Source: Echinicola soli (lineage in GTDB: Bacteria; Bacteroidota; Bacteroidia; Cytophagales; Cyclobacteriaceae). Taken from it: a stretch of DNA of 64,000 bases. Position 1 is the stretch's first letter. Every line of letters begins with the position of its first letter. The notes under the pieces were generated by a model. The model did not search any database and was not told where the DNA came from. It was given only the letters and a program-made list of their open reading frames with translations. Where the stretch lies: NCBI RefSeq assembly GCF_006575665.1, contig NZ_CP041253.1:377501-441500 (forward strand), written 5' to 3'. This document shows, piece after piece, positions 1 to 64,000 of the stretch. The translations under genes and the position numbers were made by a program.

Positions 1-3000
1 TCAGCAGCCGGCACTTCAGAAGCCTTGTCAGCAAGCACCTCCACCGCTTCACCAGGAGCCATCCCCTTTCTTCCAAAAAGGATATACGGATCACCATTTT
101 TCAAATTACGCAAAGTGGCTTCATTGGCACCAATTTCCCGCATTTTCAAAAAAGCAGCATCCGGCCAATCCTCAAAGCCCATACTGCCCACCGAAAAAAT
201 AACGACATAATCGCCTTCCTTCAGGCCATCGATATAATCCATCAGCACGGTCTGGCCTTCCCCCGTAATCCATCCACTCCGGATGTTTTGTATGATCTGT
301 GGCGTTTTCCCACAGCTTCGCGGATCGAGCACATCAAAATCCTCCAGCGGAATCACCAAATAAGGAGCCAAGCTTCGCTGGTCAAAAGCCATTAAGCCAA
401 AGGAATTATTGGTGCATCGACGCTGAAAAAGGTCCTGGTTATACGGAATACCATCCAGCTCAATCTGCACTTGCCCATATGCCAGCCCTTCTGTCTGTGC
501 CCCGAAAGTAAACACCTCCACCTCACGCTTAGTACCCAAATATTCCCATTGACCGGCTGTCTGATTGATCGTGAGATTATAGAGCTGGTCTTCTGCAAGC
601 TGTGCAAACTCCCGCTGAATCCATCCTTCTGGGCCGTCAGGGATATACGAAAAGCTGCTCCTTGTCCATGCTTTGCTTTCACCTTCACGCTGCTCCAAAA
701 ATTTCGTACGCCAATAAAACGTAACGGTATCAGAAACATTGATTCGGTCACCGATACTTTGCTGCCATCTGGCGATCCCACGAGTGGTCACCCGTTTTTC
801 CTTTCGCCAAGCTGAGCTAAAATCCGGCATTACATCCAGCTGGAAAACAATTGTCCTGTCCTCAGTCGCTTTGCCCGGCACCTGCGCAATCAGCTCCACT
901 TCCCCATCATGGTGAATGGCATAGTCCAACGGACTTAGGTTTTGCGTGCCACTGGAGGTAATAAACTTATTTGCGACAATGGTATTATTGGCATAGGTAA
1001 GTTCCGGAATGGCCCTTTCTGTATTCAGCGAGATGGTAAAGACATTGTCCCCAGCGGAGACCAAGCCAACATTGGGAACGGCAAAATGTACCGTATCACG
1101 ATAAAATACCGGTGCCAGTTTTTGAATATCATAATTAACTACCGTCCCGTCGGGAAGCTGCCTGCTGATCTTAAAGTCAAGTGTATCCTGATTCACAATC
1201 CCGAGATTTCGCACTACAAAACTAAGGTCCAACGTATCTGTCAAAGAGGTCACAGGTGCTCCCTCTGCATCTCCTAAATCCACCTCTTCCGCATTCAGGG
1301 AGTAATCTGCTTTCTTGGCAGGAAATATTCGTACAGCAGGATCCCCGAGCATGATCATCTGATTGGCATGGGACTGGTTAATGGAGGAAGTACCATAGCG
1401 ATCATAAAATCGCTTGTCCCCTGCCAGCTTTACCTTTCCGATGGGCTGGTAAATCAAGGAGGAATCAGCAAAAGCCGCATGATAAAACGACTCCGAATAT
1501 CGCCTCAAAAACACATCCACCCCAATACTGGAATGCGCCATAAAATTGGAAGCTCCCCGATCAGGAGTCAAAATCCAATCCTCACCAAAAGTATAGGCAC
1601 CTCCAAAAGCATTTCCTGCATCACAGCCGTTCAGCAAGAGCACAGGGTATTTGCCCTTGTTATCATAGCCTAGCTCATCCTGACTTACGAAACCAATATC
1701 GATATCAGTAGTAGAGGTCGCCGCATGCCCAAAAAACGTCACCATGCTCACGCCTTCATTGACCTTATCGGAGATATTGATCAGCTCGACTTCTGTGTTG
1801 CTGCGTTTTCGATAAGTGGTCACCTCTCCACCAAAGTACGGCCCTTCTGCAGTGCTTTCGAATCCCTTGACAAAATTATAATATCGCTCAAGCTCAAACG
1901 CTGAAAGCCCACCACTCAGGTGAACCATATCTTTTTGCCAAGTCGCTGAAGTCCCTAGTGCTTCTTTCTCCTTTATCTTGTTCAGATAGTGATTGATCTC
2001 TTCGGGTACCCTGGCTGGAATCCTTCCCACAGCGATGTCCTCTGTCATGGAATCTCCACCATCTAATCCCACTACAAAGCGGTTGTCAGTATAAGGGTAT
2101 CCGTATGTAGGGACCAAATCCTGCACAGAGAACCTCTCAGGATGGTCTCTGTAGTAGTACCTTACCCCTCCTGAATTGGTATAATTGTACATACCGTAAG
2201 CCCTCCCCATGAGCAGAAGGTATTCCGGTGTATGGCGGGCAGCATACTGGCGTAAAAATTCCTTTATGGCCAAAGGGGACTTTTCCCCGTAATTAAACTG
2301 ATTGTACAGTTCCTCTGCGGTAAAAGTCAACGTTTGATAGCCACCACCTGCTGCAGACTCCCGGTACGATGCATAGGCAGCCACTGGATCGGTATTGGAG
2401 GAAGTAGCCTGCTGGAGGCTGGGATGCGTCAGGATCAGGTAATTGGCATCAGTGCCCAACAAGTCTCTAAACCGTACCTGGTCCAATACCGTTGGTTCAG
2501 CCACTTCCCGTTCTGCCTGAACCAACACTTCTGAGCTCATGGTAGTATTTCCCACCGGAATTCTTATTCCACCTGTACCTTCTTGAATCGTCAAATGAAT
2601 AGGAGCATTCGGATTGGTAACATCATAGGCCAGGTATTTCTCACCGACTTGCTCCAGTTGCAATTGATATTCACCTTCGCCTAATTTTATGTGCTCATGG
2701 TCAAATTCTCCCGTTATTTTTTTCTTTTGATAGGTCAAAGAAGCGAAACTGACCGACACGTTATCGTTAGAACCTGACGTACTTACAGGGGCTATTCTCA
2801 CCACCACCCGACCATCAGAACCAATATCAGCTGGCTGTAGACTGGCTGTATATTCCGTAAACGAATAGCCTTCCAATGCCACTTCTGTTACTTTCCGCAA
2901 AGCCTCCTGGCTAGCGCCTACATACACCTCCACGAGATGGTCAACGCCCGACCTCCCCACCATTCCCAGCTTGATCGATGCGGAAAATTCAGTTGCCATT

Positions 3001-3623
3001 TCCCCAAGGTTTTTGAAAACAATGTCCTGGACATTGCCACGGGTGATCACAGGGCCGGTCCATCCCTGCCCTTTATCATAAATTCCCACGTGCACGCCCA
3101 ATGAATAAGTCTGGCCCAAGGTGTACTGATCCGAAAAAATCTGAGTCACTTCAGTTTCATATCTTATCAAATTAGCCGCGTCAGCAGGTAGATTTTTATT
3201 GGCCATCCTTTTACCAATCTGTCCTGGCGTGACAGTAAGAAAAAACACGGTAGCATCGCTGTGGTTATTATACAGTGGATTGGCCATGTGTGATGGATTG
3301 GGGTAAAGGGGCCTGTCTGACTGCCCGTCATTGCGTTCACCAATAAACTCCACATAATCCCCCTGGTCAAATCTACCGTCAGCTTGCCCATGGACATAAA
3401 TGGCTACTTCTTCACCACGATGGAATAATCTCAAGGTACGTGGATCCACACTGGAGGGGTTCATTCCCGATGCTGAAAGTGCGGCAAAGCTGATCCTGTA
3501 AATCCCATCCGTGGTAGTTGGGATTTTATAATAAGTTTGGGAGTAATCGATCCATTCGGTTTGCCCTTTGGCCACCAATGCCCAAATCATCATCAGGAGA
3601 TATAGGAAACTAGCTTTTCTCAT
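1..3623 (-). CDS. porU2: Type IX secretion C25 sortase-like protease (PorU2-like), partial
   Basis: The reading frame is open on the minus strand from the ATG at 3623 to the window edge, so the C-terminus is missing (at least 1207 residues are present). A signal peptide (hydrophobic LYLLMMIWALVA) starts the protein. The gingipain-type peptidase C25 core is seen around residues 450-720: a TFFGHAA motif puts the catalytic His near residue 633, and LLLNGCDAGN puts the catalytic Cys near residue 667, a spacing like that of gingipains. In the type IX system PorU-family proteins sit at the outer membrane, cut off the sorting domain and attach cargo to the surface. The gene starts 5 bases after the stop of a PorV-like gene, so the two form an operon. 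The partner's type (see next entry) suggests the PorU2/PorV2 branch and not the canonical PorU; that assignment is less sure than the family. Confidence 0.8.
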   Translation of the reverse strand, partial: MRKASFLYLLMMIWALVAKGQTEWIDYSQTYYKIPTTTDGIYRISFAALSASGMNPSSVDPRTLRLFHRGEEVAIYVHGQADGRFDQGDYVEFIGERNDGQSDRPLYPNPSHMANPLYNNHSDATVFFLTVTPGQIGKRMANKNLPADAANLIRYETEVTQIFSDQYTLGQTYSLGVHVGIYDKGQGWTGPVITRGNVQDIVFKNLGEMATEFSASIKLGMVGRSGVDHLVEVYVGASQEALRKVTEVALEGYSFTEYTASLQPADIGSDGRVVVRIAPVSTSGSNDNVSVSFASLTYQKKKITGEFDHEHIKLGEGEYQLQLEQVGEKYLAYDVTNPNAPIHLTIQEGTGGIRIPVGNTTMSSEVLVQAEREVAEPTVLDQVRFRDLLGTDANYLILTHPSLQQATSSNTDPVAAYASYRESAAGGGYQTLTFTAEELYNQFNYGEKSPLAIKEFLRQYAARHTPEYLLLMGRAYGMYNYTNSGGVRYYYRDHPERFSVQDLVPTYGYPYTDNRFVVGLDGGDSMTEDIAVGRIPARVPEEINHYLNKIKEKEALGTSATWQKDMVHLSGGLSAFELERYYNFVKGFESTAEGPYFGGEVTTYRKRSNTEVELINISDKVNEGVSMVTFFGHAATSTTDIDIGFVSQDELGYDNKGKYPVLLLNGCDAGNAFGGAYTFGEDWILTPDRGASNFMAHSSIGVDVFLRRYSESFYHAAFADSSLIYQPIGKVKLAGDKRFYDRYGTSSINQSHANQMIMLGDPAVRIFPAKKADYSLNAEEVDLGDAEGAPVTSLTDTLDLSFVVRNLGIVNQDTLDFKISRQLPDGTVVNYDIQKLAPVFYRDTVHFAVPNVGLVSAGDNVFTISLNTERAIPELTYANNTIVANKFITSSGTQNLSPLDYAIHHDGEVELIAQVPGKATEDRTIVFQLDVMPDFSSAWRKEKRVTTRGIARWQQSIGDRINVSDTVTFYWRTKFLEQREGESKAWTRSSFSYIPDGPEGWIQREFAQLAEDQLYNLTINQTAGQWEYLGTKREVEVFTFGAQTEGLAYGQVQIELDGIPYNQDLFQRRCTNNSFGLMAFDQRSLAPYLVIPLEDFDVLDPRSCGKTPQIIQNIRSGWITGEGQTVLMDYIDGLKEGDYVVIFSVGSMGFEDWPDAAFLKMREIGANEATLRNLKNGDPYILFGRKGMAPGEAVEVLADKASEVPAA

Positions 3624-3628
3624 TGACA

Positions 3629-4762
3629 TTAATTTTCTCCCCACCCTTTGTGCAACCGAAAACCTTCCCCTAACGGCTCTAAACTTACCTTTAGGCTAAA
3701 CACATGGGTGTAGGGCGTTTCGGAAACATCCCCAATATCAGTCAGTGCATAATCGATGTATGCTTTTTCGTTCAGAAAAACTCCCAAACCAAAACTTGGC
3801 TTGAAAGAAAGAGATTCTACACCGTCAAAATCTTTGATGTACTGAAAATTGCTCACGCCACCTCTCAGGTACGCCACCTGCTTGTATCCGAATTCCATAC
3901 CGACCTTAGGGTCAATGCTCATGGCTGAGGTACTGATGATGGTATTCCGTCTACCATCAAATGTCATATTTAAATCCAAAACCGCCTGAGCCGTAAAATT
4001 GTCCTGCACATTTACCGTCTTTGACAGACTTAGTATAGCCTGTGGCAGCGTCAGCTCAATCGAGTTTTGGGGAAGTTCATTATCTGTTTCTGCATAGATC
4101 TCCCGCACCATTTCTGCATTATGGGACCAAGCATTAAAAGTCGTTGTCACATCCCGCAGCATGACCCCAATTTGCCAAGTATCTGCCAAAAAAATCCCTC
4201 CTACATCAAACCCAAAACCCCAAGCGTTGGCAAATTTCCCAACATTTCTATGGATGATTTTGGTATTGATCCCAGCCTTGAACACATCACTGAAATCCCT
4301 GGCATACGAAAGTAAAAAGGCGTAATCTGCTGCATTAAAAAACTGGATATTATCATAATTTAATGCCCCATTGGCATCGTATAAAAAACGGGTATCCGGG
4401 ATATCATCCACCCCAAACCTGATCAATGAAACGGCTACCTGGTTATCCTCCTCGATATTGGTAGAAAAGCCTGCATAATCGTACTTGGCAATTCCGGCAA
4501 AATACTCCGCATGCATCAGGGAAAATTCATATTTATGTTCAATGGCCAGCAAGGCTGCCGGATTCCAATAAGCTGCTGTCACGTCCTTCACTGCGGATAC
4601 TTGCGCTCCCCCCATACCCAAGGCCCGCGCACCCACGCCAATATTCATAAATTCATTGGAGTACTTCGGCGTAATCCCCTGCGCCACCACATCCATACTG
4701 GCAAACAGCAAAACCAAGCCGAATAAAAAATGTTTCAATGCAGTGATTTTCAATTTTTCCAC
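3629..4762 (-). CDS. porV2: PorV/PorQ-family outer membrane protein (PorV2-like)
   Basis: A 377-residue protein with a signal peptide (residues 10-28, ending VVAQ) and the family signature near residue 45: a stretch of GVGARALGMGGA followed by DVTAAYWNPAAL. The rest alternates short amphipathic strands, as in a FadL-like beta-barrel. PorV-type proteins bind type IX cargo at the outer membrane and hand it to the PorU sortase. The start of the frame is GTG (4762); no in-frame ATG lies before the signal peptide, so GTG is kept. It is the first gene of a two-gene operon with the sortase-like gene just downstream. The signature fits the PorV2/PorQ branch better than canonical PorV, which has a different N-terminal motif; this is from memory of the families. 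Confidence 0.8.
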   Translation of the reverse strand: MEKLKITALKHFLFGLVLLFASMDVVAQGITPKYSNEFMNIGVGARALGMGGAQVSAVKDVTAAYWNPAALLAIEHKYEFSLMHAEYFAGIAKYDYAGFSTNIEEDNQVAVSLIRFGVDDIPDTRFLYDANGALNYDNIQFFNAADYAFLLSYARDFSDVFKAGINTKIIHRNVGKFANAWGFGFDVGGIFLADTWQIGVMLRDVTTTFNAWSHNAEMVREIYAETDNELPQNSIELTLPQAILSLSKTVNVQDNFTAQAVLDLNMTFDGRRNTIISTSAMSIDPKVGMEFGYKQVAYLRGGVSNFQYIKDFDGVESLSFKPSFGLGVFLNEKAYIDYALTDIGDVSETPYTHVFSLKVSLEPLGEGFRLHKGWGEN

Positions 4763-5173
4763 AGCTGCAAAGTAAAAAATAATTTAAGAGAAACGAACAA
4801 CTCATATTTAAATTATAAATCTTCATTACAATTTCCGGACTGTTCATTACCGAACAAACCCTGTTCACTAAAAATACACCATAAAAAAGGAATAAGTACC
4901 GAAAAATTAGTCGAAAAAAAATCTAAAAAAAAAATTCATCGTCACTAGAATCGACCCAAACAGGCCTTAACAGGTGTTTTACAGGCCATTAATTCAATTC
5001 TTGTACATTAAAAACATCCTTTGATGACCCAGTTTTATGCAATGCAAGGTAGCTGTTTTAACTTTGGTATTGTTTTTCGGCATAAGATTAGGGAAATGAA
5101 TTGACTAGGCAGGAAGTAGAAAACGATGTAAATGAGTCACCCTGATTTCATCTACACTAAAAAGGAAAATTTG
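4763..5173. other. Divergent intergenic region, porV2 / padR
   Basis: About 410 bases without a gene. It is AT-rich near 4770-4945 with long A runs on the plus strand. It must hold the promoters of both divergent operons. The one recognisable element is TAACTTTG at 5059-5066, which fits the Bacteroidota -7 box TAnnTTTG and lies 108 bases before the padR start; the base stretch 19 bases upstream is only a poor match to the -33 TTG element. Confidence 0.4.
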
Positions 5174-5503
5174 ATGAAAGCATCCAACACACAAATACAA
5201 ATGCGGAAAGGAATCTTAGAATTCTGCATCCTGCATATCATATCCCGGGGGGAAGTATATGCCTCCGATATGATCGAAGAGCTGACAGAAGCAAAATTAA
5301 TCGTAGTAGAAGGCACGCTCTATCCACTGCTCAACAGGCTAAAAACAGCGGCTTTGGTCTCATACAAATGGGTAGAATCGGAGTCTGGACCTCCCAGAAA
5401 GTACTATTCCATCACCCCGGAAGGAAGTCAATTTCTCGACCAACTCAGCGGCACTTGGAATGACCTGGTCAACTCTACCACATTAATCACCTCGAAAAAA
5501 TAA
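5174..5503 (+). CDS. PadR-family transcriptional regulator
   Basis: A 109-residue winged-helix repressor. The PadR core is clear: RKGILEFCILHIISRGEVYASDM at residues 10-32 and EGTLYPLLNRL near residue 45, then a wing with a PRKYYSITPEG motif near residue 77. A frame upstream ATG at 5132 exists, but the start at 5174 is preferred: it gives the usual PadR N-terminus (MKASNTQIQMRKG) and has AAAGGA 10 bases upstream. It lies 4 bases before the PspC-domain gene, a common pairing in Bacteroidota. PadR proteins usually repress their own operon and respond to small molecules or envelope stress; the signal here is unknown. Confidence 0.9.
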   Translation: MKASNTQIQMRKGILEFCILHIISRGEVYASDMIEELTEAKLIVVEGTLYPLLNRLKTAALVSYKWVESESGPPRKYYSITPEGSQFLDQLSGTWNDLVNSTTLITSKK

Positions 5504-5507
5504 GGCC

Positions 5508-7415
5508 ATGAAAAAGACTATTAGCATAAATATCAGTGGCATCCTCTTCCATATTGAAGAAGACGGCTATGACCACCTTAAGAAGTACCTGGAGTCTATT
5601 AATAAACACTTCTCACACTATGAGGACAACCAGGAAATCATCAAGGACATCGAAAACCGCATCGCTGAGATCTTCCTTAGCAACCTGAAGAACAACAAAC
5701 AGGTCATCACGGCCGAAAACGTAGATCGACTGATCGAAAAGATGGGTACCATCGCTGATTTCAAGGCAGTGGAAGAAGAAAAGACTCCCGAAACCGACAC
5801 ATCCCAAGAAGCAGAAAACGGCGACAGTGAATTTTATAAATACATCACCCCTCCGGATCAAGAAGCGGGAAAAGGCTATAAAAAACTCACCAGGCTGGAA
5901 AGGAGCAAAATCCTAGGGGGCGTCTGTGCCGGCCTGGCCCATTACCTGGCCATCGATCCCCTATGGACTCGTCTGGTGGCGATCCTGCTGCTTTTCAGCG
6001 GGGAGTTTTCCCTTCGCAATTTTGATTTATTCCCCTGGGATTGGAATATCTCCCTTTCCTTGGGTTGGTGGGCTGTATTGGCCTATATCGTGCTCTGGAT
6101 CATCCTGCCGGTTTCCTATGAAGAACCCGAAGATAAAAAGATAAAAAAGCTCTACCGAAATCCCGACGACAGGGTAATCGGTGGTGTCAGCAGTGGGCTG
6201 GCTGCATACTTTAAGATAGAAGTACTTTGGGCACGATTGGCTTTTGTGGGATTAATATTCGCTGGTGGTGCGGGACTGGTGATCTACCTGATTCTTTGGA
6301 TCATCACCCCGATCGCAAAATCCATTACTGAACGGATCAAGATGAAAGGTGGTGAAATCACCCTGAGTGCCATCGAAAGCACCATTATCGAAAACAGGCA
6401 AATTCCTGAGCCTCCCATCCAACCTAGAAACCAAAAATCCTGGTTGGCACCATTCCGGTTTCTGGGGGACTTGATCAATGGCCTGGGAAAGGCCCTCGGC
6501 CCCTTCGGTAGGTTTATATTGGACGTGATCAGAGTGGCGTTTGGATTGCTCATCTTCTTTATTGGACTTATCATCACGCTAATACCACTGGCCTTCTTAG
6601 GAGCCTATTTTGAGTTTTTCACCAACGACAGCCTTCGGTACATGGTAGATAATATACCAGTGGAAATGCTCTCAGAGTTCCTTCCCATTTGGCTGGCCAT
6701 GGCCGTAAGCGTGGTAGTATTCATCCCTGGGCTTATCCTCACCCTACTCGGCATCAGCGTGATCATCAGAAGGAGCTTAATCGAATCAAGGTTTGGACTG
6801 GTTTCATTCGGCATCTGGCTGCTGAGTATCATGGTCTGTGCCTTTCAGATTCCCAAGACCATTGCGGAATTTAAGGACGAAGGCAAGTTCACTACAGAAA
6901 CCGTCCTTGATCCCAAAGGGAGCGTATTTATATTGCAGGGAGGTGACCGCGAGCAGACCATGGATGAACTTGAACTGGTCCATATTCGGCTAAAGGGCAC
7001 CGCTGACAGCACGGTACTTTTGGAACAAGACTTTAAGTCCCAAGGAAGCTCCAGGACAGATGCCATCAAAAATGCCAAAGCTATCCAGTACGATTATTCC
7101 TTAGAAGATTCCGTCCTTACTTTCTCCCGTACATTGGAGTTTGCCAATATGGCCAAATTCCGGGGCCAAAACCTGAACCAGACCTTGCACATTCCTTACA
7201 ACCGTCCTTTTGTAATGGACAAATCAATGATTTCAATCCTCAAAAACACCATTTACGCCAATGGCTACAAACTGAAGGATGTCACCAAGCACAACTACTG
7301 GGTGTTTAACAAGGACGGATTGCTCTGTCTCACATGTAGTGATGAGCACAAGCAGAGCCAGGCCGACAGCCTTTCCAGGGTAAAATTTAAAGATTCATTC
7401 TTCTTAAAAGAATAA
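5508..7415 (+). CDS. PspC-domain membrane protein
   Basis: A 635-residue membrane protein. Residues 1-85 form a soluble domain with a conserved look (SGILFHIEEDGYDHLKKYL) that ends in an acidic linker. Two PspC domains follow: around residues 125-200 (KILGGVCAGLAHYLAIDPLWTR) and 210-270 (RVIGGVSSGLAAYFKIEVLWAR), each with hydrophobic segments. Three more transmembrane segments lie at about 340-430, and the last 170 residues are a soluble beta-rich tail. PspC proteins belong to the phage-shock/envelope stress response. Co-transcribed with the PadR gene 4 bases upstream, and closed by a strong hairpin terminator downstream. Confidence 0.88.
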   Translation: MKKTISINISGILFHIEEDGYDHLKKYLESINKHFSHYEDNQEIIKDIENRIAEIFLSNLKNNKQVITAENVDRLIEKMGTIADFKAVEEEKTPETDTSQEAENGDSEFYKYITPPDQEAGKGYKKLTRLERSKILGGVCAGLAHYLAIDPLWTRLVAILLLFSGEFSLRNFDLFPWDWNISLSLGWWAVLAYIVLWIILPVSYEEPEDKKIKKLYRNPDDRVIGGVSSGLAAYFKIEVLWARLAFVGLIFAGGAGLVIYLILWIITPIAKSITERIKMKGGEITLSAIESTIIENRQIPEPPIQPRNQKSWLAPFRFLGDLINGLGKALGPFGRFILDVIRVAFGLLIFFIGLIITLIPLAFLGAYFEFFTNDSLRYMVDNIPVEMLSEFLPIWLAMAVSVVVFIPGLILTLLGISVIIRRSLIESRFGLVSFGIWLLSIMVCAFQIPKTIAEFKDEGKFTTETVLDPKGSVFILQGGDREQTMDELELVHIRLKGTADSTVLLEQDFKSQGSSRTDAIKNAKAIQYDYSLEDSVLTFSRTLEFANMAKFRGQNLNQTLHIPYNRPFVMDKSMISILKNTIYANGYKLKDVTKHNYWVFNKDGLLCLTCSDEHKQSQADSLSRVKFKDSFFLKE

Positions 7416-7443
7416 ATATTCATATTCGTTGATTTGATTTTTG

Positions 7444-7480
7444 AAAAGGCAAGTGTGGCGTCACACTTGCCTTTTACTTT
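7444..7480 (+). terminator. Rho-independent terminator after the padR-pspC operon
   Basis: Perfect 14-base arms (AAAAGGCAAGTGTG at 7444-7457 and its complement at 7462-7475) around a 4-base loop, followed by a T-rich stretch. It lies 29 bases after the PspC gene stop and 35 before the next gene. Confidence 0.85.
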
Positions 7481-7514
7481 TTATCCTTCTATCTTTTACA
7501 AACGATAAAATACT

Positions 7515-8915
7515 ATGGACATCAGGGTGAAATTTTTAGGAGGTGCCCAAACCGTGACGGGATCTCGTTACTTGTTGGAAATCGACAAAACCAAAATACT
7601 TATCGATTGTGGACTTTTTCAGGGGATCAAGGAATTGCGCCAGCGCAACCGTGATACCTTCCCCATTTTGGCATCCGAAATTGATATGATCTTGCTAACA
7701 CATGCACATATCGACCACTCTGGCTACTTACCAAAGCTGGTAAAAGAAGGATTCAAAGGACCAATATTACTTACAGAACCTACATTGGATTTGGTCAAGA
7801 TTCTCCTTCTGGATGCAGGAAAACTCCAAGAGGAGGAAGCGGAATATGCCAAAAGAAAGGGATATTCCAAACACGAAGAACCTACCCCACTCTATACCAT
7901 GGAAGATGCCGAAGAGGTGTTTGACCAGCTTTCTCCCATTAGCTTTGACCAGCCCATTAGTCTTACGCCTTCAGCTACACTGACGGCATATAATGCCGGA
8001 CATATCCTGGGAGCGGCCATCCTCAAAATCCAAGTAAATGGTGAACATCAGACCAAAACCATCGTCTTTTCAGGCGATCTTGGCCGGTACAATGACCCGC
8101 TACTCAATCCGCCCATTGGACTTCCCAAGGCTGACATTCTATTTATAGAATCCACTTATGGGAATCGCACCCATGAATCCCATTCCCCCGAAAAATCATT
8201 GGCAAATGCCATCAATGCAACGTACCAAAAAGGTGGAGTGTCAGTAATTCCTTCTTTTGCCGTAGGACGGACACAGCTGGTCCTTTACTACTTGTTTAAA
8301 CTTCAGCAAAAAGGCAAGATCCCGCAAATCCCCATCTATGTGGACAGTCCAATGGCAATAGACGTAACCAAACTTTATAAGGACTATTTGGCCTACCACC
8401 GCTTAGGGCCTTCATTGCAAGAAAACGGTGCAAATCCTTTTTCCCATAAACACCTCCACTATTACCAAAACCAAGAAGCCTCCATGTCCCTAAACAACCT
8501 AAGAGGAGATGCGATCATTATTTCGGCAAGTGGCATGGCCACCGGAGGGCGGATCGTACACCATTTATATAATCGTTTACCAAATGAAAATGATAGTATT
8601 ATTTTCGTAGGCTATCAAGCAGAAGGTACACGCGGGAGAAAACTTCTGGATGGGGAGGAAAAAGTCCGGATGTATGGTATTGATGTGGCTGTAAAATCCT
8701 CCATTTACTATATCGATGGATTAAGTGCCCATGCAGACCAACAGGAACTGCTCCGTTGGGCCGATTGCATTGCCGACAAGCCTAAATTGACCTTTGTGGT
8801 TCATGGGGAGCAAGAAGTATCCACAGCATTTGCCCAAACCCTTACGCAAGAATTTGGCTGGAATACCATTGTTCCGGATTACCTGCAATCCTTTGAACTA
8901 TTTAATGGAATTTGA
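7515..8915 (+). CDS. MBL-fold / beta-CASP metallo-hydrolase with RNA-specificity domain
   Basis: A 466-residue protein of the CPSF73/RNase J-like branch of metallo-beta-lactamases. The zinc motif THAHIDHSG is at residues 62-70 (H63, H65, D67, H68); further ligands are the His of AGHILGAA (near 163) and the Asp of FSGDLGR. The beta-CASP insert is in the middle, and the C-terminal Zn-dependent RNA-specificity (RMMBL) part contains LSAHADQQEL near residue 400. Proteins of this kind are cytoplasmic RNA nucleases or related hydrolases; the exact substrate cannot be read from the sequence. The gene stands alone between two non-related units, with a terminator upstream. Confidence 0.88.
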   Translation: MDIRVKFLGGAQTVTGSRYLLEIDKTKILIDCGLFQGIKELRQRNRDTFPILASEIDMILLTHAHIDHSGYLPKLVKEGFKGPILLTEPTLDLVKILLLDAGKLQEEEAEYAKRKGYSKHEEPTPLYTMEDAEEVFDQLSPISFDQPISLTPSATLTAYNAGHILGAAILKIQVNGEHQTKTIVFSGDLGRYNDPLLNPPIGLPKADILFIESTYGNRTHESHSPEKSLANAINATYQKGGVSVIPSFAVGRTQLVLYYLFKLQQKGKIPQIPIYVDSPMAIDVTKLYKDYLAYHRLGPSLQENGANPFSHKHLHYYQNQEASMSLNNLRGDAIIISASGMATGGRIVHHLYNRLPNENDSIIFVGYQAEGTRGRKLLDGEEKVRMYGIDVAVKSSIYYIDGLSAHADQQELLRWADCIADKPKLTFVVHGEQEVSTAFAQTLTQEFGWNTIVPDYLQSFELFNGI

Positions 8916-8968
8916 TTTGGCACAAAATGTGTTAACTCCAAGCTAACATTCACAAGAAAACATAAACC

Positions 8969-9457
8969 ATGAAAACCAAGCAAGCATTATCACCCGTCTT
9001 TTTTTCTCTTTTTGCCACCGCTTTTATTGCTGTGCTCCTATGTGGATGTAAAGCACAGCGAGTAGATACACAGGGAGTAGTCGGCCAGGTGTATTGGATT
9101 GAAGGAAACCAAATGCCCACGATCACAGACGGTGACAACGTAACTCCCGCAAAACCCGAAAGAAAAAAAGTAAAAAGGACCATCCGCATTTATGAGCGCA
9201 CCCACATCAACCAAGCCACCATGGGAGATCATCTTTTTAAGGATATCGAAACCCCAATGATCGCCGAGATAGAAACAGAAGAAGATGGTAGTTTTGCCAT
9301 TGGACTTGCCCCTGGTGCCTATTCGATTTTCACGGTTGAGGAAAATGGATATTTTGCCAATGTCTATGACCTGGACAGCTACATCCAACCCGTGGAAGTA
9401 AAGGAAAATGAATGGAACAACATCCAAATCCTGATCAATTACAAAGCAGCTTATTGA
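8969..9457 (+). CDS. Small secreted lipoprotein, unknown role
   Basis: A 162-residue protein with a lipoprotein signal: basic N-terminus, hydrophobic stretch, and a lipobox LLCGC with the lipidated Cys near residue 27. After the linker the sequence has the look of one carboxypeptidase-regulatory/transthyretin-like beta-sandwich (EIETEEDGSFAIGLAPGAYSIFTVEENGYFANVY), a fold often found on surface proteins of Bacteroidota. No catalytic motif is visible. The gene begins 54 bases after the MBL hydrolase and may be transcribed with it. The function is unknown. Confidence 0.75.
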   Translation: MKTKQALSPVFFSLFATAFIAVLLCGCKAQRVDTQGVVGQVYWIEGNQMPTITDGDNVTPAKPERKKVKRTIRIYERTHINQATMGDHLFKDIETPMIAEIETEEDGSFAIGLAPGAYSIFTVEENGYFANVYDLDSYIQPVEVKENEWNNIQILINYKAAY

Positions 9458-10088
9458 GTAGGTCGAGTTAAATATTAAAAGAAGGGGAAGTTTGTGGGTT
9501 TTATTTTTTAGAAAAACGTCGCTACGAACTTGGGATCAAGCAATATTTCTGGGAGATGAGAGATTTCCAGGTGGTTTTGGTAAGCATATTTCTCTTTAAT
9601 TTAGCAATAGGAATGCGTGCTCCAGCATAAAAAAATTGGCGCAAATCTTATTAATCTGCACCATCTGCCTGCTATCGAAACCAACCCTAATCCCCCGAAC
9701 TTTTTCGCTTGATTCCGAACTTGTCCGGAGCCAAGCAAGGCTAAAGGGACAATTTGTGCGATGGAAAGAGCTTACACCAAAGACATCATTCCGCAATAAC
9801 TACCGAATAAAGAGGCTGAACCCAGATTCAGGTTTGTAAAAAGATACATCTGTGGTTAATTCATCTCCTAGTGGAATAACATTGAAGCATTCCAATCAGT
9901 AAAAAAACCTATTGCTCGCTAGCTTCCATATACCTAATATTTTTTTTGAAAAAAAATCCCAATCCCCATGCAACCCTTTTTGCTTAACTTGTATCTACCT
10001 TATTGAAACCCACCTATTGCCAGTTAAAAGGCAGAGGGCGAATTTCAAAAACCTTTAGAACGAACATTTTCGAGGGAACGCAAAAAGC
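9458..10088. other. Intergenic region with a dispersed repeat and sigma-factor promoter region
   Basis: About 630 bases without a supported gene. The first copy of a dispersed repeat fills 9529-9715 (separate entry). A short open frame at 9636-9839 lies inside and beyond the repeat and shows no protein-like composition. The remaining stretch (9720-10088) is AT-rich and must hold the promoter of the ECF sigma operon; no convincing TAnnTTTG box was found. Confidence 0.5.
9529..9715. repeat. Dispersed intergenic repeat, copy 1
   Basis: About 185 bases that recur at 20698-20882 in the same orientation with roughly 88-90% identity by eye. Shared blocks include GATTTCCAGGTGGTTTTGG in slightly varied form, GCATATTTCTCTTTAATTTA, TAAATCTTATTAATC-like text, and CCAACCCTAATtCCCC followed by TTTTTCGCTTGAT. 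It has no open frame in common and no terminal inverted repeats that I can see. It lies between genes in both places. Confidence 0.8.
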
Positions 10089-10658
10089 ATGTTTATCAGA
10101 AAAACTTTTACCACTGAATCCGCCATCATACAAGGGTGCCTCAAGGGAAATCGCAATGCCCAGAAGCACCTGTATGATCAATATTCAGGAAAGTTTCTGA
10201 TCATTTGCCGACGGTATATCAAAGACCGTGACTTAGCCGAAGATGTCATGATCGAAGGGTTTATGAAGATATTTGAAAAATTGGAGCAGTATGAAGGCAA
10301 GGGCAGTTTTGAGGGATGGATGAAACGCATAATCGTCACCCAATCACTGCTTACGCTTAGAAAAAACCAAAAACTGTCCATGGAAGTAAACCTGGACTAC
10401 GAACTGGAGACGAGCTTGCCTCGATACGAGTTTGTGGATATGGAAACCAACGAACTGTTGGAAATGATCCATGAATTGCCACTCGGCTACCAGACGGTTT
10501 TCAACCTGTACGCCATAGAAGGATACAGTCATGCAGAGATCAGTGATCTTTTGGGGATTTCGGAAAACACATCAAAATCCCAACTCAGCAGGGCCAGGGC
10601 CATGCTAAAACAAAAAATCACCCAGTTACAATTAAAAGAAAGGAGAATCAATGGATAA
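10089..10658 (+). CDS. ECF-type RNA polymerase sigma factor
   Basis: A 189-residue sigma-70 family protein. Region 2 is at about residues 15-90 (KHLYDQYSGKFLIICRRYI, then AEDVMIEGFMKIFEKL, the conserved 2.2-2.3 core) and region 4 at about 120-175 (LPLGYQTVFNLYAIEGYSHAEI then the helix-turn-helix ISENTSKSQLSRAR). No region 1 or 3, so it is an ECF group member. It overlaps the next gene by 8 bases, and that gene encodes a single-pass protein with the layout of an anti-sigma factor. This argues for a signal-responsive envelope operon of sigma factor, regulator, barrel protein and DUF4097 protein. Confidence 0.9.
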   Translation: MFIRKTFTTESAIIQGCLKGNRNAQKHLYDQYSGKFLIICRRYIKDRDLAEDVMIEGFMKIFEKLEQYEGKGSFEGWMKRIIVTQSLLTLRKNQKLSMEVNLDYELETSLPRYEFVDMETNELLEMIHELPLGYQTVFNLYAIEGYSHAEISDLLGISENTSKSQLSRARAMLKQKITQLQLKERRING

Positions 10659-11436
10659 GCAGAAAGATCCCATAGACGAATTGTTCCGCGACAAGCTGGA
10701 GCAACATCAAGAAAAGCCAAGCGGTTTGGCTTGGGAGCGACTGGAATCCCAACTGGGACCAGGGAAACCAAGCAACAAATGGGGCTGGATAAGCGTGGCG
10801 GCCATGTTTATAGGCGTCATGGGCCTAGCCTATCTGCTCTGGCAATATGCACCTGCCGAACAAGCCACAGCACCGCAAATCGCTGAAAAAACAGTCGAAA
10901 GACAGCAGGTTCCGAATGAAAGTATCAATGCTCCTTCGCAACCGACAATTACTGACCAACCTGCTTTGGCGGAAGCTCCAGCACCTGTTACTGCAGAAGT
11001 GAAGACAAAAAGTAAGCAAACATCGAAACAACCTACTGATCAAACACAACCGAAAAGGACTTCGAATGCACCCGTGAAGCCGGTTCAAAAAGAAAGCTTA
11101 CCAATAGCTGACCATAACGTAAAAAACACCCCAATGCCCAAAGCAGATGTGACGACGCTACCACAACGTGAAGTCCCGGAGCCAAACATAGCGGAACTTA
11201 TTACTGAAAATACCACGACGACACCGACGGAAGAAGAGTCCGTTTCCTATAAAGTAAGGATCAAGTCCAGTGGCCTCAGCGAAAAACCAAAGAAGGAAAA
11301 ATTAGTCGAAGAAATCGGCGATAAGATCAATACACTAGGTGGCCTATTAGGCAAAGTAGACCAGGGATACGCAGACCTGCAGGATGCAAAAAACAATCTA
11401 TTTGCTGCACTGATCACCAAAAACGAAACCAAATAA
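10651..11436 (+). CDS. Single-pass membrane protein, likely anti-sigma factor
   Basis: A 261-residue protein. Residues 1-45 are cytoplasmic and charged (DELFRDKLEQHQEKPSGLAWERLE), a form seen in Bacteroidota anti-sigma proteins; one transmembrane helix spans about residues 49-67 (ISVAAMFIGVMGLAYLLW). The rest is a periplasmic tail rich in Pro, Thr, Gln, Lys and Ala (about residues 70-195), of low complexity, then a short helical end. There is no enzymatic motif. Overlap of 8 bases with the ECF sigma gene, with AGGAG ahead of the start, makes translational coupling likely. Assignment as the anti-sigma factor rests on position and topology. Confidence 0.65.
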   Translation: MDKQKDPIDELFRDKLEQHQEKPSGLAWERLESQLGPGKPSNKWGWISVAAMFIGVMGLAYLLWQYAPAEQATAPQIAEKTVERQQVPNESINAPSQPTITDQPALAEAPAPVTAEVKTKSKQTSKQPTDQTQPKRTSNAPVKPVQKESLPIADHNVKNTPMPKADVTTLPQREVPEPNIAELITENTTTTPTEEESVSYKVRIKSSGLSEKPKKEKLVEEIGDKINTLGGLLGKVDQGYADLQDAKNNLFAALITKNETK

Positions 11437-11460
11437 GCAATAACATTAACTTTACGAACG

Positions 11461-12498
11461 ATGAAAAGATACCTTTTGGCCATGATTCTGTTGGCCTTAG
11501 CACACACTTCCTTTGCCTCAGGAGGGACCCACAGCGCTTTCACGGCGGCAAAAGACAGCATTATTGTGGAATACGGTCATTCGGGGAAAATCGTCATCCT
11601 TGTCGATAACAAGGAGGATTTCGAAAAATTAAAAATTCTGGATGTCAACCAGATCATCAATGAACTGGACTTGGAACTGGATGAAAACACAGGCGACCTT
11701 ACAGTGGTAGAAGTCGGTGATAAGGACGGCCATAGCAAAGAAATCGTCAAAGTAGAAGAAGGCGGTGCCGAAACGGCCGTTTCTGTGGGAAGGATAAAAG
11801 TGATCGTGGACGAATCCGGCCCCACTACCAAAGTCCGTGTGGAAAAAACCAAAAAACCCGAACCCAGTTTCAGGACATATTTTAACGTGGACCTGGGTAT
11901 TAACAACTACCTCAGAAGCGGTGGAGGATTCCCCACTTCCGACCAACCCTATGCGGTCAAAGGCTGGGGCAGCTGGAATGTAGGACTTAACCTGATGGCC
12001 AGCCAGCGCTTATCCAAAGGCTTCTATTGGGATTTTGGCCTTGGGGTACAGTGGTACAATTTCAAATTTGAAAACCGGGATTACCAGGCCGTCCGTGGTG
12101 ACCAGGGCATTGACTTCATCCAACGTACCGATGTGGACGGATTCAAAAGCAAAGTATCTGCCTCATACCTCACGGCCATGACCCTGCTGAAGTTGGACTT
12201 TGGCCGCATGAACGATAATGGCCATAAGGGACTTAAAATTGCCGCTGGACCTTATTTCGGCTATCGCGTAGGTGGTAGAAGTAAGTATGTATATCGCGAA
12301 ACAGGAGGCTCTGGAAGACATAAAGACAAGCTAAACACCGGTATCTACCTGAATAACATCCGCTACGGCATTCGTGGTGAAATCGGTATTGGCCGCGTCA
12401 CATTTTTCTCTACTTACGACCTAAACGAGCTCTATCAAGATGGAAATGGCCCTTCCGGGGAGTCCCTGCATCCAATTACCTTTGGCCTTGTTTTCTAA
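11461..12498 (+). CDS. Outer membrane beta-barrel protein, unknown role
   Basis: A 345-residue exported protein with a signal peptide (residues 1-20, ending TSFAS). Residues 30-130 are acidic and soluble (a strand-rich region with many Asp, Glu and Val). From about residue 140 the pattern changes to amphipathic strands with many aromatic residues (YFNVDLGINNYL, FYWDFGLGVQWYNFKF), ending in a final strand HPITFGLVF, as in a small outer membrane barrel. The gene follows the anti-sigma-like gene by 24 bases and precedes the DUF4097 gene by 31 bases, so it belongs to the sigma-factor operon. Its ligand or role is unknown. Confidence 0.75.
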   Translation: MKRYLLAMILLALAHTSFASGGTHSAFTAAKDSIIVEYGHSGKIVILVDNKEDFEKLKILDVNQIINELDLELDENTGDLTVVEVGDKDGHSKEIVKVEEGGAETAVSVGRIKVIVDESGPTTKVRVEKTKKPEPSFRTYFNVDLGINNYLRSGGGFPTSDQPYAVKGWGSWNVGLNLMASQRLSKGFYWDFGLGVQWYNFKFENRDYQAVRGDQGIDFIQRTDVDGFKSKVSASYLTAMTLLKLDFGRMNDNGHKGLKIAAGPYFGYRVGGRSKYVYRETGGSGRHKDKLNTGIYLNNIRYGIRGEIGIGRVTFFSTYDLNELYQDGNGPSGESLHPITFGLVF

Positions 12499-12529
12499 TC
12501 AATCATTCCAACACGCTAAACACAATACC

Positions 12530-13453
12530 ATGAAAAATCTTTTAACACATATCAGCCTGGTTGCTTACCTGTTTTTGGCTGCAAGCACGGTGGCCCTTGG
12601 CCAAACGAAAATTGAAAAGAGCTTCGAAAACATCCATAAATTGGATATCGAAGGCGGTAGCATTGAAATTTCCTATAAAGGGGACGCTGGACAAGAGCTT
12701 ATCGAAGTAGTGGCAGATTTGGGCAATGACGAAGATGCAGGCAAAAACCTGGTCTTTGTGACCATTGGCAATACCCTCAAAATCTCCTACCAAACACCTC
12801 CTAATAGCTGGAAAAACAATAACAAAGGCAAAAGATACGTGCGGATCACAGGACCTGAAGCAATCGACCTAAGCGCCGTCAATTCTTCAGGAAAAATGTA
12901 TATCAGCACGGTAAAATCAGACAAAATCTACCTTAAAGCAAGTTCCGGTATGATAGAAGCAGAAGACCTTACCGGCGATCTGGACATCAAGGCATCTTCT
13001 GGAAAGATATCCGTAAAACGTGTAACCGGAAATGTTCTCTGTAAGGTAAGCAGTGGCATGGCAGCACTTGAGTACATCAAAGGGAATACGGATATCACCT
13101 CCAGTAGTGGAAAAATTGAAGCCAATCACATTTCCGGCGAGGTAAACGTCAGCGTTACTTCTGGCAGTGCTTCCCTCGAGGACATCTCTACTGTTGGCAG
13201 TATGAAACTGTCTTCTGGCCATGTAAAGGCCAAGAAAGTGGGATTCGGCCCTAACACCAGCTTTCATGGCAATTCAGGGGCTTTTCATATCAAAGCCAAT
13301 GCGGACTTGGCCATGTATAATTACGACTTGAGCGCTGGCAGTGGCATGGTCAAAGTCGGCGGAAGTAATTCCAGTGACCACTTGGTCATCAACAACCAAG
13401 GAGCTTATACCATTACCGGAAAAATCGGATCAGGAATGATTTCTATCGAGTAA
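12530..13453 (+). CDS. DUF4097-type beta-strand repeat protein
   Basis: A 307-residue exported protein with a signal peptide ending VALGQ. From about residue 85 on it is built of short repeats of the form (S/D)SSGxI/V, such as NSSGKMYIS, ASSGMIEAE, ASSGKISVK, VSSGMAALE, TSSSGKIEA, VTSGSASLE, LSSGHVKAK. This is the pattern of DUF4097/DUF2807-type parallel beta-helix adhesin-like proteins of the cell surface. The ATG at 12530 is chosen because it directly begins the signal peptide; a longer frame opens at 12440 inside the preceding gene. Last gene of the ECF sigma operon; a strong terminator follows. Confidence 0.85.
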   Translation: MKNLLTHISLVAYLFLAASTVALGQTKIEKSFENIHKLDIEGGSIEISYKGDAGQELIEVVADLGNDEDAGKNLVFVTIGNTLKISYQTPPNSWKNNNKGKRYVRITGPEAIDLSAVNSSGKMYISTVKSDKIYLKASSGMIEAEDLTGDLDIKASSGKISVKRVTGNVLCKVSSGMAALEYIKGNTDITSSSGKIEANHISGEVNVSVTSGSASLEDISTVGSMKLSSGHVKAKKVGFGPNTSFHGNSGAFHIKANADLAMYNYDLSAGSGMVKVGGSNSSDHLVINNQGAYTITGKIGSGMISIE

Positions 13454-13482
13454 GCATCGATTTACCCTTTCGCTTCTAAAGC

Positions 13483-13537
13483 AAGAGGCTGTCCCATAAG
13501 GTATTTAAAACAACCCTTTGGGACAGCCTCTTTTGTT
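13483..13537 (+). terminator. Hairpin terminator of the ECF sigma operon
   Basis: Perfect arms AAGAGGCTGTCCCA (13483-13496) and TGGGACAGCCTCTT (13519-13532) with a 22-base loop, then TTG TTT on the plus strand. A matching A-run is not seen on the other side, so it mainly serves the plus-strand operon, although the minus-strand gene at 13550 ends just beyond it and could also use it. Confidence 0.8.
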
Positions 13538-13549
13538 TAATATCTGTAT

Positions 13550-14035
13550 CTATCCTTCCCGTATTCTAAACGCCTCGATAGTCGCTCGGTCTTCTCCCTT
13601 TAGCCGTAACAAGCGGATGATTCTATCCGGGGTAGGCTTGGCCAGGGAAGTCAGTACCAGTGTCACCGCATATGCTACGGTAAACCCGGGGTTTTCATAA
13701 ACGATCAGGCCAAAGGCGCATAAAAATCCTGCCACAAAAAGCTGCCAAAAACGGGCCATAGTCATCTTGCAGTACTGCTGTACTTTTTCTTCCAAGGGTA
13801 TTTCCGTACTTCTTAACTGCTTGACACCTCCGTTAAACTTGAAATAACTAAATGCCAATAGCAGTGGAATCCCCACCAACAGCCCCATACTTAACCAAAG
13901 TGGAAAAGTAGGAATGGGCAATTCCATATTGCCACTGGTAGTATACAGGTAAGCAAAGGCAAAAGCCGGCAAGGGAATCGCGATCAAGATCAATATATTC
14001 CTTTCCAGCTCCCAATATTTCTTTTTCATTTCCAT
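13550..14035 (-). CDS. Small membrane protein of unknown function
   Basis: A 161-residue protein with three to four transmembrane segments (about residues 14-33, 46-64, 95-113 and 115-132). Basic tail. I do not recognise the family and see no catalytic motif. It starts 5 bases after the stop of the 2Fe-2S reductase gene on the same strand, so it is the second gene of a two-gene operon. A role in the redox chain of the reductase is possible but not shown. Confidence 0.65.
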   Translation of the reverse strand: MEMKKKYWELERNILILIAIPLPAFAFAYLYTTSGNMELPIPTFPLWLSMGLLVGIPLLLAFSYFKFNGGVKQLRSTEIPLEEKVQQYCKMTMARFWQLFVAGFLCAFGLIVYENPGFTVAYAVTLVLTSLAKPTPDRIIRLLRLKGEDRATIEAFRIREG

Positions 14036-14040
14036 GATAT

Positions 14041-15153
14041 TTATCCTATATCCACTTTCACATCACCTGTCAGCGGATGTGACATGCAGCAAAGAATATA
14101 TCCTTCTTTCTTTTCACCGTCTGACAGCCCTGCATCTTGTTCCATTTTCACTTCGCCGCCAGTAAGCTTGCCACGACAGGCTGTACACAATCCACTTTGA
14201 CAACTATAGGGCATATCATAACCTTCATCCAAGCCTGCTTCCAAAATCGACTTTCCTGGAGGCACCTCAAAAGTATGCTCCTCTCCCTCTAGGTTAATGG
14301 TCACCTCCCTGGTCAAAGACGGCTGAACAGAGGAAGATTTCTCTACTTCTTTTTCGGCTTCTTCGGAAGATGATGTATAGAAACTTTCCCTATGAATATT
14401 GTCATGCGGCACATTTAGCTTTAGCAGTGCCTCTACGCTCGCTTCCATCAGTCCTTCCGGACCACATAGGTAGTAAAGCTCCTTGTCGGCTTCCGGGAAA
14501 TGTTTCTCGGATAAAATCTGTTCGATCATCTGTTCATTTAGTCGGCCCTGCAGACCAGACCATTCACCTGAAGGCCTGGAAAGCGTATGCACCACTTCAA
14601 GACGGCCTTGTTGCTCAGCCACTAGCTTTTGAAGTGACCGATCAAAAATCACCTGCTCCTCCGAACGGTTACAGTAAATCAATGTCACTTGGGACAGCGG
14701 TTCATTGATCAATACTGATTTGGCGATCCCCATGATAGGAGTAATGCCACTTCCTCCGGCGATCATGATGAAATGGTTTCTGTTCTTGGAATGAAAGTCG
14801 GCCGTAAAATGTCCCATTGGCTTCATCACCTCAATGGTCTTTCCCGGTTTGATAGACTCATTGACGAAATTGGAGACCACACCTCCCTCGATCCTTTTTA
14901 CCGTAATGCCTGGATGTGGATCCACGTACGGCGAAGTACAAAGGCTGTATGAACGGCGTTCTTCCTTGCCATTAATGTCCAGGATCAGTGTCAGAAACTG
15001 CCCAGGTTTATATTCCAAATAGGGCTCTGGCTGCTCAAAATAGATCGAAACGGCATCTGGGGTTTCTCGCACCACTTCACGCACTTTTAAGGACAAATAT
15101 TGACTACCTCTTTTCTTCTCTTCTTTATTCTTCTTAAATAAATTGAATATCAT
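14041..15153 (-). CDS. FAD-dependent 2Fe-2S oxidoreductase (PaaE-like reductase component)
   Basis: A 370-residue ferredoxin reductase of the PaaE/flavohaemoprotein kind. An FAD-binding domain comes first (residues 20-115) with RRSYSLCTSP for flavin binding; an NAD(P)-binding domain follows (IAGGSGITPIMGIAK near 135 and YLCGPEGLMEA near 240); a C-terminal 2Fe-2S ferredoxin domain has the cysteine cluster CQSGLCTACRGK and the last Cys in YILCCMS. Such proteins pass electrons from NAD(P)H to an oxygenase or a lipid desaturase. No oxygenase gene lies nearby, so the partner is unknown. The gene begins at an ATG at 15153 and is followed 5 bases later by a small membrane protein gene. Confidence 0.87.
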   Translation of the reverse strand: MIFNLFKKNKEEKKRGSQYLSLKVREVVRETPDAVSIYFEQPEPYLEYKPGQFLTLILDINGKEERRSYSLCTSPYVDPHPGITVKRIEGGVVSNFVNESIKPGKTIEVMKPMGHFTADFHSKNRNHFIMIAGGSGITPIMGIAKSVLINEPLSQVTLIYCNRSEEQVIFDRSLQKLVAEQQGRLEVVHTLSRPSGEWSGLQGRLNEQMIEQILSEKHFPEADKELYYLCGPEGLMEASVEALLKLNVPHDNIHRESFYTSSSEEAEKEVEKSSSVQPSLTREVTINLEGEEHTFEVPPGKSILEAGLDEGYDMPYSCQSGLCTACRGKLTGGEVKMEQDAGLSDGEKKEGYILCCMSHPLTGDVKVDIG

Positions 15154-15464
15154 TGCTTTATGTCGTATTATAATACACGCTACATTTCTGGCTTCAAAAT
15201 TAAGACCGATTTTTTAAAAACCATTTTAATCGCCAAGTAAAATCCCATTTTGCGCCGCATTATCGATTAGGCATGGGATGGATAGCACTAATGTATAATT
15301 AAGGTTAAAACACATCGTATCGAAAGAGGTTCATATTCCAGTAAGAAAAGGGCTACCCAGTAAAAATATTTTTCTTCTGCTGTAGCGTTTTTACATAAGG
15401 TTACGTTTCGAGAACAAAACCTACATAACAGAAAGAGAGTAAAATAGATTAAACCAACGTAATT
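15154..15464. other. Divergent intergenic region, reductase / DUF4397 lipoprotein
   Basis: About 310 bases, AT-rich, between two divergent genes. It must hold the two promoters. I see no clear TAnnTTTG box at a good distance, no open frame, and no repeat shared with the rest of the window. Confidence 0.4.
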
Positions 15465-16217
15465 ATGTTAACGCGATTAAACAAAATCAATTTATCCACC
15501 AAGTGGAAGAGAAGTCTAGGACTTATCCTCCTTGCGCTATCACCCCTTCTGATCACCAGCTGTCTGGATGATGATGACACCGAATACTATGACGGTCCAT
15601 TGGCCTATGTTTCCTTTTATCACGGTTCGCCAGAAACCGGCGCAGTGACCATCTATGCTGATGGTGTCAGTAAACCTCCTTACAGCACCTACGACTTTAA
15701 GTATACTGATTATTTCAACTATGCCAATTTCTATACCGGTGAAAGAACGCTTTCCTTCAAAAACAGGAACGCCAATAATTCCCTTCTGGACACCACGGTA
15801 AGCCTGGAAGAAAATCAAGTGTATTCCTTCTTCTTCATCGACGGAGAAGAGTCTGATATGGACATCGTACAGGCTGAAGATGAGTGGGATTCACCTGCAG
15901 AGGACAAAGCTATGGTCCGTCTGGTAAACCTGTCTCCGGACTCACCTGCACTGAACCTGTACATCAATGATAAAGAAACGCCAACCTTTGAAGGAGAAGC
16001 CTTTAAAAGTGTCACGGATTTTGTAGAGATTGATGCTGACTTGACCACTTTCACAGTGGAAGGAGCCGGAGAGATCAACTTAACAGCAGAAGATCTTGAT
16101 CTCCGCGCCGAGCGCGTCTACACCGTTATCGTCAGGGGATATGTCAATCCCGAAAGTGGATCTAACTCGGAAAAAGACCTTAGCATCCAGGTAATCAGAA
16201 ATTACCCCAACTACTAA
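15465..16217 (+). CDS. DUF4397-domain lipoprotein
   Basis: A 250-residue surface lipoprotein. The signal has a lipobox LLITSC with the Cys near residue 33, followed by an acidic run DDDDTEYYDG. Two DUF4397-like halves follow, with the usual phrases AYVSFYHGSPETGAVTIYAD (residues 48-67) and MVRLVNLSPDSPALNLYIND (about 150-169). This family has a beta-sandwich fold and is common on the surface of Bacteroidota; the function is unknown. It stands alone, with a terminator 34 bases after the stop. Confidence 0.88.
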   Translation: MLTRLNKINLSTKWKRSLGLILLALSPLLITSCLDDDDTEYYDGPLAYVSFYHGSPETGAVTIYADGVSKPPYSTYDFKYTDYFNYANFYTGERTLSFKNRNANNSLLDTTVSLEENQVYSFFFIDGEESDMDIVQAEDEWDSPAEDKAMVRLVNLSPDSPALNLYINDKETPTFEGEAFKSVTDFVEIDADLTTFTVEGAGEINLTAEDLDLRAERVYTVIVRGYVNPESGSNSEKDLSIQVIRNYPNY

Positions 16218-16251
16218 GATTTAGCTAAACCAACATATTTAATTGTTTGAG

Positions 16252-16278
16252 AGGCTGCCCTTTTGGCGGCCTTTTTTT
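16252..16278 (+). terminator. Terminator after the DUF4397 gene
   Basis: Stem AGGCTGCC / GGCGGCCT (16252-16259 and 16265-16272, one G-U pair), short loop, then TTTTTTT on the plus strand. Confidence 0.75.
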
Positions 16279-16585
16279 ATGAAGTAGCAATGCCCGCAGG
16301 CCCTTCGGCATCGCTCAATAATCGCTAAGTATCAAGACATTCATTTGCTTAGGATCGGTTTAAGTCTGGAACTAACGTGGAATAGTGACAGTTTCCAACC
16401 ATAAAATGGCTGACTTAAGCAGATACAATCATTCAAGGAACAAGATGATATCAAGAAAAAAGGCGTAAATCAGCTCTACTATTTACGCAAAACCATTACC
16501 ACTTGAAATTACCTCCAAATTAAAGGGCTTTTAACCATTAAACATTTATTTTTGCATCGACATACAATTTCAAAACAGCATCACC
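16279..16585. other. Intergenic region upstream of purB with a promoter
   Basis: About 305 bases without a gene. A TATTTTTG box at 16547-16554, 31 bases before the purB start, fits the Bacteroidota -7 element TAnnTTTG; a -33 box is not clear. A G/C-rich stretch near 16290-16325 may form a weak hairpin. Nothing else is seen. Confidence 0.45.
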
Positions 16586-17929
16586 ATGAATCTAAATACG
16601 CTGACCGCAGTATCCTCAGTAGATGGAAGATACGGAAGCAAAACCGCTCCATTAAGGGCTTATTTTTCTGAATTTGCCCTGATCAAGTACCGGGTAAAAG
16701 TGGAAGTGGAATACTTTATTGCCCTTTGTGAACTGCCATTGCCACAACTAACAGGTATTTCAAAAGATCTTTTCCCGAAGCTACGTGCCATCGTAGACGA
16801 TTTTTCGGAAGAAAATGCCGAGGCCATCAAGGAAATCGAAAAGACCACCAATCATGATGTAAAAGCCGTCGAATATTTCCTAAAGGAAGAATTTGACAAA
16901 CTAGGGCTAGAGGCACAAAAAGAATTTATCCACTTTGGCCTGACTTCGCAGGACATCAACAATACCGCTACGCCACTGATGCTCAAGGATGGATTGGACC
17001 GGGTGATTCTGCCTGTCTTGGTAGAGGTCATCTCCAAACTCCATAGCCAAGTGGATGAGTGGAAAGATATCTCCATGCTGGCCAAGACCCATGGACAGCC
17101 TGCCTCTCCAACTCGCCTGGGCAAAGAATTTCAAGTATTCGTCACTCGCCTGGAAAACCAACTTTCGCTTCTTCAGCAAGTGCCCTATTCCGCCAAATTC
17201 GGTGGTGCCACTGGCAATATGAACGCACATAAAGTGGCCTATCCAAACCAAGAATGGAATGCCTTTGCCAATAATTTTGTAAGCAATCACCTTGGAATGG
17301 AGCGTAGCTTTCCTACTACCCAGATTGAGCATTATGACAACTTGGCAGCGGTATTTGATGGACTGAAACGGATCAATACCATACTGCTGGACCTTTCCAA
17401 GGATGTTTGGCAGTATGTCAGCATGAATTATTTCAAGCAAAAGATCAAAGCTGGTGAAGTCGGATCCTCGGCCATGCCCCATAAAGTCAATCCTATCGAT
17501 TTTGAAAATGCAGAAGGCAATCTGGGCGTTGCCAACGCCTTATTGGAGCATTTGGCTGCCAAACTGCCCATTAGCCGCCTTCAGCGTGACCTGACGGACA
17601 GCACCGTATTACGTGTGATTGGAGTGCCTTTGGCGCATATGCTAATTTCGTTCGAATCGCTCAAAAAGGGACTGGGCAAACTGGAGCTTAACAAGGCAGC
17701 GATCGATGCAGACCTGGAAGACAACTGGGCAGTGGTGGCGGAGGCCATTCAGACAATACTCAGAAGGGAAGGCTATCCAAAACCATATGAAGCACTAAAA
17801 GACCTTACCCGCACCAACACCCGTATCACAGAACAATCCATCCAAGAATTTATCGAAACCCTGAATGTTTCCGATGATGTCAAGGCGGAACTGAAAGTAA
17901 TCACACCGTTTAACTATACCGGAATTTAG
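16586..17929 (+). CDS. purB: Adenylosuccinate lyase
   Basis: A 447-residue cytoplasmic enzyme of purine synthesis; it cleaves SAICAR to AICAR and adenylosuccinate to AMP, releasing fumarate. The fumarase/aspartase superfamily signature GSSAMPHKVNP is at about residues 293-303, with the catalytic Ser in that flexible loop; the other two conserved regions are KTTNHDVKAVEYFL (near 85, the T-N-H-D region) and THGQPASPTRLGKE (near 170). The length fits the PurB family of Bacteroidota. It opens with an ATG preceded by CAGCATCACC; weak ribosome sites are usual here. The gene stands alone in the plus direction. Confidence 0.96.
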   Translation: MNLNTLTAVSSVDGRYGSKTAPLRAYFSEFALIKYRVKVEVEYFIALCELPLPQLTGISKDLFPKLRAIVDDFSEENAEAIKEIEKTTNHDVKAVEYFLKEEFDKLGLEAQKEFIHFGLTSQDINNTATPLMLKDGLDRVILPVLVEVISKLHSQVDEWKDISMLAKTHGQPASPTRLGKEFQVFVTRLENQLSLLQQVPYSAKFGGATGNMNAHKVAYPNQEWNAFANNFVSNHLGMERSFPTTQIEHYDNLAAVFDGLKRINTILLDLSKDVWQYVSMNYFKQKIKAGEVGSSAMPHKVNPIDFENAEGNLGVANALLEHLAAKLPISRLQRDLTDSTVLRVIGVPLAHMLISFESLKKGLGKLELNKAAIDADLEDNWAVVAEAIQTILRREGYPKPYEALKDLTRTNTRITEQSIQEFIETLNVSDDVKAELKVITPFNYTGI

Positions 17930-18094
17930 GGTTGGCGATATCAACTTAAATGCCCAGCAAAACTGCTTCATAAGTAGAAATCCCGTCACTGTGAACCCTT
18001 CCGGTGCCAAACAGGGCGTAAGAGGGAATTTGCGAGAAGGAGCAGCATTTAGAAAATTCAGTCCCTTTGGGGTTGCTAAATCTAGCCGTGTTTC

Positions 18095-18124
18095 CATCGT
18101 CCAAGGATTGATCCTTGGACGATG
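18095..18124. repeat. Perfect inverted repeat downstream of purB
   Basis: Arms CATCGTCCAAGGAT (18095-18108) and ATCCTTGGACGATG (18111-18124) with only 2 bases between. It lies 166 bases after purB and has no T-run after it, so it is not a typical intrinsic terminator. It may be a protein site or a transcript-end structure. Confidence 0.7.
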
Positions 18125-18504
18125 AATGGTTAAAATTGACCTAATTTCCCGTTAACGAATCCTATTATCAGAAAAATCGCTTGTAGCCATCAAGGCTGAA
18201 AACCTTCCTACATTAACCCGAGGCAAGGACTTGGGGCATAAGCCAAAAACATTCCTCTAACGCAGGCTGAAGTTCAGTTCTTACATCTAGCCAACCTATA
18301 TGCACGGGAATACCTTTAAACCCTGAGTCGATTTAGAAACCGTCCCCGATAGTATCGGAGCAGGCTATACTTCCTACCGATGACGTTATAACTGTTTTTA
18401 ATCGAATTGTATAAACTCAGGTTAAAAACAATTTCCCTGATCCTTTTCGGTAAGTTGATATATTCCTAAAACCGCCGAAAGGGTTAATATGCACAACCAA
18501 TGGT

Positions 18505-18536
18505 CAACTGTCCAACCCTTAAGGATCGGACAGTTG
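18505..18536. repeat. Inverted repeat near the end of the ctlX gene
   Basis: Arms CAACTGTCC (18505-18513) and GGACAGTTG (18528-18536) around 14 bases. It lies 94 bases beyond the 3' end of the CtlX-like gene and may help end transcription from that side; T-runs are weak on both strands. Confidence 0.55.
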
Positions 18537-18629
18537 GGGCTGTTATTCATAAAACCATTAATTCTCCTTATGCTTGGTAAATGCATTTGCCCTGCTGAGG
18601 CTATGAGGAAACCTCACTTTTTATACAGT

Positions 18630-19562
18630 TTATTTCGGCAAGAAAACCTCAGCCATCATGCAGCGGATACTTCCACCACCGATTTTCTCGATCGTAGGAA
18701 TTTTAGCGGTAATTACTTCTGTGTACTTTTTGATCACATGCCACTGTCCTCGCTTAAGACTGTCAAACGCCGTTTGGGACATAACGGTAAATTTCTTTCC
18801 ATGTGGGCCCGTTAGCTCCAGCATATTTCCTGCAAAGGCAAACTTCTGTGGAATGGTAATGGGGACAATCTTTTTGCCAGAGGCCTCCAGGGATTCTTTT
18901 ACCCGCTGTTTGACGGATTTCCCCACGATGCTGTCCAGACAGACCACTGCGAGCTGGCTGCCCACGTGCATCATGACATTGGTATGATAAATGGGAATCT
19001 TCTCTTTGGATTGAGAGTGGACTGCCCGAAAAGCCACAACTTGATAATCCATTAACCTTTCGAAGTAATGTAGCGGCTCCTGATGCGTCCGCTCTGAAAG
19101 ACAGGCATAGGCAATTTTATGTTCCCGATCCAACACCATGCTGCCTGTACTTTCCAAAAACTGGTCCTCATCTTCAAAAAATGTAAAATCTACTAGTTCA
19201 TTGACCTTAAAACCTTGGGCAGCCAGCAAATCCACCAAATCTTTCCTACGTTCTTTCCTTCTCACCGGAGAAAGCATGGGAAACAATAATAGACGGCCAT
19301 CCTCATGTGTACTGAACCAGTTGTTTGGAAAAACGGCGTCAGGCTTTGCAGGATGTGGATTATCCTGCACCACGATCACCTGGATTCCCTTTTGCCGTAA
19401 TAAGGCCACCACATCGTCAAACTCCTTTTCAGCTTCGGCTTGGATTTCGGCTACATCCCGAGCATCAGTCTGCTGGTAGCTATTGTCCTGGGCAGTCTCT
19501 GGATTAAAGCCAAAAGCCGCAGGACGGACCATTAATACGGTGGAAGTAGTCTGTACCGACAT
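18630..19562 (-). CDS. ctlX: Citrulline/arginine-type amidinotransferase-fold hydrolase (CtlX-like)
   Basis: A 310-residue protein of the amidinotransferase/arginine deiminase fold. Conserved pieces are VRPAAFGFNPET at residues 12-23, the FPNNWFSTHEDGR stretch at 78-90, a catalytic His region IYHTNVMMHVG at 191-201 and the nucleophile Cys in GGSIRCMMAE (about residue 301). This matches the citrulline-utilisation hydrolase CtlX group, which is thought to act on citrulline or related guanidino/ureido compounds. No arginine pathway gene is next to it. Members are cytoplasmic. The start ATG at 19562 fits the family N-terminus. Confidence 0.85.
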   Translation of the reverse strand: MSVQTTSTVLMVRPAAFGFNPETAQDNSYQQTDARDVAEIQAEAEKEFDDVVALLRQKGIQVIVVQDNPHPAKPDAVFPNNWFSTHEDGRLLLFPMLSPVRRKERRKDLVDLLAAQGFKVNELVDFTFFEDEDQFLESTGSMVLDREHKIAYACLSERTHQEPLHYFERLMDYQVVAFRAVHSQSKEKIPIYHTNVMMHVGSQLAVVCLDSIVGKSVKQRVKESLEASGKKIVPITIPQKFAFAGNMLELTGPHGKKFTVMSQTAFDSLKRGQWHVIKKYTEVITAKIPTIEKIGGGSIRCMMAEVFLPK

Positions 19563-19621
19563 GATAAGCTTATTAATTTCTAACCTTCCGGCAAGTTACA
19601 AACTACCTTTCGCTAAGCCCG

Positions 19622-20536
19622 TTATTTTTTATAATATTGATAAAGGACTGGCTTGATACGAAAACGCTCTTCGCTGAGTGAAAAAAAACTGTGGCCATTT
19701 TTGGAAAATGCTATGGCCTCTCCTTGCGGCTCCGGTACGTATGGCAATTGTACCGGTTTTCTGGAAAGGGCCTCGGCGATGGACTCTCCTTCCTTCCGCG
19801 TCCAATAATAGATGACCCAATAATTTTTGATGATAATTTCTTTGCCATCGGGCGAGATATCGCCCGCTACGGACATGGTAATGGGGAGGTTCTGTAGTGG
19901 CTCCAATTCCACCTCCTCCTCATCGAGTTTATCAGCCGGTGCACGATAAAGTACATTACTGGAATCCCGCTTACTGACGATGTACACATCACCATTCCAG
20001 GGATCCACCATCAGCGTCTCGGCATCTCTGGCCCCATCTGGGTATTTCAGTTTGATCTTTTCTGGCTGCACATGCAGGTCTGTGCTATCCATGGCAGGTT
20101 CTTCAAACTTCAGCAGGCTGATAGATGGATATTCCCCATCATTATCACCGATCTCCCCGACATATACATAAGATTTCATGCCCCCAGCATCAGGGCCGAC
20201 TGCAATGTCCTCCCAATCACGATTAAAGGTATTATCCAAGGTGATTTTCCCCGTCACATTTCCCGTAGAATCCAGTTTATAGACAGTGGGCTTTCCTCCG
20301 CTGTCATTGTGTGTATATAGAACATTTTCATGGATTCTGCTCACCGCTAGTCCACTGGCTTCTTTGAGCAACTTCCTATCCACTCCGCCCACTTCCTTAC
20401 CACTGTAGTAGAGCGTATCCACCACCTGTGGATTGATCCTTACCTGATACTTGTTGTATATCTTTTCGGACAATAAATACGGCATCAGGGAAGCCAGAAA
20501 GGTAAGTTTCACTATAACTTGGAACATGAATTTCAT
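19622..20536 (-). CDS. Secreted beta-propeller-like protein, unknown role
   Basis: A 304-residue protein with a hydrophobic N-terminus (residues 5-23) that may be a signal peptide or anchor. The rest has repeated short blade-like motifs, such as EASGLAVSRIHENVLYTHNDSGG, DWEDIAVGP, YVYVGEIGDNDG and DAETLMVDPWNGDVYIVSKRDSS, in the style of esterase-like/phytase-like beta-propeller proteins. No catalytic residues can be fixed. It follows the CtlX gene on the same strand by 59 bases in the opposite order of transcription (it is read first), so they may share a transcript. Confidence 0.7.
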   Translation of the reverse strand: MKFMFQVIVKLTFLASLMPYLLSEKIYNKYQVRINPQVVDTLYYSGKEVGGVDRKLLKEASGLAVSRIHENVLYTHNDSGGKPTVYKLDSTGNVTGKITLDNTFNRDWEDIAVGPDAGGMKSYVYVGEIGDNDGEYPSISLLKFEEPAMDSTDLHVQPEKIKLKYPDGARDAETLMVDPWNGDVYIVSKRDSSNVLYRAPADKLDEEEVELEPLQNLPITMSVAGDISPDGKEIIIKNYWVIYYWTRKEGESIAEALSRKPVQLPYVPEPQGEAIAFSKNGHSFFSLSEERFRIKPVLYQYYKK

Positions 20537-20697
20537 AGCCCAAAACTAACAAAAAGGAGACCAAAACCACTCACTGTCAAGTCAATGGAATGTTAAATTA
20601 TGTAAATGGCATCATGATGTACCTGAGACGGGTAAAAAGGTCAACAAATAAAACAAATCATGAAAAACTGATCACGAAATTGCCCGTCCCCCAGCCC

Positions 20698-20882
20698 TTG
20701 GGCCAAGCAATATTTCAGGGGGATGAGAAATTTCCAGGTGGTTTTGGCAAGCATATTTCTCTTTAATTTAGCAATAGGAATACGTGCTCCAACATAAAAA
20801 AATCAGCGTAAATCTTATTAATCAGCACCATCTGCGTGCTGTCGAAACCAACCCTAATTCCCCCAACTTTTTCGCTTGATCC
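20698..20882. repeat. Dispersed intergenic repeat, copy 2
   Basis: The second copy of the unit described at 9529-9715, in the same orientation, from CCTTGGGcCAAGCAATATTTC to TTTTTCGCTTGAT. The differences between copies are scattered single-base changes, typical of independent decay and not of gene conversion. Confidence 0.8.
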
Positions 20883-20904
20883 TGAGTCTAGCTCTCCGAA
20901 TAGA

Positions 20905-20937
20905 CATAAAAAAAGTGGCCCAAGCTGGGCCACTTCA
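20905..20937 (-). terminator. Terminator of clpC
   Basis: Stem AAGTGGCCCA / TGGGCCACTT with a 3-base loop (20913-20935). Read on the minus strand it is followed by TTTTTTT. It lies 24 bases after the clpC stop. Confidence 0.85.
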
Positions 20938-20960
20938 TAAATAAAACCGTCTATTAAAAT

Positions 20961-23489
20961 CTAATCTGCTTTTTCTTTCTTTTTGACTGCTATGTTTAGC
21001 TCATCACCCTTACCTGGATAATCGGCTTTGATCACATCACCCTCAGAAAGGTCCCCTTTGAGGATTTCTTCCGCAATGGCATCTTCCAGGTATTTCTGGA
21101 TGGCCCTGTTTAGCGGCCTTGCACCATACTGCTGATCGTAGCCTTTCTCGGCCAAGAAATCTTTTGCCTTATCGCTCAATTCTATCTTATAACCGAGTTC
21201 CGTGATTCGGCTGAACAGTTTTTCAAGGGTAATATCGATAATTTTATGGATATGCTCCTTGCTAAGGGAATTAAACACCACAACATCATCCAATCTGTTC
21301 AAGAACTCAGGACTAAAGGCCTTTTTCAGGGCACTTTGGATGGTCGATTTCATTACTTCATCCATGTTCTCTTCCTTTGCTTTGGACGCAAATCCGATTC
21401 CTGCGCCAAAGTCTTTCAAGTCCCTCACACCGATATTTGACGTCATGATGATCACGGTATTTCTGAAATCCACTCTTCTACCAAGCCCATCAGTCAAAAT
21501 ACCGTCATCCAGTACTTGAAGCAATAGGTTAAAGACATCAGGGTGAGCTTTTTCGATCTCATCCAGCAATACGACAGAGTACGGCTTTCTTCTTACCTTT
21601 TCTGTCAGCTGACCGCCTTCTTCATACCCCACATAGCCCGGAGGCGCTCCCACCAATCGAGAAACACTGAATTTCTCCATGTATTCGGACATGTCAATCC
21701 TCACGAGTGAATCCTCTTTATCAAAGAGATATGTCGCCAGTGTTTTGGCGAGTTCTGTCTTACCCACCCCCGTAGGTCCTAGGAAAATAAAGGAACCGAT
21801 CGGTTTTTTGGGGTCTTTCAATCCTACTCGGGTACGTTGAATGGCTTTGGTCAATTTCTTGATCGCATCACTCTGGCCAATCACCTTGTCTTGTAGCTCG
21901 CCGCCCATATTCAGCAATTTATTGCCTTCTTTTTGGGCTATTCGCTTGGCAGGGATTCCTGTCATCATAGCGATCACTTCGGCCACATTATCTTCTTCTA
22001 CCGTATAGCGTTTGGTTTTACTTTCCTCTTCCCACTTAGCCTTTGCATTCTCCAGTTGTTCAAGGAGCTTTTTCTCCCTGTCCCTGAGCTGCGCAGCCTC
22101 TTCATATTTTTGGCTTTTCACCACACGGTTTTTCTCCACTTTGATATTTTCCACCTCTTCTTCCAGCTTCAGGATTTCATCAGGCACATGGATGTTATTG
22201 ATGTGCACGCGGGCACCAGCTTCATCGAGGATATCGATGGCCTTGTCTGGCAGAAAGCGGTCAGAAATATAGCGGTCGGACAATTTCACACAGGCGTTGA
22301 TCGCCTCAGGTGTGTAGTTCACATTATGGTGATCTTCGTATTTGTCCTTGATGTTATTCAGGATCTGTATCGTTTCTTCCGGAGTGGTGGCATCCACCAT
22401 TACCATCTGGAACCTTCTGGCCAGGGCACCATCTTTCTCTATATACTGACGGTACTCGTCCAAGGTAGTGGCGCCGATACATTGAATTTCTCCCCGGGCA
22501 AGTGCAGGCTTAAACATATTGGAGGCATCCAGTGATCCGCTGGCCCCGCCTGCTCCTACGATAGTGTGCAGCTCATCGATGAAAAGGATGACATTTGGAG
22601 ATTTTTCCAATTCGTTCATTACGGCTTTCATCCGCTCCTCAAACTGACCACGGTACTTCGTACCGGCTACCAAAGAAGCCAAATCAAGCGTCACCACGCG
22701 TTTGTTAAACAGCACACGGGAAACTTTCTTCTGAACAATCCTCAGTGCCAGCCCTTCTGCGATGGCGGTCTTACCTACTCCTGGCTCACCGATCAGGATA
22801 GGGTTGTTTTTCTTTCTTCTGGAAAGAATCTGTGCCACACGCTCGATTTCTTTTTCCCTACCGATAATCGGGTCAAGCTTATCATCTTCAGCCATCCGGG
22901 TAAGGTCCCTGCCAAAATTATCCAAGACAGGTGTCCTGGACTTTTCGGTAGCGCCTTTACTTCCTCCACCGGAGGAGCCACCGGAACTGCCAAAGAGCTT
23001 GCTGCTTTCCTCGTCGGTATCATCTGCCTCAGCTCCAGAGCGGGGCGTTTGATCTGTTTGGAATTCCAGCATTTCCTTCACAGTATCGTAAGTCGTATCG
23101 AATTTATGCAAAATCTGGGTAGCGATGTTATCCTCATCCCGAAGGATGGACAGCAGCAGATGCTCTGTTCCGATAAGTTGGCTTTTGAATATTTTAGCTT
23201 CCAAATAAGTAATTTTCAGTACTTTTTCAGATTGCCTGGTCAGCGGAATATTGGCCAAGTTTTTCACGTTGTGATTGGCCGTTCCTTTTACAGCACGCTC
23301 CACGGAATTGCGGAGCTCATCCAAAGGCACTCCTAATTTCTTCAATATGGAAACAGCGACACCTTCCCCTTCACGGATCATGCCCAGCAAGAGGTGTTCG
23401 GTTCCTATATAATCGTGACCCAAGCGCAAAGCTTCTTCACGACTTAGAGAAATCACCTCTTTGACTCTATTTGAAAATTTTGCTTCCAT
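20961..23489 (-). CDS. clpC: ClpC-type AAA+ chaperone, Clp protease ATP-binding subunit
   Basis: An 842-residue Hsp100 protein. Two Clp N repeats occupy residues 1-145 ([41 protein letters not shown]), followed by a Gly/Ser linker near 168-180. The first AAA+ module has Walker A GEPGVGKT at 234-241; a UVR-type coiled middle segment lies near 430-460 ([18 protein letters not shown]); the second AAA+ module has Walker A GPTGVGKT near residue 570 and sensor-2 region [10 protein letters not shown] near 805. With ClpP it unfolds and degrades damaged proteins in the cytoplasm. It is a single-gene unit with its own terminator. Confidence 0.95.
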
Positions 23490-23571
23490 TTAGTTCCTTT
23501 CTGAATTGTAAATAATTCTCTATATAATTTTACCGAATTTGTTTTAAAAACACAATCCTTTTACAGATTGT

Positions 23572-24201
23572 TCATTTCTTTTTTTTTGATTGTGAGATTA
23601 TTTCATTGGCCACCGGCCCCTCACAAAACAACAAATCGATAACGCTCAAGTTAGGTACAAAGTCCAAGCCAAAGAGCTGACCGTATGGCTTCGGCTCATA
23701 AATATTTCTTTGCTCAAATGGCTCCTTTGCCACAATTGTTCTCCTCAGGTCCTCATAGGAAGAATAATCTTCCTCTTTGGCCCCTATGGATACCTTGGTT
23801 TTTACCTTCATTAATTTCAGACAAAGTGTCAGCAATTCAAAGTTTAAATCGTACAAATTGTCAATATTTTTATCATAGATAGCTTCATAGTATGGAAAGA
23901 AATATTCAAAGAAAGGTGCTTTACCATAAGCACTGCGGATGCCGCGAAGGTGAATATTTTTCCATTTTTGCTTATAATCTATTTTTATCTCTCGGTATTT
24001 CACCTTCTTATTGCCCCCGATCACCGGGATACTAAGGCCCTCCACTTTATTGGCCAACCGGATATGCGCCCGGTTTCGGTAGGTCTGCTTTTGGTAACGG
24101 TCATCCCCTTCCAGTATGAGCTGATCAGCTCCTTGGATAGCCACAAAGAACTCTATCGGGGGCAGGTAAAATAAATCCGCACAAATCACTTTCTTTTCCA
24201 T
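23572..24201 (-). CDS. WbqC-family protein
   Basis: A 209-residue protein with the WbqC family features: YLPPIEFFVAIQGADQLILEG near residues 12-32, a NRAHIRL stretch, and a late FLDFVPNLSVIDLLFCEGP-like end (GLDFVPNLSVIDLLFCEG). WbqC members occur in polysaccharide and lipid pathways but their reaction is not settled. The ATG at 24201 is used; a TTG at 24207 only adds two residues. It sits between clpC and the Sua5-like gene on the minus strand, 49 bases from the latter, so co-transcription is possible. Confidence 0.85.
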   Translation of the reverse strand: MEKKVICADLFYLPPIEFFVAIQGADQLILEGDDRYQKQTYRNRAHIRLANKVEGLSIPVIGGNKKVKYREIKIDYKQKWKNIHLRGIRSAYGKAPFFEYFFPYYEAIYDKNIDNLYDLNFELLTLCLKLMKVKTKVSIGAKEEDYSSYEDLRRTIVAKEPFEQRNIYEPKPYGQLFGLDFVPNLSVIDLLFCEGPVANEIISQSKKKK

Positions 24202-24250
24202 GCCCAAAAATAGTCAAAACTTTGTGCTATTTCCGTTTCCTGGCTCCTAC

Positions 24251-24880
24251 CTAGAGCATCTCTTCCAAATCGCCCTGGCCCTGTCTGAGGATCTCTATCT
24301 CCTCACCTGTACAATCGACGACTGTAGAGGCCACGTTATTTCCGTAGCCACCATCGATGACTACGTCTACGAGATCCTTGTATTTTTCGTAGATCAATTC
24401 CGGATCAGTACTATACTCCAGTACATCATCTTCATCTCGAATGGAAGTGGTTACAATGGGTTGACCAAGTTCTTTAACCAATATACGTGGAATACTATGG
24501 TCGGGGATGCGTATTCCCACGGTTTTCTTTTTGCTATGCAGCAATTTCGGCACCTTGTTATTGGCATCCAAAATAAAGGTAAAAGGCCCCGGAAGGGCTT
24601 TTTTCATCACCTTAAACACCGGTGTACTGACCACCCTGGTGTATTCGGAAATATTGCTGAGATCATAGCAGATAAAGGAGAAATTCTGCTTTTGAGGCTT
24701 CACTCCCTTGATCAGGCAAATCTTTTCTATGGCCTTCTGATTATAAATATCACACCCAATCCCATAAATGGTATCGGTGGGATAGATCACCACACCACCC
24801 TGCCGAAGCACCTCCACTACTCGGTTTACTTCGCGCGGATTGGGGTTTTCAGGATAGATTTTTATAAATGAAGCTGCCAT
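24251..24880 (-). CDS. L-threonylcarbamoyladenylate synthase (Sua5/YciO/YrdC)
   Basis: A 209-residue protein with the YrdC fold: [17 protein letters not shown] at residues 28-44 gives the nucleotide/bicarbonate pocket; PGPFTFIL near 96 and [14 protein letters not shown] near 121 are further signature segments; [11 protein letters not shown] near 180 closes the core. It forms threonylcarbamoyl-AMP, the first step of the t6A modification of ANN-reading tRNAs. It lacks the long C-terminal Sua5 domain, so it is of the short YrdC/YciO type. Cytoplasmic. Confidence 0.9.
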
Positions 24881-25004
24881 AAAATAATTATTGATTTAGA
24901 GAGCATGTATGTCAATGTATCAAATTTAGCACCAAACCACTAACACTTTTTACTAGTTGCGTACATTTGTGTATGAATAAGTATCTTCACTCATATCATT
25001 TCCC

Positions 25005-25012
25005 TATTTTTG
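25005..25012 (+). promoter_or_regulatory. Candidate -7 box of the mltG operon
   Basis: TATTTTTG fits TAnnTTTG and lies 33 bases before the mltG ATG. No good -33 element is seen at 19 bases upstream. Confidence 0.45.
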
Positions 25013-25044
25013 TGCCTAGATAGGAAATGCCTCGATAAATTACC

Positions 25045-26088
25045 ATGATCACAAAAAAGAATCAAAAGTATTATATGATAGCAATGATCGCTATATCAGT
25101 TTTGATTAGCTCATTTGCCTTTTATTTTTATCAAGTCTTCTTCAGTCCAAACACCCTTACGGAATCAGATGTTCCCGCCGAGCTGAAAATCCCCAGCAAT
25201 GCTACCTTCCAGCAGGTTTCCGATAGCCTTACCGAAAACAACATTATCACCGATGTGATTTCCTTCAGCTTCGTAGCCAAAATGCTGAAATATCAGGAAA
25301 ATGTCAAACCTGGCCGTTACATCATTCCCCCAAAATTATCCAACAGGGAATTAGTCGCGCTTCTCCGTTCAGGAAGACAAACCCCTATTGATCTCACTTT
25401 TAACAATATAAGGACCCAAGAAGACCTGTCAGAAAAAATTTCCAAGAACCTGGAAATCTCGCAAGATCAATTTCTTGCCCTGCTACAGGACAGTGTTTAT
25501 ATCCGTAAATTCGACTTTGACGAGGAGACAATCATGAGCATGTTCATCCCCAATACCTACGAGGTGTATTGGAACACCAGTCCAGAACAGCTCTTTGACC
25601 GGATGTATCGGGAGTACAATAAGTTTTGGACCAAGCCAAGATCAGCCAAAGCCGATTCCCTGGGCATGACCAGAACAGAGGTCTCCACACTGGCCTCTAT
25701 CGTCCAGGCCGAAACTGCCAAAAAGGATGAACGCCCAAAAATAGCAGGCGTTTACATCAACCGGCTGGAACGCAATATTCCGCTACAAGCTGATCCCACC
25801 TTGGTCTTTGCCCTTGGGGATTTCAGCATCAAAAGGGTCCTGAACGTCCATAAGCAAATAGACAGTCCCTATAACACCTACTTGCACACGGGACTGCCTC
25901 CGGGGCCAATCAACCTGCCGGACATCTCCTCACTGGATGCTGTGCTCGATTACAATCAGCACAATTACCTTTATTTCTGCGCTAAAGAGGACTTTTCGGG
26001 TTATCATGTTTTTTCGACCAATCTACGTGACCACCTGATCCAAGCGAGGAAATACCAAAATGCACTGAACCAAGCGAACGTATATTAG
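25045..26088 (+). CDS. mltG: Endolytic murein transglycosylase MltG
   Basis: A 347-residue inner membrane enzyme: one transmembrane helix at residues 11-30, a LysM-like region near 50-110, then the YceG domain. The catalytic Glu is in IVQAETAKKDER (E223), and the conserved KIAGVYINRLERNIPLQADPT and PYNTYLHTGLPPGPI stretches follow. MltG cleaves nascent glycan strands and so ends their growth. The gene is followed 3 bases later by the thioesterase and then by the BrkB-type gene, forming a three-gene operon. Confidence 0.95.
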   Translation: MITKKNQKYYMIAMIAISVLISSFAFYFYQVFFSPNTLTESDVPAELKIPSNATFQQVSDSLTENNIITDVISFSFVAKMLKYQENVKPGRYIIPPKLSNRELVALLRSGRQTPIDLTFNNIRTQEDLSEKISKNLEISQDQFLALLQDSVYIRKFDFDEETIMSMFIPNTYEVYWNTSPEQLFDRMYREYNKFWTKPRSAKADSLGMTRTEVSTLASIVQAETAKKDERPKIAGVYINRLERNIPLQADPTLVFALGDFSIKRVLNVHKQIDSPYNTYLHTGLPPGPINLPDISSLDAVLDYNQHNYLYFCAKEDFSGYHVFSTNLRDHLIQARKYQNALNQANVY

Positions 26089-26091
26089 CCT

Positions 26092-26496
26092 ATGTTTACC
26101 GCCACCTCCCAAATAAGGGTACGCTATGCCGAAACCGACCAAATGGGGTATGTCTACTACGGCAATTACGCCATGTATTTTGAAGTGGCCAGGGTGGAAT
26201 CCCTCCGGCAGGTGGGTTTTTCGTACAAAGACATGGAAGACCAAGGTGTCATGATGCCCGTACTGGAGAACTATAGCAAATACCTTAAACCGGGAAGATA
26301 TGACGAGCTTCTGACGGTCAAAACCACCATCAAAGAAATGCCCGGGATCAAGATCAGGTTTGATTATGAAATATTCAATGAGGTCAACGAGTTGATTCAT
26401 AAGGGACATACCTTACTGACATTCCTGAAAAAAGACGACCACCGACCATGCAGACCTCCAGCGGATTTAGTAGATTTATTGAAAGCTTACTTTTAG
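26092..26496 (+). CDS. Acyl-CoA thioesterase, 4HBT/YbgC type
   Basis: A 134-residue hot-dog fold protein. The YbgC-type signature IRVRYAETDQMGYVYYGNYAMYFE is at residues 7-30, with the likely catalytic Asp in the ETDQMG motif. Length fits single-domain thioesterases. It begins 3 bases after the mltG stop, so it is translationally close-coupled. Family members hydrolyse acyl-CoA or 4-hydroxybenzoyl-CoA; the actual substrate is unknown. Confidence 0.9.
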   Translation: MFTATSQIRVRYAETDQMGYVYYGNYAMYFEVARVESLRQVGFSYKDMEDQGVMMPVLENYSKYLKPGRYDELLTVKTTIKEMPGIKIRFDYEIFNEVNELIHKGHTLLTFLKKDDHRPCRPPADLVDLLKAYF

Positions 26497-26508
26497 CCTG
26501 AAGCACGA

Positions 26509-27453
26509 ATGGTCAAAAAACGAGTGCACGACATATTGCAAAGACTGGACAGGTATGCCCAAAAGCTAAGGCGGATCCACCTCAAAAACCCAGACCAAAA
26601 TCTATATGATGTAGGCAAGATTTTTATCCACCAGGTCCAGAAAGACGAAATCGATGACCGTGCCAGTGCCGTAGCCTTCAATTTCACCATAGCCCTCTTT
26701 CCGCTGACGCTGTTTTTGCTGAACATGCTGCCCTTTGTAGAGATTTTCTTTCCGGAAGTCACTCCTGAAAACATCCTTCTTTTTGTAAAAGAAATACTGC
26801 CCGCCCCGCTTTATGAAGGCACGGAAGCCACTGTACAGGATATCATCAGCAGGCCACGACAGGGCATGCTGTCCTTTGGCTTCTTTATGGCACTCTACCT
26901 GTCCACCAATGGCATTGTCTCCCTGATCAGTGCATTCAATGCCTGCTACAGGACCAAGGAAAACAGGGGATTCGTCCAGACCCGGCTGATCGCGGTGATG
27001 ATCATTGTATTTTTGGTACTGAACCTTTGTGCTGCTGTCCTGGTAATGATTTTTGGCAACAAAGCATTAGACTTGCTGACCGACTACGGGGTGGTCTCAA
27101 GCAGCAGTTATATCCTTTATTTACTGGTGGCATCGCTGCGGTTCTTTGTGCTGCTATTCCTCTTTATGCTGGCCACCTCGTTCATCTTCCACTTTGCTCC
27201 AGCGGTGCATGACAGGTTTCATTTTTTTTCCGCCGGATCAGTGACGGCAGGATTGCTGATTACTTTTGGGTTTTACCTGTTTTCGTTTTACCTAAACAAT
27301 TTCGCTTCCTATAACAAGCTCTATGGCTCCATCGGCACGATGATCGCGCTGATGCTATGGATCCTGATCACTTCATTTATCATCCTAGGCTGTTTTGAGA
27401 TTAATGTAAGCCTGACGAAAGCAGTAAAGAAGAAATATACCTCCAAAATTTAG
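26509..27453 (+). CDS. YihY/BrkB-family inner membrane protein
   Basis: A 314-residue protein with about six transmembrane segments starting near residue 60 and the family signature DRASAVAFNFTIALFPLTLFLL (about residues 48-69), plus YNKLYGSIGTMIALMLWILIT near 265. The family was long annotated as ribonuclease BN by mistake; its true role in the membrane is unclear. It starts 12 bases after the thioesterase stop, so it closes the mltG operon. Confidence 0.9.
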   Translation: MVKKRVHDILQRLDRYAQKLRRIHLKNPDQNLYDVGKIFIHQVQKDEIDDRASAVAFNFTIALFPLTLFLLNMLPFVEIFFPEVTPENILLFVKEILPAPLYEGTEATVQDIISRPRQGMLSFGFFMALYLSTNGIVSLISAFNACYRTKENRGFVQTRLIAVMIIVFLVLNLCAAVLVMIFGNKALDLLTDYGVVSSSSYILYLLVASLRFFVLLFLFMLATSFIFHFAPAVHDRFHFFSAGSVTAGLLITFGFYLFSFYLNNFASYNKLYGSIGTMIALMLWILITSFIILGCFEINVSLTKAVKKKYTSKI

Positions 27454-27506
27454 TCGCCACCTAACCAGTAAGTTATATTTAAGCAGGAATCTTAATTCCC
27501 AAAAGC

Positions 27507-27537
27507 ATTGTAAAAATCACATAAAGTAGTACCTTTG
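27507..27537 (+). promoter_or_regulatory. Promoter of the tRNA-Ser gene
   Basis: ATTG at 27507-27510, then 19 bases, then TACCTTTG at 27530-27537. This is a near-perfect form of the Bacteroidota primary promoter (TTTG-N19-TAnnTTTG), 50 bases before the tRNA. Confidence 0.75.
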
Positions 27538-27587
27538 CAAACCGTAAGACAAACACAAATGTCCTACAAACATAACGCATTAGACCC

Positions 27588-27672
27588 AGAGGAGTGGCAG
27601 AGTGGTCGATTGCGGCGGTCTTGAAAACCGTTGTACCGCGAGGTACCGGGGGTTCGAATCCCTCCTCCTCTG
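27588..27672 (+). tRNA. tRNA-Ser (anticodon UGA)
   Basis: An 85-base class II tRNA. The acceptor stem AGAGGAG (27588-27594) pairs with CTCCTCT (27665-27671), the anticodon loop reads CTTGAAAA giving anticodon TGA, there is a long variable arm (TTGTACCGCGAGGTACC-like), and the T arm contains GGTTCGAATCC. The CCA end is not encoded (GCA then C follows). A hairpin terminator comes 9 bases later. This tRNA stands at the left border of the accessory region, as tRNA-Ser genes often do for integrated elements. Confidence 0.95.
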
Positions 27673-27680
27673 CACAAACA

Positions 27681-27719
27681 AACCCTAACTCGCTTAAAGG
27701 CAATGAGTTAGGGTTTTTC
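27681..27719 (+). terminator. Terminator of tRNA-Ser
   Basis: Perfect arms AACCCTAACTC (27681-27691) and GAGTTAGGGTT (27705-27715) with a 13-base loop, then TTTCTTTTT. Confidence 0.8.
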
Positions 27720-27728
27720 TTTTTAATT

Positions 27729-27752
27729 TAGTAGCGATTTTAGTAGCGATTT
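27729..27752. repeat. Tandem 12-base repeat beside the tRNA
   Basis: Two exact head-to-tail copies of TAGTAGCGATTT (27729-27740 and 27741-27752), right after the tRNA-Ser terminator and before the IS1595-type transposase. Such a position fits an integrase arm site or relic of an integrated element; no partner copy was found on the far side of the region. Confidence 0.65.
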
Positions 27753-27761
27753 CAAAATAGT

Positions 27762-28798
27762 ACAGGATCAATTATTAATTCTACTAGACTCATTTCTTTA
27801 TATGACTATTCGGTATGTTGCACGTAAGGGTAAATTGCAGCAACAACAAGTCGATTAAACAACTTATCCCAAAAATATCTTCTGTTCAGTTTGTAAACAA
27901 ACTCACCAAGGTAATTTTGAAGGTACTTCTCCGAAACCATATGATAAATTCCCAGCAGGTTCTTTTTTAAGTTACTGATGGCGGTATGTACCCAATTTAG
28001 GTCTCCATTGGCGGAATCTTCTGAAGATTTCACCTTGATATGATCTCCTACAAGGCTCTCCAAGTTGACATAAGCCTGGTTCTTATCGGTGAATAGTACC
28101 GTCTCCTTACCAATGGCTTCTTCCACTAATTGCTCAACGGTTTCAGCGGTCACGTTCTTGAGTACCTGCATTTTAAAGAAACCACAATGCCTGCTTGTTT
28201 TGCCGGTATCAAGATCTTCCAATGGGGTGGATTCTGCCGCAACTGCAACGATGGCCTGCCGCTGGCTGCCTTTGCCCCGCTTCAAATGCTTCTTAAACGC
28301 CTTGGAAGTGGCTGTCTCCACATAAGCCTCATCGTATTCCACCATCCCTTTTAACATATAGATACCATCCCTTTTGCCCATGACAGACCTGATTTTATGC
28401 ATAAGGTTAAAGGCTGTTTCATACCTGCTCAGCCCCAGCTGTCTTTGAAACTCCAGACAGGAAAAGCCTTTCTTGGTAGCAGACATCAACAGAAAGGCTG
28501 TGAACCAGGTGTGGAGCGAAAGATTACTGCACTCCATTACCGTACCTGCTTTAAGGGAGGTCCTTCTTCTGCACTTGCTGCATTCGAAGAATTTACGGCC
28601 ACTAAACCAATAGTGCTTGCTAAAGGCACAACATGTTTTACAGTAGATACCTGTTCTTTCACGATAGAATTTCAAGAAGTGCTCACAACTTTCCTCGTCC
28701 GGGAAATGGTTGATAAAATCAATGATGTTCATGGCTTATAAATTTTACCTCAAGAAACATCATCTAAGGGGCTTTATAGATTAATTGACACTACCTGT
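27762..28798 (-). mobile_element. IS1595-type insertion sequence (limits tentative)
   Basis: The transposase gene at 27806-28732 defines it. The ends proposed here come from a weak inverted match: ACAGG...TCAATTA...TAA text read inward at 27762 and at the complement of 28798. No target duplication is visible, so the limits may be off by tens of bases, and the copy may have lost one end. Confidence 0.4.
27806..28732 (-). CDS. IS1595-family transposase (ISXO2-like)
   Basis: A 308-residue transposase. A zinc-ribbon lies near residues 31-54 (CKTCC...CSKC), followed by RRRTSLKAGTVMECSNLSLHTWF, which is typical of IS1595 members. The ISXO2-like catalytic domain has Asp in VEYDEAYVE (D134), a second Asp in LFTDKNQAY (D216) and an end LGEFVYKLNRRYF. 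The frame is full length with no stop, so it may be active. It is the first gene after tRNA-Ser, in a place where an integrase would be expected. Confidence 0.9.
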   Translation of the reverse strand: MNIIDFINHFPDEESCEHFLKFYRERTGIYCKTCCAFSKHYWFSGRKFFECSKCRRRTSLKAGTVMECSNLSLHTWFTAFLLMSATKKGFSCLEFQRQLGLSRYETAFNLMHKIRSVMGKRDGIYMLKGMVEYDEAYVETATSKAFKKHLKRGKGSQRQAIVAVAAESTPLEDLDTGKTSRHCGFFKMQVLKNVTAETVEQLVEEAIGKETVLFTDKNQAYVNLESLVGDHIKVKSSEDSANGDLNWVHTAISNLKKNLLGIYHMVSEKYLQNYLGEFVYKLNRRYFWDKLFNRLVVAAIYPYVQHTE

Positions 28799-28821
28799 CT
28801 TAGAATATTTCCCTACGTGTA

Positions 28822-30132
28822 CTATTCCGAAGAGTCATATTTCTTTAAACGCTCCTCTCCTTCTCCAAAATGGATGGGCTTAAGTATTCTATTCCGATAG
28901 AGGCCTTTATAATTTAAAATATTTAATAAAGAGAACTCTATCAACCAGATTCCAAACTGATTTGCCTCATATTTTACTTCACAAGGCATTTCGAGTAATT
29001 TCTTCCTTTTGTCAACTTGAGAATGAATTATTCCATTTCTAATAGAAACAAAAAGATCAATTTCATCTTGAATCTCATGACTTCCTTCTATGTACGATTT
29101 AATATTTTCTAGCTTATGATTTATCTTTCTAAGATCGATAAATTGAGATAATAACAATCTTATCTTATTTGCTGCAGACATATTTTCAGCGTCCCTTCCA
29201 GATATAATCTTTCTTTTCTCAATAATTAGCCAATTATATATAAGCTCCAAAGCTGTCTGAGTCATAATGATAGAATTTTCCATATGGCTCGGAGCAGCAT
29301 TAGCCTCTAAATACCAGTGAATTGCTAAGGTTAAAAAGCTCCTATCTTCTTCACTTGAGAATAGGTTATAAAAATTATTCCATAATCCACTTACCCCCTC
29401 CGTTGAAATATTAGAGGGCCATGAAAAAGAGAATTGGTAATGATCATTTATATAATTGGAATAGTCCGTCCAAATAATCTCATCTTCATGCACTCCGTTA
29501 ATGAACAAAGGAGAACATCTTCTTCCATTCAAAAAACTAAAAAAATTATGAAGCGTATCGAGTAATTGTTTTAAGTTTTTATGATCAAATCTTCCATTCT
29601 TAAATACTATTTCACCAGCATACAAGAAAATATACCCACCTTTCTTCTTTAAGGAATCTCTTAACTCTTTAAAGCCAGGTATTTTATCAATAGTTATGGT
29701 AAAATCCTCATTAATAAGAGTAATTCTACTATTACTAAAAGCTAGGGAACCAGAGGGCTTTTTAACTTTAACTCCTTGGCCATTAAAGTCTCTTAAATTA
29801 GGGATTGAAAAAGACAACTTCGAAACTTGAATTGACCTATCCCCCTTAACAACTTGCTTAGATGATCTCCCTTCTACTTTAGTAATATCTGATTCAGACA
29901 AATTGGTTATAAACACTGAAGAAAAAACAACCATATCAATTAAAATCAGATATTTAGCCTTAATATCTATTAAACCTGCGCCCTTTAACAAAACCCCATT
30001 AAACTTCACCCCTATTTCTGGAAACCAATTAAAATAGATTTCTCCATCTAACTGATATTTAGTTTGTTCATTTTCGTTTGAAAGATCAAATCTCCCTGTA
30101 AAAATTGAGTACACTTGATTTGGTTCTTCCAT
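28822..30132 (-). CDS. HEPN-motif protein, candidate defence RNase (ApeA-like layout)
   Basis: A 436-residue protein from the ATG at 30132 (a TTG at 30150 would add 6 residues). The N-terminal 260 residues are strand-rich and not recognised. The last 170 residues are helical and end in a HEPN-type active site, VSIRNGIIHSQ, with the R-N-x3-H signature at about residues 365-370. Upstream the TALELIYNWL and HWYLEANAAPSHMEN stretches resemble the C-terminal part of ApeA-type proteins. HEPN proteins are usually RNases used in phage defence or toxin-antitoxin systems. It lies 340 bases from the methyltransferase-helicase-nuclease operon on the same strand. The family call rests on the motif and layout only. 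Low GC sets it apart from the core genes. Confidence 0.6.
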   Translation of the reverse strand: MEEPNQVYSIFTGRFDLSNENEQTKYQLDGEIYFNWFPEIGVKFNGVLLKGAGLIDIKAKYLILIDMVVFSSVFITNLSESDITKVEGRSSKQVVKGDRSIQVSKLSFSIPNLRDFNGQGVKVKKPSGSLAFSNSRITLINEDFTITIDKIPGFKELRDSLKKKGGYIFLYAGEIVFKNGRFDHKNLKQLLDTLHNFFSFLNGRRCSPLFINGVHEDEIIWTDYSNYINDHYQFSFSWPSNISTEGVSGLWNNFYNLFSSEEDRSFLTLAIHWYLEANAAPSHMENSIIMTQTALELIYNWLIIEKRKIISGRDAENMSAANKIRLLLSQFIDLRKINHKLENIKSYIEGSHEIQDEIDLFVSIRNGIIHSQVDKRKKLLEMPCEVKYEANQFGIWLIEFSLLNILNYKGLYRNRILKPIHFGEGEERLKKYDSSE

Positions 30133-30474
30133 TAATACAGTAGGCTTCAAAGCAAATGGAATATCGTGCTATATTTCATTATTTTGATTTTTCATATAAA
30201 ATTAGATTATTCACACCTTGTAAAGCAATATTAAACAACAACATACTTTATTTATTGTAATTTTCAAAAGTTTATTCGTGCCCATTTCCTCTTATATTAT
30301 TAAGCTTTATTTTAGGAGATCTACCATCCTCAAGTAGGTTTCTTATTTTATGGGTTATTTTAAATGAAATAGCTTAAGGTAATATTCCATTTAATTTATG
30401 ATCTGAAATAATGGTGCGAAACACCTTATTACTAATAAAAAGATGTAAAAATCACGCCTAAAGTTTTTCCCTGA
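30133..30474. other. AT-rich gap between HEPN gene and nuclease gene
   Basis: About 340 bases, strongly AT-rich. It must carry the promoter of the HEPN gene and the 3' end of the upstream operon. I see no gene, no clear terminator and no strong promoter box. Confidence 0.4.
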
Positions 30475-31686
30475 TTATCTTTTTTCCAGCTTTGCAAAAG
30501 TTGGATCATAGTAATATTCGCTAATCGTTCCCTCCTTTATTTTCTCTACCATCTCATCAATGATAAATACAGGAACGAGAAACCATTCTCTTGCTTTGAC
30601 TGGTTTTCCAAAACGATCTATAATCTCAATATCAAGTCTAGCTGAGTTAAAAAACTTATGAATTAGGTTCTCAAGCTTTCCTCGATTAATGTTGGCCAAT
30701 TTATAGGTGGCAACAATTTCAACATTAGCCAGAAGGAATGTCGGGTCATTTTTTGCATTGACTATTCGCTTCTCCACTTCTCCCCCCGTCACCCCTATCT
30801 TATGAACGATATTCCTACTTTCTTTAATAGTGGGATGGTTTGACTGACTCCTTAGAACGTAAATCGTCCCACTTTCTTGATCATCAGCACTGTTTTCTCC
30901 TGAAAATAACGGTCCAGAATTGCTATCTGATATGTATCTACTTGTTTCATCCTTATACATGGCTCTAATAAGCGACCTCCACAGAATGTTACTTTCTGTG
31001 CCATTGGCGTATATTACTCTTAACCGTGCATCATCTTCACCATTAGGTGCTTTGAAAATTCCCCCAAACTCTGCTATAAGGGCTATTTGACCACCAACGA
31101 TAATGAATTGTGATTTTTTGAGTGTGGTCTTAGTAAAACCTGCGTCTTTTCTAAAGCGAATCGTTGACCTCAACCCATTGTCGATATCTTTTTTTACAGC
31201 TTTAAATAATGGTTTGAATTCGTCAAAATCTTTACAATGTGTACGATTAGCAATTTCTTCTGCAGCCCTCTTTTCAGCTCTAGTTTTGACGTGTTTCAAA
31301 TTTGTTATTGAGTTCTCCTCATTCTCATCCACACCAAGTTGAGCTAACAATTCATCATCATCTAAATATTCAGGAATTTCACTGTCTTCTTTAGCATCAG
31401 CACTTAAAAGGTTTTGGTAGTCTAAATCCTTCAGAAGGTTCCTACATTCGTCCTGTTTGCGGATTTGATCAAGCCTTACCGCATAGAGACGTTCAAAAAT
31501 ATCTTTATTCTCACCATGTTCTGGTATGCGCTCATGATCCTCTACAAACTTCTGAATTTCTTCAAATCTCGCAATAATCCGCTCCTCACGAAGCGTATGT
31601 TTGATTGGCTTTTTGACCTCAACCTCTATACCTAGTTCTGCCAACAAAGCATCATCTTCTACGGTAAGTTTCCTTTTCTTAGCCAT
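30475..31686 (-). CDS. GIY-YIG-type nuclease of a restriction-like operon
   Basis: A 403-residue protein. Residues 1-150 are charged and helical, with two copies of a short DDELLAELGV/DDALLAELGI-like motif (near residues 10 and 105). The last 130 residues form a GIY-YIG domain of the T5orf172/MUG113 kind: GTIYVLRSQS near 275, VHKIGVTGGEVEKRI near 297, and the family's late Glu/Asn region (NINRGKLENLIHKFF). Such domains cut DNA. It overlaps the helicase gene by 8 bases, so it is the third gene of a coupled operon with an MmeI-like methyltransferase and an SF2 helicase. The role as restriction nuclease of this system is inferred from order and domain. Confidence 0.75.
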   Translation of the reverse strand: MAKKRKLTVEDDALLAELGIEVEVKKPIKHTLREERIIARFEEIQKFVEDHERIPEHGENKDIFERLYAVRLDQIRKQDECRNLLKDLDYQNLLSADAKEDSEIPEYLDDDELLAQLGVDENEENSITNLKHVKTRAEKRAAEEIANRTHCKDFDEFKPLFKAVKKDIDNGLRSTIRFRKDAGFTKTTLKKSQFIIVGGQIALIAEFGGIFKAPNGEDDARLRVIYANGTESNILWRSLIRAMYKDETSRYISDSNSGPLFSGENSADDQESGTIYVLRSQSNHPTIKESRNIVHKIGVTGGEVEKRIVNAKNDPTFLLANVEIVATYKLANINRGKLENLIHKFFNSARLDIEIIDRFGKPVKAREWFLVPVFIIDEMVEKIKEGTISEYYYDPTFAKLEKR

Positions 31687-33730
31687 TAGCTTCTTCAGAT
31701 TTTAATCTAGCAAGATAGGCAATTCCTTGTGCCATACGTTGCTCCCACGGATCAGCAGATTTGATGTCAGGCAATCTACCTCTTTCTTTTTTAAACTTCA
31801 ATGCGCGTTTCGCCAACTCTCTAGCATCATCCAAAGAAAGGTTCGGATTTCGGGCAGCTATAACTTCTGCCATGGCTTTGAGACTTTGTTCCGTCATAGC
31901 TTTTGACAAGATCGAATACGCTTCACTGAACGGGTTAATGCTGTCTATCCAATCAACATCCAGCTCACGTACATCCATGGCAAATTTACGAACTCCATCA
32001 ATAAGAGCAGTACTTCCTCTTGCCTGTAATTCAGGATCATTATTTAGCACTTCTTTGGCCTTTTGCGTCAAATTTAGTGTAGCTATGGCATGTTGACGTA
32101 CAGCTTCTTGATCTTCCACATCCAGCTCTGGATATCTATCTTTAATAATTTTGCCCATCCGGATTTGTGTCAATTCTTCGGGAACGGTTTCTTCATCAAA
32201 TAAGCCTCTTTCTATTGTCTGCCTATCCTGAGCAAAAGCCGCAATTACTTCATTCAAATCCTGTTGACAAATGCGCTGTGCATCTTCACTTTTTGGTTCA
32301 GTCAGTCCTTTAATTTCAATTTGGTATTGACCATTTTCCTCATTTACACCAATATTACATCGTTCTGGATCGTATCCAGTTTCTCCATAGTAATAGTTAG
32401 GATCTGGTTCATTTTCTAACCTTTTAGGAACAAAGTTGAATTTCGGTGCAAGCACTTGCTCCATCAATAAACTAGCAGAAATTGCTTTAAGTGTATCATT
32501 AATTGCATCTGTAACTGCGTCTTCCGAGGCATCTGGTTCTGCAATTAAGTTAGTGAACCGTGAATGTGTCTTACCTGGTGCGTCTCGTGTGGCTCGCCCA
32601 ATGATTTGTACGATCTCTGTTAAGCTGGAACGATACCCCACTGTAAGTGCATGCTCACACCATATCCAGTCAAACCCTTCCTTTGCCATTCCAAGAGCTA
32701 TGATAATATCTACGTGATCACGGTTACTTTTGGCTTCCGTAAGTTTTAAGGCGGCAGAAACCTTGTTTCTTTTGGTTTGATCATCATCAACCAAATCAGC
32801 AATTTTTAATATTTTTCCATCAGTTGTTTGGATCAAATGAAAACCAGTATCAGGATCAACACCCTGCCACTCTCCTAACTCATGCATAATATGGTTCACC
32901 TCTTTGATTTTATCCCCCATACTTTCTCTTGAGTTAACATTGGGAATATGAATGATTGTCTTTTCATTCGCATCAAGGACATTCAGAATATCCTCCGCAT
33001 AGGCTCCACTATAAAAAAAATAACCAATGTTAAGAGTCTTTAGGTATTCATAACCATTGAGCTGTTCATAATAGGTATAAGTAACGGTATCGAACTTGGC
33101 TTCATCCTCTGGCATCAAAACAGGGTTAGCATCTCCTCGAAAGTATGAACCTGTCATGGCTACAATATGTACCTTATCTCTCGCAACAAACTGTTTCAAC
33201 TGTGACCCAAGTACATTGTCTTCTTCAGCACTCACATGATGAAATTCATCAATAGCAATCAAGCAATCATCAAATACTTCAACTCCATAGCGTTCTACAG
33301 AAAAACGGAAGGTAGAATGTGTGCATACCAATATTGGATCTTCACTTTCAAGAAATGATTTTACAGAATTGACCTTACTACCATCCTCTCCAAGAGAGTT
33401 ACACAGATTCCACTTAGACTTCATCTCCCAGTCGTAGTAAAAACCATACTTCGTAAGTGGCTCATTAGAAAAACTTGACCCAATGGATTTTTCAGGCACT
33501 GCCACAATGGCCTTCTTGATACCTTGGTTGTTGAGCTTATCCAAAGCGATAAACATAAGCGCTCTACTCTTACCAGAGGCTGGTGGTGACTTGATCAGAA
33601 GATACTGTTCCCCTCGCTTTTCATAGGCTCTTTCTTGCATCGCCCGCATACCCAATTCATTCGATTTGGTAGAGCTGCCTGTACTCTTATAATTAACGGT
33701 GACGGAGGGTACGGTTTTATTGTGGTTCAT
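31679..33730 (-). CDS. SF2 DEAD/DEAH-type helicase of a restriction-like operon
   Basis: A 683-residue protein. Motif I PASGKS is at residues 50-55, motif II is IAIDEFHH (DEFH at 161-164), motif III is MTGS near 192, and motif VI is QIIGRATR near 395. These give a complete superfamily 2 ATPase core of the type seen in type I/III restriction and related systems. The last 250 residues are helical and not recognised; they may bind DNA or the partner. It overlaps the methyltransferase gene upstream by 4 bases (ATGA) and the GIY-YIG gene downstream by 8, so all three are made together. Confidence 0.85.
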   Translation of the reverse strand: MNHNKTVPSVTVNYKSTGSSTKSNELGMRAMQERAYEKRGEQYLLIKSPPASGKSRALMFIALDKLNNQGIKKAIVAVPEKSIGSSFSNEPLTKYGFYYDWEMKSKWNLCNSLGEDGSKVNSVKSFLESEDPILVCTHSTFRFSVERYGVEVFDDCLIAIDEFHHVSAEEDNVLGSQLKQFVARDKVHIVAMTGSYFRGDANPVLMPEDEAKFDTVTYTYYEQLNGYEYLKTLNIGYFFYSGAYAEDILNVLDANEKTIIHIPNVNSRESMGDKIKEVNHIMHELGEWQGVDPDTGFHLIQTTDGKILKIADLVDDDQTKRNKVSAALKLTEAKSNRDHVDIIIALGMAKEGFDWIWCEHALTVGYRSSLTEIVQIIGRATRDAPGKTHSRFTNLIAEPDASEDAVTDAINDTLKAISASLLMEQVLAPKFNFVPKRLENEPDPNYYYGETGYDPERCNIGVNEENGQYQIEIKGLTEPKSEDAQRICQQDLNEVIAAFAQDRQTIERGLFDEETVPEELTQIRMGKIIKDRYPELDVEDQEAVRQHAIATLNLTQKAKEVLNNDPELQARGSTALIDGVRKFAMDVRELDVDWIDSINPFSEAYSILSKAMTEQSLKAMAEVIAARNPNLSLDDARELAKRALKFKKERGRLPDIKSADPWEQRMAQGIAYLARLKSEEANG

Positions 33731-36480
33731 GCGGTTTTCTTTTTGGCGGTCATTTTAGTATACAGTTCGAAAAGCTTTTCAAGGCGTTCAGTATCATTCT
33801 TAAATCGCCTGCCTATGTATACACGCTCCAACACTTCATCATTGCGTTCATGAGCCTGGCGTAAATCTTCAGGCATTTTATCAGCATCATATAAATCCGC
33901 TATTGTGGCTGGGAAATGTCTTTCTCGTGCCATCAGGATTTCTTCTGCGCAGGATGTTAAATCTTCCTTGTTTTTTTGAGTAAGTGATGGCAAAGGAAAT
34001 GTATTCCATCCAAGAGTATTAGAGTATCGAAAATCAGTTTTCAATTTGCCACATACTGTAGCTATCCATACAATGTGAAGCCTTGAAACTACTATTGATA
34101 GACTCCATAATGGAGCATCATACAAGGCAAATGCTGCATTGGAAACAATACTTTTATTTGGTAGGGGAAGAGAGGGTAAATAATACCGATTCTCTGAACT
34201 TACGCTTGGAATAATGAAGACTTTCTCACTGCCAGTTTGTCGCTTTTCGTCAAAGCGGTGAGGCCAAGCTGCTCCTTGTTGAGTACGAACCTTTGTGCTT
34301 GATTTTCTAAATTTCTTGATTTCTTCAAATCTATTTTCTAGAATACGATGATCATATGCTTCTTCTTTTTTATCGTCATTTATCCATATACAATACCTTA
34401 TAATACCCCGTATTGCTTCTGATGAGCCAAAAAATGGTCTAATGAAATCATCGGGAATGCCTTCCTTTTTCAAGACGTTTGCCTCATGTGCATCTAATGA
34501 CAAGTAACCACCATCTACTGGTTTACTTCCAAAATCCATTGGCGGAATATTTGACATTGGATGTGAAACTTTTTCGACCAAGATATTCTTTGCTGCAACT
34601 AGATATGGATTAATGTTTTCTGATTTTTTTTCTATGATTTCACCTTCATCGTTTAAAGAAAATAAACGTCGAATTTTAGGCGCCTTATTAGAAAAACCAA
34701 CTATAACCACAGTCACTCCTGCATTGTAGCTAGCCAGATTAGCCCATTTAAAGGATGTGTGGGCAAACGAAATTTCATGACCTGTTTTAAGAATTAGGGG
34801 CCAAAGAATTGGGACCTGTTGACCTTGACATATTGAATTTGTGGAAACAAAAGCTGAAGCTGAATTTGTATGCTTCCCGAACTCAGCCGCCTTCATGAAC
34901 CAACCCGCAACATAATCTAAAGATTTCCATGCTTTCGTCAAGTTCTTAAATATGGATTGAAGGTCAGCTTTTTGCTCGTTCGATTGCCATGTAGACCCTA
35001 AGTAGGGTGGATTACCGCATATATACGTTTCACCTCCTTCATTTTCAAAATCAATCTCTGCCTGATCCATTGGGGTACTAAATAAGTCTTCCCTAAAAAG
35101 CTTCACCGCTGTACCAGTTGGACGACATATAGAAAGCCAGTTTAGCTGAAGTGCATTACCACATGTAATCCAGTTTTCAGCATTTAGCGGGAGGAATTCA
35201 GCAAGAGCTAGTTTTTGTCCTCGGTATATAACGTTACATTGATATTCTGCAATGATAAGCGCCAGTCTGGCAATTTCTGCCGAAAAATCCCTCAACTCAA
35301 TGCCTCTGAAATTGGTGAGAGGAATCTCAGTTAAACGGTCAGCCTCCCCTCTCTTTTTATTAATCTCATGTTCAATTTCGCGTAATTGTTTGTAAGCAAT
35401 TGTAAGAAAGTTACCTGAACCACAAGCAGGATCAAACACCCGAATACGAGATATGCGTTTCCTGAGGTTGAGCAATTTTCGAGGGTTATCACCAGCTTCC
35501 TCCAATTGGGCTCTGAGGTCATCAAGGAATAGAGGGTTCAGAACTTTCAAGATGTTAGGCCGTGAGGTATAGTGCATTCCCAAGGCTCCGCGCTCATCTT
35601 CATCAGCCACAGCCTGAATCATTGATCCAAATATATCAGGGTTTATTTTCTTCCAATCGAGATTCCCGACATGTAGCAAATAAGACCTCGCAATCTTCGT
35701 AAACTTGGGTGTTTCTGTAGATCCGGAAAACAAATCGCCATTTACATAAGGAAACTTATTTGCCCAGTTTTTTACATTTTGATCAGCACGTTCAGCCTGT
35801 TTTATATCCATCGCTCGGAAGATCTCGCCAATAATCTCATGAGTATCCGAGGCATCACTGGCGCTCATTTGTTGCACCGTAGTGGTAAAAAGACCATCTC
35901 CACCAAATATATCCGTATCCTCAGCGAAAAAGCAGAAAATTAGGCGGGCAAGAAAGTGATTCATATCATGGCGCCGCTCTGCTGTTGCCCATTCTGGATT
36001 ATGCCGAAGAAGTTCAATATACAGCTTATTCAAACGGCTTGTGGCCTTAATATCAAAGGCATTTTCACGAATTTGTTTGACCGTGCTGATTCCTGCCAGT
36101 GGTAGAAAAAAGCCAAAGTGGTCATGGAAACTATGAAATTCACATGCGACGGTTTCTCCACTATTCAAATCTTCAGCCTGAAACTCCTTTCCGTCTGTAG
36201 CTAGAATGAACTTGGCTTTGGCCTTGGTTGTGGCCGAGCTTTCCTTTAGACGTTTAAGAGTTTCTATAACCGTACCTTCATCACAAACCGCTATATGAAT
36301 ATTGTTGTGCTGAAGCACCCCTCCTTTAATATCAGATTTGTTATTATTACCTGTTTTGAGGCGCTTTATAGTCGTTGGCTTATTGCCAAAAGCTTCCAGA
36401 AATAAATACGGAAATTCAACCGGATCAAAATCTTGTTCCGAGAGTAATGATATGGCCTCTTCAATTTCTACTGCATTCAT
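33727..36480 (-). CDS. MmeI-like class I adenine DNA methyltransferase without the nuclease motif
   Basis: A 917-residue protein laid out like MmeI-type enzymes: an N-terminal region, a helical connector (residues 160-310), the methyltransferase core, then a target-recognition part and a C-terminal helical part. Motif I FDPACGSGNF is at 349-358 and the catalytic motif IV NPPY at 490-493, as in N6-adenine methyltransferases. In MmeI itself the N-terminus carries a PD-(D/E)xK nuclease; here the corresponding stretch (residues 40-75, ending HNNIHIAVCDE) lacks the E-x-K pair, so it should not cut DNA alone. That fits with the separate helicase and GIY-YIG genes in the same operon doing the cutting. 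First gene of the operon, ATG at 36480. Confidence 0.82.
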   Translation of the reverse strand: MNAVEIEEAISLLSEQDFDPVEFPYLFLEAFGNKPTTIKRLKTGNNNKSDIKGGVLQHNNIHIAVCDEGTVIETLKRLKESSATTKAKAKFILATDGKEFQAEDLNSGETVACEFHSFHDHFGFFLPLAGISTVKQIRENAFDIKATSRLNKLYIELLRHNPEWATAERRHDMNHFLARLIFCFFAEDTDIFGGDGLFTTTVQQMSASDASDTHEIIGEIFRAMDIKQAERADQNVKNWANKFPYVNGDLFSGSTETPKFTKIARSYLLHVGNLDWKKINPDIFGSMIQAVADEDERGALGMHYTSRPNILKVLNPLFLDDLRAQLEEAGDNPRKLLNLRKRISRIRVFDPACGSGNFLTIAYKQLREIEHEINKKRGEADRLTEIPLTNFRGIELRDFSAEIARLALIIAEYQCNVIYRGQKLALAEFLPLNAENWITCGNALQLNWLSICRPTGTAVKLFREDLFSTPMDQAEIDFENEGGETYICGNPPYLGSTWQSNEQKADLQSIFKNLTKAWKSLDYVAGWFMKAAEFGKHTNSASAFVSTNSICQGQQVPILWPLILKTGHEISFAHTSFKWANLASYNAGVTVVIVGFSNKAPKIRRLFSLNDEGEIIEKKSENINPYLVAAKNILVEKVSHPMSNIPPMDFGSKPVDGGYLSLDAHEANVLKKEGIPDDFIRPFFGSSEAIRGIIRYCIWINDDKKEEAYDHRILENRFEEIKKFRKSSTKVRTQQGAAWPHRFDEKRQTGSEKVFIIPSVSSENRYYLPSLPLPNKSIVSNAAFALYDAPLWSLSIVVSRLHIVWIATVCGKLKTDFRYSNTLGWNTFPLPSLTQKNKEDLTSCAEEILMARERHFPATIADLYDADKMPEDLRQAHERNDEVLERVYIGRRFKNDTERLEKLFELYTKMTAKKKTA

Positions 36481-36818
36481 TCCTTGTGATATCTCTTAAT
36501 ATAAATCTGCAAAGGTAAATTTTTATTTAAAATTCGTTTTTAAAAGTAAAAAATAAAAGCCAAAATCATATGGCTAAATTCAATTGCGCCCTTCCTTTTT
36601 GGTGTTTTAACAAAATTATCCTCCTACACAATCCTCTTAATATACATCGAATATTTGTTAACTCTCTTTGGAATTATTGGGGCTTTTAACAAAAAAGAGT
36701 AATAAAAGAAAAACCACAGTGTTAAATGCCACTTGCTTGATTTATAAGCAAACTTATTTTTGTTTAAATCAACTCAACCGAACGGTTACAGCGTTAAATT
36801 CAAAAAAAATAATCACTT
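36481..36818. other. AT-rich promoter region of the methyltransferase operon
   Basis: About 340 bases of high AT content. It lies between the start of the methyltransferase gene (read leftward) and the end of a small gene read in the same direction. It should hold the operon promoter. A short plus-strand frame (36668-36898) overlaps the next gene and is not supported. Confidence 0.4.
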
Positions 36819-37121
36819 CTAAACAACATCCAGCGGTCTTAACCCCTCATAACACTCCTCGGCCAAGTACCACAGTTCTTCACCTAAACTGGAAATAGGA
36901 TAATCAAGGCATCTATCCATATAGCCCATATAAGTATCTAAAAAATCATTCTCGAAATGCTCTGGAACTTCCATCAGCCTCTTGACCAAATCCATAATGC
37001 CTAGATGATGGCGATGGCCAGCATCCAGGTCTAAATTATCCAATCCCTGAATCAGCTGGTTATGCTTAAGGTCTTGGCGGATCAATTCTATGATAAGCTC
37101 GTCTTTTTGAATATTGATCAT
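36819..37121 (-). CDS. Small protein of unknown function beside an HTH regulator
   Basis: A 100-residue acidic protein from the ATG at 37121 (a TTG at 37145 would extend it). It is mostly helical and ends with a conserved-looking stretch LGEELWYLAEECYEGLRP. No family is recognised. It starts 16 bases after the end of the HTH gene on the same strand, so the two form a pair; the size and position would suit a regulator partner or a toxin-antitoxin module, but there is no direct evidence for either. Confidence 0.55.
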   Translation of the reverse strand: MINIQKDELIIELIRQDLKHNQLIQGLDNLDLDAGHRHHLGIMDLVKRLMEVPEHFENDFLDTYMGYMDRCLDYPISSLGEELWYLAEECYEGLRPLDVV

Positions 37122-37137
37122 ATTGCTCTTGTTAAGT

Positions 37138-37524
37138 TTAAACAATAGCCTCCTTTATCAGGCTTTTTAAGACATCATTGCTGTTTTTGAGTTCTTGAAG
37201 TATCTCGATTAAGGAGTCAAACTGGTTGCTCTCCATTTGAATTTTCCTTTTTTCGAGTTCATATAAATACTCGATCAGTTGCCCCGGCTTAATGGTCAAA
37301 ATATGAATGGGATCAACCTGCACATAATCAGCATATTTTTTAATAAGCTCCACGGTGATTTTGGTTTCTCCACGTTCATATTTGGTATAGGTGGCTTCGC
37401 TGATTCCTAAATGGAAGGCTAGCTCCATGGCCTTAAGGCTCCTCAGTCTTCTAAAGACCATCATATTTTGTCCTATCGACTGATTATCGAGGAGAGCTTC
37501 TTTGAATTGGCTTGGATCACTCAT
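37138..37524 (-). CDS. XRE-type helix-turn-helix regulator
   Basis: A 128-residue protein from the ATG at 37524 (MSDPSQ); a TTG at 37572 could give 16 more residues, which would then overlap the operator. The HTH XRE domain is at about residues 24-80 of the ATG form: FRRLRSLKAMELAFHLGISEATYTKYERGETKI. A coiled tail follows. It is divergent from a second HTH gene at 37705, with a palindromic ATTCCT cluster between them. Likely a self-regulator of the small operon it forms with the downstream 100-residue protein. Confidence 0.8.
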   Translation of the reverse strand: MSDPSQFKEALLDNQSIGQNMMVFRRLRSLKAMELAFHLGISEATYTKYERGETKITVELIKKYADYVQVDPIHILTIKPGQLIEYLYELEKRKIQMESNQFDSLIEILQELKNSNDVLKSLIKEAIV

Positions 37525-37563
37525 ATCTACATAGTTTAGGAAAGGATCATTGCTATAATACAA

Positions 37564-37614
37564 ATTCCTCAAACCGCCTTTTCTAAACTATTCCTTCAGG
37601 AATAATATATTCCT
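37564..37614. promoter_or_regulatory. ATTCCT palindrome cluster between two divergent HTH genes
   Basis: Four copies of the hexamer ATTCCT or its complement occur: 37564-37569, 37590-37595, the inverted copy AGGAAT at 37598-37603, and 37609-37614. They form ATTCCT-TC-AGGAAT (37590-37603) and AGGAAT-AATAT-ATTCCT (37598-37614). The spacing and symmetry fit a dimeric repressor operator. Confidence 0.65.
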
Positions 37615-37704
37615 AGATTCTTGTATCCACCATTTATAAAAACCATTTCCCAAATTCCATCAATTTCCTTAACTTGTGTTTTAGTTTTTCAGCAATCAGG
37701 ACGT

Positions 37705-38133
37705 ATGACTAATTCAGCAGCAAGAAATATCCATCAAGGACGAAACATCAAACGCTTTAGGGAAATGCTCGGCATCAAACAAGATGCGTTGGCCCACGAA
37801 ATGGGAGAGGATTGGTCCCAAAAGAAAATTTCCTTATTGGAACAAAAAGAAAGCATTGAAGAAAGTATATTAAAACAGGTAGCAGAAATCCTACAAATTC
37901 CAGTTGAGGCCATCCAGAATTTTGACGAGGAACAGGCGGTGAATATTATTTCGAATACAGTCAACAATAGTGATCATGCTACTGGAAACTCGCTCTATAG
38001 CTATTACCCAACCTTTAATCCGATTGATAAAATCGTTCAGTTGTATGATGAAAAGATCGAATTATATGAAAGGATGTTGAAGGAAAAAGATGAGATGGTA
38101 GCGAGGTTGGAGCAATTAATAAACAACAAGTAA
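37705..38133 (+). CDS. XRE-type helix-turn-helix protein with coiled-coil tail
   Basis: A 142-residue protein. The XRE domain covers residues 8-65 (RNIKRFREMLGIKQDALAHEMGEDWSQKKISLLEQKE). Residues 75-100 form a linker and residues 105-140 a coiled coil (IVQLYDEKIELYERMLKEKDEMVARLEQLI). A TTG at 37621 would lie far upstream inside the operator, so the ATG at 37705 is used; CAGG precedes it by 7 bases. Divergent from the HTH pair on the other strand. Confidence 0.75.
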   Translation: MTNSAARNIHQGRNIKRFREMLGIKQDALAHEMGEDWSQKKISLLEQKESIEESILKQVAEILQIPVEAIQNFDEEQAVNIISNTVNNSDHATGNSLYSYYPTFNPIDKIVQLYDEKIELYERMLKEKDEMVARLEQLINNK

Positions 38134-38234
38134 CAGCTAACCTACCGGCATGGAATAAATTATTCTTCTGGCGAATTTTCTACCCTATTGAAATGGATGA
38201 AATTATTACCATGTTTCATCTAAACTTTTAAGCT

Positions 38235-38882
38235 ATGCTAGTGATCAATAACTTCAATACAGGAAATAACAGCCGGACCATTATTGCGGATCAGGTCTTT
38301 ACCTCGGATGAGGAAACTTATATCCCCACACTCCTTTCCAAATCAGAGAAAGAAGATTTACCAGCGTTCTTTACACATTTTTTTACCCAGCAATATGCCT
38401 TACCAGAAGCTAGGGCAGCTCTAGGTGCCTTGTCCATCAAAATAATCCATGGGGGACTGGTCACTTATTGGGAATCTGTAAGCCACGCATTTAGTTTTAA
38501 GCAGGATTTCGCCAAGCTGATTGAAGCAGCCTTTCTGATTTCACAGGAAAACCACCCACAGTTGAAAGTGAAAGCTATCTCCAAATCCAATCTTGTCCCC
38601 AAAGCCATTTTGAAAAAGAGCAGAAAGCTATCCCATATCCTGCCATATTTACCTTATTCTACTGATCCAAAAGACTCCCTAGATCCACTCCTCAACCTAA
38701 AGATGCTTTTTATCGACCCCAAACCTAAAAAGTTGCTATCTGTCTTAAATGACTGGATCCTGTGTACTCTGGGAGACTTAAACCCCTCCTATGAACTTAA
38801 AAGTGATCATTATTTTTACGATATGGTATTTAACCTGATCCTGGATGCTTGTCACTTGGTTTATGTTCGTGAGAATATTTAA
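38235..38882 (+). CDS. Unrecognised 215-residue protein
   Basis: No motif is recognised. The protein is helical, without signal peptide or membrane segment, and has a basic middle (KAISKSNLVPKAILKKSRKLSHIL). It lies 101 bases after the HTH gene at 37705 on the same strand. Such proteins are common companions in the regulatory part of Bacteroidota mobilizable elements, but this is only by analogy. Confidence 0.6.
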   Translation: MLVINNFNTGNNSRTIIADQVFTSDEETYIPTLLSKSEKEDLPAFFTHFFTQQYALPEARAALGALSIKIIHGGLVTYWESVSHAFSFKQDFAKLIEAAFLISQENHPQLKVKAISKSNLVPKAILKKSRKLSHILPYLPYSTDPKDSLDPLLNLKMLFIDPKPKKLLSVLNDWILCTLGDLNPSYELKSDHYFYDMVFNLILDACHLVYVRENI

Positions 38883-39027
38883 TGTTGTGCTCACTTCCGT
38901 TTTAATCAAATAAGATAAGTAAGTCATGAGTTATACGAACAATACAGTACTTTATGATATCGTAAGCAACCACTATAATAATTGACATGAAAAAAATCTA
39001 ACGATTTATCTCATAAAGACTTCAAAG

Positions 39028-41088
39028 TCAGCTCCAGAATAAAAACAAAGGTGTGCTTTCCGTTATCTCAACAGCTGGTAAATCTGAATCAAACCATTTT
39101 GACCTACATGAGTGTATATAGCTTTCCTTTGAATCTGAACAAACGCATTTATCCACGGAATAGCCGTAACTGATTATTAAACCGTTGTCAAAATATTTTT
39201 GAAGATCTATATTTTCAACCTCAAATATCAAATTTTCATTTTCATTTTCATCTAGTTTGAATTCATAGTCAAATTCCAAAAGAGTCCTTTTGGCATAAAT
39301 AACACCATCTTTCTGAAGTATATTATCCATTATTGGGGTATCTCTTCTTTCATATCCTCCAACATATTTTTTTTGCTTTTCAAGCCAGTCAACTACAGTT
39401 TCTCTCTTGGTTGGTAATACAAAATTCCCTTTGAACCACTTAACTATCTCATTAATACTACCATAAATCCCAAATTGAATTATCACTTCATCAATTACTA
39501 ATCCCAGATTAATTGCAATATTGAGATCAATTTCTTTCTCTATCATTCCATCAAACAATAATTGTACTGCTCTTAGCGTTTCGAGAAATAGCTTTTCGGA
39601 TTGAATACCATTATGCATTATTAGTGGTATATTCCAATAACCGTCGTTTGTTTTAATAAGTAAGACATCATCAGGAATTTCTAAATCACCGCCAATTCTT
39701 TGAAGAGCTTTTCTTATTTCAATAGTAAAGAAATCAATACATTTGAATTCTCTCTCCTTTGATGCTATAATATCATATGTATGGATATACCTACCTTTCC
39801 TTAAATCCTTTGGTAGTGTAAAATGGGATAGTTGAAACCTTAAACCATCTTCCTTTTTAATTTCATAAGGAACTAATTTTTGACGTAAAGATAAAGTCAA
39901 GTCATAGGGAGCCTTTAACATCTCTAGCTCCTCCGACTTTCCAAAATATTCATAAATTAAGGGGTTATCCCTAAGAAAGAGAGTTACCATTAGTTTCCAG
40001 TCTGCAATTCCAAGATTACCATTTATCTTAAAAAGCTTAGTATAACCGGCTTTCTTTCCATAGACATTAATTGGCGTATCAATCCTACCAAGCATATCTT
40101 GAGTTGAGTAACTCCTAATTGCCCCATCAAAATGGACCAAAGAAGAATCTACTTTATCATAAATAGTATGTACATATCTACAATTATAAATTTCCTTATC
40201 CGAACGTGATTCTTCATTTTTTATTTCTTCCATTTGAAATGAAAATCTTCTTTTCTCCTTATCCCACTCCCATAAAAACTCACTCCCACTGATATCATAA
40301 ATATCCTGCTCATCTCTATTAATTATATGTTTAGAAACTCCCTCTTTAATCGACTTAATTTCATCATTGTATTTTGGCCCCCATTGATAATCTAATTCTG
40401 CATACTCTGTAAAAGAGGGTGAATACCCCACCATATCTTCATCAATTCTTAAATAAACTTCTAGCTCTCCCGAATAATAATATTCAATTAATTTATTTAA
40501 AAATATTACGTTCAAAGTATTTTGGATGGATTCAGATCTTCTAAAATACTTGTGGGCAACAATGACAAAATCCGTTTTTAAATTTTTAAAGACTCCATTC
40601 CCCAAGTATTCAAAATCTTTGAATATCCTACCTAAAGGCACTAAGCCATCTCTATCTTTCTTTTGGAACAAATCTGGAAATATTTGTTTTACAACTCCCC
40701 TTTTTATTGCATAGGCACAGGCTTGATAGAAAACCTTATAATCATTAACATATTTATCTTCAAGAATCTTCTTAAATGGCTCCAAGTATTGCTTAGTTGA
40801 TTCTACCTGCCTATTCCTCTTAAAAGCCTGGTTATTTTGAATTATTATATTTTTATCATATTGTGTTTCAGGAACAAAATGTAATACCAATAATCTTGAT
40901 AGACCAGGTTCAAGATATAGCCCAAATGTTTTTCCCCACCCTAAAAGTTTATGCTGATCGTGATTAAAAAGGAGAGGGATTCCATCCTTAAAATTATCAA
41001 AAAGTGAATGGTATAATGCTCCGATTGTCATACAGCTTCCATACCTGTTTACTGTGTCCGTTGAAATTGTAAAAATTGAGGTTTTCAT
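39028..41088 (-). CDS. Unrecognised 686-residue protein with a prohead-protease-like N-terminus
   Basis: The first 70 residues (TVNRYGSCMTIGALYHSLFDNF... then GIPLLFNHDQHKLLGWG) follow the pattern of HK97-type prohead proteases (peptidase S78): an R-x-G turn, a GALY helix, then the NHD motif with a His at the place of the catalytic His. The matching Ser motif is not clear; in the region where it should be, FVIVAHKYFRRS (near 175-186), no Ser sits at the expected place. The remaining 500 residues are not recognised and have no membrane segment. It is a lone minus-strand gene between the HTH/215-residue genes and the mobilization module, AT-rich like the other cargo. Function unknown; defence or phage-derived cargo is an inference. 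Confidence 0.6.
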   Translation of the reverse strand: MKTSIFTISTDTVNRYGSCMTIGALYHSLFDNFKDGIPLLFNHDQHKLLGWGKTFGLYLEPGLSRLLVLHFVPETQYDKNIIIQNNQAFKRNRQVESTKQYLEPFKKILEDKYVNDYKVFYQACAYAIKRGVVKQIFPDLFQKKDRDGLVPLGRIFKDFEYLGNGVFKNLKTDFVIVAHKYFRRSESIQNTLNVIFLNKLIEYYYSGELEVYLRIDEDMVGYSPSFTEYAELDYQWGPKYNDEIKSIKEGVSKHIINRDEQDIYDISGSEFLWEWDKEKRRFSFQMEEIKNEESRSDKEIYNCRYVHTIYDKVDSSLVHFDGAIRSYSTQDMLGRIDTPINVYGKKAGYTKLFKINGNLGIADWKLMVTLFLRDNPLIYEYFGKSEELEMLKAPYDLTLSLRQKLVPYEIKKEDGLRFQLSHFTLPKDLRKGRYIHTYDIIASKEREFKCIDFFTIEIRKALQRIGGDLEIPDDVLLIKTNDGYWNIPLIMHNGIQSEKLFLETLRAVQLLFDGMIEKEIDLNIAINLGLVIDEVIIQFGIYGSINEIVKWFKGNFVLPTKRETVVDWLEKQKKYVGGYERRDTPIMDNILQKDGVIYAKRTLLEFDYEFKLDENENENLIFEVENIDLQKYFDNGLIISYGYSVDKCVCSDSKESYIHSCRSKWFDSDLPAVEITESTPLFLFWS

Positions 41089-41214
41089 TTTCTAATTTAT
41101 TTTCTGTATATATCACATATGCTTAGATCTGATTTAAAGGTAAAAAATCAAATAATCATTTATTAAATAAACATCCTTTACTCGCTACTATTTGTAATAG
41201 TTTCATTAGATTAT

Positions 41215-42390
41215 CTAAATCTTCTTTCCTCTTTTCCGCTTCTTCTTTCTCTTTTTAGGTGTTTCTCCTACCTCCCCAGCAGTAGGAGCAGGCCTAAGCA
41301 ACAGGTCAAGAATATTAATGGCACTGCCAATAACTTGATCACCAAGGTCAATTTCTTTTCGATCTTTTGGTGCTGCTCCTGCTGGTGTTGAAGCTGTATT
41401 TTGACCGATTCCAGTTTGGAATTCATTTTCACCCCGCATTGATAATTGGTCTCGATCTGTTCGTTCTGTCTGTCCAGCTTTCTGCTGATGTGCAGGAGAC
41501 TGTCCTGCATCTTCGGAATGTAGCCCATGAACTCGAGTTGTTTTTTGACCATTTCCTGATAACCCTCCCGGGTATTTTGATGTTGTTCTTGTGTTTGCCT
41601 GGCCAATTGCTTGGCGATCTCTAGCTTGCTCATAGTGTAGTATATTTGCGATGTTCTTCCATTTGAATTGGTTGCCCAAGGATTGCCCTTTGGCCTTGAA
41701 GCCATCATAGCAGTAGGCCACTCCTGATACCCTGCCGGTACTGGCCTGGTTGAACAGTAGATTGGCGCCAGCTGCCTCGACTTGTAGGATAAAGTCTTCC
41801 ATGGTATTGGTCTGGTTCAAGGCCTCTCCTACTATTTGTTGGAGCACCATTTTCTTGGAGGGTTTTCCGGTCCTCATCACCATTTCGATTTCATCCTTAT
41901 TGGGTGCCTTGACTTTGGCTTCCTTGCTGCTTTTTACTTGTTGAAGCCCATATTTCTTTTCCAGTTTCCGTACCAGGCTTTCACTCTTTCGATAGTTGTT
42001 GCTGTCAGAAACCACCGATCCATCAAACCGGTTTCTCAGTGCCAACAAGTGGCAGTGGGGATGGTCGGCATCATGATGCCTGAAAATAACATAGGCATTG
42101 TCATCGAAGCCCATGCCTTTCAGGTACTCACCCGCAATGGACATCATTTTTGCATTTGATATTTTTTCCTCCTTGGCAAAGCTTAGACTGACGTGGTAGG
42201 TGTTCCGTTTTAGCCGGGGATTCATACTCTTCATCAACTCCACTTCTTTCTGTACCATTTCCCTGTCCAGGCTACTAAAGTTTGTTTCCAGGATCTCCGC
42301 TCTTTTTGACTGCTCCCGGACAAACATCTTTTTGATATTGTAATCCAATGCTCCCATAAAGTTTTTTCCGATGGACTGTTTAGCGATCAT
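41215..42390 (-). CDS. Relaxase / mobilization nuclease (MobA-type)
   Basis: A 391-residue relaxase from the ATG at 42390, which overlaps the end of mobC by 11 bases. The relaxase domain is in residues 1-190: a Tyr in ALDYNIK (Y18) as likely nicking residue and the metal-binding His triad in HHDADHPHCHL (H110, H112, H114). From about residue 260 on the sequence is a low-complexity polar tail (TRTTSKYPGGLSGNGQKTTRV and so on) that ends in a run of Lys/Arg (KKRKKKRKRGKK). Part of that tail DNA also encodes another protein in a different frame. It nicks oriT to start transfer of the element; transfer would need a helper element's secretion system. Confidence 0.88.
   Translation of the reverse strand: MIAKQSIGKNFMGALDYNIKKMFVREQSKRAEILETNFSSLDREMVQKEVELMKSMNPRLKRNTYHVSLSFAKEEKISNAKMMSIAGEYLKGMGFDDNAYVIFRHHDADHPHCHLLALRNRFDGSVVSDSNNYRKSESLVRKLEKKYGLQQVKSSKEAKVKAPNKDEIEMVMRTGKPSKKMVLQQIVGEALNQTNTMEDFILQVEAAGANLLFNQASTGRVSGVAYCYDGFKAKGQSLGNQFKWKNIANILHYEQARDRQAIGQANTRTTSKYPGGLSGNGQKTTRVHGLHSEDAGQSPAHQQKAGQTERTDRDQLSMRGENEFQTGIGQNTASTPAGAAPKDRKEIDLGDQVIGSAINILDLLLRPAPTAGEVGETPKKRKKKRKRGKKI
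41268..41633 (-). CDS. Small coiled-coil membrane protein nested in the relaxase gene
   Basis: A 121-residue frame lies entirely inside the 3' part of the relaxase gene, same strand, different frame. It starts at an ATG (41633), has a long coiled coil (residues 20-90; EQHQNTREGYQEMVKKQLEF, then SKLDRQ-type heptads) and a C-terminal transmembrane helix (LTLVIKLLAVPLIFLTCCLGLLLLL). These are real protein features, while the relaxase frame above it is low complexity. Genes nested in relaxase genes are known from ColE1-type plasmids (mbeB, mbeD). By analogy it may help relaxosome or membrane docking. A longer upstream frame with a Met at 41708 is less likely. Confidence 0.65.
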   Translation of the reverse strand: MSKLEIAKQLARQTQEQHQNTREGYQEMVKKQLEFMGYIPKMQDSLLHISRKLDRQNEQIETNYQCGVKMNSKLESVKIQLQHQQEQHQKIEKKLTLVIKLLAVPLIFLTCCLGLLLLLGR

Positions 42391-42724
42391 GGAGCAGCAG
42401 TTTGATGATTTGATCCAGTTTTGTAGAAAGGGCATCAATGGCCTTCATCCTATCTGCAGACACCTCAAATTTTGAATTGAGGTGTCTTGCAATCTGGTTG
42501 ATATTGTTGCCAATTCTTTTGAGCTCCACATAGGCCTGCCTGTCCACTTTGGCTACCTTTGCCTTGGGCAACCTGCTTTTGAATACGCAGGACCTGACCA
42601 CGTCCGCGGCCGGCATCGCTGCCACTTCGCATAAACTTCCCAACAACCTCACCTCCTCTTCGGTCATGCGGAAAGTAAACTTTATATTCCTCTTCTGATC
42701 TTCGGGTTTCTTTGGTCTTCCCAT
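42380..42724 (-). CDS. mobC: MobC-family relaxosome accessory protein
   Basis: A 114-residue protein from the ATG at 42724. The N-terminus is basic (MGRPKKPEDQKRNIKFTFRMTEEE), the middle has a ribbon-helix-helix-like part and the end reads ELKRIGNNINQIARHLN, the usual MobC signature. MobC helps the relaxase open the oriT. Its gene overlaps the relaxase gene by 11 bases and is preceded by a large inverted repeat that may be oriT. Confidence 0.87.
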   Translation of the reverse strand: MGRPKKPEDQKRNIKFTFRMTEEEVRLLGSLCEVAAMPAADVVRSCVFKSRLPKAKVAKVDRQAYVELKRIGNNINQIARHLNSKFEVSADRMKAIDALSTKLDQIIKLLLHDR

Positions 42725-42757
42725 GAGTGAAATGAACGGAGTGAATTTCAACCTGAG

Positions 42758-42810
42758 CGAAGCGAAGCAAGCCGTTTTGGTAAGACCAAAACATGGCTTG
42801 CTTCGCTTCG
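42758..42810. repeat. Inverted repeat upstream of mobC, candidate oriT
   Basis: Left arm CGAAGCGAAGCAAGCC then GTTTTGGT (42758-42781), right arm ACCAAAAC then ATGGCTTGCTTCGCTTCG (42785-42810): 24-base arms with a two-base bulge and a 3-base loop. It lies 34 bases before mobC. Position directly ahead of a mobC-relaxase pair is the usual place of oriT. No nic site was identified. Confidence 0.6.
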
Positions 42811-42825
42811 ACTTATAAAACGTTG

Positions 42826-43689
42826 CTACCTTCGCACGCCAACGCTTTTTGACTTTCGGTGGTAATCGTTTAGATCCTTATACCCTAAATATTTACCTGA
42901 TTGGTCAATGCATTGACTGAAGTCTTTAAGCAATCTTTTTGTCCACACCTTGCCCTGTATATCATTGTCCAGGTAAAGGTTTACCCGTGGAAAATCTACT
43001 ATAATCTTTCTTGCCGCATCCATGTTGGACAGGGAATTCAGCACCAGAAAGTCATCGGGTTCGACATCTTTTTGATTGCGCTCATAGAAGCTGAGCAGGT
43101 CAAAAATCCCTTCGAACATATGGAGGGTTTTGCCTTCCCCTGGATAGTAGCTGATGCCCTGCCCACTGCTGCCTTTCCAATAGGCATTCCGGATGGCCCA
43201 GCCGTTCTCGTTTTTGTTTCCAATCCCGAAATACTTTTTGTCCCCAATGGAATAATACACCTCCATACAAAACCTGGATGCCGTCTCGGTGCTGACCTTC
43301 CGATGAAGAAGGTAGTCCATTAAGGCCGGGTTACTTCCAATGGCTTTGACCGATCGGATTTCTATTTTATGCTCACGCTCCTTTTCGAAGGATACCTGTG
43401 GGTGAAAAGAAAAAGAGTTACCAGTAATATCTTCGATGTAATGAAGGGCATCGGAAACGGACAAGCCTGGTTTCAATTTCATGACCAGGTCAAGGACCTT
43501 TCCCCCATAATTGTTGTCCCCAAAATCAATCCATAGGTTCTTGGAGGCACTGACCTTAAAGGAAGGTGTGTTTTCTTTCCTGTAGGGTGAATGATAGAAA
43601 TAACTGTCCCCGGAAACCTTTGAGGGCCTGATGCCAAGCTTTTCCAGAAAAGCAATAATGGACAGCTCGCTTGCTTGTTTGATGTTCAT
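42826..43689 (-). CDS. Primase-like protein with toprim domain
   Basis: A 287-residue protein. The N-terminal part resembles a CHC2 primase zinc finger (YFYHSPYRKENTPSFKVSASKNLWIDFG), but the Cys residues are replaced, as in many mobile-element primases. A toprim domain follows: GIFDLLSF near residue 200 with its Glu, and LYLDNDIQGK near 243 with the Asp-x-Asp pair. It should make primers or help start replication of the element. It lies between mobC and the iteron array that precedes the VapE gene. Confidence 0.85.
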   Translation of the reverse strand: MNIKQASELSIIAFLEKLGIRPSKVSGDSYFYHSPYRKENTPSFKVSASKNLWIDFGDNNYGGKVLDLVMKLKPGLSVSDALHYIEDITGNSFSFHPQVSFEKEREHKIEIRSVKAIGSNPALMDYLLHRKVSTETASRFCMEVYYSIGDKKYFGIGNKNENGWAIRNAYWKGSSGQGISYYPGEGKTLHMFEGIFDLLSFYERNQKDVEPDDFLVLNSLSNMDAARKIIVDFPRVNLYLDNDIQGKVWTKRLLKDFSQCIDQSGKYLGYKDLNDYHRKSKSVGVRR

Positions 43690-43725
43690 GGTAAGGTTGT
43701 TAAATGGTGAAAATGTAAAATATGT

Positions 43726-43929
43726 CTACTACAACTACTACATACTACAAATCGCTCCCTAATGAATATTGGAAGGTGTTTTTAGGGAAGTTTGTAGTGT
43801 AGTACCTTTTTTCTGGTGCTACTACAGGCTACTACAAGTAGCTGTGTAGTAAGCTGTAGTAGTTTTCTCTTTCAACCGCCCACTACACTTAAACCACTGT
43901 ATATCTAATGGTTATAACCTTTGTAGTAG
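43726..43929. repeat. CTACTACA iteron array, candidate replication origin
   Basis: About eight copies of the octamer CTACTACA or its complement TGTAGTAG occur in 204 bases: direct copies at 43726-43733 and 43735-43742 (and the variant ATACTACA at 43742-43749), at 43819-43826 and 43829-43836; inverted copies near 43793-43804, 43844-43851, 43856-43863 and 43922-43929. The block 43819-43863 forms an inverted repeat with two octamers per arm. The array lies between the primase and VapE genes. Confidence 0.7.
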
Positions 43930-45119
43930 GTAGTACCCTGATTTTCTACTTTGACATAATACCCCTTTCTGGGATAGGCAGAGGAATGGTGGCCACGCTT
44001 GGAGCACTGCTCAAAGCCCAATCTTTTAAGCGCCTTTCCGACCTCCTGTATGCTGATCCTGACCTTTCCATCTTCAAGACCGGTCAACATGGTGACAATA
44101 TCCGATGCGGTCATAAATGGATCTTCCTTGGTCCCAGGAACCAGGTATTTCTGGACCAGCTCAAACTCCACGGTAAGGGAACTGAAAAAGACATTGGCTC
44201 TTTCATTCTCCTCTATTTCTTCCCTAGTCATTTCAAACCGATAACCGGAATGCAGGAGCTGATAGGCCTGGGACCAGACAATGTTGATGTTAATGTCCTT
44301 TTTGTAGTCCCAGTCAATTCCCTTAAGGGGAAAGCAGAGCCAGCGGACACTCCCTGTTTCATCGATCAGGAATTCGGCCTTGTTGGTACTGCCCCAGATT
44401 GATGCCCTTCTTGGCTCCATCTTGGCCTTGCGATCATAGGGGTGACGAACTTTCACGGTTGACTTGCTCATCAAGGTTTTCTGCGCATTGATCTCTGCCC
44501 GGGAGAGGGTGGACAGTTCATCCTGAATAATCCCGAAATTCTGGCAAAGGGCAATTAAACTGTCCTTGTCCACTGAGATATTCTCGGCATAATACTCTCT
44601 TAGTTCCGGAGGGACCAAAAAGCGTGTTAGCGTAGTCTTCCCGGTATTCTGTTTGTCCTGGATAAAGATGAACGCCTGCTTGTTGTAATAATCGTCCCGT
44701 ATACTGCAGGCCACACAACGCACCAGCCATTTCTTGAACTGTACATTAAACCTATCCTGGTCTTCGGCATGGATATAGGAAGCAAAGCGGGCGATATAAT
44801 CGCCATGCTCTGCCTGGTTCCATAGTTCCTTGTGCTTCTCGAAATAGGCCACAAAGGGATCTGTTGAAGGGATATAGTCCGAACTGAGAAAGGAGGATAT
44901 TTCACCCTCCGAAGTCCGGTAACCTCCTGCCCTGGCTTCTATGTAGAGTGTATTGGGATTGACCGGATGGTAAGGGTTGGTTTCTTTCTCACTGGCAAAC
45001 ACCTCGTTCAGTACAACGTTATTGATGAAATCATACTTGGACATAAGATACTTGATCATTCGTACCGTGGAAGAATTCGAGCCGCCGTCAAGGTCTTTGA
45101 CTTTTTTATGGGTTCTCAT
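43905..45119 (-). CDS. VapE-type (virulence-associated E) helicase/ATPase
   Basis: A 404-residue protein from the ATG at 45119 (MRTHKK; an ATG at 45137 would add 6 residues). The VapE domain holds the P-loop QNTGKTTLTRFL near residue 172 and a DELS Walker-B-like motif near 206. The last third has a small winged-helix-like part. Such proteins serve with a primase in replication of phages and integrative elements, often as SF3-like helicase. It follows an excisionase-like gene and precedes the iterons and primase, in the order seen in Bacteroidota mobilizable elements. Confidence 0.85.
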   Translation of the reverse strand: MRTHKKVKDLDGGSNSSTVRMIKYLMSKYDFINNVVLNEVFASEKETNPYHPVNPNTLYIEARAGGYRTSEGEISSFLSSDYIPSTDPFVAYFEKHKELWNQAEHGDYIARFASYIHAEDQDRFNVQFKKWLVRCVACSIRDDYYNKQAFIFIQDKQNTGKTTLTRFLVPPELREYYAENISVDKDSLIALCQNFGIIQDELSTLSRAEINAQKTLMSKSTVKVRHPYDRKAKMEPRRASIWGSTNKAEFLIDETGSVRWLCFPLKGIDWDYKKDININIVWSQAYQLLHSGYRFEMTREEIEENERANVFFSSLTVEFELVQKYLVPGTKEDPFMTASDIVTMLTGLEDGKVRISIQEVGKALKRLGFEQCSKRGHHSSAYPRKGYYVKVENQGTTYYKGYNH

Positions 45120-45229
45120 AATTCTGCACTTAATCATTTGAAAATAAAGGCAGAAACAGTACTTTTATAATGAACAATAGGAAATACTGTTTCTGACAAA
45201 AGACTATGCAGGCTTTGACCGGCCTGCTT

Positions 45230-45511
45230 TTATTTTTTCAGGCCGTTCTTTTGCCTACCAGCATTCATTACTTCCGACTTCTTGAAATAAACCCTGGTAT
45301 TAAAGACATGCTCCTTTAGAAAACCTTCTTTTCGCCAATTGTTGATCGTCGTGCGTGACCTCCCCAGTAGTTTCATCACCTCTGGGATTTGGATAAGTTC
45401 ATCCTCTGGCTCTTGCGCAGGTAAAGGAGAGGAAAGCCTGGTTGCAACTGCATCAGCGATTTCGTCTACCAGTACTTCCTTGTCAATTTGTGTTAAGATT
45501 ACATCATTCAT
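45230..45511 (-). CDS. Excisionase-like helix-turn-helix protein
   Basis: A 93-residue protein. The HTH lies at about residues 42-77 (IPEVMKLLGRSRTTINNWRKEGFLKEHVFNTRVYFKKSEV), the MerR/excisionase DNA-binding type, with a charged N-terminus. It ends 111 bases before the VapE gene on the same strand and is likely part of the same unit. In related elements a tyrosine integrase lies nearby; none is found here. Confidence 0.8.
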   Translation of the reverse strand: MNDVILTQIDKEVLVDEIADAVATRLSSPLPAQEPEDELIQIPEVMKLLGRSRTTINNWRKEGFLKEHVFNTRVYFKKSEVMNAGRQKNGLKK

Positions 45512-45853
45512 GGCATAACTGTTTGATTATGCCCCAAACTTGTCAAAACTATCTTTCGGGTAGTTAATCCGGGTATACCCAAGTTTTCAAAAAAAGTTAG
45601 ATTCTCACCAAAGGACTAGAAAATCTTCAGAATGACAACCTATTTCCGCATAAATCAATACAATTATTGAAATACAACCTTTTTGCCTACAGAATATTTC
45701 GGTATCTTTACCATTACTATACTGTTTTGAAAATTGATAAAGAAAAAACCCACTAGCTAATTTGGAGAATGAGCTCCTCGTTTTCACCAAAACTGCAAAC
45801 TTCACTTTTTAAGAGGTATTTTAACAAGTTGGTGAAACCAAACAATAGTACAT
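45512..45853. other. Gap where an integrase would be expected
   Basis: About 340 bases, AT-rich, between two divergent genes. It should hold the promoters of both. Short frames on both strands are not protein-like, and no integrase remnant was recognised. Confidence 0.4.
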
Positions 45854-46258
45854 ATGAAAAAAATATATTTAACATTTTTATTTGCTCTCACATCTGTAAT
45901 AGTTTGTGCTCAATCGGCTATAACAAAAAACCAAACAGAAAACAACCAACAGCCAGCCGAAAACTCAGTTTATCAACTCTTTCCCACGCAAAACATTTGG
46001 ACGTTTTTAAAGCTGAATACAAGGAATGGTAATATTTGGCAAGTTCATTTTAGTATAAGTGAAGACGGCTCACAAGGAGAGTTGCCTGTAAATACATTAT
46101 CTCTTGTCAGTGAAGAAAGACAGGTTAATGGGAGGTTTACATTATACCCCACAGAAAATATTTACAATTTTTTATTACTGGATCAAATTGATGGGCAAAT
46201 TTATCAGGTACAATGGTCTACCGAGGAAGATAAAAGAGGTCTAGTTGATGTATTCTAA
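45854..46258 (+). CDS. Small exported protein of unknown function
   Basis: A 134-residue protein with a signal peptide (residues 1-20, ending VICAQS). The mature part has two similar units of a short repeat: LFPTQNIWTFLKLNTRNGNIWQVHFS (near 43) and LYPTENIYNFLLLDQIDGQIYQVQWS (near 93), a 50-residue internal duplication. No family is recognised. It overlaps the stop of the RadC gene on the other strand by 4 bases, i.e. the two genes end into each other. Confidence 0.75.
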   Translation: MKKIYLTFLFALTSVIVCAQSAITKNQTENNQQPAENSVYQLFPTQNIWTFLKLNTRNGNIWQVHFSISEDGSQGELPVNTLSLVSEERQVNGRFTLYPTENIYNFLLLDQIDGQIYQVQWSTEEDKRGLVDVF

Positions 46259-46785
46259 TACCTTATTATTTTTAAAAACAAATATGAGGGAACAAATACA
46301 ATAGGAAGGGCCTTTATAGCCCTCCCTTCATCAGCATAGGAATAATAGGATTCACTTGTGACGATTATATGATCTAGAACCGGCAATTCCATCAATTTAC
46401 CTAGGTTGACCATTCGTTCAGTTAAGTTGTTATCGGTATTGCTTGGAAATCGGTTTCCTGAAGGATGGTTGTGAGCCAAAATCATTCCTGAGCTATTCGA
46501 TTTTACCGCAGCTGCAAAAATGATTTTTGGATCTGCAACAGTTCCAGAGGTCCCACCTGTTGAGACATCAACGACTCCAAGAACTCTGTTAGAACGGTTA
46601 AGCAACATCACTTTAAACTGTTCTACGAACTGCAGTTTTGACTCATCCCAGTTTTCTAAAAGCACGTCATAGGCTTCTTTGGAAGAGGTGATTTTAAGAA
46701 CCTCAAAAAGTTTGACATGAGGTTGGTAACTAAGGACGATTTCGGCTACTTTGTTGGGAACGATTTTTCTGTTTTGGGTATCCAT
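46255..46785 (-). CDS. radC: RadC/JAB-domain protein
   Basis: A 176-residue protein with the RadC-type JAB1/MPN+ metalloprotease motif: ILAHNHPSGNRFPSNTD with the metal ligands H105, H107 and D118. The conserved VGVVDVSTGGTSGT-like strand (LGVVDVSTGGTSG) is at about residue 69. Short RadC proteins of this kind are common on mobile elements. The reaction is unknown; the old link with DNA repair is not supported for the family. Confidence 0.85.
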   Translation of the reverse strand: MDTQNRKIVPNKVAEIVLSYQPHVKLFEVLKITSSKEAYDVLLENWDESKLQFVEQFKVMLLNRSNRVLGVVDVSTGGTSGTVADPKIIFAAAVKSNSSGMILAHNHPSGNRFPSNTDNNLTERMVNLGKLMELPVLDHIIVTSESYYSYADEGRAIKALPIVFVPSYLFLKIIRY

Positions 46786-47426
46786 AACATTTCAATTTAA
46801 GGTTAGAAATTAATTTGGATACCATCCCAGCTTGAGGGCAATCAAGGCCAAGTGGCAACGGAATAAATGAAGGCTAAGCGGGCAGCCCTGTGTTTATGCC
46901 GAACGCTCTTGGCACGCTACAGCAGCCCGAAAGCTAACTTTGTATCTGATTAATGAATTAAATTAACACTGAACATATTTCGAAATTATTCCAAAAGCTA
47001 TTAGCTTCAATTGTTAATTAGATACAGTAAATTCCATCCTCCTTTCTAATTAATAAAATATCAATCTATATTTTACTTAATGGCAATAATTAATATATTT
47101 GATTTGGCAATTCCCACTTTTTAACAAATAACACTACTCTCACTATGCAATCACACACTCACCGCGCGATGGCCATGGCGTATCTTAAGCGTTCATTCGG
47201 CCGGATTACACTCAAAGACATAGATAAACCATTGATTTCTCACCACTCATTAGCTAAAAACACCTTGTTTATGGTATTTTTTGATATCTGGGGATGGAGT
47301 AGTTTTAGGGAATGTTCGTTTGTAAGCGGCTGTAAACCTTCATTGTAGTTTGCGAACGGTTAAGATAAAAGAAATAGAAGCAATAGAGGTGCTGAATACA
47401 AGTGTTGTGCAATATTTGAATAAACC
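46786..47426. other. Gap with a GC-rich segment upstream of the SIR2 gene
   Basis: About 640 bases without a supported gene. A stretch at roughly 46835-46935 is clearly richer in GC than its neighbours and has no open frame, so it may be an RNA-coding or att-type remnant. A 67-residue frame at 47145-47348 has an ATG but no recognisable features. The SIR2 promoter must lie before 47427. Confidence 0.4.
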
Positions 47427-48581
47427 ATGAATATAGAATCAGAATACTATAGCAACCTTAGCAAGATAATAGCTTCGGCAAAGTTTAACCTACCTGAGAA
47501 TTACCTTGAAAAGCTCCGTGAGTCTTTACAATCATTGCAGACAATTGACTTTGATAATATTTTAAAGAATTTACCCGCCACAAGTAAATCAACGTCCTCG
47601 ACTGCAATAAAAAAACTGAAGCAGGCTCATGAAGCAGAAAATTTAAATCTTGTATTAGGTGCAGGGATTTCTAGGCCCTATGGTTTGCCAACTTGGGATT
47701 TTCTATTACAAAAATTACTTCTTAAAACAATAGAAGAAACACCAGAAAAAGCCGTAGTTCTCTCCAAAGTCTTTTCTAAAGTTTTTAACCCAAGTCCATT
47801 AATAGCAGGAAGATACCTTCAGGGGTCTCTATTTAATTCTAAAGACAAGAATAAATTCGAAAAGGAAGTAAGAAAAACATTATATGAGTCTTTTGATAAA
47901 AATGCAGCTTCTCCAATAATGGACGAAATCGTAAAGCTGTGCGCCGCACCAGGAAATAGCCGGAACCTTGATGGAATAATAACCTATAACTATGATGATA
48001 TTATAGAAACAAAAATCAAGGAAAAGAAAATGGACATACCATTTCAGTCAGTTTACGGTCAAGCGGTTGATCCAGATAACAGAGCTTTAGCGATATATCA
48101 TGTACATGGTTTTTTACCACAAGAAGGAGAAATCAATGAATTAAACAATATTACACTTGGTGAATATGTCTATCATGAGCAGTACAGCAATATCTACAGT
48201 TGGAACAACATTGTACAGATAAATAAATTTAGGGATAAAACTTGCTTATTCATTGGAACATCTTTATCCGACCCAAATATTAGACGTCTACTCGACATAG
48301 CCAACTCTCAAAAAAAAGGAAGAAAATTCCATTATATAATAAAAAAGAAATCATCGAAAGTTTGGGTCCGAGAAAGACTTAAGCAAATTCTCGATGATAA
48401 CCCACAAATATTCAACGAAAAGGTCAAAGCAAAACTTGACTTTGATGAAACAGTTAGCCTTCTGATTGAAATTCAAAATAGATTTGAAGAGAAAGACTCT
48501 GAATCGCTTGGAGTCAAAACTGTGTGGATTGATGATTATGATAAGGATATAGCAAATATTTTAAGGAAAATAAGAGAATAA
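47427..48581 (+). CDS. SIR2-family protein, candidate NAD-depleting defence effector
   Basis: A 384-residue protein with a SIR2 domain. The NAD-binding loop LVLGAGISRPYGLPTW is at residues 75-90, the TYNYDD motif at 186-191, the catalytic His in IYHVHG (H227) and the FIGTSLSDPNIRRLL segment at 275-289. These match the SIR2 domains that cleave NAD+ in phage defence and abort infection. The 70 residues in front are helical, and the rear part (about 300-384) is charged and helical. No partner gene (such as a HerA ATPase or an Argonaute) is next to it, so it would act alone. It lies in an AT-rich part of the accessory region, 8 bases from a group II intron remnant. Confidence 0.8.
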   Translation: MNIESEYYSNLSKIIASAKFNLPENYLEKLRESLQSLQTIDFDNILKNLPATSKSTSSTAIKKLKQAHEAENLNLVLGAGISRPYGLPTWDFLLQKLLLKTIEETPEKAVVLSKVFSKVFNPSPLIAGRYLQGSLFNSKDKNKFEKEVRKTLYESFDKNAASPIMDEIVKLCAAPGNSRNLDGIITYNYDDIIETKIKEKKMDIPFQSVYGQAVDPDNRALAIYHVHGFLPQEGEINELNNITLGEYVYHEQYSNIYSWNNIVQINKFRDKTCLFIGTSLSDPNIRRLLDIANSQKKGRKFHYIIKKKSSKVWVRERLKQILDDNPQIFNEKVKAKLDFDETVSLLIEIQNRFEEKDSESLGVKTVWIDDYDKDIANILRKIRE

Positions 48582-48588
48582 AAAGATT

Positions 48589-48920
48589 GCAATCGAGTAG
48601 CTCGACCTGAGCCAATTGGCTCAGGTTAAGGCTCTCACACCACCGTAGGTACGGGTCTCGTATACGGCGGTTCGTAAAGCATAGGAATGTCGCTCTTTAC
48701 ACCACCCCCCCTTTCCGCTACTTCTAAGATAAGGCTACACAAAGGCTCCTTATCGAATTTTCACTTCACAATACATTCGGCCCTTCATCAACCCGTGAGA
48801 ACTCTTCGGTTTTACGAAGCTCAAGTCCTGTTGACTACTATGGTCTCTGCTGACTTCTTGTAACCACCTTATAAAGTACATGTTTCATAGTGAGTTTTGA
48901 CCACCTAGCTTTGTGGAAAA
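48589..48920 (-). mobile_element. Remnant of a group II intron (no reverse transcriptase)
   Basis: Read on the minus strand, the domain IV leader that usually precedes an intron reverse transcriptase is present (AAGAAGTCAGCAGAGACCATAG near 48842-48863), then domain V at 48639-48673 with ACCGCCGTA pairing with TACGGTGGT, then domain VI with the perfect hairpin CCTGAGCCAA/TTGGCTCAGG (48606-48625), and the end CTACTCGAT near 48591. The reverse transcriptase reading frame is missing and only about 330 bases are left, so the 5' part and the gene have been deleted. The 3' end abuts the SIR2 gene by 8 bases. Confidence 0.75.
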
Positions 48921-49016
48921 ACAAGAAGATATGAACCTACAAGAAGAAATGCCCCAAGGTTTTCATGTATAAAAATATTATTTTCGATTGAAACCTGAGC
49001 CAGGGCCCAGTTTTTC

Positions 49017-49373
49017 ATGCCACAGTTTTCTGTGAGGACGATCAGTTTTTCAGGACTTTCAGATAATTCTGCTGAAACTGTGATAAAGATAAGTGCGAAT
49101 TTAACTTCTGCGGAATTTGCTGACCTTCTCAGTACTATTAGGTCCTATCCGCCAACATATAATCTAAATTCATACAATTGCACAGATTTTGCAATCAAAT
49201 GTTTTAGTAAATCAAATACACAACTTCTAGATACACACGGGACTTGGCCTGGAGGAGGGGGGAGTAACCCTGGCGACCTTGGAGAGGATATCAGGGATAT
49301 GACATCTAATTCAGATTATACTGTTATGACATCAAGCGGAACATCCAATTCAAATTCAGGCGATTGTGATTAA
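49017..49373 (+). pseudogene. Truncated gene, C-terminal part of a secreted YNCTDFA-type protein
   Basis: An open frame of 118 residues from an ATG, with a stop just upstream (48996). It has no signal peptide. It matches the C-terminal half of a family of Bacteroidota surface proteins known by the motif NSYNCTDFAIKCF (residues 52-64), followed by the Pro/Gly-rich PGGGGSNPGDLG and the end of the domain. The upstream half, with the usual GHTFI-type segment, is missing, and a group II intron remnant lies next to it, so the gene was probably cut by an insertion and deletion. The family link is from memory. Confidence 0.55.
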
Positions 49374-49387
49374 AAAAACTTAAAATC

Positions 49388-49852
49388 ATGAAAAAAATAT
49401 TTGTTTTCTTTATATATTTGTCTTTTTCCAATTTTCAGGTAATGGCACAAAATGAAATTGGCAATAACATCATCGATCGATTTATTTCCTCTATCGAAAA
49501 AGATAAAATCTCTCTTGGTGAATTGAAGGCTGATGGAATCATACGTCTATCAGAAAGTAATGAAGATTCCGTCCAAAAGTTTGACCAAGAATATGCACAA
49601 CCAGTTTTTGAAGCTATCAGAAATAACCTTGAAATATGTAATAATTCTAAAGAAAATATTGAAATTCTTTCACTTAAGGAGGCTAAGGCAAGAAAGAAAT
49701 ATTTTCCTGAATTAATTTCTACCCCAGATGGAGATGTGTATTTATTATATTGTAAGGAAGAACTTATTGCACCTTTCTTAGTACAGGAAGGTAAAATCTC
49801 TTCATTTTCTACATTAAATAAAAGTGGAAAGGAAATATTTCTACTATTATAG
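49388..49852 (+). CDS. Small exported protein of unknown function
   Basis: A 154-residue protein with a signal peptide (residues 1-21, ending QVMAQN). The mature part is mixed helix and strand with no recognised motif; it contains a DGDVYLLYCKEELIAPFLV stretch. It starts 14 bases after the truncated gene and could have been co-transcribed with the intact version of it. Role unknown. Confidence 0.65.
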   Translation: MKKIFVFFIYLSFSNFQVMAQNEIGNNIIDRFISSIEKDKISLGELKADGIIRLSESNEDSVQKFDQEYAQPVFEAIRNNLEICNNSKENIEILSLKEAKARKKYFPELISTPDGDVYLLYCKEELIAPFLVQEGKISSFSTLNKSGKEIFLLL

Positions 49853-50354
49853 AACCTAGAAAGTGTACTTGAATAAATCAAAAATATTTCAATCCAGATA
49901 AGTGCCCAGTAAAATTGGCCTTATTTGAGGGTAGGCTCTACTATCGGATACGATCTTAAATGGCATAACATAAAATGTACTGCCATGAAAAAGAAAAAAT
50001 CTAAAGTGATCGTAGTGGACAAATACGAAAAACACACTGAGATCGGAAACATGTATTCTTCACGCTGGAGAAAAAAACACCAGGAAAGAGGGCCTTTCAG
50101 TATTGGAGAAATTCTAGGCTACTGGTGATGTGCATTAAGGCCTCAGATTCTCTTGTTTTTGTAACCATGATTATTTTCTAATAGAGTGTCTCAAACGACA
50201 TCCATTAAAATACCCCTTATTTTCACATTATACTATGAAAAATACTAGCCTATCCCTCAACAAGAATAGGATAATCATTAATTTTCACACTATAATGTGA
50301 TTTGTTTTGATTCACAATCGATTTATTGCTAATTTCATCAAAAATCACATTATA
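49853..50354. other. Gap and operator region upstream of hipB
   Basis: About 500 bases. The last 140 hold three operator boxes of the hipBST operon (separate entry). A 47-residue basic frame from an ATG at 49985 (to 50128) is possible but weakly supported. The rest is AT-rich and shows nothing else. Confidence 0.5.
49985..50128 (+). CDS. Possible 47-residue basic protein
   Basis: A short frame starting at ATG, rich in Lys and Arg at the start (MKKKKSKVIVVDKYEKH), ending GPFSIGEILGYW. No family is recognised and no ribosome site is clear. It could be a small gene of the accessory region or chance. Confidence 0.3.
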   Translation: MKKKKSKVIVVDKYEKHTEIGNMYSSRWRKKHQERGPFSIGEILGYW

Positions 50355-50358
50355 ATGA
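50223..50358 (+). promoter_or_regulatory. Three HipB-type operator boxes upstream of hipBST
   Basis: Three copies of a palindromic element of the form TCACAnTATAnTGTGA: TCACATTATACTATGAA at 50223-50239, TCACACTATAATGTGA at 50285-50300 and TCACATTATAATGA at 50345-50358. Centres are spaced about 60 bases apart, close to six helical turns. The third box overlaps the hipB start codon at 50355. The pattern fits repression of the operon by bound HipB dimers, possibly with looping. Confidence 0.7.
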
Positions 50359-50570
50359 CAATTAATGAGATAGGCAATAGTATTAGGGAGCGTCGCAAAA
50401 TGTTGGGCATAACACAATCAGACCTTGCGGAAATGGCCCAAATCAGCATCAACACTCTCTACAAAATCGAAAGAGGTGAGGCAAACCCATCGATAAGGGT
50501 CTTGAACAAAATTGCCAATATCCTGGGGTTGGAAATTTCCATTAATGTCAAAAAATTAACTGATCAATGA
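50355..50570 (+). CDS. hipB: HipB-type antitoxin / repressor
   Basis: A 71-residue XRE-type HTH protein from the ATG at 50355 (a TTG at 50307 would extend it into the operators). The domain is RERRKMLGITQSDLAEMAQISINTLYKIERGEANPSIRVLNKIANILGL. Such proteins repress their operon together with the toxin. It overlaps the next gene by 4 bases (ATGA) and is the first of three coupled genes hipB-hipS-hipT. The short form lacks the C-terminal tail seen in some HipB. Confidence 0.88.
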   Translation: MTINEIGNSIRERRKMLGITQSDLAEMAQISINTLYKIERGEANPSIRVLNKIANILGLEISINVKKLTDQ

Positions 50571-50896
50571 AAAGGGCCAAGGTATTAAGAAACGGAGAAT
50601 TGGTAGGCTGGCTGACCAAGGAAGGCCCTGAAAAGTATACTTTTTCATATGACCAGACCTGGTTTGATGATCCGCAAAAACCTGCGCTTAGTCTTACTTT
50701 GCCCAAAAGCCAAAAAGATTATCGATCAGAGCACCTATTTCCTTTCTTTTTCAATATGCTTTCAGAAGGCGTAAACTTAAAGCTCCAGGCCCGTCAATAC
50801 CAAATTGATGAATCCGATTATTTTGGACTTTTATTGCTCACCGCTGACAAAGAGACCATTGGCCCCATCACTATCCACCCCATAAATGAACCATGA
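50567..50896 (+). CDS. hipS: HipS-type protein (HipA N-terminal subdomain 1)
   Basis: A 109-residue protein that equals the N-terminal subdomain 1 of HipA and is separate from the kinase: RNGELVGWL near residue 6, YDQTWFDDPQKPALSLTLPKSQ near 25-46 and HLFPFFFNMLSEG near 55. In known tripartite HipBST systems the HipS subunit is the one that neutralises the HipT kinase. It overlaps both hipB (4 bases) and hipT (4 bases), so production is coupled. Confidence 0.85.
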   Translation: MKRAKVLRNGELVGWLTKEGPEKYTFSYDQTWFDDPQKPALSLTLPKSQKDYRSEHLFPFFFNMLSEGVNLKLQARQYQIDESDYFGLLLLTADKETIGPITIHPINEP

Positions 50897-51912
50897 TTAA
50901 GATTACCAACTGCCCTGGCACACTAGCACCCGATCACGAGACTTATAGTACCCGTTGTATTAGGCATATGTTTGAAGGTAAAAAAACAAGCCACTTTTTA
51001 CCTTACCAGAGCCATCAGTCCAATAATGACCAGGAAATGGCAGCATTGATGGATAACCGGAAACGGATATCCATTTCCGGAGTCCAGGAAAAATTATCTG
51101 TAATTTGGGATAAAGGAGTAATCCGCTTGACCAAAGCAGGTGAACAGGGCACTTATATCCTTAAACCAATCCCTAGGGATTTGGAACGGGTGGGACAGGT
51201 CCCTGCAAATGAGCACCTGACCATGCAGATCGCCAAGCAAGTATATGGATTGACAACCGCTGAAAACGCCTTGATATTCTTTCAAAATGGAGAACCCGCT
51301 TATCTCACCAAAAGGTTTGATGTATTGAAAAACGGAAAAAAATTAGGGATCGAGGATTTTGCCACACTAGCCGGTAAAACAAAGGAAACCGATGGTGATG
51401 AATTTAAATACAATTACAGCTATGAGGGTATTGCAGACCTCATTAAACAATATGCCACTGCTGCTCCCATAGTTTTGGAAAACTTCTATAAATTGGTATT
51501 GTTCAATTTCCTGTTTTCCAATGGAGATGCCCACCTAAAAAACTTCAGCCTTTTGGAAACCCCTGCAGGAGATTACCAATTGAGTCCCGCCTATGACCTT
51601 ACAAATTCCCAGCTCCATGTAAAAGATCCGGAACTCGCACTAAAAGACGGTCTTTTCAAAAACGATTATGAGACCGAAAGCTACAAGGCCAATGCATTTT
51701 ACGCCTATGACGACTTCTATGAATTTGGTATAAGAATAGGGCTATTAGAATCACGAACTTCGAAAATCTTGTCGAACTACATCGCCGAGCAAACCGAAGT
51801 TAAAACATTAATTTACAGGAGTTTTCTCAATGAGGAAGCCCAAAAGATATATATGCAGACGTACCAACAGCGGCTGAGGTCGTTGAATTACTCCTTTAAT
51901 ACGAAATTGTAG
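50893..51912 (+). CDS. hipT: HipT-type Ser/Thr kinase toxin
   Basis: A 339-residue kinase of the HipA family but without the N-terminal subdomain (that is HipS here). The Gly-rich loop carries Ser-Ile-Ser in RISISGVQEKL (S60 and S62), like the SIS motif autophosphorylated in known HipT. The Lys of YILKP (K91) is the ATP-binding Lys, NGDAHLKN at 210-217 is the catalytic loop with D212, and SPAYDLT (D235) is the metal-binding Asp. HipA/HipT kinases phosphorylate aminoacyl-tRNA synthetases (GltX or TrpS) and halt growth. The target here is unknown. Confidence 0.88.
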   Translation: MIKITNCPGTLAPDHETYSTRCIRHMFEGKKTSHFLPYQSHQSNNDQEMAALMDNRKRISISGVQEKLSVIWDKGVIRLTKAGEQGTYILKPIPRDLERVGQVPANEHLTMQIAKQVYGLTTAENALIFFQNGEPAYLTKRFDVLKNGKKLGIEDFATLAGKTKETDGDEFKYNYSYEGIADLIKQYATAAPIVLENFYKLVLFNFLFSNGDAHLKNFSLLETPAGDYQLSPAYDLTNSQLHVKDPELALKDGLFKNDYETESYKANAFYAYDDFYEFGIRIGLLESRTSKILSNYIAEQTEVKTLIYRSFLNEEAQKIYMQTYQQRLRSLNYSFNTKL

Positions 51913-51954
51913 CGTAAACGAGAAATTCTCCCTCTTAATTAAAAGAAGAACAAA

Positions 51955-52371
51955 ATGAACAAATTTTCATTTATACTTTTATTATTCCTGTTTGCTGGAT
52001 GCAATGCAGATGCCCCCGAACCAATCCAAACTATGGATGGTATTAAAAAAGAAATAATAGGAGAATGGAACTGGGAAGAAACGATCGTTCAGCACAGAGG
52101 CCAAGACCCAGTCGTCAAAACACCTGAGAGTGAAGGAAAAACCAAAACCCATATCTTCAACGAAGAAGGCAGGTTGATCATCTTAGAAAATGGAGTCGTT
52201 TTACAAGAATCAAACTATATTGTTGTTTCCTCCCCTTCTCAAAATCTTCCAGAATTTAAGTTGAATATTTCAGAGCCAGCTGGATCTTTAAACATTACAA
52301 TCTCCAATAACAAGTTAACCTTATCCACCGGATTAGGAACCAGCAGTAGTTTTACCGGAAAGCTAAACTAG
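51955..52371 (+). CDS. Small lipoprotein, possibly lipocalin-like
   Basis: A 138-residue protein with a clear lipobox: hydrophobic FILLLFLF then AGC, with the lipidated Cys at about residue 16. The mature part starts with a short linker and then a TIKKEIIGEWNWEET-like strand and further strands, like a small lipocalin-type fold (GEWNW is a common lipocalin-like turn). Role unknown. It begins 42 bases after hipT but need not be in the same transcript. Confidence 0.72.
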   Translation: MNKFSFILLLFLFAGCNADAPEPIQTMDGIKKEIIGEWNWEETIVQHRGQDPVVKTPESEGKTKTHIFNEEGRLIILENGVVLQESNYIVVSSPSQNLPEFKLNISEPAGSLNITISNNKLTLSTGLGTSSSFTGKLN

Positions 52372-52513
52372 GCTAAATGGTCATTACCTACGGCACTGTT
52401 AGGATACTGCATTCACTTTCCATTACCAAGCTAGTGCTCCTATCGGAGCATCACTGCGGCACCTTCTGTCCGCTAAAATAGTGAAGCGGATGTCTTAGTT
52501 AATTCCGCCAGGC

Positions 52514-52554
52514 ATTAAACCCGCATGCATCAGAAAATCTACGGCGGGTTTAAT
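52514..52554. repeat. Inverted repeat in the gap before the susD terminator
   Basis: Arms ATTAAACCCGC (52514-52524) and GCGGGTTTAAT (52544-52554) with a 19-base loop. No T-run follows on either side. Confidence 0.55.
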
Positions 52555-52585
52555 CGGTATGTATAAAATATAGCGCAACCAAAAA

Positions 52586-52614
52586 AAAGCCGGTGAGTCA
52601 TCCTCACCGGCTTT
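52586..52614 (-). terminator. Terminator of the susCD unit
   Basis: Stem AAAGCCGGTGAG / CTCACCGGCTTT (52586-52597 and 52603-52614). Read on the minus strand it is followed by a T-run (A-run at 52581-52588 on the plus strand). It lies 25 bases after the susD stop. Confidence 0.8.
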
Positions 52615-52638
52615 ACTGTTAAAAGGTTTATAGGTTAA

Positions 52639-54384
52639 TTAGTAACCAGCATTTTGCTCCAAGAAGCCTGGCTCACTGGAAGCGCCGTCCATGGCTTTTT
52701 GGGGAATGGGGAAAAGTCGTTTGTGCACGTCCGCATCGTTTTTCTCTGTCCAGCTGTCCTCGTACTTGCCATAGCGGATTTGGTAGTTTCTTCTGTGGCC
52801 TTCCCAGTACAGCTCAAAGCCACTCTCCCTGAACAGGATGTCCAGGTCAATGTCATCGAAGGGAGCAGGGGTCTGCGCAGGACGTGCATCTCTGGATGTC
52901 CTCAGTGTGTTCACATCGGCCAGGGCACCAGCATTGTCGCCTTTTCTCAGCTTGGCCTCGGCACGCATCAGGTAGATTTCTCCCAGTCGGATCAGTACCA
53001 AGTCCACACTACTGTTGCTACAGCAGTTGGGAGCCGTATGGCTAAACTGATACTTGGAAAACCGGTAGCCCGCATTGTGCAAGCTTCCCTCGGTGGTAAA
53101 GTCCACTTTGAGCGTATGATCTACATAGCGAATGTCTGCACCGCTGCTTCTTCTGTTTATCACAGGATAGATCCTTACAGTACCATCCTCGCAGGTCATG
53201 ATATTACCACTCTCATCCTTTCTGGGTCCCCAGATGATATTGCGGAGGATTCCCCTGTCCACTTCAAACTCGGTGGCCTCCACGCAGTAGTAGTGATCTG
53301 CGTCATTGTTGGGATTAACCCCGGTAAGGTCCCTAAGGTCTTCAGGGATAACCGTATTTTCCTTAAAAAAACGTGCATCGGCATCTGCGGGATCCACATC
53401 ACCATAAGCATCCACCCAGGACTGATAGAAATCGGGGGTTGCTGCCACAGCATCGGTTCCCCGGGTATTGGGAAATTCAGGTCGTGGAATTTGATCACCG
53501 GACATGGACCAGTAGGCCCATCGACTATGCTCTGTCTGAAGTACACCCCTTTGATCAAGTGAAAATATAACCTCTGGGCTGGCATCATTATCATCACTGA
53601 ATAGGTCAAAATACTCTGCGGACAAGGCATATGGTCCATCAATGATATTACTTGTATACTCGATCACCTTATCCATGTCCTCTTGACGGAAGTCAGGTGT
53701 GCCATACGGATCGCGATACACCGCTGCATTCAGATACAACCGCGCCAGCAATGCTTCCACGGCATATTTGTTCAATCTACCGGGTCCTTTGTCACTATTG
53801 ATCACATCGACCACTGACAACAATTCCCCTTCCAGGTACTCGACGGCTGCTTCACCCCTGAGGATCTCGGAAAGGTCATTGGAATATTCTTTCCTGAAAA
53901 CCAATCCCCAGTTGTCCAGCGCGAGCATGTTGAGGTAAGCTTTCATGGCGATCATCTCATACAGTGCATCTTGTGCAGCCGAATTGCCATTTTCCACCTC
54001 AAGGCGTAGTCTTTCTTCTGCCAATACCGCTCTGGAAAGCGTCTGTGTAATATACGTCCAAGCGTCCCCTACCAAGCCGTTTGTAGGGGTCATCAAGTGC
54101 TGGTGAACGGCAATAAACTTACCGCCATCAAACCAATCCGTACCTCCACGGTAAGGGAGTATTCCCTCATCAGAAGCGACCTCCTGAAGACCAAAATTAA
54201 CAGTATGCATCCATACCTGACGAAGCAGGCCGTATACCGGCGCGATAGATCCGCTGACCACCTCGGCCTGACCTGTACCGGTCAAGGACTCATCCAGTAC
54301 CTCTTCTTCTAACGTCGTACAACTTAGAAATGCAAATATCAATGCAACGATCAGAAGTGTCTTGTTAAACATGCTATTTTTCAT
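52639..54384 (-). CDS. SusD/RagB-type outer membrane nutrient-binding lipoprotein
   Basis: A 581-residue protein with a lipoprotein signal (lipobox LSCT near residue 22). The SusD family is recognised by TPR-like helices, by a late SKYQFSHTAPNCCSNS-type segment and by the LIRLGEIYLMRAEAKLRKGD motif near residue 465, followed by ALADVNTLRTSRDARP. SusD binds glycans or other nutrients as a lid on the SusC channel. It follows the SusC gene on the same strand (54430-57516) by 45 bases and has its own terminator after it. The substrate is unknown; no glycoside hydrolase lies in the window. Confidence 0.93.
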   Translation of the reverse strand: MKNSMFNKTLLIVALIFAFLSCTTLEEEVLDESLTGTGQAEVVSGSIAPVYGLLRQVWMHTVNFGLQEVASDEGILPYRGGTDWFDGGKFIAVHQHLMTPTNGLVGDAWTYITQTLSRAVLAEERLRLEVENGNSAAQDALYEMIAMKAYLNMLALDNWGLVFRKEYSNDLSEILRGEAAVEYLEGELLSVVDVINSDKGPGRLNKYAVEALLARLYLNAAVYRDPYGTPDFRQEDMDKVIEYTSNIIDGPYALSAEYFDLFSDDNDASPEVIFSLDQRGVLQTEHSRWAYWSMSGDQIPRPEFPNTRGTDAVAATPDFYQSWVDAYGDVDPADADARFFKENTVIPEDLRDLTGVNPNNDADHYYCVEATEFEVDRGILRNIIWGPRKDESGNIMTCEDGTVRIYPVINRRSSGADIRYVDHTLKVDFTTEGSLHNAGYRFSKYQFSHTAPNCCSNSSVDLVLIRLGEIYLMRAEAKLRKGDNAGALADVNTLRTSRDARPAQTPAPFDDIDLDILFRESGFELYWEGHRRNYQIRYGKYEDSWTEKNDADVHKRLFPIPQKAMDGASSEPGFLEQNAGY

Positions 54385-54429
54385 TTGATTAAAATTTTCT
54401 CTATGATTCGATAATCATCAATTTTCTTT

Positions 54430-57400
54430 TTAGAAGGTCAAATTCAGGTTGATCGAATAAGTCCTTGCTCTCGGATAGGTAAACCGGTCGATCCCGAAAG
54501 TCTGAATACCTCCGGCCGTGGAGCCCGTGTTTACCTCTGGGTCAAATCCAGTATAATCCGTAATCACAAACAGGTTTTGGCCTGTCACCGAAATCCGGAT
54601 ATTTTGGAAGGCATCACCCAAACCAATCATTGCTGAGTTCAGGTTATAGCCCAACGTGGCATTGTTCAGCCTGAAGTAGGAGCCATTCTCCAAGAAACGG
54701 GTGGATACCGTATTGGAATTATTAAAGGACTCTTCTGGGTATTGTGTCGCGAAATCCGTCGTGTTATTGGACCTGGCCAGTTGAGCCTTGGTAAAGAGTG
54801 ACATGGTCGTGTGATTATACACTTTACTTCCTGCAGAACCATTAAAGTTCAGGCCTAAGTCAAATGACTTATAGTTGAAGTTCATGTGTGCACCATAGAT
54901 CACTTTGGGGATAGCACTTCCGACCACCGTACGATCATTGTCCAGCACTTCGCCATCGCCATTGGTATCCTTAAATCTATTGACCCCATCTTCTGTAATA
55001 CCATCAAACTCCAACATATAAAACGCCCCGATAGGCTCACCGTTGATATAGCCGTTAATGGTCGCGCCCGTTTGGCCGGCTCCCTGTGCAGCTCCTGTAG
55101 TCAATACCGAATAAGGGGAATCCTTTACCTCATTCTGAATGAACGTAACATTACCGCCGATCGAATAAGAGAAGTCACCGCGCTCTACACTTGCATAATC
55201 CAGGGCCAGCTCAATCCCACTGTTGTGGATTTTCATGTTTTCGATATTGTCCCAATAAGTAGAAGTGGGCTCTACAGGATCAGCAGGCACGACTTCCAGC
55301 AGGATATTTGAAGACACTTTCTTAAAGTAGTCCAAGGTACCGGTCAAGCGATGGTCAAAGAAGGCAAAATCAATCCCGAAATCGATTTGGGTGGACACTT
55401 CCCACTGCAGGTCAGGATTGGCCAATCTGGTGAAGACGATACCATAAGGATACCCGTCCAATGACGTGGCGTCGGTATCGATGGGGTAGGTATTGAGACT
55501 GCCCGATCCTTCTGACAACCTATCTTCGGAATAACTTGCTTTCGTAATTTTCGAAGGAATTTCCTGATTTCCGGTTTGTCCCCAGCTGGCACGCAGCTTC
55601 AGGTTATCGAAAACAGAATTGCTCATGAAATCCTCCTTGGTGATATTCCAGCCCAGGGCAAAAGAAGGGAAATAGCCATATTTGTTGTTCTCTCCAAACT
55701 TGGAAGATCCATCAGCCCGGAAGGTGCCGGTAAACAAATATTTGTCGTCAAAGGTGTAATTCACCCTCGCAAAAAACGATTGCAGTTCATTCTTAACAGC
55801 AGAGGAACTCACCGTAGTAGGATATTCACTGGTACTGTTATGGTCTTGATACCGAGGTTCTATATTATTATCGGCAAATCCCCTGGCAGAGGTCAACCTG
55901 TACTCATCCAAAAAGGTCTGGAAGGAATGCCCCGCCAAAACAGTCAGGTTATGCTGGTAATTATGCCAATTATACGTCAGCGTGTTCTCGACCAGTTTAT
56001 TGGTGTTCTCGCTTATTCCTTCATCCAATGTACCATCCGATATATTGGACTCATTGATCACAGCCGTATAAGGTCTGTATTGCTGGTATCTATTGGTGCT
56101 GGAATAATCCACACCTAAGTTCAACTTATAGGTCAGCCCATCCAGGATCTCAAAAGAAGGCGAGATCGTCGCCAAGATCCGGTTGTTTGCCGCATCGTCG
56201 CTGTACAGCTCATACCGCTTCAACGGGTTCAGGGCATTGGTATTGAGCAAAGTGGGCTCACCATCGGTGTAGGTAGGAACCGTGGGGTTTAAGCTCAGCA
56301 TATCGCTAATGGTAGAACCGATACTTGGCCGCAGGTTTTTGGTGTGGGAAGCCGTCAAGTTATAATCTACGTTCAGCCTCCCGTCAAAAGCCTTCTGGTT
56401 CATGTTTAGCTTGCCAGAAAAGCGCTCCAATTCACTGTTCTTCAGGATTCCTTCCTGATCTTGATAACCCACTGAAGCGAAGTAGGAAAATTTACTGGAG
56501 TTGGATCCACTCATCGAGAAATTGATGTTTTTCGATAAGGCCACTTGAGTCAATTCATCCTGCCAGTCCGTATTCCCCCCATAATCTTCCAAATCTCCTC
56601 CCGCAGCAACGACCTGCTCACGGAATTCATCAGCACCAAAAACATCTATTTTATTGGCCATCGAAGACCAGGCGGTGGAAGCGGACAAGTTCATCTGGGT
56701 CGCACCGGATTTTCCTTTTTTGGTGGTAATTACTACTACCCCATTGGAAGCTCTCGATCCATAAAGTGCCGTCGCACTGGCATCCTTCAGCACCTCGATA
56801 CTTTCGATATCACTCGGATTTAGGAAGTTAAGCGGATTAGAGGCAATTCCCGTATCGGAATTGTCCAACAAAAAACCATCCAGCACGTAAAGCGGCTGTG
56901 TTCCAGAACGCAAACTACCAATCCCCCTGATAATGACATTTTGGGCGGCTCCAGGCTCCCCACTGGTGGAAGTAATGTTCACACCGGCCATTTTGCCTTG
57001 CAATAGATCCACTGGGTTAGAGATCACCCCTTTATTAAAATCTCCAGCTTTGACAGAACCAATGGCACCGGTAATGTCTGACCGCTTCTGGGTTCCATAA
57101 CCCACGACAACCATTTCATCGAGTTGGGCAGCATCAGAAGCCAACTGAATGGTAAACGAAGTCTGGCCATTTACGGGCACCTCTTGCGCAACAAAGCCCA
57201 CAAAGGAAACCTGAAGCACAGCACCTTCTTCTACTTCAATGGAAAATTCACCATCAACATCGGTAACCGTACCATTGGTGGTGCCTTTGACGCGAATGGT
57301 AGCACCCGGTAACGGGACTCCCTGATCATCCGTAACGGTGCCTGAGATTACTTTTTTCACTGAAACTAAATCCGAAAATGAGTCGTTACTCTTTAGGAGA

Positions 57401-57516
57401 ACATCATTTCCAGCACCTTTGGCGATTAGGCCATGGGGGACAGTACTTGCCCCTGCCCATAAAGCCAGACATGCCGAGGCATAAATGGCTTTAGAAAATC
57501 GTAATTTTGAAATCAT
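54430..57516 (-). CDS. SusC/RagA-type TonB-linked outer membrane transporter
   Basis: A 1028-residue outer membrane protein with a signal peptide. An N-terminal carboxypeptidase-regulatory-like domain (ISGTVTDDQGVPLPGATIRVKG, residues 58-80 and on) is followed by the plug domain with the SusC signature DEMVVVGYGTQKRSDITGAIG near 135, and then the TonB-dependent barrel. It lacks the STN domain of sigma-regulated transporters. TonB energises uptake through the SusD-capped pore. First gene of the operon with SusD. Confidence 0.95.
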   Translation of the reverse strand: MISKLRFSKAIYASACLALWAGASTVPHGLIAKGAGNDVLLKSNDSFSDLVSVKKVISGTVTDDQGVPLPGATIRVKGTTNGTVTDVDGEFSIEVEEGAVLQVSFVGFVAQEVPVNGQTSFTIQLASDAAQLDEMVVVGYGTQKRSDITGAIGSVKAGDFNKGVISNPVDLLQGKMAGVNITSTSGEPGAAQNVIIRGIGSLRSGTQPLYVLDGFLLDNSDTGIASNPLNFLNPSDIESIEVLKDASATALYGSRASNGVVVITTKKGKSGATQMNLSASTAWSSMANKIDVFGADEFREQVVAAGGDLEDYGGNTDWQDELTQVALSKNINFSMSGSNSSKFSYFASVGYQDQEGILKNSELERFSGKLNMNQKAFDGRLNVDYNLTASHTKNLRPSIGSTISDMLSLNPTVPTYTDGEPTLLNTNALNPLKRYELYSDDAANNRILATISPSFEILDGLTYKLNLGVDYSSTNRYQQYRPYTAVINESNISDGTLDEGISENTNKLVENTLTYNWHNYQHNLTVLAGHSFQTFLDEYRLTSARGFADNNIEPRYQDHNSTSEYPTTVSSSAVKNELQSFFARVNYTFDDKYLFTGTFRADGSSKFGENNKYGYFPSFALGWNITKEDFMSNSVFDNLKLRASWGQTGNQEIPSKITKASYSEDRLSEGSGSLNTYPIDTDATSLDGYPYGIVFTRLANPDLQWEVSTQIDFGIDFAFFDHRLTGTLDYFKKVSSNILLEVVPADPVEPTSTYWDNIENMKIHNSGIELALDYASVERGDFSYSIGGNVTFIQNEVKDSPYSVLTTGAAQGAGQTGATINGYINGEPIGAFYMLEFDGITEDGVNRFKDTNGDGEVLDNDRTVVGSAIPKVIYGAHMNFNYKSFDLGLNFNGSAGSKVYNHTTMSLFTKAQLARSNNTTDFATQYPEESFNNSNTVSTRFLENGSYFRLNNATLGYNLNSAMIGLGDAFQNIRISVTGQNLFVITDYTGFDPEVNTGSTAGGIQTFGIDRFTYPRARTYSINLNLTF

Positions 57517-58022
57517 AAAATTTAAGTGTTGGATACCTGAAAATTTTCAATGCTTATTTTTGAGAGCCTGTTGGAGCAGGCTCTTTTTAAATCCGAACAC
57601 AAAAGTAAATGATATATCGCCCTATGCGGTTAAGGATTCTTTAGCCTTATATTAATTATCCATGGACAAAAATTAATCTAACCAGCAATTGGTCATTCTT
57701 ACTTAATTTGACTGCAAAATCGATTTATTAACTTGATTCCTTAAGGATCCACTTTCTTACCAGTCCAAAAAAGATCCGCTTCTCTGAATAGCTATATTTT
57801 ACACTGAATACATAGAAAAACAAGGGTGTTACCGGAACCCCTTGGTCCACCATTGGTGCTTAAACAGTTTATATTTAGTCAGAGACTCAATTTATTTATG
57901 TACCGGGTGCTGAGATCCGGCAACACCTACACAAAGGGCCCTGTCCCCGCACATGGGGTAAAAAAATGAACACACATTGAGCTCCCTTTGCGCCGTATAT
58001 GAGTAAAATATTTTATGCCCTA
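57517..58022. other. Gap between susC and fabF with a leader hairpin
   Basis: About 500 bases. A hairpin with arms GAGCCTG/CAGGCTC at 57564-57583 followed by T-run lies 48 bases from the susC start (separate entry). Small GC-rich hairpins near 57900-57970 may belong to the end of the fabF transcript. No gene is supported. Confidence 0.45.
57564..57588 (+). terminator. Hairpin with T-run just upstream of susC
   Basis: Stem GAGCCTG / CAGGCTC with a 6-base loop and TTTTT on the plus strand. It looks like a plus-strand terminator, though no plus-strand gene ends near; on the minus strand the same hairpin lies in the susC leader. Confidence 0.5.
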
Positions 58023-59267
58023 CTACGCCTCATACTCCTTAAAAATAGCAGTGGCAATATGTCCTCCAAAACCAAAGGTATTGCTCATCGCGTACTGGAC
58101 GGGCCGGTTCTGTGCCGTGCCCAAGGTCAGGTCAAAGCCCCTTTGACAAGCCGGATCCACCTCGACCGTATTGATAGTTGGCGGAATGACGTCATCCTGG
58201 ATCGCCTTGATGCAGGCAATGGCCTCTATTGCCCCTGCTGCGCCCAGCAAATGACCGGTCATGGACTTGGTCGCACTGATATTGAGTTTACTGTCTCGAC
58301 CAAAAACCCGCTCAATGGCCTTTAATTCACTGACATCACCCAAGGGAGTCGATGTCGCATGAACGTTAATATAATCGATCTTTTCGGGGCCTATGCCCGC
58401 TTCTTCCATTGCCGCTAACATGCCCAGATAGGCACCTTCTCCCTCAGGGTGTGTACCCGTCAGGTGATAAGCATCTGCCGCCATGCCGCCCCCCACTACT
58501 TCAGCGATGATTGTGGCACCGCGTCTTTTGGCACATTCCAGCTCTTCCAAGATCAGTGCTCCCGCACCTTCCCCCATCACAAATCCGTCCCTACTGACAT
58601 CAAAAGGCCGGGAGGCTGTTGCTGGATTTTCATTATTGGTGGACAGGGCTTTTGCCGAACCGAAGCCACCAATGGCACTTTCAGTAATAGCAGCTTCTGA
58701 CCCTCCCGTGATGATCATATCTGCCTTGTTCCACTTGATATGGTTAAAGGCATCAATGATCGCCGTATTGGAGGTGGCACAAGCAGACACGGTCGCAAAG
58801 TTTACTCCCCGCAACCCATATTTGATGGAAATCACCCCTGAGGCTATATCCACAATCATTTTCGGGATAAAGTACGGATTGAACCTGGGTGTGCCATCTC
58901 CTCGAACGTACTCCGCCACTTGCTGGTGAAAGGTATCTATTCCCCCATTCCCGGATCCCCAGATCACCCCGATGCGGTTCTTATCCAGTTGATCAAATTC
59001 AACCTTCCCATTCTCTATTGCTTCGGCTACCGCCACCAGGGCATATTGGGTAAACAAGTCATACTTCCTGGCTTCAGCTCTTGGGATATGGTCCTGCGGA
59101 TTAAAGTCTTTTAGCTCACACGCAAATTTTGTCTTGAACTTTGAGGTATCGAATTTGGTAATGGGTGCCGCACCGCTTTCCCCCTCCTTCAGTGATTGCC
59201 AGAAATCTGCCACATTATTTCCGGTGGGCGTCAAAGCTCCCATTCCTGTAATTACTACTCTTCTCAT
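58023..59267 (-). CDS. fabF: Beta-ketoacyl-ACP synthase II (FabF type)
   Basis: A 414-residue condensing enzyme. The nucleophile Cys is in SACATS (C163), and the two His in NVHATSTP (H303) and KSMTGHLLGAAG (H339) complete the triad, with K334 also conserved. It adds malonyl-ACP units in fatty-acid chain growth. It lies right after a TetR gene with a 4-base overlap, so it is not in the usual acpP-fabF cluster; the enzyme may be dedicated to a special lipid or secondary product, or be a second copy under its own regulator. Confidence 0.92.
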   Translation of the reverse strand: MRRVVITGMGALTPTGNNVADFWQSLKEGESGAAPITKFDTSKFKTKFACELKDFNPQDHIPRAEARKYDLFTQYALVAVAEAIENGKVEFDQLDKNRIGVIWGSGNGGIDTFHQQVAEYVRGDGTPRFNPYFIPKMIVDIASGVISIKYGLRGVNFATVSACATSNTAIIDAFNHIKWNKADMIITGGSEAAITESAIGGFGSAKALSTNNENPATASRPFDVSRDGFVMGEGAGALILEELECAKRRGATIIAEVVGGGMAADAYHLTGTHPEGEGAYLGMLAAMEEAGIGPEKIDYINVHATSTPLGDVSELKAIERVFGRDSKLNISATKSMTGHLLGAAGAIEAIACIKAIQDDVIPPTINTVEVDPACQRGFDLTLGTAQNRPVQYAMSNTFGFGGHIATAIFKEYEA

Positions 59268-59824
59268 GGTTTTCTATTGATTAAATCATTGATAATAGTC
59301 GCTTTGGCCTGCCTGAAATTATGGTAAAATGTAACCCTGGACAGCTGCTCTGCTCCAAGAATACTCGTAATGACCATTTGGGCCTTGCTTTTAGGATCTG
59401 AGGTATAGTTAAACGCCCCTTGCTCCTTCCCTTCTTTTAATGTCTCCATCAGCCACTGCAATGTACCATCGGTCAACACCTTAAGCTCGAGCTGTATGGC
59501 TTCATCTAACGTGAGGTAATCACTGGCCAAAGCGCCCAGAATACTTATTTTCCCATCAGATCTGGCCGTTGTGTAGGTAGTTAAAAACAACCTGACTTTT
59601 TCCAGGGGATCTTCTTCAGCCACCCGTCGCTTGAATTTCAAAAGAAGGCGACTGTGCTTTTGGATCACCGCTATGATCAGTGCCGTCTTGGTGGCAAAGT
59701 GATAGTGGATGGAGGCATTCTTTATATGAAGTGCTTTCGATATATCCCCGAAACTAAAGGCATTGCACCCCTTCGTCCTGATGAGTTCATCGGCAAGCTG
59801 TATGATCCTCTCCTTTGTATTCAT
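59264..59824 (-). CDS. TetR/AcrR-family transcriptional regulator
   Basis: A 186-residue protein with the TetR HTH at residues 5-50 (KERIIQLADELIRTKG, then SFGDISKALHIKNASIHYHF) and a helical ligand-binding part. It overlaps fabF by 4 bases (ATGA) and is transcribed first, so it likely controls its own operon with fabF. The effector is unknown; an acyl compound would make sense. Confidence 0.9.
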   Translation of the reverse strand: MNTKERIIQLADELIRTKGCNAFSFGDISKALHIKNASIHYHFATKTALIIAVIQKHSRLLLKFKRRVAEEDPLEKVRLFLTTYTTARSDGKISILGALASDYLTLDEAIQLELKVLTDGTLQWLMETLKEGKEQGAFNYTSDPKSKAQMVITSILGAEQLSRVTFYHNFRQAKATIINDLINRKP

Positions 59825-60062
59825 GCCGCAATATACCTACCTACTAGTAGGTAAACAAATTTAAACACATTTTTTCTCAACACGCACATTCTGCCAAATC
59901 CAATTTTATCCAACAGGATGGAGGAAATGATAGGACACTACTCCGCATCTTTTCCCTACAATACAGGAAATCCCCCCCTCAAACCGTCGCAATAGCACCT
60001 TACTTTAATCGATAGAGTTGTCGAAATTTGGGATATAAACTTCCGACAAAAAGATCACAACC

Positions 60063-60923
60063 ATGGATATGAAAACGTCATTGCTAACACTAATGCTTAT
60101 TTTCAATCTAGCAATCAGCTCAGTAGCACAGACAAACAACGCCTCAAAAACTGGCTATGCCCCCGTAAACGGCCTTAAAATGTACTATGAAATCCATGGG
60201 GAAGGCCGGCCATTAGTGCTTGTCCATGGAAGTTTTATGACCATTCCTGCCAATTACGGCCAGCTTATTCCCGAACTCGCCAAAACCCACAAAGTCATCG
60301 CCCTAGAACTGCAAGGTCATGGGCGCTCAGCTGACATTGACCGCCCTTTTTCGTATGAAAATTTTGCAGACGATGTGGCTGGGCTCTTGGAATATCTAGA
60401 AATCGAAAAGGCCGATTTTATCGGGTATAGTCTTGGAGGAACCATCACGCTCCAGACTGCCATCGCCCATCCAGAAAAAGTAGGAAAGATCATTTTCATC
60501 TCTTCTGCTTTCAAGGACACCGGCTGGTCCTCGGATATCCAACAGTCCATCGCAAATTTGACAGTGGGGCAGTTTGAGGGGACTCCCATCCAGACGATAT
60601 ACGAGGAAGTAGCCACAGATCCGGGCAATTGGCGTGACTTTATGTCCAAGATGATCGCTTTCGAAAAGCAGCCCTATGATCTTGGTCTATCAAATATCAA
60701 AGCAATCCCCGGTCCGGTATTGATAATAAAAGGCGATTATGACGGTGTGGACATGACACACACCATGGAGCTATTTGAGGCTTTTGGAGGGGGAGGCACA
60801 GGCATGATGGAACCCTTGTCACCGTCCGGCTTTGCGGTCATCCCCAGCACAACCCACATCACACTAATGGAAAAAACGGAAGATCTCCTTGACTTCATCC
60901 AACCTTTCTTAGCGGTAGATTAA
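60063..60923 (+). CDS. Secreted alpha/beta hydrolase
   Basis: A 286-residue hydrolase with a signal peptide (residues 1-22, ending SVAQT). The nucleophile elbow is GYSLGG (S123), the oxyanion region is VLVHGSFM, the acid is D225 in KGDYDGVD and the His is in STTHITLM (H265). The cleaved substrate is unknown; the family contains esterases, epoxide and lactone hydrolases. It stands alone and points away from the TetR gene. Confidence 0.85.
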   Translation: MDMKTSLLTLMLIFNLAISSVAQTNNASKTGYAPVNGLKMYYEIHGEGRPLVLVHGSFMTIPANYGQLIPELAKTHKVIALELQGHGRSADIDRPFSYENFADDVAGLLEYLEIEKADFIGYSLGGTITLQTAIAHPEKVGKIIFISSAFKDTGWSSDIQQSIANLTVGQFEGTPIQTIYEEVATDPGNWRDFMSKMIAFEKQPYDLGLSNIKAIPGPVLIIKGDYDGVDMTHTMELFEAFGGGGTGMMEPLSPSGFAVIPSTTHITLMEKTEDLLDFIQPFLAVD

Positions 60924-61164
60924 ACACTTGGATCAAATTATATTGTTCTATAAGATTATGGTGGGTAAATATCAAAATGTGTATTGGAACGAGCCACTAG
61001 ACTTCAAGGCATTTGGATAAACTCAACCCAGTCAATTTAGAAAAAAACAAAACCCTTTGCGTCTTCAAGTCTTGGTGGCAGACAAAATAAGGAAACTAAG
61101 GCACCGAGCCTTTTTGGACAATCACAATTCATTCTTAAAATTCACACTTTAAACATTAAACACT

Positions 61165-61611
61165 ATGGCAGCAGTAAGCACTTATTTAAATTTTGATAGA
61201 GACACTGAAGCGGCATTTCTCTTTTACAAGTCCGTATTTGGAGGCGAGTTTTTCGGTGATGGCTTTATGCGTATGGGCGATGTACCACCGCAAGAAGGCA
61301 TGCCTCCCCTCGCCGATGAAGACAAAGCTCTCGTGATGCACGTGGAACTAAAAATCCTTGGTGTCCACAACCTCATGGGAACGGATTCTCCTGAAAGTAT
61401 GGGCTTCAGGCTGAACAAAGGAAACAATGTCAGCATCAACCTACAGCCCGACACCCGAAAGGAAACCAAACGGCTCTTTGACGCCCTTTCAGAAGGAGGA
61501 AACGTGACGATGGAACTCCAAGAAATGTTTTGGGGAGACTATTTCGGAAGCTGCTTTGATAAATTTGGCGTCCAATGGATGTTTAACTGCGGCGAAAAAC
61601 CATCCTCGTAA
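61165..61611 (+). CDS. VOC-superfamily protein (PhnB/glyoxalase-like)
   Basis: A 148-residue single-module VOC protein: YLNFDRDTEAAFLFYKSVFGGEFFGDGF at the start, NVSINLQPDTRKETKRLFDAL near residue 95 and MFWGDYFGSCFDKFGVQWMF at the end. These are the PhnB-type features. The role, metal and substrate are unknown. The 240 bases before it contain a non-coding stretch with a TTTTGG-type hairpin but no gene. Confidence 0.87.
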   Translation: MAAVSTYLNFDRDTEAAFLFYKSVFGGEFFGDGFMRMGDVPPQEGMPPLADEDKALVMHVELKILGVHNLMGTDSPESMGFRLNKGNNVSINLQPDTRKETKRLFDALSEGGNVTMELQEMFWGDYFGSCFDKFGVQWMFNCGEKPSS

Positions 61612-61736
61612 GAAAGAAAGTTAAACCCTGCATGTTGGAACAGGAACATTATGGAATTTGTTACCGATCGTAAGAATCAAATCGATTTCTAATTTATCAT
61701 GACATTTTCATAATTTTCACTTAATTTCATTGAATC

Positions 61737-62768
61737 ATGAAATACAACTACGTAGGCAACACAGGGCTACTGGTTTCTGAACTTTGCTTTGGCACCATGA
61801 CGTTTGGTGGCCAAGATGCTGGAATGTGGACCCAGATCGGGCAGCTACAGCAAAAGCAGGTCAACCAAATGCTTCAGGCGGTCATCGATGCGGGGATCAA
61901 CTTTATCGATACCGCCAATGTGTATTCTTTTGGCCAATCGGAGCAGTTACTGGGCCAAGGCTTAAGGGATCTTAACATCCCCAGGGACGAAGTGGTCATC
62001 GCCACCAAAGTAATGGGCAAGATGAGCGAGCATCCCAACAGTGCAGGCCTCTCCCGCTACCATATATTCAACTCCGTCGAGGCCAGTCTCAAACGCCTTC
62101 AGGTTAATTTTATAGACATTCTTTACGTTCATGGTGTAGATCCGGCCACCGATGTAGAAGAAATAGTACGCTCACTGAATGACATCATTGATAGCGGCAA
62201 GGTCCGCTATGTGGCCATCTGTAATTGGCCTGCATGGATGGTGGCACAGGCCCAGACCATCGCGCAGTATAGTGGCTGGCACAAGTTTATTGGCCTCCAA
62301 TATCATTATTCGGCCGCGACCAGGGACATTGAACACGAACTGGTACCCGTGGCAGAGGCACATCAGTTGGCCATTTTCCCTTGGAGCCCGCTGTCCGGAG
62401 GTTTTCTTACTGGGAAGTTTACCAGGGAAGGCAGCAAATCGGATAATGCCAGAAGGGCTAATTTTGACTTTCCTCCCATCGATAAGGAAAAAGCCTTTCA
62501 CTTGGTGGATACAATGGCAGAAATCGGTAAGTCCCATGGGGCAAGCATCGCACAAGTGGCATTGGCCTGGGTCAGGCAGCAACCGGGCATTACCAGCACC
62601 ATCATAGGCGCCAAAACACAAGAGCAATTAACATCCAATATTCAGTCTGTCGATCTTACATTGAGCAAGGAAGACTTATCAAAAATAGAGGGAATCAGCC
62701 CGCTCCAATCCCTCTATCCAGGATGGATGGTCGAGCACCAAAGTGAATACCGAAGGCCTATAAAATGA
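61737..62768 (+). CDS. Aldo/keto reductase
   Basis: A 343-residue NADPH-dependent reductase. The catalytic set is visible: D58 in FIDTANVYSFG, Y63, K91 in IATKVMG and H132 in YVHGVDP. The NADP-binding end VALAWVRQQPGITSTIIGAKTQEQL is near residues 270-295. The substrate is unknown (aldehydes or keto sugars are usual). It lies 125 bases after the VOC gene and 38 before the DoxX-like gene, so it may form a short unit with the latter. Confidence 0.92.
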   Translation: MKYNYVGNTGLLVSELCFGTMTFGGQDAGMWTQIGQLQQKQVNQMLQAVIDAGINFIDTANVYSFGQSEQLLGQGLRDLNIPRDEVVIATKVMGKMSEHPNSAGLSRYHIFNSVEASLKRLQVNFIDILYVHGVDPATDVEEIVRSLNDIIDSGKVRYVAICNWPAWMVAQAQTIAQYSGWHKFIGLQYHYSAATRDIEHELVPVAEAHQLAIFPWSPLSGGFLTGKFTREGSKSDNARRANFDFPPIDKEKAFHLVDTMAEIGKSHGASIAQVALAWVRQQPGITSTIIGAKTQEQLTSNIQSVDLTLSKEDLSKIEGISPLQSLYPGWMVEHQSEYRRPIK

Positions 62769-62806
62769 GCATACTTAAATCCATCAATAACTCAAAATAA
62801 ACCACT

Positions 62807-63187
62807 ATGAGACACAAAATCCTAAACGTCGTCGCTATTCTGTTTGCTCTGCTCATGGTCAATTCCGGCCTGGACAAATTCTTCCATTACATGCCCATGC
62901 CCGAAAACTTACCAGAAGAGATTATGGAAGTCATGGGTGCAATGATGCAGATAGGCTGGCTATTTCCCTTGATTGGTATTGGAGAAGTAGTCGGCGGGGT
63001 GCTTTTTGCCATCCCAAAATTCAGGGCACTGGGTGCTATCATGCTCTTCCCGATCATCATCGGCATCAATTTACACCACGGCATGTATGCCCCAGAAGGA
63101 ATGGTCATCGCACTTATCGTCCTGGCCATTGATCTTTGGGCCATTGGCGAAAACTGGCACAAGTACCTTCCAATGGTAAAGAGCTAG
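62807..63187 (+). CDS. DoxX-like membrane protein
   Basis: A 126-residue protein with four transmembrane helices (about residues 6-22, 41-62, 68-85 and 95-112) and the DoxX-like phrases NSGLDKFFHYMPMP and LIGIGEVVGGVLFAIPKFRALGAIML. The function of this family is not settled; some members work with thiosulfate oxidation or redox stress. It follows the aldo/keto reductase by 38 bases, and a strong hairpin terminator follows. Confidence 0.85.
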   Translation: MRHKILNVVAILFALLMVNSGLDKFFHYMPMPENLPEEIMEVMGAMMQIGWLFPLIGIGEVVGGVLFAIPKFRALGAIMLFPIIIGINLHHGMYAPEGMVIALIVLAIDLWAIGENWHKYLPMVKS

Positions 63188-63506
63188 TTTTAACATTAGC
63201 CCTGCCTATCATTAATATAAAAAAGCCATTGCCATTCCGGTTTTAGTCGGAATAGCAATGGCGTTTTTGGTAATTAATATGGCCACACCCCTTAAATACC
63301 GCAATTGATCACCAGTAATTAACGGATAGCTCCGGCATTAGCTACTTCCTGTCATTTTCTAACATTATTTCACCAAAAAATATTTCCCTCAGAAGATATT
63401 AGCCCTATCATGAATTGTTTAAGTTAAGGTTTCCGAAGCCTTGCGCAAAAAGACAATATCACGGATCAATTTAACTTACGCCAACTTTTATACTAAACTA
63501 TAAACT
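63188..63506. other. Gap between DoxX-like gene and metallophosphoesterase, with terminator
   Basis: About 320 bases. The terminator at 63225-63268 closes the preceding unit. The rest is AT-rich and should hold the phosphoesterase promoter. Confidence 0.4.
63225..63268 (+). terminator. Terminator after the aldo/keto reductase and DoxX-like unit
   Basis: Arms GCCATTGCCATTCCG (63225-63239) and CGGAATAGCAATGGC (63248-63262) with one G-U pair, then GTTTTT on the plus strand, and an A-run before it on the other side. Confidence 0.8.
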
Positions 63507-64000
63507 ATGCAGCTCTTTATCATTGGAGACGTTCATGGATGCTATCACACCTTCCAGCTGCTGCTGGAGCGCTGGAACCCAGCAAAGGAAAGGCTTATCC
63601 AGGTCGGTGACCTGATCGACCGGGGAAATTATTCAGCAGAAGTACTCCAGCTAGCACAACGTTTACAAGAAAAGCACCAGGAAAATGCGGTTTTTCTTCG
63701 AGGAAACCACGAACAAATGATGATTGACCATATCGAAAACGGAAAAACAGGAGGCAGCTGGCTTTTCAATGGTGGAGAAAAGACCCTACATCAGTTCAAG
63801 GCAAAGGATATCCCCGTCGAAAGCATGCTCCACTGGCTCAGAAATACCCCTCTCAAATGGGAAAGTCCAAGTCTACTGGTAACACACGCCGGAATTGGCA
63901 AAAACATCCCAAATCCTTACGATGTCCATGACCCTGACGGCATCCTATGGAACAGAAAGAAACTCAAAAAACTGCCTAAACTCCAAGTGATCGGCCACAC
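63507..64000 (+). CDS. Metallophosphoesterase (PP2A/ApaH-like), partial
   Basis: An open frame starts with ATG at 63507 and runs to the window edge (164 residues present). The phosphoesterase motifs are clear: GDVHGCY (residues 7-13), GDLIDRG near 36, and RGNHEQM near 69, then THAG near 129. The final part is cut off with the usual VIGHT motif just at the edge. It fits a serine/threonine protein phosphatase or diadenosine tetraphosphatase-like hydrolase. The ORF is not ended in this window. Confidence 0.88.
   Translation, partial: MQLFIIGDVHGCYHTFQLLLERWNPAKERLIQVGDLIDRGNYSAEVLQLAQRLQEKHQENAVFLRGNHEQMMIDHIENGKTGGSWLFNGGEKTLHQFKAKDIPVESMLHWLRNTPLKWESPSLLVTHAGIGKNIPNPYDVHDPDGILWNRKKLKKLPKLQVIGH

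Follow-up and report, generated by a model that had tools for sequence, protein, structure and literature searches.

The three overlapping minus-strand genes at positions 30475-36480 of the Echinicola soli DNA analysed here (the window, 64,000 nucleotides) probably encode an OspHL35III/YeeABC-type restriction-modification system, a reading to which a probability of about 0.78 is assigned. Such a system would be ATP-dependent and Type I-like, built from other parts, with cleavage predicted. The trio is common and has been published before. OspHL35III consists of exactly these three genes and serves as prototype for a type with 'several hundred members in REBASE' (Blow et al., 2016, PLoS Genet, PMC4752239, S4 Fig legend), and the dnmA-yeeB-yeeC genes of Bacillus subtilis form a further named match (PMC7261158, PMC9973331). 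Thus, the window adds one more member. The initial annotation had considered the triplet possibly novel unless it matched a known, named system; since both of these are such systems, the suggested novelty falls.

Gene Order and Genomic Setting

The ORF calls agree with the three-gene operon first proposed, in which neighbouring frames overlap by 4 nt and then 8 nt. The features of the locus are as follows.

33727..36480, minus strand: MmeI-type gamma-class m6A methyltransferase, 917 aa, nuclease residues lost (DnmA/YeeA-like, OspHL35III-type M); from ORF, Pfam, PADLOC and profile alignment
36004..36480, minus strand: N-terminal MmeI_N domain, residues 1-159; domain kept, catalytic D/E/K replaced by G54/A64/C66
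35413..35436, minus strand: motif I FDPACGSG, residues 349-356
35002-35013, minus strand: motif IV NPPY, from residue 490
33976..35028, minus strand: exchangeable specificity cassette, residues ~485-835, motif IV NPPY plus target recognition domain; approximate bounds, inferred from relatives
31679..33730, minus strand: SF2 helicase/translocase, YeeB-like, 683 aa; from Pfam and conserved motifs
33566-33586, 33236-33250 and 32582-32599, minus strand: helicase motifs PPASGKS, DEFHH and GRATRD
30475..31686, minus strand: T5orf172/GIY-YIG nuclease (predicted), YeeC-like, 403 aa; from Pfam and conserved residues
30538-30870, minus strand: GIY-YIG nuclease domain, residues 273-383
27588..27673, plus strand: tRNA-Ser(TGA), left border of the variable, GC-poor region holding the operon
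36510..36517, minus strand: candidate -7 box TACCTTTG, fitting TAnnTTTG, ~30 nt before the methyltransferase ATG

The same gene order was found again in nearly all related loci examined, so the arrangement is more than chance, and the trio recurs in several phyla. The relatives comprise 80 genome loci, the closest among at least 560, a sample that therefore leans to near relatives, and 43 viral loci. Of the 80 genome loci, all 74 with enough room upstream have the methyltransferase there, and all 78 with enough room downstream have the GIY-YIG gene there; the synteny counts omit loci without upstream room (6/80 genome, 14/43 viral) and without downstream room (2/80 genome, 1/43 viral). In these counts, the methyltransferase is missing at locus L054 and the GIY-YIG gene at three viral loci (L169, L173, L178). 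Helicase and GIY-YIG genes are adjacent in 124/125 loci. A plasmid relative, with a helicase 64% identical, carries the record annotation YeeB.

Judging from these gene positions, the junction between methyltransferase and helicase is an accessory-gene slot, whereas helicase and GIY-YIG genes stay joined. The gap exceeds 250 nt, mostly with other genes inside, in 55/118 loci with a measurable junction; these 55 include a few with a fragmentary methyltransferase (e.g., L051, L086, L130) and the near-duplicates L154/L155. The slots hold 59 ORFs, 48 of which were scanned, and by the criterion used 8/55 loci feature no same-strand ATG ORF. The earlier claim, drawn from the overlaps, that the three genes must work as one unit is too strongly worded in view of these wide junctions. 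No description of a cargo slot for the OspHL35III/YeeABC-type family was found in the open-licence literature searched.

The operon sits in a variable region beside tRNA-Ser. Here, the GC content drops from 0.44 to 0.35-0.40, flank distances vary between relatives, and the remaining genomes of the genus lack the methyltransferase. No exact repeat of the final 10 nt of the tRNA gene was found elsewhere within the window. In Bacteroidota, the -7 box has the consensus TAnnTTTG, and TACCTTTG is a possible operon promoter on the basis of this fit; promoter and terminator scans yielded counts close to those of shuffled sequences (27 vs 28.6 and 6 vs 5.8). A 442-aa gene at 28822-30150 was rejected as fourth component, being 324 nt away and having relatives in 3/98 genomes including this one.

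A Methyltransferase With a Dead Nuclease Domain

All five MmeI Pfam models (N, hel, Mtase, TRD, C) match the methyltransferase and motifs I and IV are intact, as originally described. Likewise, the reported lack of a PD-(D/E)xK pair was borne out, though the MmeI_N domain itself remains recognisable (E 5.6e-32). G54, A64, and C66 occupy the catalytic D, E, and K columns of intact MmeI-like relatives, and a profile alignment to MmeI (5hr4), spanning positions 9-908 of the family profile, places its catalytic residues D70, E80, and K82 (PMC4833311) at the same positions. The D-x-n-ExK motif, named beforehand as evidence against a nuclease-less enzyme, was looked for in the N-terminus and is absent. 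The nuclease residues D, E, and K are kept in 8/8 unlinked MmeI-like proteins and in 0/105 linked ones.

This bears on the explanation that the locus holds an ordinary Type IIL enzyme, i.e., a self-sufficient MmeI-like cutter, and that its neighbours are unrelated to it; the label from the PADLOC profile would point this way. The profile PDLC03598 REase_MTase_IIG does match at 965 bits, and the five-domain layout is common to MmeI and the window protein. Nevertheless, MmeI cuts through its own PD-(D/E)xK domain, whereas the window protein has lost these residues and adjoins helicase and GIY-YIG genes in a trio shared by several phyla, and DnmA alone had no endonuclease activity in earlier work cited in PMC7261158. 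A true Type IIL enzyme was thus rejected: the sequence refutes it, barring an unrecognised N-terminal nuclease site, and its probability is close to nil.

The dead domain is probably retained as part of a constant frame docking motor and cutter. Its distances among relatives agree with those of the helicase motor (0.72) better than with those of the spacer (0.50), methylase domain (0.17) and C-terminal domain (0.27) in the same chain.

Helicase and GIY-YIG Protein

The identities first given to the other two genes hold. The helicase gene matches the Pfam models DEAD and ResIII above cut-off and Helicase_C below it, and the third gene matches T5orf172 and MUG113. At every helicase motif position other than 52 and 380, at least 127/128 proteins agree. 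Residues G273, Y276, K296, G298, R307, E339, and E367 of the GIY-YIG protein are identical in 123/123 proteins. Against solved structures, the GIY-YIG profile gave no match at E 0.1, and DHX58 was the only match, a weak one, of the helicase profile. A GIY-YIG nuclease had been regarded as unusual for MmeI-like enzymes; a separate GIY-YIG gene proved the usual state in a large subfamily.

Exclusion without cleavage, as in BREX or DISARM, would have methylation as the self mark, a helicase blocking phage replication and a GIY-YIG protein binding DNA. In line with this, the methyltransferase resembles DISARM DrmMI (93 bits) and, weakly, PglX/BrxX, and T5orf172 is described as a domain still largely uncharacterized, for which DNA-binding functions are predicted (PMC9973331). 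However, a Pfam scan of 20 window proteins matched no PglZ, BrxC or DrmA-type family, and the NCBIfam PglX models score the methyltransferase far below cut-off; BREX or DISARM membership was rejected on these grounds. The invariance of the GIY-YIG residues likewise speaks against a non-cleaving role, which is thus very improbable.

Exchange of the Specificity Cassette

Distances were determined for 102 loci with all three genes at full length, the window included (100 after near-duplicate removal, and 86 in the clade near the window). Screening of all 5151 pairs of these loci yielded 20 pairs, not independent of each other, with helicases at least 95% identical: the cassettes are less than 60% identical in 18/20, the methyltransferase frame at least 85% identical in 20/20. 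The cassette breakpoints are sharp at the DNA level. On this comparison, residues ~485-835 are exchanged as a cassette and the rest is nearly constant. Saturation was rejected as the sole cause, since windows of like divergence correlate very differently with the helicase: residues 781-840 (mean distance 0.36) with 0.07, residues 61-120 (mean distance 0.40) with 0.54. Some parts of the frame also track the helicase weakly (residues 271-360, 0.23-0.33; residues 841-900, 0.27). Specificity change through domain movement has been treated for Helicobacter (PMC3983042); in the open-licence literature searched, no description of cassette exchange was found for the OspHL35III/YeeABC-type family.

A turnover of cassettes with a nearly constant motor and cutter is what selection for new restriction specificities predicts. 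This stands against the possibility that only the methyltransferase acts, as an orphan epigenetic enzyme, beside helicase and GIY-YIG genes that no longer restrict, the conclusion drawn by the authors who called the B. subtilis trio a relic (PMC9973331). There, plasmid transformation was unrestricted, deletions left infection by three phages unchanged, and phage genomes show no depletion of the DnmA motif (PMC7261158, PMC9973331). Some plasmids, e.g., Pseudosulfitobacter NZ_CP087061.1 (H12, H66), also carry a full-length methyltransferase with only 16% of the helicase matched. The window frames, however, are all full length with conserved catalytic residues, and invariant GIY-YIG residues alongside cassette turnover and a little-changed motor and cutter in the sampled family are unexpected for a relic. 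Loss of restriction in the window is therefore unlikely, and the fast specificity turnover speaks for continued DNA restriction by many members.

Comparison With Known Systems and Proposed Mechanism

An MmeI-like methylase-TRD without N-terminal nuclease motif, a separate SF2 translocase gene and a separate GIY-YIG (T5orf172) gene, the features of OspHL35III, are all present in the window. Compared by description, no architectural difference was found, and the recognition site likely differs. The B. subtilis genes dnmA(yeeA)-yeeB-yeeC have the same order and encode a nuclease-less MmeI homologue, an SF2 helicase and a T5orf172 protein (PMC7261158, PMC9973331); the B. subtilis control genome matches the MmeI_Mtase and T5orf172 Pfam models. 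YeeB and YeeC of B. subtilis reportedly lack stretches of their C-terminal part relative to Vibrio crassostreae, in which deletion of the dnmA or yeeB homologue is reported to have made the bacteria more sensitive to certain phage subclades but not to others (PMC9973331). No successful cleavage assay for any family member was found in the literature searched.

AchA6III likewise joins an MmeI-like methylase without nuclease motif to a separate translocase/nuclease; there, the translocase carries a fused nuclease of the PLD family in place of a GIY-YIG protein (PMC4752239). CglI, an R2H2 helicase-nuclease, offers a mechanistic model, as its separate DEAD helicase-like ATPase and nuclease act in one NTP-dependent restriction complex; unlike the window GIY-YIG protein, its endonuclease subunit is a PLD with a B3-like DNA-binding domain (PMC5737866). 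The likeness to Type I (HsdRMS) lies in a motor and cutter mounted on a methylase, in target recognition that varies and in accessory genes within some operons (prrC, tgvAB). In contrast to Type I, the window has methylase and specificity in one chain, motor and nuclease in two, a GIY-YIG nuclease and an expected asymmetric site, and HsdM, HsdS, and HsdR proteins were not found in the trio by Pfam.

The restriction-modification system preferred here combines direct observations (how the genes are ordered, which catalytic residues are lost and which are kept, the mosaic of cassettes, a methyltransferase that the other genomes of the genus lack) and the published m6A methylation of GACGAG by DnmA (PMC7261158) with a predicted part, i.e., complex formation, docking, translocation, cleavage and the recognition site. 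The methyltransferase would read an asymmetric site of about 6 bases and methylate one adenine on one strand as the self mark. At an unmarked site it would load the helicase, which would travel along the DNA using ATP and carry or activate the GIY-YIG protein, and the latter would cut the unmarked DNA. A swap of the motif IV-TRD block would change the specificity. The split restriction system of helicase motor and separate GIY-YIG cutter, as originally suggested, is the reading that the sequences favor. According to the contact residues K814/D816, R818/A782, and K653 together with published MmeI rules, the site should resemble 5'-NCNRAG-3' with A methylated; the DnmA site GACGAG differs at position 2, with A in place of the C predicted by the window residue.

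With about even odds, the family can further be seen as a modular restriction machine with a constant chassis, a specificity cassette at ~485-835 and a changeable guard-gene slot. The chassis would comprise the dead nuclease domain, turned into the motor docking site, the methylase core, the helix bundle, the motor and the GIY-YIG cutter. Three evolutionary speeds would result: fixed breakpoints within the methyltransferase gene would bound the swapped cassette, and the slot would lie between the marking and cutting halves. Natural swapping at reproducible positions, together with recognition residues of the MmeI-code type, suggests that specificities are predictable and exchangeable as blocks.

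The PADLOC search advised in the initial annotation recognised the first gene, which its profile calls Type IIG despite the lost nuclease residues; helicase and GIY-YIG proteins reach at most 28 and 14 bits, which leaves these partners essentially unlabelled.

Operon composition and loss of the nuclease residues

The ORF calls confirmed the three minus-strand genes of the initial annotation, which carry the following Pfam domains:

33727-36480, minus strand: MmeI-type methyltransferase (MmeI_N, MmeI_hel, MmeI_Mtase, MmeI_TRD, MmeI_C)
31679-33730, minus strand: SF2 helicase (DEAD/ResIII)
30475-31686, minus strand: GIY-YIG gene (T5orf172/MUG113)

PADLOC assigned the methyltransferase to REase_MTase_IIG (965 bits), with best scores of at most 28 bits for the helicase and at most 14 bits for the GIY-YIG protein. 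The nuclease residues by which MmeI cuts are D70, E80 and K82, according to PMC4833311. The family profile alignment with MmeI places G54, A64 and C66 of the window methyltransferase at these positions, and the same three residues occupy the columns of D, E and K in intact relatives, which confirms the proposed absence of the PD-(D/E)xK pair. Among the matches listed, 105 linked methyltransferases, i.e., those with a helicase at the same locus (window included), were aligned with eight strong unlinked MmeI-type proteins of related genomes, whose fetched regions showed neither a helicase nor a GIY-YIG gene (two of the eight regions are contigs of just 4.5 and 7.7 kb). D, E and K were kept in 8/8 unlinked proteins vs. 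0/105 linked ones. The methyltransferase motifs are mostly retained in the linked proteins listed, with the N of NPPY in 105/105 and a terminal Y or F in 104/105. Likewise, again among the matches listed, all 123 GIY-YIG proteins share identical conserved residues, and each helicase motif residue is the same in at least 127 of the 128 helicases, apart from position 52 (123) and position 380 (112). The trio likely combines a marking methyltransferase, an ATP-driven motor and a GIY-YIG cutter.

Relation to described systems

The possible novelty of the trio suggested by the initial annotation is not supported, since PMC4752239 already describes this trio, with OspHL35III as prototype of a group counting several hundred in REBASE. 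PMC7261158 and PMC9973331 report the operon from B. subtilis as well, crediting the suggestion of a Type I-like system to Morgan 2009 and the link to defence islands to Makarova 2011. As reported there, the B. subtilis operon did not restrict transformation and left three phages unaffected, and its motif is not depleted in phage genomes; deletions of Vibrio crassostreae homologues increased the sensitivity to some phages, not others. A demonstrated cleavage by any member of this OspHL35III/YeeABC-type family was not found in the open-licence literature searched. In addition, a plasmid relative is annotated as 'restriction/modification system component YeeB'.

Exchange of the recognition cassette

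Distances were correlated (Spearman with bootstrap) for the clade near the window, which comprised 86 loci among the matches listed. Those of the dead N-terminal domain track the helicase motor (bootstrap mean 0.70, 0.59-0.79), and those of the methyltransferase Pfam domain (residues 326-607) scarcely do so (0.15, -0.01 to 0.30); distance correlation alone does not show a physical contact. Sliding windows placed the break near residue 485, just ahead of NPPY, and the return near 835, thus delimiting a cassette with motif IV and the target recognition domain, while the correlation is uneven outside it (0.23-0.33 for the little varying residues 271-360; 0.27 for 841-900). Helicases of at least 95% identity occurred in 20 of 5151 non-independent pairs (102 loci, among the matches listed). 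The methyltransferase frame outside the cassette was at least 85% identical in all 20, and the cassette less than 60% identical in 18, the two exceptions being near-duplicate loci. Along the methyltransferase gene, DNA identity fell from ~70-95% to ~45% and rose again in six pairs chosen among the most extreme. Diverse specificity of the MmeI family is already known (PMC3874165); a report of an operon-wide cassette mosaic was not found in the open-licence literature searched.

In the alignment, K814/D816, R818/A782 and K653 of the window protein correspond to the MmeI contact positions 806/808, 810/774 and 645. Because the rules given in PMC4833311 read K-D at 806/808 as G at position 6, R-A at 810/774 as purine in position 4, and K at 645 as mostly C at position 2, the predicted site is NCNRAG, with N at positions 1 and 3, to which no rule was applied. 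Of 102 loci among the matches listed, 98 carry K-D, E-R or R-D at 806/808.

Distribution, gene order and accessory genes

Scanning with the helicase revealed at least 560 relatives in the genome collection, of which the best 80 were used, and 43 loci in viral contigs; hosts among the matches listed include Bacteroidota, Proteobacteria, Firmicutes and others. The gene order is highly uniform:

Gene order around helicase relatives ("genome" = loci of the best 80 of at least 560; Bacteroidota genome loci counted separately)
Methyltransferase upstream, loci with 3 kb room: genome 74/74; viral 29/29
GIY-YIG gene downstream: genome 78/78; viral 39/42
Bacteroidota genome loci: methyltransferase upstream 6/7; GIY-YIG gene downstream 7/7

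One Bacteroidota genome locus (L054, genome G293) features helicase and GIY-YIG genes with no methyltransferase match within 8.6 kb upstream. In the window's phylum, the helicase occurs in 8/296 genomes (own genome counted, one match being a 61-residue stretch), and a search for the MmeI methyltransferase domain in ten other genomes of the genus gave 0/10. Moreover, the helicase matched 264 plasmid records, and in 154 of these at least 80% of its length was covered. Partial matches (16-76% of the query) were seen in Pseudosulfitobacter and Acinetobacter plasmids (H54-H57, H59-H69); the methyltransferase is still full-length in the Pseudosulfitobacter ones, and VapC and HEPN genes adjoin it in two of these inspected closely.

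The junction between methyltransferase and helicase is a slot hosting changing accessory genes. Its gap exceeds 250 nt in 55/118 loci, and the helicase-GIY-YIG junction is closed in 124/125 (both among the matches listed). The 48 slot proteins scanned comprised SLFN_AlbA_2 (AlbA_2/Schlafen; 7), RhuM (6), DUF1016_N (3), AbiEii (1), FRG (1) and others; loci L066, L110 and L153 are examples. The content varies even between operons with near-identical helicases (L064, 0 nt vs. L066, 403 nt), and the window operon has no cargo. Some Type I operons similarly embed accessory genes, as described for prrC (PMC3874165) and tgvAB (PMC11411939).

Genomic setting

The window (377501-441500) belongs to a single-contig genome of 5.55 Mb. 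Its operon lies in a lower-GC region reaching from tRNA-Ser to ~52 kb (GC 0.35-0.40 vs. 0.44-0.47 outside), within which GC climbs to 0.44 across the mobilisation genes. Besides the features below, the region contains an IS1595 transposase.

27588-27673: tRNA-Ser, left edge of the region
28822-30150, minus strand: 442-aa protein encoded directly after the operon, GC 0.32
41215-45137, minus strand: mobilisation/replication module (relaxase, MobC, Toprim/CHC2 primase, VapE-like)
47427-48581, plus strand: SIR2-like protein (SIR2_2; PADLOC ThsA 60 bits, LmuA 49 bits)
50567-51912, plus strand: HipA as separate N-terminal and C-terminal genes with a 4-base overlap

The left flank (27453) was found in 11/11 genomes of the genus and the right flank (52639) in 10/11, two of them weak (own genome included in both). 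Flank-to-flank distances are 12, 63 and 110 kb in three single-contig same-genus relatives vs. 25 kb in the window, and in two others the match to the right flank falls in another part of the genome. The site is therefore variable, and the tRNA-Ser-edged region is likely an insertion hot spot; no integrase was detected in the part of the window ORFs scanned with Pfam. The SIR2-like gene is a candidate second defence gene of this region. The 442-aa protein gave a sole, sub-threshold match to HEPN_Apea (E 0.088) and has relatives in 3/98 genomes, own included.
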